This document shows, in pieces, positions 1 to 42,334 of a stretch of DNA of 42,334 nt. The notes below the pieces were generated by a model. It was not told where the DNA came from, did not search any database, and saw only the letters and a program-made list of their open reading frames with translations. The translations under genes and the position numbers were made by a program. Source of the stretch: Hyphomicrobiales bacterium (GTDB lineage Bacteria; Pseudomonadota; Alphaproteobacteria; Rhizobiales; Xanthobacteraceae); the NCBI GenBank assembly GCA_016185205.1, contig JACPOA010000054.1, positions 1-42,334 of the forward strand, written 5' to 3'. Within the stretch, counting starts at the first letter, position 1, and each line of letters starts with the position of its first letter.

Positions 1-59
1 CCCCCTTTTTCCAGGCGGCGGTCGCCAAACCGCCCCAGCCCAAAAGCCATCTCAACCAT
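1..59 (-). CDS. 5' end of possible transposase (partial)
   Basis: An open frame runs off the left edge. ATG is at 59-57, preceded by a GGGAG motif about six bases upstream. The visible residues begin MVEMAFGLGRFGDRRLEKG. A GDxRL stretch near the N-terminus resembles the DNA-binding start of IS4/Tn5-type transposases, which carry FGDxRLxKR-like sequences. Only about 19 codons are visible, so the family is a guess, and it could be the start of an unrelated gene. Confidence 0.4.
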   Translation of the reverse strand, partial: MVEMAFGLGRFGDRRLEKG

Positions 60-299
60 CGCCTGCTCCCGCAAATCATCCGATGATCAACGGAATCAGT
101 CTTCCGGACTCCCCGCAAGCAAGATGTGTGAATGCGGTAGCGCGAAGCGCGGGGAGGGGTCGGGGGTGGGGTTGAACAGACCAAACAGAAGTGCCCCCAC
201 CCCGGCGCAATTTGAATTGGCCGAAGTCGGATATATCCGACTTCGGCTGTGCGCCGACCCTCCCCACGCTCGCAAGCGCTCGCGGGGGAGGGAAAACGC
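60..299. other. Intergenic stretch with GC-rich inverted repeats
   Basis: No supported gene. The segment 145-295 has complementary C- and G-rich tracts (ggggaggggtcggggg-type against cccccacccc and ccctcccc) that can fold on themselves, plus a perfect palindrome at 220-247. It resembles the intergenic repeats at 2399-2532 and 4205-4325. It lies downstream of the Bug receptor gene and upstream of the partial gene at the left edge. Confidence 0.5.
220..247. repeat. Perfect 28-bp palindrome
   Basis: Two 14-base arms (gccgaagtcggata and its exact complement) abut without a spacer. It lies just past the stop codon of the Bug receptor gene, inside a larger GC-rich repeat. It could form a hairpin in RNA from either strand. 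No T-run follows, so it is not a classical terminator. Confidence 0.8.
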
Positions 300-1295
300 T
301 CACTGCCCCACGTCGATCTTCACCGCGCTGGTGATCGTCTCCCAGTGCTTCATCTTGCCGGCCAGCCAGGCATTGGCGTCGGCGAGCGACTTGCTCGGCA
401 CGATGTTGAAATTCTGCTTGCCGAGCTTCTCTTTCGCCTCCGGCGAATTCAGCGCCTTGGTCACCGCGGCAAACAGCGCTTCCAGCACCGGCTGGGGCGT
501 CGCCGCCGGCGCAAACAGGCCGTTCCACGCCACGGTGCCGACATCCGGATAGCCGACCTCCTTCATCGTCGGAACGTTAGGATATTCCTTCAGCCGCTCG
601 CGGCTGACCACGGCAAGCGGGCGGAATTTGCCCGCCTGCACCATGCCGGCAGTGGAGGCGACGTTGAGGAAGGCCGCGTGCACGTCGCCGCGCAGCATGT
701 CCTGAATCACGCCGGCGGCGCCGTTCTTGTTGGGCAGCCCGCGCATGTCGAGGTCGCCGGCGCGCTTGGCGAAATAGGCCATGTCGTAATGCGGATAGGA
801 GCCGATGCCGACGGTGCCGTAATTCACCTTGCCGGGATTTTTCTTGGCGTAGTCGATCAGTTCGGCCACCGTCTTGGGTGGGAAGTCGTTCGCCGTGGTC
901 ACCAGCAGGAAGGCCGGCACGTCGATCAGGTTGGTCACCGCCACCACGCTCTTGGCGTAGTCGACCGGCATCTTCTTGGCATAGATGATCGGCGTGATGG
1001 CGTTGGTCGACACGTTGCCGAGCATCAGCGTGTAGCCATCGGGCGCCGACTTCACCATTTCCTCGATCGCCAGCATGCCGAAGGCGCCCGGCTTGTTGAG
1101 CACGACGAAGGGCTGGCCGGTGGCTTTCTGGAATTCGTCGCCGACGATGCGCGCCACGATGTCGGTGGCGCCGCCCGGCGCATAAGGCACGATCACCTTG
1201 ACCGGCCGGCTCGGGTATTTGTCCTGCGCCGACGCGGTTGCCAGGCTGAACACAAGGCAGGCGGCGGACAGCAGCATCAGGCCGAGACGTTTCAT
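300..1295 (-). CDS. Bug/TctC-family solute-binding receptor
   Basis: 331-residue periplasmic receptor of the tripartite tricarboxylate transporter type. An N-terminal signal peptide (about residues 1-23, ending ASAQ) is followed by the family hallmark YPSRPVKVIVPYAPGGATD, the phosphate-like carboxylate-binding loop near the mature N-terminus. The GxxGSYPH and PNVPTMKE segments are also typical. The ATG start has a strong GGGAGGA site at 1301-1307. It lies 33 bases downstream of the cupin gene on the same strand, so the two probably form one transcript. No TctA/TctB membrane genes are nearby; orphan receptors of this type are common in beta- and alphaproteobacteria. The ligand is probably an organic acid, but the sequence does not show which one. 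Confidence 0.93.
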   Translation of the reverse strand: MKRLGLMLLSAACLVFSLATASAQDKYPSRPVKVIVPYAPGGATDIVARIVGDEFQKATGQPFVVLNKPGAFGMLAIEEMVKSAPDGYTLMLGNVSTNAITPIIYAKKMPVDYAKSVVAVTNLIDVPAFLLVTTANDFPPKTVAELIDYAKKNPGKVNYGTVGIGSYPHYDMAYFAKRAGDLDMRGLPNKNGAAGVIQDMLRGDVHAAFLNVASTAGMVQAGKFRPLAVVSRERLKEYPNVPTMKEVGYPDVGTVAWNGLFAPAATPQPVLEALFAAVTKALNSPEAKEKLGKQNFNIVPSKSLADANAWLAGKMKHWETITSAVKIDVGQ

Positions 1296-1328
1296 CGATA
1301 TCCTCCCAAATGTGTGATTCTTTTTTTC

Positions 1329-1730
1329 TTACGTGGCTTTGATTCCGTGCAGGCTGTGCGAGGCATCCTTGCAGGTGAAGAACACCACGTCGCCGTCAGC
1401 GGTCGCCTTGCCGGCGTGGATGGTGTTGGCCGGGATGTAGATCACCATGCCCGGCTTGGCGTCGATCGGCTTGCCGCCGATGGTGGCGCGGAAGGTGCCT
1501 TCCAGGATGTAGATCCACTGCTCGTTCGGATGCGAATGCGGCTCGGCGCCGGTGCCGGCTTTCATGCGCATCAGGCCGACGATCATGCGGTCGCCTTCGA
1601 CGCACGGCCCGTGCGCGGTCGAATAGGCCGGCCCGCCCATGATCTTAGCGACCGTGCCGAGGTCGAACAGATATTCGCCCGGGCCGGCGCGCGTGGCGCC
1701 CGGCGTGCGTGCGGTTGGAGCATCGGACAT
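1329..1730 (-). CDS. Cupin-domain protein
   Basis: 133-residue single-domain cupin. Motif 1 gives metal ligands H65, H67 and Q71 (GAEPHSHPNEQ), and motif 2 gives H105 (PGMVIYIPANTIHAG). The small beta-barrel has no other domain and no signal peptide, so it is a cytoplasmic metal-binding enzyme or sensor of unknown substrate. A GGGGGAG site precedes the ATG. It is the first gene of a likely two-gene unit with the Bug receptor, which suggests a role in handling the imported compound. This is inference from position only. Confidence 0.88.
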   Translation of the reverse strand: MSDAPTARTPGATRAGPGEYLFDLGTVAKIMGGPAYSTAHGPCVEGDRMIVGLMRMKAGTGAEPHSHPNEQWIYILEGTFRATIGGKPIDAKPGMVIYIPANTIHAGKATADGDVVFFTCKDASHSLHGIKAT

Positions 1731-1858
1731 GGACGTGTCTCCCCCTGAAATCTTCCAACGGCTTATTTTGGGGGAATGTTAGTTGACCGTTTGTACCTGC
1801 GCCAGTAGATGCGGGCCTGTATCGCCATGCGGGCGGTCATCCGATTCGGAGAGGAATC

Positions 1859-2380
1859 TTGCCGTTGCTGCGTTGGGCGCTGCCGATCCTCGCATTGTTG
1901 GCGCTCGCCGCCTGCGCCGGCGACACCACCGTGCCGAAGAGCGAGCCAAGCTTCTACCGCAATCTGGCGCAGCCGGACGCCGAGCTCGACGGCGCCGTCG
2001 CCGCCTCGATGATCTCCGGCTATCGCGCCAATAACGGGCTGGGCGCGGTAACGCTGGATCCCGAGCTGATGCGGCTGGCCGCGGTGCAGGCCGGCGTCAT
2101 GGCGCAGCGCGACAAACTCGACCACGGCGCCGGAAAGCCGTTCGTGGCGCGGCTGAAGGCGTCGGGCTACGACGCCAAGACGGCGTCCGAGAACATCAGC
2201 GCCGGCTATCACACGCTGGCCGAGGCGTTCTCCGGCTGGCGCGATTCCCCGCCGCACCGCGCCAACATGCTGCTCAAGGGCGCCACCCGCATGGGCATCG
2301 CGGCGGTCTACACGCCGAGCTCGAAATACAAGGTGTACTGGGCGCTGATCCTGGCGGAGCCGGAGGAGAAGAAGGGGTAG
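1859..2380 (+). CDS. CAP/SCP-domain lipoprotein
   Basis: 173 residues. A hydrophobic leader ends in a lipobox (LALAAC, Cys about residue 19), so it is likely lipid-anchored. The rest is a CAP-superfamily domain: the MISGYRANNGL helix start, a HGAG-type histidine segment, SENISAGYHTLAEAFSGWRDSPPHRANML and the MGIAAVY strand are the usual signature of bacterial CAP proteins such as YkwD. The start is TTG with GAGAGGA five bases upstream; no ATG is available in this frame. It is divergent from the cupin gene and stands alone. Molecular function is unknown in most bacterial members. Confidence 0.88.
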   Translation: MPLLRWALPILALLALAACAGDTTVPKSEPSFYRNLAQPDAELDGAVAASMISGYRANNGLGAVTLDPELMRLAAVQAGVMAQRDKLDHGAGKPFVARLKASGYDAKTASENISAGYHTLAEAFSGWRDSPPHRANMLLKGATRMGIAAVYTPSSKYKVYWALILAEPEEKKG

Positions 2381-2398
2381 TCGGGGCGTGCGTGCTCT

Positions 2399-2532
2399 TA
2401 TCCCTCCCCTGAAAAGGGAGGGTGGCGAGCGAAAGCGAGCCGGGTGGGGTTGGCTCTCCGTATTCCAACACCACACCCCACCCGCCGCTCGCAAGCGCTC
2501 GCGGCACCCTGCCCGCGAAGCGGGAAGGGATA
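2399..2532. repeat. GC-rich intergenic inverted repeat
   Basis: The outer arms tatccctccc and gggaagggata pair, as do the inner arms around gggtggggttgg and ccacaccccaccc. The whole can fold into one branched structure. It fills the gap between the CAP lipoprotein and the acyl-CoA synthetase and resembles 4205-4325 and 145-295, so it appears to be a dispersed intergenic repeat family. Confidence 0.65.
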
Positions 2533-2576
2533 AGAAAGATGGACCTCACGCCATCTGCTGACTAGCCTCACGCCGC

Positions 2577-4199
2577 ATGCCGGTGCTGCCTCGCCTCAAT
2601 AATTACGACGACGTCTACGCCCAATTCCGCTGGCGGGTAGCAGCGCGCTACAATATTGGCGTCGACGTCTGCGACCGCTGGGCCGCGCGCGAGCCGGATC
2701 GGCTGGCGATTCTGCACGTGCATCCGGATGGGCGCGAAGACGCCGTCAGCTACGGCGCGCTGCGCGACACCTCCAACCGGCTGGCCAATGCGCTGCGTGC
2801 GCAGGGCGTCAAGCGCGGCGACCGCGTCGCCATTTTGCTGCCGCAGGCGCCGGAAGTGGCGGCCAGCCATATCGCGATCTACAAGCTCGGCGCCGTCGCG
2901 CTGCCGCTAGCAACCTTGTTCGGCATCGAGGCGCTCAGCTACCGGCTGCAGAATTCCGGCGCGGCGGCGCTGATCACCAACGCGCAGGGCGTCGCGCGCA
3001 TCGCCGCAATCAGGAACGACGTGCCCGCGCTCAAGCTGGTGCTGTCGATCGATGGTGCGAGCGACGGCGCGCTCGATTTCGCGGCGACCTTGGCGCGCGC
3101 CTCGTCCGACTTCACAGCGGTCGACACCGAATCCTCCGATCCGGCCATGATGATTTTCACCTCCGGCACCACCGGGCAGCCGAAAGGCGCGCTGCACGCG
3201 CATCGCGTGTTGATAGGACATTTCCCCGGCATCGAGACGCATCACGATTTCTTCCCGCAGCCGGGCGATCGCATCTGGACGCCGGCCGACTGGGCCTGGG
3301 CCGGCGGGCTGCTCGATGTGCTGCTGCCGAGTTTGCATTACGGCGTGCCGGTGGTGGCGCGCCGCTTCGAGAAATTCGACCCGGAGGAAGCCTTCGCGCT
3401 AATGGCGCGCACGCAAGTTCGCAACACCTTCATCCCGCCGACCGCGTTGCGCATGTTGCGCGCGGCGCCCAATCCGCAAGGCCGCCACGACATAAGGCTG
3501 CGCTCGATCGGCTCGGGCGGCGAGACGCTCGGCGCGGAAACCTACGAGTGGGGCAAGTCCGCCTTCGGCCTCACGATCAACGAATTCTATGGCCAGACCG
3601 AATGCAATCTTGTGCTGTCGGCCTGCAACGCGCTCGGCGTCTCCAAAGCCGGCGCCATCGGCAAGCCGGTTCCCGGCCATACCGTCGCGGTGATCGACCG
3701 CGCCGGCCATCCGCTGAAAGCCGGCGAGATCGGCCAGATCGCGGTCCAGCGGCCCGATCCGGTGATGTTCCTACAATACTGGGGCAGCCCGCAGGCGACG
3801 CGCGACAAGTTCATCGGCGACTGGATGACCACCGGCGATCAGGGCGTGATGGACGAAGAGGGCTATGTCAGCTTCATCGGCCGCGACGACGACGTCATCA
3901 CCTCGGCCGGCTTCCGCATCGGGCCGGGCGAGATCGAGGATTGCCTGATCCGCCATCCGGCGGTGGCGCTCGCCGCCGTGGTCGGCAAGCCGGATGCGTT
4001 GCGCACCGAGATCGTGAAAGCGTTCATCGTGCTCAAGCAGGGCCAGGCGCCGTCCGACGCGCTCGCCGCCGATATCCAGGGCTTCGTCAAGACGCGGCTG
4101 TCGGCGCACGAATATCCGCGCGAAGTCGCCTTCATCGACGACATGCCGATGACCACGACGGGCAAGGTGATCCGGCGGCTGCTCAGGGAGAAGGTGTGA
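2577..4199 (+). CDS. AMP-forming acyl-CoA synthetase
   Basis: 540-residue member of the ANL (AMP-binding) family, which activates a carboxylate to acyl-AMP and then to acyl-CoA. Visible core motifs in order: TSGTTGQPKG (A3, about residue 193), YGQTE (A5, about 339), TTGDQG (A7, about 419), GRDDDVITSAGFRIGPGEIE (A8 hinge) and the C-terminal TTTGKVIRR with the catalytic lysine. Length and motif set resemble the acetyl-CoA synthetase-like/medium-chain (ACSM) branch rather than FadD. The ATG has only a weak Shine-Dalgarno. It is flanked by intergenic repeats on both sides, so it is probably a single-gene unit. The substrate cannot be read from the sequence. Confidence 0.9.
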   Translation: MPVLPRLNNYDDVYAQFRWRVAARYNIGVDVCDRWAAREPDRLAILHVHPDGREDAVSYGALRDTSNRLANALRAQGVKRGDRVAILLPQAPEVAASHIAIYKLGAVALPLATLFGIEALSYRLQNSGAAALITNAQGVARIAAIRNDVPALKLVLSIDGASDGALDFAATLARASSDFTAVDTESSDPAMMIFTSGTTGQPKGALHAHRVLIGHFPGIETHHDFFPQPGDRIWTPADWAWAGGLLDVLLPSLHYGVPVVARRFEKFDPEEAFALMARTQVRNTFIPPTALRMLRAAPNPQGRHDIRLRSIGSGGETLGAETYEWGKSAFGLTINEFYGQTECNLVLSACNALGVSKAGAIGKPVPGHTVAVIDRAGHPLKAGEIGQIAVQRPDPVMFLQYWGSPQATRDKFIGDWMTTGDQGVMDEEGYVSFIGRDDDVITSAGFRIGPGEIEDCLIRHPAVALAAVVGKPDALRTEIVKAFIVLKQGQAPSDALAADIQGFVKTRLSAHEYPREVAFIDDMPMTTTGKVIRRLLREKV

Positions 4200-4204
4200 G
4201 GCTT

Positions 4205-4325
4205 TCTCTCACCTCCCCCTGCAAGGGCAGGTCGCCCGCCGAAACGAAGTGAAGGCGGGCGGGTGGGGGTCACTTCAACGCAATGACCCCCTCCCTGACC
4301 CTCCCCTTTCAGGGGTAGGGAACGG
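4205..4325. repeat. GC-rich intergenic inverted repeat
   Basis: It contains paired tracts such as gggtgggggtca and tgaccccctccc, plus a cccgcc/ggcggg arm pair. It lies between two convergent genes (acyl-CoA synthetase and flippase), where folding of either transcript could help end transcription. It has the same style as the repeat at 2399-2532. Confidence 0.6.
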
Positions 4326-4351
4326 AAGGGCAAGTGCTCGCCGGCAATGAT

Positions 4352-5785
4352 TTAGCTGCTCTGCCCGCCGCCCATGATGAACACGTGGAAGCCCAGCCGC
4401 CGCTTGGCCACGACATAGAGCATGATCGACTCGGCCACGATCGCGCTCGAGGTCGCCAGTGCCGCGCCCTCGATGCCGAGGCGCGGGATCAGGATCACGC
4501 AGAGCACGAGGTTGATGGCGAAGGCGATGGCATAGACGACGGCGCAATGTTTGCGCTCGCCCAGCATGTTGAGCAGGCGTTCGGCCGGGCCGACCGCGGC
4601 GCGCGCCAGCATGCCGACCGAGAGGATGAACATCACGAGATAGCCGCTGGTGAAATCGGCGCCGAACAGGCCGAGCAGCGGCCGTCCGAAGGCGAGGATC
4701 AGCGCGCAGCACGCCAGCGAGGGCCAGAACGTCCACTTGATGGTCTCGCGGAAGAACGAGGCCAGCCGCTCCTTGTCGCCGGCGACGTGATATTCGGTGA
4801 ACTTGTGCGTGGTGGCGCCGGCGATGGCGAAATAGACGAAGGCGACGATCGCCAGCAGGCGCGCGCCGGCATAGTAGACCGCGACCTCGTCGGGCGAGCG
4901 GAAATGCTCGAGCGCCAGGATGTCGACGTAAGTCAGCAACAGGTAGAAGCCTTCGACGATGAAGATCGGGATCGAGGTGGCGATCCAGGTCTTGGGCTCG
5001 TAATGCCTCGGACCGGTCGGCACTTTCACCTTCAGGCGGCGATCGAGCACGACCATCTGGCCGATGGTCACCGCCCAGGTGGTGACGACGGCGATCACCA
5101 TCGCCGTCACCGCGTCGGTCGGCGCACCGAACAGGTAGGCCGCGCCCATCAAGGCGATGATGGCGAGCTGGCGGATGATGAAGAACGGCATCAGCGCCAG
5201 ATTGGGCCAGTCGTAGGATTGCGCAACGCCGGCCTGGACCTGCACGAGCCCGTAGACCGGGATGATGCCGCAGGCGAGATAAAGCGGAATGATGGCATAG
5301 CGATCGAGATAGGGTTCGAGCAGCGTCACGCCGAGCGCGCCGAGCGCGCCGATGATGGTGGCGATGCCGAAGGCGAGCCAGCGCGAGCCTGCGAGAAATC
5401 CGCGCAAGCTGTCGAAGGCGCGCAGCTCGGTGTATTCCGGGATGAAACGCCGCGCCGCCGACGACAGCCCGACGTCGGAGAGCGCGCCGATCATCAGCAC
5501 CCAGGTCCACACGTAGATGTAGACGCCGAATTCGAAGCTGCCCATCCAGCGCGCCAGCAGCACCTGCGTGCCGAGCGCGAGCAACGCGTTGGCGACGCGC
5601 ATCAGGAAGACTTTGCCGGCGACCAGTTGCGCCAGCCGGCTGTCGCTCTTGTCGGCGAGGATGGATTTGATGCGCGCGAGCGCATCCGCCAGCGCCGAAC
5701 GCGGCGCGGGCATCATGGACGGAACGGGTTCCGTCAATTCCGGCGACGGCCGGGATGCGAGCGACGGCGGGGCCATCGCGTCCAT
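4352..5785 (-). CDS. Polysaccharide flippase (Wzx/MOP family)
   Basis: 477-residue integral membrane protein with a polar N-terminus of about 50 residues and then about 12-14 hydrophobic segments. The first repeat (VAGKVFLMRVANALLALGTQ, LARWMGSFEFGVYIYVWTW, GLSSAARRFIPEY) is the usual start of lipopolysaccharide or exopolysaccharide lipid-linked-unit flippases of the MATE/MOP superfamily. The second half has GRPLLGLFGADF and ERLLNMLGERK, also typical. No glycosyltransferase genes are adjacent, so the exported glycan is unknown. The reading frame is intact, and long antisense frames opposite it are composition shadows. Confidence 0.88.
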   Translation of the reverse strand: MDAMAPPSLASRPSPELTEPVPSMMPAPRSALADALARIKSILADKSDSRLAQLVAGKVFLMRVANALLALGTQVLLARWMGSFEFGVYIYVWTWVLMIGALSDVGLSSAARRFIPEYTELRAFDSLRGFLAGSRWLAFGIATIIGALGALGVTLLEPYLDRYAIIPLYLACGIIPVYGLVQVQAGVAQSYDWPNLALMPFFIIRQLAIIALMGAAYLFGAPTDAVTAMVIAVVTTWAVTIGQMVVLDRRLKVKVPTGPRHYEPKTWIATSIPIFIVEGFYLLLTYVDILALEHFRSPDEVAVYYAGARLLAIVAFVYFAIAGATTHKFTEYHVAGDKERLASFFRETIKWTFWPSLACCALILAFGRPLLGLFGADFTSGYLVMFILSVGMLARAAVGPAERLLNMLGERKHCAVVYAIAFAINLVLCVILIPRLGIEGAALATSSAIVAESIMLYVVAKRRLGFHVFIMGGGQSS

Positions 5786-5837
5786 TTAGCAAGGAAGCGT
5801 TAAGATTCGGTTGGATGGGGTCTTTTGTGCAGCAAAA

Positions 5838-6725
5838 TCAGGCAGTTTCGAGCTTGGCCACGTCGGCCAAAATGCCCTCGACCGCCTTGCGATCGTCCGC
5901 GCTTAACGCTGCCTGCGGCGGCACCGGATCGCCAACTTCATAGCCCTGGATCTGCAAGCCGGCCTTGACGCAGGCGGCGAGGTTGAAGCGCGCGAAGGCC
6001 TCGTTGATGCGCCAGAGCTCGCGCTGCAATTTCATCGCTTGCGGCCATTGGCCGGCGCGGCACAGGTCGTACAGCCGCACGCTCTGGCGTGGGATGATGT
6101 TGGCGGGGCCGGCCATCCAGCCGACGCCACCGATCAGCATCACCGCCGCCGGAATATGCGCCGACGCCGAAAATACTTTCATCGCCGGCGCGCGGTTCAT
6201 GATCGACAGCAGCCGCCCGGTATTGGTGGAGGCATCCTTGATGTAGCGGATGCGCGGATGGCTCGAGAGCCGCGCGATCACGTCGAGAGTCAAGTCGCTG
6301 CGCTGGAATTGCGGGTTGGTGTAGAGCACGACCGGAATGTCGACCGCGTCGGCGATGGCGCGGAAGTAGGCTTCGATCTGCGCGTCCTTGAGCGAGAAGT
6401 AGGTTTCGAGAATGGCGAGAATGCCGTCGGCGCCGAGCTTCTGGTAGTTCTTCGCCTGCTCCACGGCATCGGCGGTGGAGGTTGACGCCACTCCGGCGAT
6501 CACCGGCACGCGCTTGTTCGCCGCCTCGATGGTGGCCTTGACCACCGTCGTGCGCTGCTCGCGGTTGAGATAGGCGAACTCGCCAGTCGAGCCGAGCGGG
6601 GTGAGCCCATGCACGCCGGCCTTGATCAGGTCAAACGACAACTTGCCGAGGACGTCGGCCAGGATGCGGCCGGACGCGTCGATCGGCGAAACGAGGTAAG
6701 GGAAAACGCCGTGGAAATCTGTCAT
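5838..6725 (-). CDS. DHDPS/N-acetylneuraminate lyase family protein
   Basis: 295-residue class I aldolase-type TIM barrel. Visible features are the GSTGEFAYL loop that binds the pyruvate carboxylate, IPVVLYTNP with the catalytic tyrosine, and YIKDAST with the Schiff-base lysine. I chose the ATG at 6725, where the family normally begins ([15 protein letters not shown]). A GTG at 6761 would add 12 unrelated residues and overlap the upstream ABC gene. It follows the ABC transporter genes closely on the same strand and is probably the last gene of that operon, suggesting that the imported compound or a product is cleaved by, or condensed with, a 2-oxo acid. The exact reaction is not known. Confidence 0.88.
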
Positions 6726-6748
6726 GCGATCTTCGTAGCACGCGTTTT

Positions 6749-7804
6749 CTAAAACACCCACAGCGCCTCGGGTGGGAATTCGACGTAATGCTCGCCGGGC
6801 GCGAGCGGCGCCGCGGCATAGGCGCGCACGGTGAGATGCTCGCGCGCGAACGCCAGCTCCCAGCGCTCGCCCAGATACATCGGCGCCTTCAGTTCCATCT
6901 TCAGCCGGTTCGGGCCCGGCACTGAGGCGCAGCGCACGTGCTCGAGCCGGATGATGCCGACCGCCTTGCTGCCGACCGCGGCCTTGCTGCGTGGGAGGCC
7001 GGTGATGCGCTCGCCAAATACCTGCATGGTCGCGTTTGCGCCGGAGATTTCCAGCAGCGTACCGTCGAGCCGGTTGTTGCTGCCCATGAATTCCGCCGCG
7101 AACAATGTTGCCGGCTCGTTATAGAGCGCGGTCGGCTTGCCTTCCTGCGCAACCGTGCCGGCATCGAGCAATACGATCTTGTCGGCGATGGCCATCGCCT
7201 CCACCTGGTCGTGGGTGACGTGGATCGCCGACAGGCCGAGGGTGACGATCAGCGTGCGCAGCCAGGCGCGCGCCTCCTCGCGCAGCTTGGCGTCGAGATT
7301 GGACAGCGGCTCGTCGAGCAGGATCACCGGCGGCTCGTAGACCAGCGCGCGGGCAATGGCGACGCGCTGCTGCTGGCCGCCGGAGAGCTGATGCGGATAG
7401 CGCTCGGCCAGCGCGCCCAAGCCGATCTGCGCCAGCGTCTTGTCGACGCGCGCCTTGATCTCGGCGGTAGGCGTGCCGCGCAATTTCAGGCCGTAGGCCA
7501 CGTTGTCGAATACGCTGCGGTGCGGCCACAAGGCGTAGGACTGGAACACTAGGCCGAGCCCGCGTTTTTCCGCCGGCAATTCGATTTTGCGCGCGGCGTC
7601 GTAGAACACGTTGTCGCCGATCGCACTCGAGCCGTCATGCGGTATTTCGAGCCCGGCGATCGCCCGTAACAGCGTGGTCTAGCCGCTGCCCGAGGGTCCC
7701 AGCAGCGCCACCACCTGGCCGGGCGTGACGTTGAGCGAGATGCCTTTGAGAATCTCATTGTCGCCGAGACGCAGACGGAGATCCTTGACCACGAGATCAG
7801 CCAT
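6749..7804 (-). pseudogene. ABC transporter ATPase broken by amber codon
   Basis: A single frame of 351 codons from ATG 7804, interrupted only by a TAG at 7679-7681 (codon 42). The residues before it read VALLGPSGSG and after it TTLLRAIAGLE, so the stop replaces the invariant Walker A lysine; one A-to-T change from AAG explains it. Everything else is intact: the Q-loop (VFQSYALWPH), signature LSGGQQQR, Walker B VILLDEPLSNLD, the switch His (HVTHDQ) and a C-terminal TOBE-like domain, as in FbpC/PotA-type ATPases. Restarting at GTG 7609 would lack Walker A. The start overlaps the permease stop by eight bases, indicating a coupled operon. It is either a real nonsense mutation that disables the importer or a sequencing error. 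Confidence 0.88.
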
Positions 7805-9467
7805 GCAGGCGCACTCCGAGCCGGACCGCGACGGCGAGGCCGACGCCGATCATCACCACATTGACGACGGACAAAGCGGACACCAGATCGATCGCGCCGG
7901 TGCCCCACAGCGACACCAGCAGCGAGCCGATCACCTCGGTGCCGGGCCCGAGCAGATAGATGCCGGTGGAATATTCGCGCACGAAGATCAGGAACACCAG
8001 CAGCCAGCTCGCCAGCATGCCGTATTTGATCAGCGGCACGGTGACGTCGCGCTTGACGCGCAGATCGTTGGCGCCGGAGACGCGCGCGGCCTCCTCCAGC
8101 TCAGGCGCGACCTGCAGCAGCGTGCCGGACACCAGCCGCATGCCATAGGCGAGCCAGACGATCGAATAGGCCAGCCAGATCGAGAACATGGTCGATCTGA
8201 GCGGCGACAGAAACGGCACGAACAGGAACACCCACAGCAGCGCCAGGCCGGCGACCAGGCCGGGCATGGCGCGCGGCACCATCACCATGTAGTCGACCAG
8301 CCGGGTCCAGCCCGAATTCCAGCGGTGCACCGCCAGCGCGATGGCCGTGTAACAGACGACCGATATAGCACCGCCGATCACGCCGATGCCGAGCGTATTG
8401 GTGATGCCGCGCACGACATTCGGATAATCGAGCAGCTCGCGGTAGTGATCGAGCGTCAGCACGTCCAGGAGATCGACGCCTTCGCCCCAGCTCACCACGA
8501 ACGAGCGCAGCGTGATGCCGGTGAGCGGCACCACCACCGTGATGAACAGCCAGAACACGATTGTCCCGAACGCCACCCAGCGCCAGGGGCCGAGCCGCAA
8601 GGCTTGCGTCTTCAGGCCCTTGCCGCGCACCGAGACAAAACGCTGCGCCTGGCGCAGCAACTGCCGCTGCATGAACACCAGCGGCGCGGTGATCGCGATG
8701 ATCACCACCACCACCACGGCCATCAATTGATAGGACGGCACGCCCAGTTTGTTGGTGAGCTTGAACAGATAGGTCGACAGCACCAGCACGTCCTGCGGAT
8801 CGCCCAGCACCAGCGGCAGGCCGAACAGTTCGAAACCGAGAAAAAACACCAGCACGCCGGCGAACAGGATCGCCGGCATGATCATCGGCAGGCTGACATT
8901 GAGCGCGACCTGCAACGGATTGGCGCCGGACACGCGCGCGGCTTCCTCCATGTCGGTGCTCAGCCCCCGCAAGGCGGCGGCGCTGTAGAGATAAACGTGC
9001 GGCACGTGCGTCAAGCCTGCGATCGCGATCAGCGAGAACAGCGAATAAACGTTCCACGGTACGAAGCCGAGCACGTCCTTGGCGAGCGTGGAGAAAATTC
9101 CGACCGGCCCGATCGCCACCACGTAGCCGAAGGCGATCACCACCGCCGAGACGAAGATCGGGATCAGGATCAACGGTTCGAGATATTGGCGGCCCGGCAC
9201 GTCGGTGCGCACCATCAGGAAGGCGAGCAGGGCGCCGAGCGGTACCGCGATCGCCGCCATGCCGCCGGCGATGGCGGCGGTGGTCCATAACGCCTGCCAG
9301 AAATCATCCTCCGCGAACACGAAGGAATAGGCGGAAATGCTCAGGCGCGCCGAGTGATCAAAGAATGGCGCGGTGAGAAAGCTCTGATAGACCACCAGCG
9401 AGAGCGGCGCCACTACGGCCAGCGTAGTGATGCCGAGCACGAGCAAGCGGTACACGATGATGGGCAT
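7797..9467 (-). CDS. ABC importer permease, fused double domain (Fe3+ type)
   Basis: 556-residue inner-membrane permease made of two tandem binding-protein-dependent transport domains. Each half carries an EAA coupling motif: EEAARVSGANPLQVALN around residue 180 and EEAARVSGANDLRVKRD around residue 460. About 12 membrane segments are visible. This double-length form is typical of FbpB/AfuB-type permeases for ferric iron and for some phosphonate or polyamine-like solutes. It lies between the receptor gene (upstream, separated by a palindromic repeat) and the ATPase gene (8-base overlap). The frame is intact, but the partner ATPase carries a stop. Confidence 0.92.
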   Translation of the reverse strand: MPIIVYRLLVLGITTLAVVAPLSLVVYQSFLTAPFFDHSARLSISAYSFVFAEDDFWQALWTTAAIAGGMAAIAVPLGALLAFLMVRTDVPGRQYLEPLILIPIFVSAVVIAFGYVVAIGPVGIFSTLAKDVLGFVPWNVYSLFSLIAIAGLTHVPHVYLYSAAALRGLSTDMEEAARVSGANPLQVALNVSLPMIMPAILFAGVLVFFLGFELFGLPLVLGDPQDVLVLSTYLFKLTNKLGVPSYQLMAVVVVVIIAITAPLVFMQRQLLRQAQRFVSVRGKGLKTQALRLGPWRWVAFGTIVFWLFITVVVPLTGITLRSFVVSWGEGVDLLDVLTLDHYRELLDYPNVVRGITNTLGIGVIGGAISVVCYTAIALAVHRWNSGWTRLVDYMVMVPRAMPGLVAGLALLWVFLFVPFLSPLRSTMFSIWLAYSIVWLAYGMRLVSGTLLQVAPELEEAARVSGANDLRVKRDVTVPLIKYGMLASWLLVFLIFVREYSTGIYLLGPGTEVIGSLLVSLWGTGAIDLVSALSVVNVVMIGVGLAVAVRLGVRLHG

Positions 9468-9477
9468 CGCTATCCCC

Positions 9478-9582
9478 TGTCATTCCGGGGCGCGAGCAAA
9501 GCGAGCGAACCCGGAATCCATAGCCCCAGCGCTGCGGAGTATGGATTCCGGGTCCGGCGCTGCGCGCCGTCCCGGAATGACA
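9478..9582. repeat. Nested palindromic intergenic repeat inside ABC operon
   Basis: The outer arms tgtcattccggg (9478-9489) and cccggaatgaca (9571-9582) are exact complements. An inner pair, acccggaatccata and tatggattccgggt, nests inside them. It sits between the receptor and permease genes in the direction of transcription. This is a familiar style of dispersed palindrome in Bradyrhizobium-like genomes. As RNA it would fold and could lower permease expression relative to the receptor. Confidence 0.8.
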
Positions 9583-9590
9583 AAGTCAAA

Positions 9591-10688
9591 TTACTGCCCC
9601 TTCTTCGCCGCTTGCCACTTGGACAGGAAGGCGAGCCGCTTGGTCTGGTCGAGATTTTCCAGCAGCGTCTGGTCGATGGGAACCGGCCGCGCCTTGTCGC
9701 CGACCATTTGCGTCACCCGCTTCAGCGTGGCTTCGCCCTCCACGTCGGAGCGCAGCGAATAGAGGTCGGCCTTGTTGGCGACGATTTCCTGGCCGCGCTT
9801 GGACAGCAGATAGTCGAGGAACAGCTTGCCGGCGTTCGGGTTCTTCGCCTGCTTGGAGACGAAGGCCACGCGCGAGGTCACCATGGTGTAGTCCTTCGGC
9901 AGGATGACGCCGAGGTTGGGGTCCTTCTTCGAGCGGCCGAGCGCGTAGGAGCCGAAAATGCCGTAGGCGATCAAATGCTCGCCGGAGGTGACGCGCTCCA
10001 TCATGGCGCCGGCGCTGGTGTAGAGTTTCGCGCCGGTCTTGCCGAAGGCCTTGAACAGGTCCCAGGCCGCCGGGAAGTTCTTGATGTCCTCGGTGCAGAA
10101 CAGAAAGCCGACGCCCGAGCGCTCGGGATCATAGGCGGTGACTTTGCCCTTGTAGAAATCCGGCTTGGCGTTGAGCAGCTTCAACAGATCGCCGTGATCC
10201 TTCGGCACGTCCTCGGCCGGCACCAGCCGCTTGTTGTAGACGATGGCGATCGGCTCATAGGTCGTGCCGTAGGCGGCGTCCTTCCACACCGCCCATTTCG
10301 GCAGCGCCTTGATTTCCGGCGAGGCGTAGGTCAGCGCATGGCCGTCGGCGACCAGCTTGACCTGCAGGTCCATGGCGGAGGACCAGATCACGTCGCCGGT
10401 GCCGTTGTTGGCGGCGGCTTCGGCGATGAAGCGATTGTACAGCTCGGTGGAATTGAGATCGGAATACTCGACCTTGATGCCCGGATAGAGCGCCTCGAAA
10501 TCCTTGACCAGCGGATTGGCGGCCACCGAGTCGGTGGTCGAATAGATCACCAGTCTGCCTTCCTTCTTGGCGGCCTCGACCAGCTTGCCGTAGTCGGCCG
10601 GATAGCCTTGCGGGGCCTGCGCGTAAGCGGCGGTGCCGATGCTCAAGGCGGCGGCGATGGCGGCGGATATGGATATGATGTGTCGCAT
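9591..10688 (-). CDS. ABC importer solute-binding protein (Fe3+/family 1 type)
   Basis: 365 residues with a clear signal peptide (about residues 1-23, TAAYAQ). The mature part starts DYGKLVEAAKKEGRLVIYSTTD and continues FEALYPGIKVEYSDLNSTELYNRF, the layout of FbpA/AfuA-type periplasmic receptors. It has no lipobox. The ATG follows GAGGAG at a good distance. As first gene of the operon (receptor, permease, ATPase, lyase), it defines the substrate, but ligand residues such as the paired tyrosines of true ferric receptors are not certain, so iron is only one possibility. Confidence 0.9.
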   Translation of the reverse strand: MRHIISISAAIAAALSIGTAAYAQAPQGYPADYGKLVEAAKKEGRLVIYSTTDSVAANPLVKDFEALYPGIKVEYSDLNSTELYNRFIAEAAANNGTGDVIWSSAMDLQVKLVADGHALTYASPEIKALPKWAVWKDAAYGTTYEPIAIVYNKRLVPAEDVPKDHGDLLKLLNAKPDFYKGKVTAYDPERSGVGFLFCTEDIKNFPAAWDLFKAFGKTGAKLYTSAGAMMERVTSGEHLIAYGIFGSYALGRSKKDPNLGVILPKDYTMVTSRVAFVSKQAKNPNAGKLFLDYLLSKRGQEIVANKADLYSLRSDVEGEATLKRVTQMVGDKARPVPIDQTLLENLDQTKRLAFLSKWQAAKKGQ

Positions 10689-10790
10689 GGCAACTCCTCA
10701 ATAAAGATCGCACGGCCGTCTAACGCGCCGCCCCCGCAGCCGTTCGGCCGGGATGCTACTCCAGGGCTTCCGGGCTCGCCTAGGGGATGT

Positions 10791-11339
10791 TCAGCCGGCA
10801 AAACCGCCGGCATCGAGAAACGCCTGCTCGTCCGGTGTGGTGGCACGGCCGAGCGCCGCATTGCGATGCGGAAAGCGGCCGAAACGGCGGATGATGTCGG
10901 TGTGAATTTCCGCCCATTTCAGGCCGTCGACGTCGCCGATCGCTTTGTGAAAAGCGACGCAGCGTTCCTGATCGGCGAGATTTTCCGAATGCTCGAACGG
11001 CAGATAGAAAAATCCGCGCATGCCGTCCGGCGCCTGCGCATCGAAGCCGCGCACCAGCGCGCCCGCCGCGATCGCGCGCGCCAGCGGGTCGCTGGCGAAA
11101 GCGCGCGCCTGGCCGCGGAACATGTTGCGCGGAAACTGGTCGAGCAGGATGAGGAGGGCGAGCGCGCCCTCGGCGGTCTGTTCCCAATGGCTGAGCTTGC
11201 CGGCGGCGGCGGTTTCATGCAGGCCAAGGAAGCGCCGGCGGATATCGTCGTCGAAAGCCGCGTCCTTGGTGAACCAGCGCTGGGGCCCGGCGTCGCGCCA
11301 GAACGCAACCACCTCGGCCGGCGAAGGCTCGCCGGTCAT
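10791..11339 (-). CDS. DUF924 family protein
   Basis: 182 residues, all-helical. Family marks include VVAFWRDAGPQRWFTKDAAFDDDIRRRF near the N-terminus, LALLILLDQFPRNMFRG, GFFYLPFEHSE and IIRRFGRFPHRNA. The family has a TPR-like fold and no assigned reaction. The true start is the ATG at 11339, which overlaps the fadD stop as ATGA, so it is translationally coupled to the fatty-acid CoA ligase. An upstream in-frame extension would lie inside fadD and is rejected. A link to fatty acid metabolism is inferred from position only. Confidence 0.88.
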   Translation of the reverse strand: MTGEPSPAEVVAFWRDAGPQRWFTKDAAFDDDIRRRFLGLHETAAAGKLSHWEQTAEGALALLILLDQFPRNMFRGQARAFASDPLARAIAAGALVRGFDAQAPDGMRGFFYLPFEHSENLADQERCVAFHKAIGDVDGLKWAEIHTDIIRRFGRFPHRNAALGRATTPDEQAFLDAGGFAG

Positions 11340-13009
11340 GCACCGTCCCGCAGCGCGCGGCGCAGGATCTTGCCGACATTGGTCTTCGGCAGATCCTGCC
11401 GGAACTCGATATGTTTCGGCATCTTGTAGCCGGTGAGCTGCGTTTTGAGGTAGGCGCGCAGGTTCTCCTCGGTCACCTCCGGCGTCTTCTTCACCGCGAA
11501 CAATTTGACCGCCTCGCCGCAATCCTTATCCGGCACGCCGACGACGGCGCATTCGAGCAGGCCGCCTTGCGACATGGCGACGTCCTCCACCTCGTTGGGG
11601 AAAACCTTGAAGCCAGATACCGAGATCATGTCCTTCTTGCGGTCGACGATCTTGACACGACCTTGGTCGTCCATCACGCCGATGTCGCCGGTGCAGAAAA
11701 ATCCATCCTTGGTCATGACCTTGGCGGTTTCGTCCGGGCGCTGCCAGTAGCCCGGCATCACCTGCGGTCCGCGCGCGCAAATCTCGCCGCGCTCGCCGTT
11801 CGGCACCTCTTTGTTGTCGTCATCGCGAATGGAAATATCGGTCGATGGGACCGGCAGCCCGATGGTGCCGGTCCATTCGGCGATGTCGCCGCGGTTGCAG
11901 GTGAGCACCGGCGACGTCTCCGACAGGCCGTAGCCTTCGATGATGGGGCGGCCGGTGGCCTTGAACCAGGCGTCGGCGACCGTGCGCTGCACCGCCATAC
12001 CGCCGCCGATCGCGCATTTGAGCATGCTCCAGTCGATCTTGGAAAAATCGGGATGATTGAGCAGCGCGTTATAGAGCGTGTTCACGGCCGGAAACGAGTT
12101 CACCTTGTATTTGGCGATTTCCTTGATCAGCGCCGGAAAGTCGCGCGGATTTGGAATCAGCAGGCAAAGCCCGCCGCAGCGCATGCCGAACAGGAAACAG
12201 GCGGTGAGCGCGAAGATGTGGTAAAGCGGCAGCGCGGTCACGATGATCATTTGGTCGACCTTGGGCGGCTGGTCGATGATCGGGCGCTGCCAGGCTTCCA
12301 CCTGCAACATGTTGGCGACCAGATTGCGGTGCAACAGGGTCGCGCCCTTGGAGACGCCGGTGGTTCCGCCGGTGTACTGCAAGAAGGCGACATCGTCCGG
12401 TCCGAGCACGGGTTTCGTCAACGGCAGCTTTTTTCCGGCGGCAATCGCATCGTTGAACGCGGTCGCGCCCGGCAATGAATAGGCCGGGACCATTTTCTTC
12501 ACGCGTCGCACCACCAAATTGACAATCGTGCCCTTCAGCGCGCCCAGCATGTCGCCCATGCTGGCGATCACCACGTGTTTCACCTTGGTGCGCGGCAGCG
12601 CCTCTTGCAGAACATGCGCGAAATTTTCCAGCACCAGGATGGCCTCGGCGCCGGCATCGTTGAGCTGGTGTTCCAGCTCGCGCGGCGTGTACAGCGGATT
12701 GACGCTCACCACCGTGAAGCCGGCGCGCAGGATGGCGGTAATCGCCACCGGATATTGCAGCACATTCGGCATCATGATGGCGACACGGTCGCCGCGCTTG
12801 AGGCCCTTGCTTTGCAGCCAGGCGGCGAAGGCGCGCGAGGCCTCGTCGAGCTCGCCATAGGTTATCGACTTGCCCATGAAGGCGAAGGCGTCCTTGCCAC
12901 GATGGGACTGGAAACTTTCCTCGAACATCGCCACCAGCGAAGGATAAAGCGTCGTGTCGATTTCGGCGGCGACGCCCGGTGGATAATGCTGCAGCCAAGG
13001 CCGATTCAT
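11336..13009 (-). CDS. fadD: Long-chain fatty acid--CoA ligase FadD
   Basis: 557-residue AMP-forming synthetase that activates fatty acids for beta-oxidation. The N-terminus PWLQHYPPGVAAEID is the usual FadD start. The P-loop YTGGTTGVSKGA, GYGLSETSP, GEICARGPQVMPGYW, TGDIG and the C-terminal lysine region (KTNVGKILRRALR) are all present. I chose the ATG at 13009, with GGGGGAG upstream, over one 12 codons earlier. The gene overlaps the following DUF924 gene by four bases. It is distinct from the shorter-chain synthetase at 2577-4199. Confidence 0.94.
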   Translation of the reverse strand: MNRPWLQHYPPGVAAEIDTTLYPSLVAMFEESFQSHRGKDAFAFMGKSITYGELDEASRAFAAWLQSKGLKRGDRVAIMMPNVLQYPVAITAILRAGFTVVSVNPLYTPRELEHQLNDAGAEAILVLENFAHVLQEALPRTKVKHVVIASMGDMLGALKGTIVNLVVRRVKKMVPAYSLPGATAFNDAIAAGKKLPLTKPVLGPDDVAFLQYTGGTTGVSKGATLLHRNLVANMLQVEAWQRPIIDQPPKVDQMIIVTALPLYHIFALTACFLFGMRCGGLCLLIPNPRDFPALIKEIAKYKVNSFPAVNTLYNALLNHPDFSKIDWSMLKCAIGGGMAVQRTVADAWFKATGRPIIEGYGLSETSPVLTCNRGDIAEWTGTIGLPVPSTDISIRDDDNKEVPNGERGEICARGPQVMPGYWQRPDETAKVMTKDGFFCTGDIGVMDDQGRVKIVDRKKDMISVSGFKVFPNEVEDVAMSQGGLLECAVVGVPDKDCGEAVKLFAVKKTPEVTEENLRAYLKTQLTGYKMPKHIEFRQDLPKTNVGKILRRALRDGA

Positions 13010-13115
13010 GATGTCTCCCCCATGCCGCCAGCTTCGTTCCGGCATGGCCGGCGGTCAGGCATCAGCATCAAACGAACCGGGATGCCGCGCAAGAGCGGTC
13101 CGGCTCGATCGGGCG

Positions 13116-14258
13116 CTACCTATCGACGCCGCCGAACGGTACCAGGGGGTTGTCGGTCAAGGCGGCGCGGTCGGGCCGGTCGAGCGCGGCGGCGCCGGTA
13201 AAGGCCTCGAACAGCTCGCGCACGGTGCGCTCGGGCAGATCGCGGGTGATGAAGACCAGCCGGGTGCGGTGATCGTCGTCCGGCCAGCGTTCCAGCCGGG
13301 CGGTCGGGTGGAAGACGTGCTGCACACCGTGCACAACCACCGGCGTGTCCGGCATCTCGGCCAGCTTCACGATACCCTTGATACGCAAGAGTTTAGAGCC
13401 ATGACTCGCGCGCAGCAGTTCGAGGAACATTTCCAGCGTACCGGCCGGAATCGCGGCATCGCTGGTCAGCACGAAGCTGCCGATATGCTCGTCGTGCCGG
13501 TTTACATCGTGGTGATGCACGTGGTGATGCGCGTGCGCGTCGGCATAGGCCTCGGCGGCGAGCCACTTCTTCACGTCTGGAATCTTCTTGTCCGGATCGT
13601 ACAGTCCGCAATTGAGAATTCTCTCAGCCGTCGCCTCGCCCTTGGCGGCGTCGAGAATGCTTGCTGCCGGATTGAGGGCGTGCAGGCGCGCGACGATACG
13701 GTCGTGCTGGTTTGCGTCCGCCAGATCGGTCTTGGTCAGCACGGTGCGGTCGGCGACCGCCGCCTGCTTCACCGCCTCCGCGTGCGCATCGAGCGTGGCC
13801 TCGCCGTTCACCGCGTCGACCACCGTCACCACGCCGTCGAGCCGGTAGCGCAAGACGAGATAGGGATGCGCCATGGCGGTGTGCAGCAGCGGCGCCGGAT
13901 CGGCCAGCCCGGTGGTTTCCAACAGCACGCGGCGGAATGTGCAGCGCCGGTTGTCGAGATCGCGCAGCAGCGTCTCCAGCGCGTCGACCAGGTCGCCGCG
14001 CATGGTGCAGCACAGGCAGCCGCTTTGCAGCAGCACCATGCTGTCGCCGACATATTCCACCAGCAGATGGTCGAGCGAGACTTCGCCGAACTCGTTGATG
14101 ATGACGGCGGTCTCGGCGAGCGCCGGCTCCTTGAGCAGCCGGTTGAGCAAGGTTGTCTTGCCGGCGCCGAGGAAGCCGGTGAGCACGGTGAGCGGAATTG
14201 GCGTCGCCGGCTGGCGCCGGTCGGCGCTGGTTTCCCCGCCTGGCGCGGCCTCGCTCAT
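13116..14258 (-). CDS. CobW/COG0523 family GTPase (metal chaperone)
   Basis: 380-residue G3E GTPase. Walker A is GFLGAGKTT (about residue 28), followed by INEFGE, the metal-binding GCLCCT (CxCC) motif and TKTD in place of NKxD. Residues about 237-254 are histidine-rich (HAHHHVHHH and nearby His/Asp), as in zinc-handling members. A CobW C-terminal domain ends the protein. The ATG overlaps the stop of the upstream D,D-carboxypeptidase gene as ATGA, so the two are translated together. COG0523 proteins deliver zinc, cobalt or other metals to enzymes; the client here is unknown. Confidence 0.92.
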
Positions 14259-15544
14259 TGGCCGGCCGAACTGACTTTCGGCTTGGTGGATTTTGCCGGT
14301 TTGGCGGCGTTGGCCTGTTTGCCGGCCGCCCCCGCCTTGGCGGCGGATTTCTTTTTCTTCTTCGGCGAGGCGCTGGCGGTCTGCACCGCGGTGTCGGGAT
14401 GATCGGCCGGTCCGGTGAACACCACGACCGGCGCGCTGGTCTCGACCGGCGGCCCGAGCACAAACTTGCCGTTCGCCGGCTTCAGGCTCGACAGCATGAA
14501 GGCCTGGCCGGACTCGCCTTCGCCGTTGGCGGACGTGGTGTTGTCGGCGGCTGGCTCTTCTTCCTCGTTGTCCTCGGACGCCGGCTTGCGCCGGTGACCG
14601 CCGCACATCTCCTCGCGCAGGTTCGGCGGCTGCGCATCGATCGGCGCCAGCGCATCGACGGTGCCGAGCGAGGGCGTCAGCCAGGTGAGGCCGCCGCTGT
14701 TGAAGCCGCGCTCGAGCAGTTGGGCGGCCTTCTGCGCGCGTACCGCGCCGGAATACGAGCCGAGCACCACCGCGATCAGCCGGCGGCCATTGCGCGTAGC
14801 CGAGGCCACCACGTTATAGCCGGAGGCGCAGATGAAGCCGGTCTTCATGCCATCGGCGCCGGGATAGCGATCGATCAGCGAATTGTAGTTGCGCATCACC
14901 CGGTTGCCGTAGCGGATCGCGGAAATATGCCAGTAGGATTCGGCGTCCGGGAACTCGCGGATCACAGCGCGCGCCAGGATGCCGAGATCGCGCGCCGAGC
15001 TGACGTGGTTTTCCGCCGGCAGCCCGTTCGGATTGACGAAATTGCTCTGCGACATGCCGAGCCGACGCGCATTGGCATTCATCAGGTCGGCGAAGCCCTC
15101 AAGCGAGCCGCCGACGCCTTCGGCAAGGGTCACCGCCACGTCATTGGCGGACTTGACCATCAGCATCTTGAGCGCGTTGTCGACGGTGACGCGGGTGCCG
15201 ACCTTGAAGCCCATCCTGGTCGGCTGCTGCGCTGCCGCGTTTCTCGATACCGTGAGCAGCGTGTCGAACGAGACCTTGCCTTCCTTGACCGCGCGCAGGG
15301 TGGTGTAGGCGGTCATTATTTTGGTGACGGAAGCCGGATACCAGGGATAGGTGGCGTTCTCGGCGTGCAGCACCTTGCCGGTGGAGGCCTCGATCAATAA
15401 TTGCGCTTCGGCGTGGGCGCGGGTCGCCGGGACGATCGAGAGCCCGCCTAAGGCGGCGAGGCCGATGAACAAGGCGCGGGAGCTCGAACTAAAGGTCAAG
15501 GTTCGCGGTCCGGTCAGGTTGCTCAGGCCAAAGGAAAAGCCCAT
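14255..15544 (-). CDS. D-alanyl-D-alanine carboxypeptidase (PBP, S11 family)
   Basis: 429-residue penicillin-binding peptidase that trims pentapeptides of peptidoglycan. The active-site triplet is complete: S72-V-T-K75, S132-A-N and K234-T-G. A hydrophobic leader (about residues 23-46) exports it. The catalytic domain ends near residue 300 and is followed by an unusual tail: an acidic patch (EDNEEEEP) and a lysine/alanine-rich C-terminus (KKKKKSAAK onward) in place of a clear PBP5 C-terminal domain and amphipathic anchor. It is translationally coupled to the CobW gene. Two hairpin repeats lie upstream in the divergent region. Confidence 0.93.
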
Positions 15545-15642
15545 GGAAACGAGATAGTTCCATAGGCGGTGGCGCTAGGCTATCTAAGCTCAGGCCCGGA
15601 GGCAAAGCCAGCACGCCCCCGGCTCGATTTATGGTGACTCGA

Positions 15643-15719
15643 CTAGTGTGGTGGATTTGAAGTTCCTCCAATCATCGCGGCAAGTTCGAAGAGGAACTTC
15701 AAATCCTAAACCACACTAG
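15643..15719. repeat. Long hairpin element A with CTAGTGT ends
   Basis: The left arm 15643-15668 and right arm 15691-15719 are complementary over 26 bases, except that the right arm has three extra bases (tta by its complement) ten bases in. The loop is 22 bases. Both ends read ctagtgtggt. It is paired with element B 13 bases away. No protein is encoded, and the form is that of a small palindromic mobile or REP-like unit. Confidence 0.88.
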
Positions 15720-15732
15720 AATCATAAACTTG

Positions 15733-15808
15733 CTAGTGTCCCTTTGATTCCGAAGTTCGCATCAGAGGGTGCTGCAGGGACGTGCGAACTTCGGAATCGG
15801 GACACTAG
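15733..15808. repeat. Long hairpin element B with CTAGTGT ends
   Basis: The left arm 15733-15761 and right arm 15783-15808 are complementary over 26 bases, with three extra bases (ttt) in the left arm at the same place, ten bases from the end. The loop is 21 bases. Its ends read ctagtgtccc, so the terminal seven bases match element A while the stems differ in sequence. Its right end lies 47 bases before the thiolase start codon, so it may lie in the thiolase leader. Confidence 0.88.
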
Positions 15809-15855
15809 CGTCAATCGCCGATTATTGCGACCAAAGTTCGGCAAAGGAGACATCG

Positions 15856-17022
15856 ATGACCGCCTGCATCGTCGGCTGGGCCCATACCCCCTTCGGGAGG
15901 CTTAGCGAGGAGACCGTCGAAAGCCTAATCGTGCGGGTGGCCGGTGAGGCGCTTGAGGATGCCGGGATCGCGGCCAAGGACGTGGACGAGATCGTGCTCG
16001 GCCACTTCAATGCCGGCTTTTCCGCACAGGATTTCACCGCCTCGCTGGTGTTGCAGGCCTCGCCCGATCTGCGCTTCAAGCGCGCGACGCGGGTCGAAAA
16101 CGCCTGCGCGACCGGCTCGGCCGCCGTGCATCAGGGGCTCAAGGCGATCGAGGCGCGGGCCGCGCGCATCGTGCTGGCCATCGGCGTCGAGCAGATGACG
16201 ACGACGCCCGGCCCCGAGGTCGGACGGAACCTGCTGAAGGCATCCTATGTGCGCGAGGAGGCCGACATCGACGGCGGCTTCGCCGGCATCTTCGGCAAGA
16301 TCGCCGGCCTCTATTTCCAGAAATGGGGCGACCAGTCCGACGCGCTCGCCATGATCGCGGCCAAGAATCACAAGAACGGCGTCGGCAACCCTTATGCGCA
16401 GATGCGCAAGGACTTAGGCTACGATTTCTGCCGCACCGAGAGCGAGAAGAATCCCTACGTCGCGGGCCCGCTCAAGCGCACCGATTGCTCGCTGGTGTCG
16501 GACGGCGCCGCCGCGGTCGTGTTGGCCGACGTGGAGACCGCGCTCAAGCTCAACAAGGCGGTCGCTTTCCGCGCCGCCGAGCACGTGCAGGACTTCCTGC
16601 CGATGTCGAAGCGCGACATCCTAAAATTCGAAGGCTGCGCTCTGGCCTGGCAGCGCGCGCTGGGTAAATCCGGCCTGTCGCTCGACGATCTGTCATTCGT
16701 GGAGACGCATGACTGCTTCACCGTCGCCGAGTTGATCGAATACGAAGCGATGGGGCTGACTGCCGAGGGGCAGGGCGCCCGCGCCATCTTGGAAGGCTGG
16801 ACGCAGAAGGACGGCAAATTGCCGGTCAATCCGTCCGGCGGCCTGAAGGCTAAAGGCCATCCGATCGGCGCTACCGGCGTCTCGATGCATGCGTTGACCG
16901 CAATGCAGCTCATCGGTTCGGCCGGCGACCTGCAGGTGAAAAACGCCCGTCTTGGCGGGATTTTCAATATGGGTGGAACGGCGGTGGCAAATTACGTGAG
17001 TATTCTCGAACGGATTCGGTAA
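15856..17022 (+). CDS. Thiolase, SCP2 type
   Basis: 388-residue thiolase-fold enzyme. The nucleophile is C84 (ENACATGSA). H285 and C287 lie in the HDCF motif, and H335 in GHPIGATG. The usual second catalytic cysteine of the C-terminal CxG motif is absent (FNMGGTA instead), which together with HDCF places it with SCP2/SCPx-type thiolases acting on branched or sterol-like 3-ketoacyl-CoA, rather than with PhaA/FadA. ATG 15856 has AAAGGAGA upstream; an earlier in-frame ATG would start inside the hairpin element. It stands alone, followed by a LysR regulator. Confidence 0.9.
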   Translation: MTACIVGWAHTPFGRLSEETVESLIVRVAGEALEDAGIAAKDVDEIVLGHFNAGFSAQDFTASLVLQASPDLRFKRATRVENACATGSAAVHQGLKAIEARAARIVLAIGVEQMTTTPGPEVGRNLLKASYVREEADIDGGFAGIFGKIAGLYFQKWGDQSDALAMIAAKNHKNGVGNPYAQMRKDLGYDFCRTESEKNPYVAGPLKRTDCSLVSDGAAAVVLADVETALKLNKAVAFRAAEHVQDFLPMSKRDILKFEGCALAWQRALGKSGLSLDDLSFVETHDCFTVAELIEYEAMGLTAEGQGARAILEGWTQKDGKLPVNPSGGLKAKGHPIGATGVSMHALTAMQLIGSAGDLQVKNARLGGIFNMGGTAVANYVSILERIR

Positions 17023-17176
17023 ATGCAGCCACCGATTGTTTGCGTACCAACAAGTTGACCTTTCGCAAAATTAGCCGGGGCGGGACGTGTTACGGTTTCG
17101 TGGTGTTACTGGTAGATGTTCGTGTAAACATTGTAAACATAAGCCTATTCTGCGTTGGGGGGTTCAACAGTTGCGC

Positions 17177-18097
17177 ATGACCAATATTCCAACCGATCTG
17201 CTGCGTACGCTTGTCGCAGTCGTCGATTTGCGTAGCTTTACCAAGGCGGCCGCCTCGCTTGGGGTGACCCAGCCGGCGGTCAGCGCCCAGATCAAGCGGC
17301 TGCAGTTCCTGCTCGGCGGCGAACTGTTCGACCGCAGCAGCCAAGGCATCAGCCTGACGCCGCAGGGCGAAATGGTGGTGAGCTATGCGCGCCGTCTGCT
17401 CTCGATCAACGACCAGATCGTGCATCTGGGCGAGGCCGGCCCGCGGCCGGAACTGGTGATCAGGGTTGGGACCCCGAGCGATTTCATCGCGTCGATATTG
17501 CCGAACATCTTGGCGCGCTTCCGCGAGCGCTGGCCCGACGTGCGGTTCATCGTGCGCACCGACTTCCACGATTCGTTGCTGCGCGATCTTCGCAGCGGCG
17601 AAGTCGATCTCTATGTCGGCCTGTCGATGAGCCAGCCGCCCGATGCGCGCCATAGCTGGGCGGAAGAAGTGGTCTGGGTGCGCGGCGCCGCCAGTCAGCT
17701 CGATATCGACCGGCCGGTGCCGCTGGTCTCGCACGGCGAGCGCAGCGTCTATCATCGGCTTGCGGTGACGGCGCTGAAAGCGGCTGGGCTGGAGTGGGAA
17801 GACGTTTTCACCGGCCCGAGCATGAACAGCCTCAACGGTGCGGTCGCGGCCGGGCTCGGCGTCATGGCGGTCACCCGGCGGCGGGCGAACGATGTCGGAA
17901 TGCTCATCTGGGATGACGCGCCGCTGCCGAAACTGCCGGATCTCTATAGCGGGATCTATGTGCGCGAGGGCGGCGCCCGCGCCGCCTACGAGCAGCTGGC
18001 CGACGAGATTGCCGAAGCCATCAGTGCCGCGCGGCCGGGGGCCCGCAAGATCGTCGGCGTGGCCGACAAGGCGCTGAAGACGGACTCTGCGGCCTAG
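17177..18097 (+). CDS. LysR-family transcriptional regulator
   Basis: 306 residues. The N-terminal winged helix-turn-helix is typical (LLRTLVAVVDLRSFTKAAASLGVTQPAVSAQIKRLQ), followed by a linker helix and a periplasmic-binding-protein-like effector domain. The start is the ATG at 17177, where the family begins; the open frame extends 30 codons upstream without homology. A direct repeat TGTAAACAT occurs twice around 17125-17144 just upstream and might be a binding site, though this is weak. Likely targets are itself, the upstream thiolase, or the convergent NMT1-type receptor gene. Confidence 0.93.
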   Translation: MTNIPTDLLRTLVAVVDLRSFTKAAASLGVTQPAVSAQIKRLQFLLGGELFDRSSQGISLTPQGEMVVSYARRLLSINDQIVHLGEAGPRPELVIRVGTPSDFIASILPNILARFRERWPDVRFIVRTDFHDSLLRDLRSGEVDLYVGLSMSQPPDARHSWAEEVVWVRGAASQLDIDRPVPLVSHGERSVYHRLAVTALKAAGLEWEDVFTGPSMNSLNGAVAAGLGVMAVTRRRANDVGMLIWDDAPLPKLPDLYSGIYVREGGARAAYEQLADEIAEAISAARPGARKIVGVADKALKTDSAA

Positions 18098-18111
18098 TTG
18101 CGCGATTTGCG

Positions 18112-19152
18112 CTAGTTGACCTTGCGGCTGGCGGCCGGCGGCAGATAGGACGCGTCGAAGATGTCGTCCGGCTTCGGCTTCTCGCCCTTGAACTTGTAGG
18201 TCAATCCGATCTGATCGATGGCGCGGGCCAGACGTGCGCTGTCGATACCGCCATAGCCGTTGGTCTTCACCTCCGGCGTGACGATGTTGTCGCGGATCGC
18301 CATGCTCAGCCGCTCAAGCTCGATGTCCTTGCGCGCCACGTCGTTGCGTTTGAGCACCGAATCGATCGCGCTCGCCGGTTGCTTCACCGTCTCCTTCAAG
18401 CCCTTCAGGAAGGCGCGCAGGAAGCCATTCACCGCGTCGGGGTGCTCGGCGGCGAATTTCGGATTCACGATGATCGCATTGCCGTAGAGGTTGACGCCGT
18501 AATCGGCCATCAGCAGCACGACGATGTCGTCGAGCGGAACGCCTTTGTCCTTGAGATTGATGAATGAGGAGAACGAAAATCCGGTGATGGCGTCGACCTG
18601 GCCGGCGGCCAGCATCGGTTCGCGCACCGGAAAACTGACATTCTCGATCATCACCTTGCCGGCATCGATACTATTGGCCTGCACGAAGATCGGCCACTGC
18701 GCGTAGGCGCTGTCGGCGGCCGGCGCGCCCAGTTTCCTGCCTTCCAGATCGGTCGGCTTGCCGATGCCGCGGCTTTTGCGGCCGATGATCGCGAAGGGCG
18801 GCTTGTTGTAGAGCATGAACACCGCCTTGACCGGCATGGCCGGATTGGCGTCGCGGAACTTGATCAGCGCATTAATGTCACCGAAGCCCATGTCATAGGC
18901 GCCCGATGCCACGCGGTTGATCGGCTCAAGCGAGCCGGTCGCCGCATCGATGCTGACATCGAGGCCTTCCGCCCTGTAGTAGCCCTTGTCGAGCGACAGC
19001 AGGAACGGCGCCGACGGCCCTTCGAATCTGAAGTCGAGGCTGAACTTAACGCTGATTTCCGCCACCGCGGCGCCGGTCGAAAGAACCGCGGCCAGCAGAA
19101 TTGCCGCCCGAATTCCTAGCATTGCCGGCCGGCCGGCATTAACGGCGCGCAT
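18112..19152 (-). CDS. NMT1/SsuA-type ABC solute-binding protein
   Basis: 346 residues with a signal peptide (cleavage near AVAEIS, residue 31). The mature start VKFSLDFRFEGPSAPFLLSLDKGYYRAEGLDV is the standard opening of NMT1/ThiY/SsuA-like receptors for pyrimidine precursors, taurine, sulfonates or nitrate. The segments DLEGRKLGAPAADSA and GQVDAITGF also fit. GAAGGA lies nine bases before the ATG. No permease or ATPase gene is near, so it is an orphan receptor. It converges with the LysR gene and is divergent from putA. Confidence 0.9.
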   Translation of the reverse strand: MRAVNAGRPAMLGIRAAILLAAVLSTGAAVAEISVKFSLDFRFEGPSAPFLLSLDKGYYRAEGLDVSIDAATGSLEPINRVASGAYDMGFGDINALIKFRDANPAMPVKAVFMLYNKPPFAIIGRKSRGIGKPTDLEGRKLGAPAADSAYAQWPIFVQANSIDAGKVMIENVSFPVREPMLAAGQVDAITGFSFSSFINLKDKGVPLDDIVVLLMADYGVNLYGNAIIVNPKFAAEHPDAVNGFLRAFLKGLKETVKQPASAIDSVLKRNDVARKDIELERLSMAIRDNIVTPEVKTNGYGGIDSARLARAIDQIGLTYKFKGEKPKPDDIFDASYLPPAASRKVN

Positions 19153-19315
19153 GAGGGCAATCCTTCACTGTCGGTCGCGCGCATCCGGTGATGCGCGGTC
19201 CGGCGGTGGCTGAATTTGCATCTCGGTTCAGCAAAGAACATGTCGTTGCAAAGCGCAAGATATCGGCGCGCATGGGGTTGCGATAATCTGGCGCACCCGC
19301 TTCGGAGTTCGACCC

Positions 19316-22300
19316 ATGACGGCGGCCAAATCCGCCAATGCTACGCGCGATCTGCCGTCCTTCCAGGCGCCCTATGCGTCGGCGGACGATGGGCTAGCCG
19401 CCGCCTTGCTGGCCTCCGCCGGCCGGTCGTCTTCGGCGGAAGCGCACATCGACGCCCGGGCCGCACGCCTGGTCGAGGCGATCCGCGCCCGCGTCGGCGG
19501 CGTCGGTGGCGTGGAAGATTTCCTGCACGCTTATGCGCTCTCCACCAAAGAGGGCCTGGCGCTGATGGTGCTGGCCGAGGCGCTGTTGCGCGTGCCCGAT
19601 GCCGACACTGCCGACCGCCTGATCGAGGACAAGCTGAAAGCCGGCGACTGGACCCACCACGATGCCCGCTCAGCCGGGCTATTGGTATCGGCCTCGGCCT
19701 GGACGCTCGGCCTGACGGCCAAAGTCATTTACCCGGGCGAGACCCCGGAGGGCATCGTCGATACGCTGGTGAAGCGCCTCGGCCTGCCGGCGGTACGCGC
19801 CGCCACGCGCCAGGCCATGCGGCTGCTCGGCTCGCATTTCGTCCTCGGCCAGACGATTCAGGAGGCGCTGGCGCGCGCGCGCTCGCATCACGAATATTTG
19901 TATTCCTTCGATATGCTGGGCGAGGGCGCGCGCACGCGTGCCGACGCCGGGCGCCACTTCGCCGCCTATGCCGAAGCCATCGACGCGATCGGCAAAACGG
20001 CGGGCAATGCCGCGCTGCCGAAGCGGCCGGGCATTTCGGTGAAGCTGTCGGCCTTGCACCCGCGTTACGAGCCGCTCTCGCGCACCCGCGTGTTCAAGGA
20101 GTTGGTGCCAAAGCTGCTCGAACTGGCGCGGCTGGCGAAAAATCATGAGCTCAATTTCACGGTCGACGCCGAGGAAGCCGACCGGCTGGAATTGTCGCTC
20201 GATGTGATCGCCGCGGTTCTGCGCGATTCGTCGCTCATCGGCTGGGACGGCTTTGGGCTCGCCGTGCAGGCCTATCAGAAGCGCGCCGCCGCGGTGATCG
20301 ACTGGATCGCGCAGGCCGCTGAGGCGCTCGACCGTCGCCTGATGGTGCGTCTGGTCAAGGGCGCCTATTGGGACACCGAGATCAAGCGCGCGCAGGAGCG
20401 CGGGCTTGCCGACTACCCGGTGTTCACTCGCAAGGCGATGACCGACCTTTGCTATCTCGATTGCGTGCGCAAGCTCCTGGCCGCGCGCCCGCGGCTCTAT
20501 CCGCAATTCGCCACCCACAATGCGCTCACGGTGGCGAGCGTGATTGAGGATGCCGGCGGCGTCGGCGCTTATGAATTTCAGCGCCTGCATGGCATGGGCG
20601 AGGCACTCTATCAGGCGCTGCTCGGCGAATTTTCGGATCTGACCTGCCGCGTCTATGCGCCGGTCGGCGGCCATGCCGATCTGTTGGCTTATCTAGTGCG
20701 CCGTCTGCTGGAGAACGGCGCCAATTCGTCCTTCGTGTCGGTGGCGGCCGATCCGAATGTGCCGATCGAAACCATCCTGCGGCGGCCGCAGAGCTGGGTC
20801 ACCGATCCGTCCCACGCCCGCCATCCGCACATTCCGCTACCGCGCGACATGTTTGCGCCGGCGCGGCGCAATTCGAGCGGGATCGAATTCGGCGATAAGA
20901 CCGCGCTCGACGCGCTGCTGGCCGCCATTCGCGCTATGTCGCAAACCGCGAGCGCGGTGCCGCTGATCGACGGGGTCGCGATTTCCAGCCGCGAACGCAA
21001 TGTCTTCTCGCCAATCGATGGCAAGGTCATCGGCAGCGTGCAGGAGGGCGACGCGGCCATCGTGGCGTCGGCGATGGCGGCGGCGCAGGCCGGCTTTCCA
21101 TCCTGGAACGCCAGCGGTGTAGCGGTGCGAGCCGCCACGCTCGAACGCGCCGGTGAGTTGATCGAGCAAAATCGCGGCCGCCTGATCGCGCTGCTGCAAG
21201 GCGAGGGTGGCAAGACCATCGACGACTGCGTGTCGGAAGTGCGCGAGGCGGTGGATTTCTGCCGCTATTATGCATCGCTGGCGCACCGCACGCTCATGCC
21301 GCAAACGCTGCCGGGGCCGACCGGCGAAAGTAATGAGCTGCGCTATCGCGGCCGCGGTGTGTTCGTCTGCATCAGCCCGTGGAATTTTTCGCTGGCGATT
21401 TTCATCGGCCAGATCGCGGGCGCGCTCGCCGCCGGCAATGCGGTGGTGGCGAAACCCGCCGAGCAGACGCCGCTCATCGCCTACGAGGCGGTGAAGTTGC
21501 TGCATGCCGCCGGCGTGCCGGCGTCGGCGCTGCATCTGGTGCCGGGCGACGGCAGGATCGGCGCGTTGCTTGTCAGCCATACTCATGTTGCCGGTGTCGC
21601 CTTCACCGGCTCGACCGAAGTCGCCCGCATTATCAACCGGACGCTGGCGGCAAAGGACGAACCGATTGCACCGCTGATCGCCGAGACCGGCGGCATCAAC
21701 GCCATGCTTGTCGATGCCACCGCGCTGCCCGAGCAGGTTTGCGACGACGTGATGACGTCGGCCTTCCGTTCCGCCGGCCAGCGCTGTTCGGCATTGCGGC
21801 TGCTGTGCGTGCAGGACGACATCGCCGACCGCGTGCTCGAGATGGTGAGCGGCGCGGCAAACGAGCTAGCGCTCGGCGATCCGCGCGATCCGGAAATCCA
21901 GATCGGGCCGGTGATCGACACTGGGGCCAAGGACAGACTCGATCGCTGGATCGTGGACATGGACGCGCGCGGCGCAGTGCGCTTCCGCTGGGAAGGGCCG
22001 CTGCCGTCTCGCGGCACTTATGTCGCGCCGACCATCGTCGAACTCGACCGCGCGCGCGAACTGAAAGAAGAAATCTTCGGTCCGGTCCTGCACGTCGTAC
22101 GCTGGTCAGCCTCCGAACTCGATCAGCTCTTGGCCGACATCGCCGGCAACGGCACCGCGCTCACCCTCGGCATTCATTCGCGCATCGATGCCACCGTCGC
22201 GCACATCGCCGCGCGGCTCCCGCACGGCAACGTTTATGTCAACCGCAACATGATCGGCGCGGTCGTGGGCAGTCAGCCGTTCGGCGGCAGCAACCTGTCG

Positions 22301-22462
22301 GGAACCGGGCCGAAAGCCGGCGGGCCGAATTATCTGCAGCGCTTCGTGATGGAGCAGGTGGTGACGGTGAACACCGCCGCCACCGGCGGCAATGCCGCGC
22401 TGCTGTCCGAGGATGAAAATGAGACGGTATTAGGCGCAGGAAAGCCGCCGACGCTCCGTTAA
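19316..22462 (+). CDS. putA: Bifunctional proline dehydrogenase / P5C dehydrogenase PutA
   Basis: 1048 residues. The N-terminal half is an FAD-dependent proline dehydrogenase barrel (about residues 100-480, with MVRLVKGAYWD and the FATHNALT strand). The C-terminal half is an aldehyde dehydrogenase oxidising glutamate semialdehyde (about 540-1000) with E790 in AETGG and catalytic C824 in GQRC. There is no N-terminal ribbon-helix-helix domain, so this is a catalytic-only PutA like the roughly 1000-residue Bradyrhizobium form and cannot repress its own gene. The ATG follows CGGAG. It is a single-gene unit divergent from an orphan receptor gene. Confidence 0.96.
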   Translation: MTAAKSANATRDLPSFQAPYASADDGLAAALLASAGRSSSAEAHIDARAARLVEAIRARVGGVGGVEDFLHAYALSTKEGLALMVLAEALLRVPDADTADRLIEDKLKAGDWTHHDARSAGLLVSASAWTLGLTAKVIYPGETPEGIVDTLVKRLGLPAVRAATRQAMRLLGSHFVLGQTIQEALARARSHHEYLYSFDMLGEGARTRADAGRHFAAYAEAIDAIGKTAGNAALPKRPGISVKLSALHPRYEPLSRTRVFKELVPKLLELARLAKNHELNFTVDAEEADRLELSLDVIAAVLRDSSLIGWDGFGLAVQAYQKRAAAVIDWIAQAAEALDRRLMVRLVKGAYWDTEIKRAQERGLADYPVFTRKAMTDLCYLDCVRKLLAARPRLYPQFATHNALTVASVIEDAGGVGAYEFQRLHGMGEALYQALLGEFSDLTCRVYAPVGGHADLLAYLVRRLLENGANSSFVSVAADPNVPIETILRRPQSWVTDPSHARHPHIPLPRDMFAPARRNSSGIEFGDKTALDALLAAIRAMSQTASAVPLIDGVAISSRERNVFSPIDGKVIGSVQEGDAAIVASAMAAAQAGFPSWNASGVAVRAATLERAGELIEQNRGRLIALLQGEGGKTIDDCVSEVREAVDFCRYYASLAHRTLMPQTLPGPTGESNELRYRGRGVFVCISPWNFSLAIFIGQIAGALAAGNAVVAKPAEQTPLIAYEAVKLLHAAGVPASALHLVPGDGRIGALLVSHTHVAGVAFTGSTEVARIINRTLAAKDEPIAPLIAETGGINAMLVDATALPEQVCDDVMTSAFRSAGQRCSALRLLCVQDDIADRVLEMVSGAANELALGDPRDPEIQIGPVIDTGAKDRLDRWIVDMDARGAVRFRWEGPLPSRGTYVAPTIVELDRARELKEEIFGPVLHVVRWSASELDQLLADIAGNGTALTLGIHSRIDATVAHIAARLPHGNVYVNRNMIGAVVGSQPFGGSNLSGTGPKAGGPNYLQRFVMEQVVTVNTAATGGNAALLSEDENETVLGAGKPPTLR

Positions 22463-22493
22463 ATCCATGACGACCCCAGGAAGGGAGAGACCC

Positions 22494-22874
22494 ATGCGTT
22501 TTGATCGTTCCATGGCCATAGCGGTGGCAGCGGCGGTGACGTTGACCTCGCTCAATCTGGCGCCCGCCCAGGCGGTCGCGCCCAAGGCCTCCGGCCAGCA
22601 GGCTACCGAAAACACCGGCATCGATTTCAGCGCCCGCCGGCGCTGGCACCGCGGCAATAGGGCCGCGCTCGGAGCAGCCATCGGCGTATTCGGCGCCATT
22701 GCGGCCATTGCCGCGGCCGAGCGCTATCGTCATGGCAATTACTACTACGGCGAGCCCTACTATTACGGTCCCGGACCCTATTATTACGGCGGCGGGCCGT
22801 ATTATGGCGGTGGTTATTACGGCGGGCACGCATTTGGCGGTGGCCACCGTGGTGGCCACCACCACCACCATTGA
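22494..22874 (+). CDS. Exported Tyr/Gly/His-rich small protein
   Basis: 126 residues. A signal peptide (about residues 1-27, APAQA) and a small hydrophobic segment (AALGAAIGVFGAIAAIAAAE) are followed by a low-complexity tail of repeated GGxYYYG/PYYGG units, ending in HRGG and five histidines. The ATG has a strong AGGAAGGGAGAGA site. Similar short YYYG-rich exported proteins are common and uncharacterised in Rhizobiales. The natural histidine tail could bind divalent metals, which is inference. It lies 31 bases after putA but is probably a separate transcript. Confidence 0.8.
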   Translation: MRFDRSMAIAVAAAVTLTSLNLAPAQAVAPKASGQQATENTGIDFSARRRWHRGNRAALGAAIGVFGAIAAIAAAERYRHGNYYYGEPYYYGPGPYYYGGGPYYGGGYYGGHAFGGGHRGGHHHHH

Positions 22875-22937
22875 CCAAATTCGCAGGCCGGCCCCAGCGT
22901 TAACCGGTTTGGCGGGCGGATCGGATATGGTGGCGGC

Positions 22938-23318
22938 ATGTCTGATTCGGTTGCCCGGCTCTATGACGCCGTGATCGCCGTTCGGGGCACTGACCCGACG
23001 AAGTCGCGAACGGCTAGGCTATTGCGTGCCGGCGGCGACAAAATGGCCAAGAAGCTTGCCGAGGAAGCCGTCGAGGTCGTGATCGACGCCATGCGCGGCC
23101 AGCCTGAGGCGGTGGTGCGGGAAAGCGCCGATTTGCTCTATAACCTCGTGGTGCTCTGGGTGCATGCCGGGGTCCATCCCGACGATGTCTGGGCCGAGAT
23201 GCGCCGGCGCGAGGAAATGTTTGGCATTGCCGAAAAAGTGCCAAAAGATCTGGTACAGGGCTCTTCGCGGCGTAAGGTCGTCGCGCTAGAAGCAAGGCGC
23301 GTGCGCAAGCGCCGCTGA
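22938..23318 (+). CDS. hisE: Phosphoribosyl-ATP pyrophosphatase-like (HisE)
   Basis: 126-residue all-alpha NTP pyrophosphohydrolase domain. The metal-binding segments KKLAEEAVEVVIDA and RESADLLYNLVVLW, followed by VHPDDVWAEMRRRE, match HisE, which hydrolyses phosphoribosyl-ATP to phosphoribosyl-AMP in histidine synthesis. The C-terminal tail is basic and longer than the shortest HisE proteins. No other his genes are nearby; some Bradyrhizobium genomes carry a second, detached hisE. It could therefore be a house-cleaning MazG-like enzyme. The YqaA-type gene follows 28 bases later. Confidence 0.82.
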   Translation: MSDSVARLYDAVIAVRGTDPTKSRTARLLRAGGDKMAKKLAEEAVEVVIDAMRGQPEAVVRESADLLYNLVVLWVHAGVHPDDVWAEMRRREEMFGIAEKVPKDLVQGSSRRKVVALEARRVRKRR

Positions 23319-23346
23319 TCCGTTTTCCCTTCCCGCGAGAGTTCCG

Positions 23347-23958
23347 ATGACCGTACAGGCTGCCGAGCCGCGTTCTATCGTTCGCCGTCTCTATGACTGG
23401 GCCATGGCCGCCGCCCATAAGCCGCACGCCATGTGGACCATGGGGGCGATTTCGTTTGCGGAAAGCTCGTTCTTTCCAATCCCGCCCGACGTGATGCTGA
23501 TCCCGATGGCGCTGGCGCGCCCGGAGCGGGCTTACGCGATGGCGGCCTGGTGCACGGCGACCTCGGTCGCCGGCGGCGTCGCCGGCTACGCGATCGGCGC
23601 GCTGCTTTATGACTCGGTCGGCGCCTGGCTGATGCAAATCTACGGCTATACCGACAAGGTCGAATCCTTCCGCGCCGCTTACGCGGAATGGGGCGCCTGG
23701 ATCATCCTGCTCAAGGGGGTGACTCCGATCCCCTATAAGATCGTGACCATTACCTCAGGCTTTGCCGGCTACAATCTCTTCCTGTTTGTGATTTTTTCGA
23801 TTATCGCGCGCGGTATCCGCTTCTTCTTCCTGGCATTCCTGCTGCACCGCTACGGCGTGCGGGCGCGCTATTTCATCGAAAAACGGCTGGGTCTGTGGGT
23901 GTTCTTGGGTGCGGCCGTAGTCGTCATCGGCATCGTGATTGCGGTATATATCATTTGA
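23347..23958 (+). CDS. YqaA/DedA-like inner-membrane protein
   Basis: 203 residues with about five hydrophobic segments. The FAESSFFPIPPDVMLIPMALARP segment and the second re-entrant-like LLKGVTPIPYKIVTITSGFAGY are the conserved E-xx-PxP and G-x-TPxP motifs of the VTT/SNARE-associated (DedA, YqaA) family. Members affect membrane lipid flipping and envelope integrity. It is the second gene of a probable pair with the hisE-like gene. Confidence 0.87.
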   Translation: MTVQAAEPRSIVRRLYDWAMAAAHKPHAMWTMGAISFAESSFFPIPPDVMLIPMALARPERAYAMAAWCTATSVAGGVAGYAIGALLYDSVGAWLMQIYGYTDKVESFRAAYAEWGAWIILLKGVTPIPYKIVTITSGFAGYNLFLFVIFSIIARGIRFFFLAFLLHRYGVRARYFIEKRLGLWVFLGAAVVVIGIVIAVYII

Positions 23959-24074
23959 CCGAATCGGCATTCCTCATTTTCGCCACCTGGCGGAACTAGA
24001 GGGTTGCGCGGCGCGAATGCCGCGAGGCAACTGCTTGCCGTTAGGCGACTGACGAAACGTCAGTCTGATCGGCT

Positions 24075-24623
24075 ATGGACACCAAACGGGCTTTAACCTG
24101 CCATCGTAAACAAACTGCGGCCCAGTCCGTGGTCACATGCCTATTCGCGGGCGCCATGGTCCTGATGGCGGCGCTGGCCGCCGCGCAGGAGGGCGCGCCT
24201 GCGCCGAGACCGAACGAGGACACCGGCTTTTTCGGGGCCATCGGCCGTTGGTTCGACCAACAGGCCGACAAAATGAATTCGTCGTTCGGCGACGCGCGCA
24301 AGAAAATCGAGAATTTTGGTCACGAAGCCGGTGTCGCCGCCAAGTCGACGGCCGCAGGCGCCAAGGACGCGGCCGACGCGGTAGCGCGCATTCCGAGTGC
24401 CCGCGTCGTCACAGGCCATGAGAAATGCGTCAATGCGCCGAACGGCGCGCCCGATTGCGTGGCCGCTGCCGTTACCATGTGCAAGACCAAAGGCTTCGAC
24501 TCCGGCAAGAGCATGGACATGACCACCGCGCTGGTCTGCCCGCCCAAGGTCCTGCTGTCGGGCCGCAACAGCGGGCCCGAATGCCGGGACGAAACCTTCG
24601 TGTCCCGCGCCCTCTGCCAATAA
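24075..24623 (+). CDS. Exported six-cysteine hypothetical protein
   Basis: 182 residues that I do not recognise. A hydrophobic leader (about residues 19-37, ending LAAAQ) suggests export. The middle is an alanine-rich amphipathic helix region (FFGAIGRWFDQQADKMNSSF, AKSTAAGAKDAADA). The last 70 residues contain six cysteines (KC, DC, MC, VC, EC, LC contexts), enough for three disulfides. The gene stands alone between the YqaA-like gene and an oxidoreductase. Confidence 0.72.
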   Translation: MDTKRALTCHRKQTAAQSVVTCLFAGAMVLMAALAAAQEGAPAPRPNEDTGFFGAIGRWFDQQADKMNSSFGDARKKIENFGHEAGVAAKSTAAGAKDAADAVARIPSARVVTGHEKCVNAPNGAPDCVAAAVTMCKTKGFDSGKSMDMTTALVCPPKVLLSGRNSGPECRDETFVSRALCQ

Positions 24624-24713
24624 AGTATTGAACCCGACGTGACTCTGGCGGGGCGCTTGTGTCGCTGCCGCGCCTGTGTTTCCGTCGCGTGCTCGCAATG
24701 GAGTGCGCACGCC

Positions 24714-26081
24714 GTGAACCTCCACACCAAACTTCTCGAACGCCAGGGCGCCGGGCGGCCGGTGACCGTCGGCCTGATCGGGGCCGGCAAGTTCGGCACC
24801 ATGTTCCTGTCGCAGGCGCGTCTGACGCAGGGTATGCATGTCGCCGGCGTCGCCGATCTCGACGTGACGCGGGCGCGCAGCCAGCTCAAGACCGCCGGCT
24901 GGCCGGCGGAAGCTTATGCCGCCGCCTCGCTCGCCGATGCGCATAAGAAGCGCGCCACGCTGGTGACCGACAGTGCCGAGGTGCTGATCGCCGATCCGCA
25001 GATCGAGGTGATCGTGGAGGCGACCGGCGTGCCGGGCGCCGGCATCGATCACGCGCTGCGTGCGATCGCATCGGGCAAGCACATTGTCATGGTGAACGTC
25101 GAAGCCGATGCGGTGGCGGGGCCGCTGCTGGCGCGCCGCGCCAAGGCGGCCGGCGTGGTCTACAGCCTGGCCTGGGGCGATCAGCCGGCGCTGATCTGCG
25201 AGCAGGTCGACTGGGCGCGCGCCGCCGGCTTCAAGGTGATCTGCGCCGGCAAGGGCACGCGCTATCACCCGACCTATCACAAGTCCACGCCCGACACGCT
25301 GTGGGACATCCTCGATCAATATCTGCAGATCAAGGATCGCAATTCGATCAATCCGAAGATGTTCAATTCCTTCATCGACGGCACCAAGTCCGGCATCGAG
25401 ATGACCGCGGTCTGCAATGCCACCGGCCTCAAGCCGCAGAGCGATGGCTTGGGCTTCCCGCCGGCGACGCGCTTCGAGCTCGCCGACATCTGCAAGCCGA
25501 AAGCCGACGGCGGCACGCTGGAGAAGGCCGGCGTCACCGAGGTGACATCGTCGGTCTATCGCGACGGCCGCGACGTGCCGCATCATCTCGCGCTCGGCAC
25601 CTATGTGGTGTTCGAGGGCGAGACCGAGTACGCGCGCCGCTGCTTCAATGAATACGCCATGCTGCCGGACAAGACCGGCAAATACGCCGCGCTGTACCGG
25701 CCGATTCACATGATCGGCCTCGAGCTCGGCATTTCGGTGGCAAGCTGCGCGCTGTGCCACGAGCCGACCGGCGCGCCCACCGGCTTCCGCTCCGACGTGG
25801 TGGCAACCGCCAAGCGCGCGCTCAAGGCCGGTGAGATGCTCGACGGCGAAGGCGGCTTCTGCGTCTGGGGCAAACAGACACCGGCCGACGTTTCGCTGGA
25901 GCGGGAATTGCTGCCGCTCGGTCTCGCCCACAACGTCAAGCTCAAGCGCGATATCCCGGACGGCGGCGCGCTCAAATGGTCGGACGTGGCCTACGACCCG
26001 AACGATTCGGCCGTGAAGGTCCGCCGCGAAATGGAATTGGCTTTCGGCCGCCGCAATGCCGGCGCCGAGCCGGTTTCATAA
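24714..26081 (+). CDS. Homoserine-dehydrogenase-like NAD(P) oxidoreductase with SAF domain
   Basis: 455 residues. An N-terminal Rossmann fold (VGLIGAGKFGTMFLSQ, about residue 20) is followed by IVEATGVPGAGIDHALRAI and KHIVMVNVEADA, as in homoserine-dehydrogenase-like and UDP-sugar-acid type oxidoreductases. The C-terminal third (ISVASCALCHEPTGAPTG, GEMLDGEGGFCVWG) fits a SAF-type domain. The start is probably GTG 24714 with a nearby GGAG; the frame upstream has no family similarity. Similar proteins are annotated only generally, and the substrate is unknown. A small convergent gene follows after 8 bases. Confidence 0.85.
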   Translation: MNLHTKLLERQGAGRPVTVGLIGAGKFGTMFLSQARLTQGMHVAGVADLDVTRARSQLKTAGWPAEAYAAASLADAHKKRATLVTDSAEVLIADPQIEVIVEATGVPGAGIDHALRAIASGKHIVMVNVEADAVAGPLLARRAKAAGVVYSLAWGDQPALICEQVDWARAAGFKVICAGKGTRYHPTYHKSTPDTLWDILDQYLQIKDRNSINPKMFNSFIDGTKSGIEMTAVCNATGLKPQSDGLGFPPATRFELADICKPKADGGTLEKAGVTEVTSSVYRDGRDVPHHLALGTYVVFEGETEYARRCFNEYAMLPDKTGKYAALYRPIHMIGLELGISVASCALCHEPTGAPTGFRSDVVATAKRALKAGEMLDGEGGFCVWGKQTPADVSLERELLPLGLAHNVKLKRDIPDGGALKWSDVAYDPNDSAVKVRREMELAFGRRNAGAEPVS

Positions 26082-26089
26082 CCGGCCGG

Positions 26090-26296
26090 CTAGTCGAGCT
26101 CGATGGTGCCATCGACCTTGTGGGTGAGGGCGATCTTGCCGATGGTGAGCACCATCTGCGCGTCGAGCGTCGCGACGCCCTTCAGCCGGCCGTCGGCCAC
26201 CGCGGCGCGCACGGCTTTTTCGATTTCCTGCTGCGAGGTCACGCCCACGACCTTGAGGAATTTGCGCAGCGACATGTTGAGGGCCTCTTCGTTCAT
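26090..26296 (-). CDS. DUF6494-like small protein
   Basis: 68 residues starting MNEEALNMSLRKFLKVVGVTSQQEIEKAV. The start and the TSQ-x-EIE helix match my recollection of the DUF6494 family of small soluble proteins, whose function is unknown. GGAGCCC precedes the ATG. It is convergent with the oxidoreductase gene and just upstream of the tRNA-Leu promoter on the other strand. Confidence 0.78.
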   Translation of the reverse strand: MNEEALNMSLRKFLKVVGVTSQQEIEKAVRAAVADGRLKGVATLDAQMVLTIGKIALTHKVDGTIELD

Positions 26297-26402
26297 CTTA
26301 GGGCTCCTATAGAACGGTAAATCTTCGAGCGCGAATCATAGGCGCGCCGGGGCGGCCTCGAAAGCGCCATATCCGGGCGCAAAAAGTCGCTGGGGGTGGC
26401 CG

Positions 26403-26430
26403 TTGACCCTTGCTTTTGCGCCGCTATAGT
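26403..26430 (+). promoter_or_regulatory. Sigma-70-type promoter of tRNA-Leu
   Basis: TTGACC at 26403-26408 and TATAGT at 26425-26430 are 16 bases apart. Transcription would start about 7 bases later, some 16 bases before the mature tRNA. Confidence 0.75.
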
Positions 26431-26452
26431 CCGCGCGCCAACGCGCAAAAGT

Positions 26453-26537
26453 GCCCCTGTGGCGGAATTGGTAGACGCGCCTGACTCAAAATCAGGTGAT
26501 GAAAATCGTGCTGGTTCGAGTCCGGCCAGGGGCACCA
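26453..26537 (+). tRNA. tRNA-Leu (anticodon CAA)
   Basis: 85 bases including the encoded CCA. The acceptor GCCCCTG pairs with CAGGGGC, the discriminator is A, and the D-arm GGCGGAATTGGTAGACGC, long class II variable arm and T-arm GGTTCGAGTCC are all in place. The anticodon is 26487-26489 (CAA, reading TTG). Its 3' end points into the integrase region, so it is the likely attachment site of the island. Confidence 0.97.
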
Positions 26538-26637
26538 GGATACCTCCACATAGAAAAACATAGGTGAATATTCGGCAGAATATTCAATTACTTAATAAAT
26601 TCTAAGGTAGTATACTGACCATAGGAAGCATAGCAAT

Positions 26638-26698
26638 CTACTCACATTAGGAGTAGAAATGTGAGTAGGAAATGCCCCAAACGGCGGTCTACTCACAT
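26638..26698. promoter_or_regulatory. Triplicated 10-mer at integrase start
   Basis: CTACTCACAT occurs at 26638-26647 and 26689-26698, and its exact complement ATGTGAGTAG at 26659-26668. The first two copies in opposite orientation form an inverted repeat, and the third ends on the integrase ATG. It is likely a binding site for the integrase or the AlpA-like factor, or an autoregulatory operator. Confidence 0.55.
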
Positions 26699-27896
26699 GG
26701 CGCTGTCGCAGCTTGCCATCAACAAAGCCAAGCCCAAGGACAAGCCGTACATGCTGTCCGACGGCGGCGGATTGCATCTCCAGATCGACACGTCGGGGAG
26801 CAAACTCTGGCGCATGCGTTTTCGCTTCGGTGGAAAAGCCAACATGATGTCGCTCGGATCCTACCCAGCGGTGTCACTCAAGGATGCCCGCGACAAGCGC
26901 GATGAACTCAAGAAGCAGCTCGCGGCCGGCATCAATCCGTCCCTGCGCAAGAAGCTTGACCGGATCAACGCAGCTTCGCCAAACACGTTTGGCGCCATCG
27001 CTGACGAGTACATCGCGAACCTCAAAGCCAACGACGCAGCAACCATCACAATCAGCAAGAACCGCTGGTTTCTCGAAGACCTCGCCGCGCCCATTCGCAA
27101 TCGTCCGGTGAACGAAATTCTTCCGGCCGAACTCCTCGATATTTTGAAGAAGATCGAAGGCAGCGGACGACGCGATACGGCTCACCGACTCCGATCGGTT
27201 ATGGGATCGGTCTTCCGGCTCGCGGTGGCGACCCTGCGTGCGACCAATGATCCGACTTATGCGCTCCGGGGTGCGCTCCTTAAAGTAAAAGTCAAACATC
27301 GAGCCGCGATAACGGACGAGCGCGAGCTTGGCCGGCTGCTCGTCGCGCTCGATGGATACGACGGCTGGCCGATCCTGCAATCGGCATTTCAATTCCTCAT
27401 CCTCACCATGTCTCGACCCGGTGACGTTCGGCACATGAAGAGAAACGAGGTTGATTTTGAGAAACGGCTGTGGCGCATCCCGGCGGAGCGCATGAAGATG
27501 CGCAGAGCGCACAACGTGCCCCTCTCTCGGCAGTCACTTGAGATACTGAAATCTGTTTGGCCCCTCAATGAAGGCCACGAACTGGTCTTTCCGTCGCTTC
27601 GCGCGCACAAGAAGCCGCTCTCGGAGAATGCCTTCAATTCTGTGTTGCGAGGCATGGGCTACCGGAAGGATCAAGCGACATCCCACGGCTTCCGTTCCAC
27701 GGCGAGCACAATCCTGAACGAGCGAGGCTACAGCCCCAACGTGATCGAAGCGGCCCTCGCCCATCAAGACGAGAACGAAATACGCCGCATCTACAATCGC
27801 GCTTTGTATCTGCCGGAGCGAAAGAAGCTGATGCAGGACTGGGCTGACCTGCTTGAAGACTTTAGGAAACAACAGTCGATTTCGCGCGCGGCGTGA
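26697..27896 (+). CDS. Tyrosine integrase, P4/DUF4102 type
   Basis: 399 residues. The N-terminal DUF4102 arm-binding domain (AINKAKPKDKPYMLSDGGGLHLQ, LGSYPAVSLKDARDKRDELKKQL) is followed by a core-binding domain and a C-terminal catalytic domain. Catalytic residues are the Arg in MSRPGDVRHM, HxxR in HGFRSTAS, His in ALAHQ and Tyr in RRIYNRALY. I chose ATG 26697, where the family begins; GTG 26661 with TAGGAG upstream is an alternative adding 12 residues. It would catalyse site-specific insertion at the adjacent tRNA-Leu. It is intact and possibly active. Confidence 0.93.
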   Translation: MALSQLAINKAKPKDKPYMLSDGGGLHLQIDTSGSKLWRMRFRFGGKANMMSLGSYPAVSLKDARDKRDELKKQLAAGINPSLRKKLDRINAASPNTFGAIADEYIANLKANDAATITISKNRWFLEDLAAPIRNRPVNEILPAELLDILKKIEGSGRRDTAHRLRSVMGSVFRLAVATLRATNDPTYALRGALLKVKVKHRAAITDERELGRLLVALDGYDGWPILQSAFQFLILTMSRPGDVRHMKRNEVDFEKRLWRIPAERMKMRRAHNVPLSRQSLEILKSVWPLNEGHELVFPSLRAHKKPLSENAFNSVLRGMGYRKDQATSHGFRSTASTILNERGYSPNVIEAALAHQDENEIRRIYNRALYLPERKKLMQDWADLLEDFRKQQSISRAA

Positions 27897-27904
27897 GCAG
27901 CTAT

Positions 27905-27920
27905 GTGCACATATGCGCAC
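27905..27920. promoter_or_regulatory. Near-palindrome upstream of alpA-like gene
   Basis: GTGCACATATGCGCAC matches its complement at 14 of 16 positions. It lies between the integrase stop and the AlpA-like gene. It is a possible operator. Confidence 0.3.
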
Positions 27921-28006
27921 GTTGAGGCGTTCCATATTTAATGGTATGTTTGTCGTCGCCCAGGGCTAACCGGGGCTTGCAAGCTCCCTTTCACGAGGGA
28001 CTTGCG

Positions 28007-28219
28007 ATGACACGGAAGCTCGTATCGAAGAAGGAACTCAAATCGATCTACGGCGTGCCATACTGTTTTGCGCACATCGCGCGACTCGAAGTCGCCGGCC
28101 AATTCCCTCCACGGGTACGGCTCGGAGCTTGCAGGGTGGCGTGGATCGCGGAAGAGGTGGAAGCCTGGATGAGGAGAGGATCGCCAACCGCGCTCAATCA
28201 AATCCTTCTTAAAGGGTGA
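28007..28219 (+). CDS. AlpA-like phage/island DNA-binding regulator
   Basis: 70 residues with the MerR-like winged helix of the AlpA family: KLVSKKELKSIYGVPYCFAHIARLEVAGQFPPRVRLGACRVAWIAEEVEAWMRR. AlpA proteins act as excisionase-like factors or activators of P4-type integrase genes. The start is ATG 28007 with GAGGGA upstream. It lies 110 bases after the integrase, the usual order in P4-like islands. A hairpin terminator follows the stop codon. Confidence 0.82.
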   Translation: MTRKLVSKKELKSIYGVPYCFAHIARLEVAGQFPPRVRLGACRVAWIAEEVEAWMRRGSPTALNQILLKG

Positions 28220-28220
28220 G

Positions 28221-28250
28221 GGGCCTGGGTCCAACCAGGTTCCTTTCATT
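28221..28250 (+). terminator. Hairpin terminator after alpA-like gene
   Basis: Stem ggggcctgg (28221-28229) pairs with ccaggttcc (28236-28244), including two G-U pairs. The loop is gtccaa, followed by T-rich tttcatttat. It lies between convergent alpA-like and hicA genes. Confidence 0.5.
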
Positions 28251-28273
28251 TATCAGCGCAACAAGCTCACGCC

Positions 28274-28501
28274 TTATAGAAGCGAGCGAAACTCCTCCTC
28301 ACTCAATCCAACATCCTTGATTATTTTCTTTAACAACCATCGCGGCAGATCGCCGGGATGCATCGGCACGGTCGTCACGATATGTCCGGTAACGGCATCG
28401 GCGTAGTAGCGGTGACTCCCTTTCTGGTGTGCGAGCACCAGACCTTTCTTGGTGAGGGCTCTATCCACGTCGCGCGCAGTGCACGGCGGCAGCCGGCTCA
28501 T
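28274..28501 (-). CDS. hicA: HicA-type mRNA interferase toxin
   Basis: 75 residues with the double-stranded-RNA-binding-like HicA fold: MSRLPPCTARDVDRALTKKG, then GSHRYY with the catalytic histidine, VPMHPGDLPRWLLKKIIKDVGLSEEEF. HicA cleaves mRNA when its HicB antitoxin is lost. No hicB is visible on either side. Instead, a 42-codon frame overlaps its start as ATGA and also overlaps the cusA stop, so hicA may be expressed from the cus transcript. It is either a solitary toxin or paired with an unusual short partner. Confidence 0.85.
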   Translation of the reverse strand: MSRLPPCTARDVDRALTKKGLVLAHQKGSHRYYADAVTGHIVTTVPMHPGDLPRWLLKKIIKDVGLSEEEFRSLL

Positions 28502-28626
28502 ACAATCGTCGGTATCTCCACATCCACACCAAGCGATACTTTCGCTGCTGAGCGTTCGACCGGCGGTTCCTGACCGTTGCGCTGCAGATTAGGCCATCTA
28601 AAATTCGCAGCGGATTCGTATTTCAA
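28498..28626 (-). CDS. Small ORF coupled to hicA (possible antitoxin remnant)
   Basis: A 42-codon frame from TTG 28626, with AAGGAG just upstream in the end of cusA, running to a TGA that overlaps the hicA ATG. It reads LKYESAANFRWPNL at the start and ends VSLGVDVEIPTIV. HicB antitoxins of this branch often begin MxYRVVL and end with an EVEV-like strand overlapping hicA in the same way, so it might be what remains after an internal deletion. The similarity is weak, and it could be chance. Confidence 0.3.
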   Translation of the reverse strand: MKYESAANFRWPNLQRNGQEPPVERSAAKVSLGVDVEIPTIV

Positions 28627-31600
28627 ACCGCTCCTTTGATCTTGTGACTGTGCCTCACCTCGCTCCACCATTTCCAGATGACATAGATGGCCGGATAAAT
28701 CAGCAGCCCCAAGATGAAGGTCGTGATAATCCCGCCCACCATTGGCGCAGCGATGCGTTTCATCACGTCAGAGCCGGTTCCGCTCGACCACATGATAGGT
28801 AGAAGTCCCATGAGGATCGCGAGAACCGTCATTATCTGAGGCCGAACGCGCTGGACGGCACCTTCTATGACAGCGGCCTCCAGATCGCCAATGCTGTTCA
28901 TTCGGCCTTCCCGCTTCCAGCGTTCATAGGCTAAATCCAAGTACAGGAGCATCACTATGCCGATCTCGGCATCCACGCCTGCCAACGCGATGATCCCCAC
29001 CCAGACGCCCACGCTGAGATTATAGCCCAGCAGCCACAACAGCAGGAACGCACCGACCAGAGAAAAAGGAACGGAAACCAGCACGATCAGCACTTTGGCC
29101 AGCGAACGCGCATTGAAGTAGAGCAGCACAGTGATGAGAGCGAGCGTGATGGGAATGACGTACATCAGGCGGCGCCCGGCGCGCTGCATTCCCTCGAACG
29201 AGCCGCTCCATTCCAGCCTGTAGCCCGCCGGCAGCTTCACCATATCGGCAACTACCTTGCGAGCGTCGTCCATATAACTGCCGGTGTCCCGATCGGCCAC
29301 GTCCACATAGACGTAGCCCACGAGTTGCGCCGCTTCGCTCTTGATCAAGGTAGGGCCGTCTACGAAACGCAGCTCGGCGAGTTCCCCCAAGGGCACTTGA
29401 GCGCCAGTGGGCGTGGCGACCAGCACCCGCTTCAACTTGTCGGTACTATCCCGCAGCTCACGCCCGTAACGGACGTTCACCGGAAAGCGCTGGCGGCCTT
29501 CGATCGTCTGCGTAACGTTGGCGCCGCCCACCGCCGCCTGGATAACTTCCTGCACGTCCATGACCGACAGCCCATAACGGGCAATGGCTTCGCGGTTGAT
29601 GTCGAAGTCCAGGTAGTAGCCCTGGCTCACGCGTTCGGCGAAGGCACTTCGCGTACCGCGAACTGTGCCCACGGCATCTTCCACTTGCGACAGGATCTTC
29701 CCAATTTCTGCAAGATCCGGTCCGAATACCTTTACTCCAATAGGAGTCCGTATGCCGGTGGAGAGCATGTCTATGCGCGCTTTGATCGGCATCGTCCAAC
29801 TGTTGGATGATCCAATCAGTTTTGTTTTCAGCGTCCGGTCCATCTCCCCGATCAGCTTGTCGGGAGTCATGCCTTTCCGCCACTGATCCGGCGGCTTGAG
29901 GTTGATGACCGTTTCGACCATTTCCAGCGGCGCGGGGTCGGTGGCGCTCTCGGCCCGTCCTGATTTGGCGAAGACGCTGGCGACTTCGGGAAAGTCCATC
30001 AAAATCTTGTTCTGCTCCTGGATCAACTGCTTCATCGTCTGGATAGAAGACCCGGGCAGCGTCGCGGGCATGTAAAGAATCGTTTCCTCCCAAAGCGGCG
30101 GCATGAATTCGCTGCCCAAGCGGGAGTAAATCGGCACGATGGCGGCAGTGGCTAAAACGGCGAGGGCGACCATCACGTAACGCTGTTTCAACACCAGCTT
30201 GGCAACCGGGAGATAGATCCAGATTAAGAAACGGTTGACTGGATTCTTCCCTTCGGCAGAAATTTTGCCCCGGATCAGCAGCATCATGAGGAGCTGCGTT
30301 ACAGTGATCGACAGGAGTGCCGCGAAGGCCATGCTGAACGACTTGGTGTACGCGAGCGGCTTGAACAGCCGGCCCTCCTGGTCCTGAAGGGCAAACACCG
30401 GCAGAAAACTGACAGTGATGATCAAAAGCGAGAAGAATAGCGATGGTCCCACCTCGCTGCTGGCTTCAATGAGAACTTCCAGGCGGGAGCGGCGCTGCTC
30501 CGGTGGCTTGCCCTGCTCGTGCTCAAGGTGTTTGTGTGCATTTTCGATCATCACTATGGCCGCATCCACCATCGCCCCGACGGCGATGGCAATGCCGCCT
30601 AAGCTCATGATGTTGCTCGTCAGCCCGATCCACTGCATGGCTGCCATCGCCATCAGGACCGCCAAAGGCAGTGTGATGATGGCGACCAGAGCGCTGCGGA
30701 CGTGGAACAAGAACACGATGCAGACCAGGCTGACGATGATACTTTCTTCGATAAGCTTCTCGCTCAGCGTCTCCACCGAATGCTTTATAAGCGTCGAACG
30801 GTCGTAGGTAACGACCAGTTCCACCCCTTCGGGCAGCGAAGGCTGGACCTTTTCCTTGATGAGTTCCTTGACGCGATTCAACACGTCATAGACGCTCTCG
30901 CCGAAGCGAACGACGACAATGCCTCCGGCAGCGTCGCCCATTCCATTGAAGTCCACCACGCCGCGACGGATGTCCGGGCCGATCTGGACGGAACCGATAT
31001 TGCGGACGAGAATGGGAGTTCCGTCGGACTGCGCCCCTACCGCCACATTCTCGATGTCGGCGGGCTTTTGAATATAGCCTCTACCGCGTACCATGTACTC
31101 TTTGCCGGTGAACTCCAATACTCGTCCGCCTACCTCTTGATTGCCCCGGCGAATTTGTTCGACCACCTTATTGATAGGGATCTTGTATGCCAGCAGCTTG
31201 TCCGGGTCGATTATGACTTGATACTGCTTGACGAAGCCTCCGACGGGAGCCACTTCCGCCACGCCTGGAACGGTGCGAATTTGGTATTGCACCTGCCAAT
31301 CCTGAAGCGTCCGAAGATCCGCCAGCGAGTGCTTTCCCGTCTTATCGATGAGCACGTATTCCATTGCCCATCCCACCCCTGACGCGTCCGGCCCCAGCTT
31401 GGGTGAGACACCTTGTGGCAGCTTGCCGGACATGCCGCTGAGGTACTCCAACACACGGCTGCGCGCCCAATAGAGGTCCGTGCCATCCTCGAAGATGACG
31501 TAAACCAGAGACTCGCCGTAGAAGCTGCTGGCACGCACCGCCTTGACCTTGGGGGCGGAGAGAAGCTGCGTTACGATAGGATATGTGATTTGGTCTTCGA

Positions 31601-31781
31601 TGATATTTGGACTGCGGTCTTCCCAGCCGGTGGAGACGATCACCTGCACCTCCGAGAGGTCGGGAATCGCATCGAGCGGTGTATTAAAGACGGCCCATAG
31701 TCCGCCACCGACAATGCCAACGACCATCAGCACCATGAGGAACGTATTGCGGGCGCTGAATTCAATGATCCGGGCGATCAT
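28623..31781 (-). CDS. cusA: Copper/silver RND efflux pump CusA
   Basis: 1052-residue heavy-metal-efflux RND transporter of the inner membrane, exporting Cu(I)/Ag(I) with proton uptake. The methionine triad of E. coli CusA is conserved at M571 (LYMPATL), M621 (APLEMVET) and M672 (RIDMLSTG), which argues for monovalent copper or silver rather than Zn/Co/Ni. The proton-relay acids D406 and E413 are present (GAMVDAAIVMIEN). The N-terminal helix and the two periplasmic loops after the first and seventh membrane segments have normal length. It is third in the operon after cusC and cusB (42 bases after cusB). The frame is intact. Confidence 0.95.
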   Translation of the reverse strand: MIARIIEFSARNTFLMVLMVVGIVGGGLWAVFNTPLDAIPDLSEVQVIVSTGWEDRSPNIIEDQITYPIVTQLLSAPKVKAVRASSFYGESLVYVIFEDGTDLYWARSRVLEYLSGMSGKLPQGVSPKLGPDASGVGWAMEYVLIDKTGKHSLADLRTLQDWQVQYQIRTVPGVAEVAPVGGFVKQYQVIIDPDKLLAYKIPINKVVEQIRRGNQEVGGRVLEFTGKEYMVRGRGYIQKPADIENVAVGAQSDGTPILVRNIGSVQIGPDIRRGVVDFNGMGDAAGGIVVVRFGESVYDVLNRVKELIKEKVQPSLPEGVELVVTYDRSTLIKHSVETLSEKLIEESIIVSLVCIVFLFHVRSALVAIITLPLAVLMAMAAMQWIGLTSNIMSLGGIAIAVGAMVDAAIVMIENAHKHLEHEQGKPPEQRRSRLEVLIEASSEVGPSLFFSLLIITVSFLPVFALQDQEGRLFKPLAYTKSFSMAFAALLSITVTQLLMMLLIRGKISAEGKNPVNRFLIWIYLPVAKLVLKQRYVMVALAVLATAAIVPIYSRLGSEFMPPLWEETILYMPATLPGSSIQTMKQLIQEQNKILMDFPEVASVFAKSGRAESATDPAPLEMVETVINLKPPDQWRKGMTPDKLIGEMDRTLKTKLIGSSNSWTMPIKARIDMLSTGIRTPIGVKVFGPDLAEIGKILSQVEDAVGTVRGTRSAFAERVSQGYYLDFDINREAIARYGLSVMDVQEVIQAAVGGANVTQTIEGRQRFPVNVRYGRELRDSTDKLKRVLVATPTGAQVPLGELAELRFVDGPTLIKSEAAQLVGYVYVDVADRDTGSYMDDARKVVADMVKLPAGYRLEWSGSFEGMQRAGRRLMYVIPITLALITVLLYFNARSLAKVLIVLVSVPFSLVGAFLLLWLLGYNLSVGVWVGIIALAGVDAEIGIVMLLYLDLAYERWKREGRMNSIGDLEAAVIEGAVQRVRPQIMTVLAILMGLLPIMWSSGTGSDVMKRIAAPMVGGIITTFILGLLIYPAIYVIWKWWSEVRHSHKIKGAV

Positions 31782-31823
31782 GAGTTGCTCTCAGTGGTGT
31801 TTGCGTGGATTTGCGAGATGGCG

Positions 31824-33098
31824 TCAGTGCTTCGCTCCGGAGTGGTCCCCGCCTTGCTTGGCGGCCGTTCCATCCTTGTCCTCCTGTTTCGCGGCAGGCT
31901 TCTTGTCGCCGGCTGTACCGCTACCGCCCATGCCGGGCATGCCCGCCATGCTCCCGCCGCCAGCTTGCAACCGGCTTTCGGAATCGATCAGGAAGTTGGC
32001 GGAAGTGACCACTTTATCCCCGGCTTTCAGGCCATCGAGAATCTGGAAGCGATCCCCGAACTGCAAAGAGCTGATCTTTACTTGCACCGGAACGAAGCGG
32101 TCTTCGGAAACGGCGCGAAAGGCGATGTCACGCTCTCCGGTGCGGATGACGGCGGATATTGGGACGGTCAAGCCGCTGCCCATCGCATCGGTAATCAAGA
32201 TATTGCCAAACATGCCCGGCTTGAATTCGCCATCGGGATTGAGCAATTCAACACGCACTTGCACCGACCGGGACATCTCATCCACAACCGGATCAATGAA
32301 CACGACTTTCCCGGTGAACTTTCGCGTTGGCAGTGCTGGAAATGACACCGTCGCCGGCATTCCGACGTTGATGTGCGGCAATTCATATTCAAAGATCTTG
32401 GCCTGCAACCATACCGTCGAAAGGTCGGCTACCACGTAAAGTTCGCCCTGGGGCATGACATACTGGCCTTCAAACGCCTTCTTCTCCAATACCGTGCCGG
32501 AAATGGGACTTCGCAAAATCAGCGTCTTTCCCGGTTTCCCGGTTTTCACCAACGCCTCGATCTCGTCCCGAGGTACGTCCCACAGATCCAGACGCTGGCG
32601 AGCGGTCTCCACCACCGTTTGTTGATCCCCTATTCCGGCTCCGGCGGATCGTAACGCCGATAGGAGCTCACGCTGTGCCGTATAGAACGCCGGACTGTAG
32701 ATCGAGAGCATCGGGTCGCCAGCCTTCACCTGTTGGCCGGTGAACGAGACGAACAGCTTTTCGACCCAGCCTTCCGTTTTCAAGTGAATGTGGGCAACCT
32801 TGGTTTCATTGGGACGCACGATGCCCACGGTGCGGACAGTCATTGTCAGCGGCGTCTCCTCCACGCTTCCCAGCACGACCCCGATCCGTTGTTGGACCTC
32901 TTGGCCGATGCCGACTTCGGCGTATCCCGCCAGCGGGCTCTTCGCCGTGGGGGCGTCGGCCGGCTTTGGCATTTCCATGCCAGGCATCGTCCCGCCCGGC
33001 GCTGCCCCTTGTTGCCCGTGAACAGAATGGACGATGCTGAAGATCAACAGCGTTGCCAATGCCGGTCCGGCCAGACGTGCGTATCTCTTCCTTGACAT
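31824..33098 (-). CDS. cusB: RND periplasmic adaptor CusB
   Basis: 424 residues with a signal peptide (about 1-28). An N-terminal methionine-rich stretch (MPGMEMPKP) resembles the metal-binding N-terminus of CusB. This is followed by the membrane-fusion core: GWVEKLFVSFTGQQVKAGDP (lipoyl half), alpha-hairpin, RSPISGTVLEKKAFEGQYV (second lipoyl half), beta-barrel and membrane-proximal domain. The C-terminus adds another Met/Gly-rich and His-ending segment (MAGMPGMGG; HSGAKH). It bridges CusA and the outer-membrane channel and hands metal to the pump. The gene is 32 bases downstream of cusC. Confidence 0.93.
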   Translation of the reverse strand: MSRKRYARLAGPALATLLIFSIVHSVHGQQGAAPGGTMPGMEMPKPADAPTAKSPLAGYAEVGIGQEVQQRIGVVLGSVEETPLTMTVRTVGIVRPNETKVAHIHLKTEGWVEKLFVSFTGQQVKAGDPMLSIYSPAFYTAQRELLSALRSAGAGIGDQQTVVETARQRLDLWDVPRDEIEALVKTGKPGKTLILRSPISGTVLEKKAFEGQYVMPQGELYVVADLSTVWLQAKIFEYELPHINVGMPATVSFPALPTRKFTGKVVFIDPVVDEMSRSVQVRVELLNPDGEFKPGMFGNILITDAMGSGLTVPISAVIRTGERDIAFRAVSEDRFVPVQVKISSLQFGDRFQILDGLKAGDKVVTSANFLIDSESRLQAGGGSMAGMPGMGGSGTAGDKKPAAKQEDKDGTAAKQGGDHSGAKH

Positions 33099-33130
33099 GG
33101 GACTTCCTCGCGATGGTCCGTGCGGTTTTG

Positions 33131-34543
33131 CTATCGCGCGGGTGCGACCGGCGACGCCGGTCGGCCGAGCATCTCGATGTCCACACCCGCAAGCGCCTCG
33201 ATTTCCGCCAACCGCTTCTCCCGTTCTATTCGGACTTGGGCAACCGTTCGACGGACTGCGATCAACATCCGCTGGCTATCGATGAGATCCGCGAAGGCCA
33301 CCTTTCCCGACGCATAGTCGTTGCGGGAGCTGTTGATCAACTGTTCGGCGGCCGGCACGACACGCTGACGATACAATGCCGTTTGCCGCTCCGCGTTCCG
33401 CATGATGTACAAGTTCGCCACAAAGCTCGCGGCGCGGTCTTTCTCAGTTTGCCGGAGCATGGCTTCTGACGACCGCGTCATGGCCTCCGCCTCCCTGATT
33501 GCCCCGCGGATCGCCGGCAGCTTTGTCGGCAGCATCACCATTGTCGAGATAACCTGCGAAACATTACCGGTAACGCTTCCGGAGGGAACAAAATCAGGCA
33601 GATAGGCCAGCCTTGCGAGTTCTATCGCATTCTTCCGTCCCGCCACCTGCCGGGCAAGCCCGGCCAGTTCCGGGTTTTGTTCAACGGCGACGGCAATAAG
33701 CTGCGCATCACCGGCGGCGACAGGGCGTGGTGAGGGCAGAGTTGGCGGAAGTCTCAACGGCGCCTTGGCGTCGCGCGCGAGCATGCCATTGAGCATACCG
33801 CGCATTGAATTGGCTTCTGCTTCCAAGTTTGCCAATTCGTTCTCCGCGATCTGCGACTCGATCTGAGCTTTCAGCAAGTCCTGCAGCGGACCGCCAGCCT
33901 GCGCACGGCTGGCGGCGGAATCGCTTACGAGCTTGAGCAGCCGCAAATTGTCGCGCTCGATGCGAACTTTCTCTTCGCTCAGAGCCAAATCCAAATACGT
34001 GGATAGTACCCGCCGCTGAAGGTCGAATTTGACCGCGCGAAGTTTTTCGCCGGCTTGCCTGGCCGCTTCCAGCGCGATTTCGCCGGCTGTCTGCACTTTG
34101 ATTGGTAGCGACAGATTCATGGATGGATCGAAGCCGACGCCCACCGTCGTTCGGTCCCAAGACTTTATATTTTCGGGCGAGAACATATAACTGAAGCTGA
34201 CGGCGATGTTACTGTTGGGCCACGTTGCGGCTTGATCGATCCGAGCAAATGCCGCCTTCCACTCGAAGTAGGCCGATTCCAATTCGCCGTTGGCAAGAAA
34301 TGCGCGCCGCAAAACGTCGCGCCAATGCACATGCGCCCGCAACGCCGGCAACTGACGTGTTTCAACGGGCGGCTCAAAGACCGGCGAAACCGAATTGAGC
34401 TTCGCCTCCTCCTCGGACGCGCCTTGCGGTGCGAGAACACAACCGGCGAGGCCCAACGTCATCGCCACGCTGGCACTTACGATTAAAGAGCGGACTAACC
34501 GTCCTTTTGGTACCAACGCACTCATTGCTGGACTATGGCTCAT
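33131..34543 (-). CDS. Outer-membrane efflux channel, TolC/CusC type
   Basis: 470 residues. The leader ends in LGLAGC, a lipobox, so it is probably an acylated outer-membrane lipoprotein like CusC. Two repeats of the OEP domain follow with long coiled-coil helices (residues about 150-260 and 360-450, e.g. QRRVLSTYLDLALSEEKVRIERDNL and LYRQRVVPAAEQLINSSRNDYASGKV). It is first of the three efflux genes and completes the tripartite pump. The alternative start is Met 7. The frame is intact. Confidence 0.9.
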   Translation of the reverse strand: MSHSPAMSALVPKGRLVRSLIVSASVAMTLGLAGCVLAPQGASEEEAKLNSVSPVFEPPVETRQLPALRAHVHWRDVLRRAFLANGELESAYFEWKAAFARIDQAATWPNSNIAVSFSYMFSPENIKSWDRTTVGVGFDPSMNLSLPIKVQTAGEIALEAARQAGEKLRAVKFDLQRRVLSTYLDLALSEEKVRIERDNLRLLKLVSDSAASRAQAGGPLQDLLKAQIESQIAENELANLEAEANSMRGMLNGMLARDAKAPLRLPPTLPSPRPVAAGDAQLIAVAVEQNPELAGLARQVAGRKNAIELARLAYLPDFVPSGSVTGNVSQVISTMVMLPTKLPAIRGAIREAEAMTRSSEAMLRQTEKDRAASFVANLYIMRNAERQTALYRQRVVPAAEQLINSSRNDYASGKVAFADLIDSQRMLIAVRRTVAQVRIEREKRLAEIEALAGVDIEMLGRPASPVAPAR

Positions 34544-34607
34544 GGAAGCGTCGTATGATTCCGGTTGTTAGCGAAGTCACATCTGCAGGAAAGCGTGCTC
34601 CTGGTAG

Positions 34608-35085
34608 TTATCGGGTCTCATTGGCAGCGGCGCGTCGAAGCACTTCTGCAGGCGCCAAGCCGAAGAACAGTTTCGACAAGAAGCTGACTGGATATGGAAC
34701 GATCTGGACGAAGTCTGGGTTGATCAGAGGTAGCAGCAAGAGAAAATTGAATGCCCAGTCGCCGACAAGTGCCGTCACTACCACTGCATAGAGGCGGATG
34801 CCTTGAAGCGAGGGGCCCATTAGCGCATGGCAACCGGGCGCAACGGCGATGCCAAGCGGTGATTGCGGCAGCCATGTGAATAGCCACGCCCGCCAGAACA
34901 CCCAATGTAGCAGATGAAATTTCAAGACCTACGACAGCGACGACCCCATACGCGACATTCACAGCCGAAATATTGGCCAAGATGCCGAAGGCCGCGATCC
35001 AGATGACTTCTGCACTTCCTCCAGCAACGCCAGCGAGAATACCGTATTTGATGATTTTGGTGCGGCCCGATTGACTGACGGACAT
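34608..35085 (-). pseudogene. Frameshifted small membrane protein gene
   Basis: The first half reads MSVSQSGRTKIIKYGILAGVAGGSAEVIWIAAFGILA through AIHMAAAIT. The second half continues one frame over from LGIAVAPGCHALMG to FLLLLPLINPDFVQIVPYPVSFLSKLFFGLAPAEVLRR, both being hydrophobic helices of one roughly 155-residue protein. The frame changes near 34855-34865. It lies directly upstream of cusC on the same strand. I do not know its function; such small four-helix proteins occur beside metal-efflux genes. It is a pseudogene or a single-base sequencing error. Confidence 0.72.
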
Positions 35086-35327
35086 TCTGGATCTCACGCT
35101 TTTTGCCGTTATGCAAGCTTATCCAAGAAGCTGCCGAGCTTGATTAATCCAGATTAAAGACCAGGCAGGATAAGTGGAAAAACTTTATATTGGAAAGCTT
35201 TGCGCTCGTCTATGGCGGTAATTCTGCATATGACGCCGTTGAGGACGAGTTCGGAGATCCTACGGAATCTCATGATTCGCTTGTGGCACCGGTGTGTATG
35301 CATGAGCGTGAGGGGGTGGGCTCATGA
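35086..35327. other. AT-richer gap with possible gene fragment
   Basis: There is no complete gene. A plus-strand frame at about 35149-35327 is open without a good start codon (FALVYGGNSAYDAVEDEFGDP in part) and ends TGA; it may be a truncated gene. The promoter of the efflux genes could also lie here, but I see no convincing -35/-10 pair or known copper operator. Confidence 0.35.
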
Positions 35328-35876
35328 CTATAGGTAGCCTGGCTTGCCGTCCTCCAGGGCCTCGATCCCGTCTTCCTGGTATCGGTTATACCGTCGTAGA
35401 AGGTCGATCTCGGAATCCCGATCGGCGCCAAGGTCCGGCCGACCGACAAGGTCGATTGTTCGACCAGCTCGATGATCTCGAACTTCTCGGATGCTGAGTA
35501 TCTCATGAAGCGTTCTCCCCATCCCCGAGAACGCTTTTTTTAAGCAAGCGGTTTTCAATCAGGACCTCGGCCAGCGTCTCTTTGAGCTGCCGGGCCTCGG
35601 CCTTTAGATCCTTGACCTCGTCCGAAGTCGCTTCCCACGCGGTGTCGCCGGCGAGCCTCTTCTTGCTCGCCTCCAGGAACTCTTTCGACCAACGGTAATA
35701 AGGTTCTGGTTGATTCCTTCCTTGCGACAGAGCTCGGCGATGCTGACCTCACCGCGCAACCCTTCCAGCACGATGCGGATCTTTTCTTCGGCCGAGTGAT
35801 GCCGACGGGTGGCTCTACAGATATCCCGGACGGTCTTCTTTGCGCTGTCCGGTATACGCTTGCTCGCTTGTTTCAT
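35328..35876 (-). mobile_element. Decayed IS3-family element (orfA and start of orfB)
   Basis: orfA starts at ATG 35876 after GAGGAG (MKQASKRIPDSAKKTVRDIC, then EKIRIVLEGLRGEVSIAELCRKEGINQNL). It needs a one-base correction near 35698 to continue YYRWSKEFLEASKKRLAGDTAWEATSDE through the leucine-zipper region to ENRLLKKSVLGDGENAS, ending at 35503. A run of seven A bases near its end is the usual IS3 slippage site. orfB starts at 35506 (MRYSASEKFEIIELVEQS), needs another one-base correction near 35396, and stops after about 60 codons. No catalytic DDE domain remains, so it is a dead relic. Confidence 0.85.
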
Positions 35877-36036
35877 CGTTCGCTCCTCAACGGGGCTACG
35901 ATGAGCCGGAAATCCTCTCTTACGCAATCAGCTCGTTCTGTCCGACAAGTGCTGACGGCCCACAGATAATATTAATATCCGTTCTACCTTCGGTCCGTGC
36001 GGAGGCATTGCGCCCCGGTTCGTAAAATTTATTTAT

Positions 36037-36113
36037 TGGCGCGCCGGAAGGGATTCGAACCCCTGACCCCCAGATTCGAAGTCTGGTGCTCTATCCAGCT
36101 GAGCTACCGGCGC
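36037..36113 (-). tRNA. tRNA-Arg (anticodon TCG)
   Basis: 77 bases including the encoded CCA. The acceptor GCGCCGG pairs with CCGGCGC, the discriminator is G, and the D-arm (TAGCTCAGCTGGATAGAGCA), anticodon stem CCAGA/TCTGG and T-arm GGGGTTCGAATCCC are in place. The anticodon is at 36077-36079 (TCG, reading CGA). Its 3' end points left into the accessory region, opposite to tRNA-Leu. Confidence 0.97.
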
Positions 36114-36263
36114 TTGGGGTCCCTAGGGACAAATGGCCGCACCCGCTTGGTACGCCCGACCCGCATATTCCTTAGATTTTTCAAGCGTCCGCCGCAAGGC
36201 GGGACGCACGGCCGTTTGACCTGGCGCAACGCATTTCGGCCAGTTTGAGCGTCTAGTTTCACC

Positions 36264-37388
36264 ATGTACGAGCCGACGGGACGGCAACTTCCCCATCTGG
36301 CGTTCCTCTGGCCGGCGCTTGCCGCCGCGTCCGCGAGCGAAATCGCCGGCTCGATCGCCAAGCAATTCATCGGCCTCACCGGCACGACTGAGGACGACGC
36401 CGCCGCGCACGAGCCGGTGTGGGCCACGCCGAATACGGTCGCGCTCGACTTGAAGACCGTGCGCCTGCGCGATTTCTCCACCGCCCGCGAGGGCGTGGCG
36501 ACCTTGCTGTGCGCGCCTTACGCGCTGCACGGCGCCGGCATTGTCGACCTTGCGCCCGGGCATAGCCTGGTCGCGGCCCTGCGCGCGGCCGGGCTGGGCC
36601 GATTGTTCGTGACGCATTGGCGCTCGGCCGACGCGGACATGCGCTTCCTTTCCATCGACGACTATCTCGCCGATCTCAACGTGCTGGTCGACCATCTTGG
36701 CGGCCGCATCGATCTCATCGGACTTTGCCAAGGCGGCTGGCTGTCGCTGCTCTATGCCGCGCGGTTTCCCGCCAAGGTGCGCAAGCTGGTGCTCGCCGGT
36801 GCTCCCATCGACATCGCCGCCGCACCATCGGGACTGTCCGCGCTCACCGACGCCAGCCCGCTGTCGCTGTTCCAGGAACTGGTGATGCTTGGCGGCGGAC
36901 GCGTGATCGGCCTCGCGGTGCAAAGGTTCTGGGGACCGGAAACGCTCGAAGACGATGAGATTCATCAGCTGTTGCAAACACACGAGGCGATCGATTCGAG
37001 TGCCTTCGCGCGGCTGCTGCAGCAATTTCGCGCTTGGTACGCATGGACCGTCGATCTGCCCGGCACCTATTATCTCGAGGTCATCGACAAGCTGTATAAG
37101 CGCAATGAGCTCGCCAGCGGGCATTTCGTGGCGCTCGGGCAAAGGATTGACCTCGCCGCCGTGCACGTGCCGCATTTTCTGCTGGCGGCGCGCGACGATG
37201 AGCTGGTCGCGCCGGCGCAGCTGTTCGCCACCGAGCAACTTGTCGGCACATCCGCGCACGACATCCACAAGGAGATGGTGGGCGGCCATCACCTCGGTCT
37301 GTTCGTCGGGCAACAAACGCTCAACGAGACCTGGCAGCGGATTGCGCATTGGCTGTCCGAGCCGGAGCGCCCCGCGACATCGTACTAA
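36264..37388 (+). CDS. PhaC-like alpha/beta hydrolase
   Basis: 374-residue alpha/beta hydrolase similar to polyhydroxyalkanoate synthases. The nucleophile elbow is GLCQGG with C155 rather than serine, and likely partners are D311 (ARDDELV) and H342/H343 (GGHHLGLF). The segments FVTHWRSAD and DLIGLCQGGWLSLLYAARFP strongly recall PhaC. It is shorter than class I PhaC (about 590 residues) and lacks most of the N-terminal domain, so it may be a class III-like synthase or a related acyltransferase/hydrolase. It is convergent with the Pat-like gene, their stop codons overlapping in ctaa. Confidence 0.85.
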   Translation: MYEPTGRQLPHLAFLWPALAAASASEIAGSIAKQFIGLTGTTEDDAAAHEPVWATPNTVALDLKTVRLRDFSTAREGVATLLCAPYALHGAGIVDLAPGHSLVAALRAAGLGRLFVTHWRSADADMRFLSIDDYLADLNVLVDHLGGRIDLIGLCQGGWLSLLYAARFPAKVRKLVLAGAPIDIAAAPSGLSALTDASPLSLFQELVMLGGGRVIGLAVQRFWGPETLEDDEIHQLLQTHEAIDSSAFARLLQQFRAWYAWTVDLPGTYYLEVIDKLYKRNELASGHFVALGQRIDLAAVHVPHFLLAARDDELVAPAQLFATEQLVGTSAHDIHKEMVGGHHLGLFVGQQTLNETWQRIAHWLSEPERPATSY

Positions 37389-40063
37389 GCCTGCAAGGCC
37401 TTGCTCGCGCGCACCTGCGACGCGTCGGCCGGCGACGCGGCACATTCGAAGCCAAGCTCGTCGGCCAACGCGAGCATGCGCGTCTGATCGGCGGGAAACA
37501 CCAGCACGGCCCGGCGCACACTTTGGCCGGCGATCGCGCGCAGCAGCGCCTGCAATAACTGCCGCGCCAAGCCTTTTTCGCGCAGATCGGCGCGGATGAT
37601 CACCGCGCACTCGCTAGTCTCGAAGTTCGGATCGGCGGTCGAGCGCGCCAGTCCGGCGACACGGCCGCCGTCCCAGGCGACTAACGTCATCTCGCGGTCG
37701 TAGTCGATCTGGCTCAGGCGCGCCGCGGTCTCGTGCGTGCGCTCGCGCAGCGGCGCGAAGAACGAATGCCAGAGATCGCGCGTGTCGACTTCGTCGGCGA
37801 AGCGCCGCAGCGCCGGCTCGTCTTCCGGCTTGATCGGACGCACGGCGAAGGCTTGCCCCTCCGTCGTATGGATTTCGCTTTCCAGCGCCTGCGGATAAGG
37901 CCGGATCGCCAGGCGGGATTGCGCGGAGCCGTTGGCGCGCACGCGAATGCGGCTATCGACCGCGATCACGCCGGCCGGGTCGCACAGCAGCGGGTTGATA
38001 TCCAGCTCGGTGATTTCGGCGTGATCGGCGGTGATCCGGCTCAACTGAATCAGCACGTTCACGACGCCGTCGATATCGGCAGCCGGCCGGTCGCGATAGC
38101 CCTTGAGCAGCCTGGCGATGCGGGTGCGTTCGATCTGGGCGCGCGCCAGCGCGGTGTTGAGCGGCGGCAATTCGAGCGACTTGTCGCGCAGCACCTCCAC
38201 AGCGGTGCCGCCGTGACCGAACAGGATCACCGGACCGAACGTGGCATCGCTCGAAATGCCGGTGATCAGCTCGAAGGCGCTGGCGCGATTGATCATCTCC
38301 TGCACGAAAAAGCCTTCTAGCCGTGCTTTCGGCAGCTTGCACGAAATCTTCTCGATCATTGCGCGCGCGGCAACTTCCACTTCGGCCGCGCCGGTCAGAT
38401 TGAGCGTCACGCCGCCGACGTCGGATTTATGCAGGACGTCGCGCGAGCGGATCTTCAACGCCACCGGCCCCTTGATTTGCGCCGCCACGGCAGCGGCCGC
38501 CGCAGGATCGGCCACCGCCTCGGTGCGCGCCGCGGAAATGCCGTAACAGGTCAGGAATGCGCTGGCTTCGGCCGCGTCGAGCCATTCGCGCCCGTCGGCG
38601 AGCACTTGGCGCACGATCACGCGCGCCCGCTCGACATCGGCAAGCGCGCTTCGCGCGACCGAGGACGGGGTCTCCAGCAGCAGCTGTTGGCTCTGGCGAT
38701 AACGCACCAGATACATGAAGGCGCGCACGGCGCGTTCCGGCGTCTCGAAGTCCGGCACCTGAGCGACGACGAAGCGCGCGCGGCCCTCCGCGACACTCGC
38801 CTCGCCCATCCAGCAGGCGAACACGTTCTTTTTGGCCGCCAAATCCGGACGCGCCAGCGCGCCGATCAGTCCTTGCGCAGCTTCCGCCGAAGACGCGATG
38901 GCCGTCGGGCAATACATCACCAACAGGCCGTCGACATTGGCGTCCTGCATGAGCACGGTGACGGTATTGCCATAACGCTCGGCATCGGCGTCGCCGATGA
39001 TGTCGATCGGATTGGCGTGGCTCCAGGTCGATGGCAGCACGGTATTGAGCTTGGCAATGGTGTCGTCGCTCAGCGTCGCCAGATGGCCGCCTTCCTCGAT
39101 CAGGCGATCGGTGGCGAGCACGCCGGCGCCGCCGCCATTGGTGACGATGGCGAGGCGATCGCCGGCTGGCGGTGTCATGCGCGCGAGCGTCGCCGCCGCG
39201 TCGAACAGCTCCTCGACTTCGCCGACGCGCAGCATGCCGGCACGCCGGAACGCCGCGTCATAGACGACATCGGCGCCGGCCAGCGCGCCGGTATGCGAGG
39301 TCGCGGCGCGCGCGCCCTCTTCCGCCCGCCCGCCTTTGACCACGATGACCGGCTTGACGCGGGCGGCACGGCGCGCGGCCGACATGAACTTGCGCGCCTG
39401 CGTGATGCCCTCGGCATAAATCAAGATCGCGTGGGTGGCCTCATCGAGCGCGAAGTAATCGAGCAGGTCGCCGAAATCGACATCGCTCATGTCGCCCATG
39501 GAGACGATGGCCGAGAAGCCGATGCCGCGCGGCAGCGCCCAATCGAGCACGGTCGTCGCCATGGCGCCCGACTGCGTCAGGAACGCGATATGGCCGGGCA
39601 GCATATTGGCGGGTGCAAAGGTGGCGTTGAGCCCGATAGCCGGCATGGCAAGCCCTAAGCAGTTCGGCCCCACAACGCGCAGCAGATGCGGGCGCGCGGC
39701 GGCGAGCAGCTTGGCGGCGCGCTCCTTGCCGGCGGCGATCTCGCCTTCGGCAAATCCGGCGGTCAGCACGACGGCGGCACGCGTGCCGCGGGCGCCGAGT
39801 TCCGCAAGCAGTCCTGGAACGCTGTCGGGAGGCGTGGCGATGACGGCGAGATCGGGCGTCATCGGCAGGCTGGCCGCGTCCTTGTAGGCCATGATGCCGT
39901 GAACCGCGGCGGCGCGCGGATTGACCGGCAGGACCGGACCGCTGAAACCGGCCCGCAGCAGATTGGCCATCAGCGCCGAGCCGACCGATTTCGGTTTATC
40001 CGACGCGCCAAAAACCGCGATCGAGCGCGGCCGAAACATCCTGTCGAGATTGCGAATGGACAT
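37385..40063 (-). CDS. ADP-forming acyl-CoA synthetase fused to GNAT acetyltransferase (Pat-like)
   Basis: 892 residues in three parts. About 1-450 is a CoA-binding and CoA-ligase alpha part (SIAVFGASDKP, VGPNCLGL, LTQSGAMATTV, SHTGALAG with H257). About 490-710 is an ATP-grasp beta part (PVALKIRSRDVLHKSDVGGV, ELDINPLLCD). About 735-892 is a GNAT domain (RADLREKGLARQLL acetyl-CoA loop). This is the layout of protein lysine acetyltransferase Pat/PatZ, which silences acyl-CoA synthetases. The histidine phosphorylated in active ADP-forming enzymes appears retained (H257), so acyl-CoA synthesis is also possible. A TTGA palindrome lies 39 bases upstream of the start. Confidence 0.92.
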   Translation of the reverse strand: MSIRNLDRMFRPRSIAVFGASDKPKSVGSALMANLLRAGFSGPVLPVNPRAAAVHGIMAYKDAASLPMTPDLAVIATPPDSVPGLLAELGARGTRAAVVLTAGFAEGEIAAGKERAAKLLAAARPHLLRVVGPNCLGLAMPAIGLNATFAPANMLPGHIAFLTQSGAMATTVLDWALPRGIGFSAIVSMGDMSDVDFGDLLDYFALDEATHAILIYAEGITQARKFMSAARRAARVKPVIVVKGGRAEEGARAATSHTGALAGADVVYDAAFRRAGMLRVGEVEELFDAAATLARMTPPAGDRLAIVTNGGGAGVLATDRLIEEGGHLATLSDDTIAKLNTVLPSTWSHANPIDIIGDADAERYGNTVTVLMQDANVDGLLVMYCPTAIASSAEAAQGLIGALARPDLAAKKNVFACWMGEASVAEGRARFVVAQVPDFETPERAVRAFMYLVRYRQSQQLLLETPSSVARSALADVERARVIVRQVLADGREWLDAAEASAFLTCYGISAARTEAVADPAAAAAVAAQIKGPVALKIRSRDVLHKSDVGGVTLNLTGAAEVEVAARAMIEKISCKLPKARLEGFFVQEMINRASAFELITGISSDATFGPVILFGHGGTAVEVLRDKSLELPPLNTALARAQIERTRIARLLKGYRDRPAADIDGVVNVLIQLSRITADHAEITELDINPLLCDPAGVIAVDSRIRVRANGSAQSRLAIRPYPQALESEIHTTEGQAFAVRPIKPEDEPALRRFADEVDTRDLWHSFFAPLRERTHETAARLSQIDYDREMTLVAWDGGRVAGLARSTADPNFETSECAVIIRADLREKGLARQLLQALLRAIAGQSVRRAVLVFPADQTRMLALADELGFECAASPADASQVRASKALQA

Positions 40064-40101
40064 TGCTTTGTCTACTCAAGCGGCAAAGTCATTATCGCAT
40101 G

Positions 40102-40115
40102 TTGATGCACATCAA
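40102..40115. promoter_or_regulatory. Candidate MarR-type operator upstream of Pat-like gene
   Basis: TTGATGCACATCAA has two exact six-base arms around CA. It is 39 bases before the Pat-like start codon and resembles the two palindromes near marR. MarR regulators of CoA-ligase genes often bind TTGA...TCAA sites. Confidence 0.5.
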
Positions 40116-40180
40116 ATCCGCCTTCGAGATCAATTCGACGGCCTTTTGACGCTTCCACGCCATGACGCGCGGTGCCCCGG

Positions 40181-40675
40181 TCAGGTCGGGTCGACGACCT
40201 GCGCGTGCATGCGCGAGAGAAAATTGATCAGCAATTTTCGCTCGGCCGCTGAAAAATTCTTGAGCAGTTGCTGTTCGCGCTCCAGCGACACCTTGACGAT
40301 GCGGTCGTGCAGGCTGAGCCCCTTGCGGGTCAAAGCGATCAATTGCCGGTACTGGTCTTCATCGGCCTCGACGATGCCGAGTTTCTTCATCTCGCGCACG
40401 CTGCGGCTGACCGCCGCCTTGTCGAGACCGATCACGTCGCAAACGCGGCCGGCGCTGACCCACGGCTCGGTGGCGAGCAGCGCCATGATCCGCCAATCGG
40501 TGATGCCGACGCCGAATTTCGGACGGTAGGTCGCCGACGCCGAGTTTGAAATCTTGCCCACAAGATATGTCAGGTAGGCCGGCACATAATTGTCGAGATC
40601 AAGCGCGTGCGCCGAGATGCGTGTGCTGTCGGGAGCGTGCGGGCCGGGGCGCCGCGCCTTGGAACGCAGGCTCAT
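40181..40675 (-). CDS. MarR-family transcriptional regulator
   Basis: 164 residues. The winged helix region reads FGVGITDWRIMALLATEPWVSAGRVCDVIGLDKAAVSRSVREMKKLGIVEADED, then a wing and C-terminal dimer helix. I chose ATG 40675 with GGAG upstream; the frame extends 18 codons further without family likeness. MarR proteins bind palindromes and respond to small aromatic or acyl-CoA ligands. It lies between the Pat-like gene (same strand, downstream) and the divergent reductase operon. It could read through into the Pat-like gene, 117 bases away. Confidence 0.92.
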   Translation of the reverse strand: MSLRSKARRPGPHAPDSTRISAHALDLDNYVPAYLTYLVGKISNSASATYRPKFGVGITDWRIMALLATEPWVSAGRVCDVIGLDKAAVSRSVREMKKLGIVEADEDQYRQLIALTRKGLSLHDRIVKVSLEREQQLLKNFSAAERKLLINFLSRMHAQVVDPT

Positions 40676-40757
40676 GGATCGCTCCGTTGGCGTCGCCGGT
40701 GGGATGACGCCCGTGCCGCCCACCCGCATCCTTTTGAAACGCCAGCCATCAGCAACC

Positions 40758-40771
40758 TTGACCTAAGTCAA
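40758..40771. promoter_or_regulatory. Candidate MarR operator 1 (divergent region)
   Basis: TTGACCTAAGTCAA has arms TTGAC and GTCAA with a four-base centre. It lies 83 bases before the marR start and 70 before the chosen reductase start. Confidence 0.5.
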
Positions 40772-40803
40772 AACGTCCGGTCGGCCTCACGTGCCATATT
40801 GAT

Positions 40804-40817
40804 GTTGACATGTCAAC
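40804..40817. promoter_or_regulatory. Candidate MarR operator 2 (divergent region)
   Basis: GTTGACATGTCAAC is a perfect 14-base palindrome, 46 bases (start to start) from operator 1. It lies 24 bases before the chosen TTG start of the reductase, so binding would block its expression. Confidence 0.55.
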
Positions 40818-40840
40818 GAGTGGCACGGGGGCAGCGCGCC

Positions 40841-42241
40841 TTGCAGACGTTGCGACATTGGAGTGTGCGGCACGCATCCGCGCTCAAGCGTTTCTATGAC
40901 GCCTTTGCACGATTTGCTCCGTATCTGAGCTGTCCCTTGCGCTGGGCCGGGACGCGGCGCATGGAACGCGTGCTGCGTCCGCTCGAACGCGCGTCCAAGC
41001 AACTGCTGTTCGATTGCAAGATGTGCGGCCAATGCGTGCTGTCCTCGACCGGCATGGCGTGTCCGAGCAACTGCGCCAAGCTGATGCGTAACGGACCGTG
41101 CGGTGGCGTGCGCGCCGACGGCAGCTGCGAGGTCAATGCGGCGATGCGATGCGTCTGGGTCGAGGCGACCGGCGGTCTGAAGCGGATCGGCCCGCCGCAA
41201 AGCAAGACGTTCCTCGAACCGATCGATCACCGCCTGTGGAACAGCTCGTCCTGGCTGCGGGTGATCGACGGCACGCATTCGTCCCCGACGCCTATCCGCC
41301 CGCTCCCCGCGCCGGCACGGGAAATCTTCGGCTTCGAACAGGCCTGCAAGTCCGGACGGTTTGTCGTGACCGTCGAGGTCTCGCCGCCCGACTCCTCCGA
41401 TCCCGCCGAGCTGATCGCACGCGCCTTGCGCTTCCGCGATCTGGTCGACGCCATCAATATCACCGACGGCGCTGGCGCGAACTGTCATATGTCGAGCGCC
41501 GCCGCCGCCGCCATCCTGGTCGCCAATGGATTTTCTCCGGTCGCACAGTTTTCCTGTCGCGACCGTAACCGCATCGCGTTGCAAGGCGACATTCTGGGCG
41601 CGGCCGCCCTGGGCGTGCGCAATATTCTTTGTCTCACCGGCGACGATGTCAGCCAAGGCGACCATCCCGACGCCAAGCCGGTGTTCGATCTCGATTCGAT
41701 TTCGCTGTTGCGCATCACCGGGCGCATGCGCGACGCCGGCACTTTTGCCTCGGGCCGCAAACTGGGTGTCGCGCCCAACCTGTTTATCGGCGCCACCGCC
41801 AATCCGTTCGTGCCGCCCTACCGCGATCGCATCGCCAATCTGGAAAAGAAGGTCGACGCCGGCGCGCAGTTTATCCAGACTCAGTTCTGTTTCGACGTGC
41901 CGATGCTGGCCGATTTCATGACTGAGGTGCGCACACGCGAGCTGCACAAGCGCTGCGCCATCATCGTCGGCGTCGGCACGCTGAGCAGCGCCAGGTCGCT
42001 GCGCCGCATGGTCCAGCATGTGCCGGGCGTGCACATTCCGGAATCTGTTTTGCTGCGGATCGCCGGCGCGGACAATCAAAAAGCCGAGGCCAAGGCGGTT
42101 CTGGTCGAGACGATGCGGGCGGTCGGCGACATCGAGGGCGTCGCCGGCGTGCATCTGATGGGATACCGCAACGATGAGGTACTGGCGGAAGCAATCGCGG
42201 AATCGGGAATTCGCCGCCGCGTCAGCACGCGCGCGGCGTAA
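40841..42241 (+). CDS. MetV-MetF-type methylenetetrahydrofolate reductase fusion
   Basis: 466 residues from TTG 40841 (GGGGG upstream; homologues begin near LRHWSVRHA). ATG 40802 is an alternative but lies inside the operator. Residues about 55-110 form a cysteine cluster (C59, C62, C65, C74, C78, C87, C96, C104; DCKMCGQCVLSSTGMACP, NGPCGGVRADGSCEV), the MetV-like MTHFR_C zinc/iron-sulfur domain. From about 165 a MetF TIM barrel follows (VVTVEVSPPDSSDP, NITDGAGANCHMSS, LCLTGDDVSQGDHP, FIQTQFCFDVPML). It interconverts methylene- and methyl-tetrahydrofolate. The next gene may encode a corrinoid protein, suggesting use in demethylation of methoxylated or methylated compounds. Confidence 0.9.
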   Translation: MQTLRHWSVRHASALKRFYDAFARFAPYLSCPLRWAGTRRMERVLRPLERASKQLLFDCKMCGQCVLSSTGMACPSNCAKLMRNGPCGGVRADGSCEVNAAMRCVWVEATGGLKRIGPPQSKTFLEPIDHRLWNSSSWLRVIDGTHSSPTPIRPLPAPAREIFGFEQACKSGRFVVTVEVSPPDSSDPAELIARALRFRDLVDAINITDGAGANCHMSSAAAAAILVANGFSPVAQFSCRDRNRIALQGDILGAAALGVRNILCLTGDDVSQGDHPDAKPVFDLDSISLLRITGRMRDAGTFASGRKLGVAPNLFIGATANPFVPPYRDRIANLEKKVDAGAQFIQTQFCFDVPMLADFMTEVRTRELHKRCAIIVGVGTLSSARSLRRMVQHVPGVHIPESVLLRIAGADNQKAEAKAVLVETMRAVGDIEGVAGVHLMGYRNDEVLAEAIAESGIRRRVSTRAA

Positions 42242-42269
42242 CATGGACATGTGATCCGGGAGGATTGAG

Positions 42270-42334
42270 ATGGCTGACATGAACGAGCAAGAAAAGAATT
42301 TGGTGAATTGGCTCGCCGACATGAACGAGGACGA
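42270..42334 (+). CDS. 5' end of possible corrinoid (B12-binding) protein, partial
   Basis: ATG 42270 follows GGGAGGA five bases upstream. The 21 visible codons read MADMNEQEKNLVNWLADMNED and the frame runs off the right edge. A short acidic helix with LADMNEDE-like sequence is how the methionine-synthase-like helical cap of small MtbC/MttC-type corrinoid proteins often begins. It is 28 bases after the reductase gene, clearly the same operon. The assignment rests mainly on context and this short start. Confidence 0.55.
   Translation, partial: MADMNEQEKNLVNWLADMNED

Follow-up and report, generated by a model that had tools for sequence, protein, structure and literature searches.

An in-frame amber codon at the Walker A lysine position of an otherwise conserved ABC importer ATPase gene in a Hyphomicrobiales draft genome

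The ATPase gene of a putative ABC importer operon in a Hyphomicrobiales genome carries an in-frame amber codon at the position of the Walker A lysine, and this interruption is probably, with somewhat more than even confidence, a very recent single-nucleotide nonsense change that is genuinely carried by the sequenced strain or population. The window, that is, the whole stretch of 42,334 nucleotides analyzed here, corresponds to contig 27 in its entirety; the draft genome comprises 4.38 Mb in 112 contigs and is 96% complete. At positions 7679 to 7681 of the window, the forward strand reads cta and the reverse strand TAG, which is codon 42 of the ATPase frame that runs from 7804 to 6749 on the reverse strand. 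The amber codon is flanked by LLGPSGSG on one side and TTLLRAIAG on the other, and the frame of 351 codons is otherwise open, its sole further stop being the terminal TAG. The sequence-only reading had described an amber at the Walker A lysine between GPSGSG and TTLL, in a frame that is otherwise perfect over 351 codons, as a one-base change from a lysine codon. The sequence agrees with the first part of this description, and the lysine codons of relatives agree with the second.

With X at codon 42, the ATPase frame matched PF00005 with 115.7 bits against a cut-off of 25. The top NCBIfam models were PhnT2 and PotA, of which PhnT2 scored best with 294.9 bits, under its cut-off of 457.7; the cut-off was reached by none of the best 25 NCBIfam models, and therefore no substrate was assigned. 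The frame contains VFQSYA, LSGGQQQR, ILLDEP, and HVTHD, which we take to be the Q-loop, the signature motif, Walker B with the catalytic glutamate, and the H-loop, respectively, and its Walker A motif is left without the lysine by the TAG at codon 42. In length and in the Q-loop, LSGGQ, Walker B, and H-loop motifs, the window ATPase is similar to importer ATPases (PF00005) of the MalK/PotA/PhnT2 type, to which the gene order with a permease and a binding protein is also similar. In contrast to those enzymes, it has a stop in place of the Walker A lysine.

The neighboring genes on the same reverse strand are intact, as judged by their open frames and by comparison with orthologues and Pfam models, which agrees with the earlier statement that the receptor, permease, and lyase genes beside the ATPase are undamaged. 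The permease gene (positions 7797 to 9467), which also matches NCBIfam models, encodes a PhnU2-like protein with two BPD_transp_1 stretches in one chain, and the solute-binding protein gene lies at 9591 to 10,688. Downstream of the ATPase gene lies a gene for a DHDPS-family lyase (5838 to 6725), the start of which is placed by conservation probably at 6725; the ORF list opens at 6761. Permease and binding-protein orthologues accompany the ATPase and the lyase in eight of the ten loci compared, in which the permease orthologues cover 552–556 of 556 residues, and lyase matches were found in all ten, two of which are truncated where the contig or stretch ends. In the two genomes G023 and G008, the ATPase and the lyase are kept, but the stretch examined contains neither the permease gene nor the binding-protein gene; here the ATPase gene directly adjoins a DUF924 gene (L201, 7344–9017, and L202, 7403–9028, respectively). 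The ATPase can thus persist without the permease at the locus, as in these two genomes.

Sixty genomes were searched for the ATPase, comprising the genome itself, 35 of the same genus, and 24 of the same order. End-to-end matches with 71–89% identity were found in nine of the 35 same-genus genomes, none of them with a stop, and locus L008 provided a tenth distinct orthologue. No internal stop occurs in any of these ten orthologues, nine of which are equal in length to the window ATPase, the one in G008 being two codons longer, and all ten have lysine at codon 42, encoded by one common codon. A wider alignment of 110 loci was assembled from two homologue searches (80 and 30 loci), further matches being listed without a locus; L015 and L009 are identical to two of the nine same-genus orthologues, and the 110 loci contain at least two pairs of identical sequences. 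Codon 42 is covered in all 110 and encodes lysine (AAG or AAA) in 109, the exception being the window itself. The amber codon is therefore private to the window assembly among the aligned loci, which is the outcome of the comparison with close relatives that the sequence-only reading had proposed.

Selection on the frame was assessed with a codon branch model implemented in our own script (F3x4, one kappa, FastTree topology), in which codon 42 of the window was treated as missing. The model was applied to the ATPase, the permease, and the binding protein, with one extra run in which G028 was the foreground, and the lyase was compared by pairwise counts only. For the ATPase, omega was 0.065 on the window branch and 0.092 on the background. 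A separate rate for the window branch gained only 0.6 lnL units (−6990.20 versus −6990.78 for one rate), which is not significant, and omega 1 on this branch was rejected, as its lnL of −7017.73 is 27.5 units worse. The likelihood profile placed the usual 95% limit of the window-branch omega near 0.12, and the neutral share of the branch is at most about 3%, or 6% when the branch's own estimate is taken as the starting rate. The same picture was obtained for the neighbors, with window-branch omega values of 0.078 for the permease and 0.054 for the binding protein. Pairwise dN/dS values of the window ATPase (0.11–0.15) fall inside the range of the other pairs and of the neighboring genes, and the window protein has two private replacements, compared with 0–16 in the ten other orthologues. 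The absence of relaxation on the window branch means either that the loss is very recent, within about the last 3–6% of the branch, or that there is no loss. The earlier claim of a very recent loss accordingly holds up on the proviso that the stop is real. An old, decayed pseudogene is ruled out by the omega of 0.065, the rejection of omega 1, and the few private replacements. Of the features of a nonsense pseudogene, an internal stop relative to full-length orthologues was found; relaxed selection, which is expected of an old one, was not.

Identity to the nearest relative, G028, is 88.9% for the ATPase, 94.8% for the permease, and 95.9% for the binding protein. Accelerated evolution of the ATPase was considered as the source of its lower value and rejected, since dS is also raised (0.45 versus 0.21 and 0.23). 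The divergence from G028 is approximately doubled over positions 6250–7750 of the window (compared with L196), where the ATPase and part of the lyase show dS values of 0.44–0.45; the permease and binding protein have values of 0.21–0.23, and the shift lies near the ATPase–permease junction. This pattern suggests that homologous recombination may have occurred in one of the two lineages over the ATPase and part of the lyase.

The rate of internal stops elsewhere in the genome bears on whether the amber codon is a real allele or a base miscall in a draft assembly, in which case the ATPase of the organism would be intact and the stop would have no biological meaning. Internal stops were found in two of 265 domain hits to six Pfam families, some of the hits being partial and some proteins giving two: 1 of 97 for ABC_tran (150 of 163 candidates scored, one of the 97 hits being under the cut-off), 1 of 38 for BPD_transp_1, 0 of 58 for TctC, 0 of 41 for adh_short_C2, 0 of 7 for Aldedh, and 0 of 24 for AMP-binding. 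The second amber codon lies in an ABC permease gene on contig 29 (L204, G000:C29:127500-131500) at C29:128929-128931 on the reverse strand, where the 20 last codons of the permease follow the TAG and all five close orthologues have glutamine. Among the weaker matches, at identities of up to about 40%, more than ten carry a single TGA or TAA. That both stops are TAG is unremarkable, because TAG is the outcome of 60 of the 91 single-step paths by which a codon of the ATPase gene can become a stop. In the same-genus draft G007, a paralogous ABC ATPase (L193, G007:C317), the other one with an amber among the matches listed, also has one such codon, which lies after the H-loop and not in Walker A. 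Recurrence of an amber at the Walker A lysine was rejected, given the position of this stop and the location of the genome's own second amber in a permease.

Were both ambers miscalled, the two stops in at most 58,292 sampled positions would correspond to approximately 4e-4 errors per base, with Poisson limits of 5e-5 to 1.4e-3. In our judgment, the central value is high for an assembled consensus, although a rate at the lower limit of 5e-5 could plausibly occur in a draft. A miscall would be in keeping with a draft in 112 contigs and with unrelaxed selection, which a functional gene would show. Furthermore, the change at codon 42 is a transversion, and in real bacterial mutation transitions are usually commoner than transversions. 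On the other hand, 263 of the 265 sampled domain hits are uninterrupted, and the error rate that two miscalls would imply is high, even if its interval is wide. A miscall is hence a serious possibility, but one held at less than even probability. A real allele is favored because the stop is private, the frame is under purifying selection, the genome contains a second amber, and the error rate would be high if both were miscalled; it may be judged more likely than a miscall, which would give the same picture, the sequence alone being compatible with both. Cooley and Wright report that errors of assembly account for many putative pseudogenes of bacterial assemblies, that both coverage and platform play a part, and that internal stops follow base miscalls; metagenome-assembled genomes were left out of that assessment (PMC11017572). 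The window ATPase is similar both to recent single-nonsense pseudogenes and to internal-stop artifacts as described there, with one stop in an intact, conserved frame in one assembly, and differs from them only in the accident of position. The stop in the ATPase is in this respect ordinary. If it is real, it is a further case of a null allele that arose very recently in an accessory importer, the ATPase of which is found in a minority of the same-genus genomes searched; if it is an error, it is a further caution against biological interpretation of single internal stops in drafts.

A full-length ATPase could also be produced if TAG were read as an amino acid through a suppressor tRNA, pyrrolysine insertion, or a change of code. 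In keeping with such recoding, the frame has no other damage and is under constraint, and the draft does not yield a complete tRNA set: tRNA-Ile(gat) and tRNA-Ala(tgc), for example, were not called, so that a decoding tRNA could be missing. However, none of the 41 tRNAs called by ARAGORN in this incomplete set has a CUA anticodon, and the one uncalled member of the 42 tRNA matches in the genome, the odd tRNA-like element L192, for which no anticodon was called, has no CTA in its predicted anticodon arm. RF1 (prfA) is present without a stop (profile match of 482.4 bits against a cut-off of 423.25). TAG also serves as the terminal codon of the ATPase gene and of its orthologues in G028, G025, and L008, and the two ambers of the genome replace different residues, lysine and glutamine. 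Recoding is therefore very improbable; in particular, a suppressor tRNA was rejected on the called tRNAs and the intact RF1, which also removes the support for suppression as the earlier reading had entertained it, and pyrrolysine insertion was rejected on the PylS score (22.3 bits against a cut-off of 178.15). The related notion that a tRNA lacking from the draft, or overlooked in it, decodes the amber, such that a full-length ATPase would be produced and the stop would act as a translational control on the importer, deserves equally little credence. L192 (G000:C29:240062-240165) lies approximately 180 bases from the end of its contig and scores 44.4 bits against the tRNA family. It has a tRNA-like fold with an enlarged anticodon arm that contains an extra hairpin, and ARAGORN calls no tRNA there; it is possibly an intron-bearing, degraded, or mobile-element tRNA.

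Under the preferred reading, in which the amber is a real allele, a very recent single-nucleotide nonsense change would have struck the ATPase gene in a conserved importer operon that consists of the binding protein, permease, ATPase, and lyase genes. Translation would end after 41 residues, and any product of a downstream restart would be without Walker A. The cognate ATPase would then not be made, and the importer would be unpowered unless another ATPase substitutes. The sequence-only reading took the importer to be disabled; this is a deduction, because certain type I importers rely on a shared ATPase, as in the known cases in which one ATPase serves several sugar importers (PMC7658222). 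Multitask ATPases such as MsmX, in the same source, show that a permease can do without a dedicated ATPase, and only by analogy might this apply to the operon here. A real and tolerated loss, with another ATPase of the genome powering the permease, could draw on the 97 ABC_tran matches mentioned above and on paralogues of the same type in the genome with 42–46% identity (34 of 107 candidates scored), and the loci of G023 and G008 illustrate that ATPase and permease are not always together. Against this, the cognate ATPase was strongly constrained until very recently, and the best paralogue among the matches listed is only 46% identical, on the same scored subset, which also led to the rejection of a close backup copy. 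In addition, the shared-ATPase cases are sugar importers, while no sugar substrate is assigned to the operon here, and G023 and G008 keep the ATPase, which suggests that it is needed and not spare. Substitution by another ATPase is thus very unlikely.

The earlier reading had called it notable that the stop falls on the most critical codon of the gene. This is overstated, since 76 codons of the ATPase gene are one step from a stop (91 single-base paths), and with translation ending after 41 residues, it makes no further difference which residue the stop at codon 42 replaces. Given a nonsense change, 6–8 of the 91 paths (roughly 7–9%) hit a residue in one of the nucleotide-binding motifs, and the chance of landing on this very codon is about 1 in 76. 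The position of the stop on the Walker A lysine is a coincidence without extra meaning. The lysine was also said to be essential for ATP binding, which stands in a weaker form and not as an absolute, as replacement of the Walker A lysine of MsmX by alanine decreases ATPase activity by 80%, according to PMC7658222.

Elsewhere in the window, positions 26,453–36,113, between tRNA-Leu(caa) and tRNA-Arg(tcg), probably constitute a genomic island. Among the matches listed, no long near-exact direct repeat was found at its ends. The island contains a tyrosine integrase gene beside tRNA-Leu, a transposase fragment, and an RND efflux set composed of an AcrB-family pump, a CusB-like fusion protein, and an outer-membrane factor.
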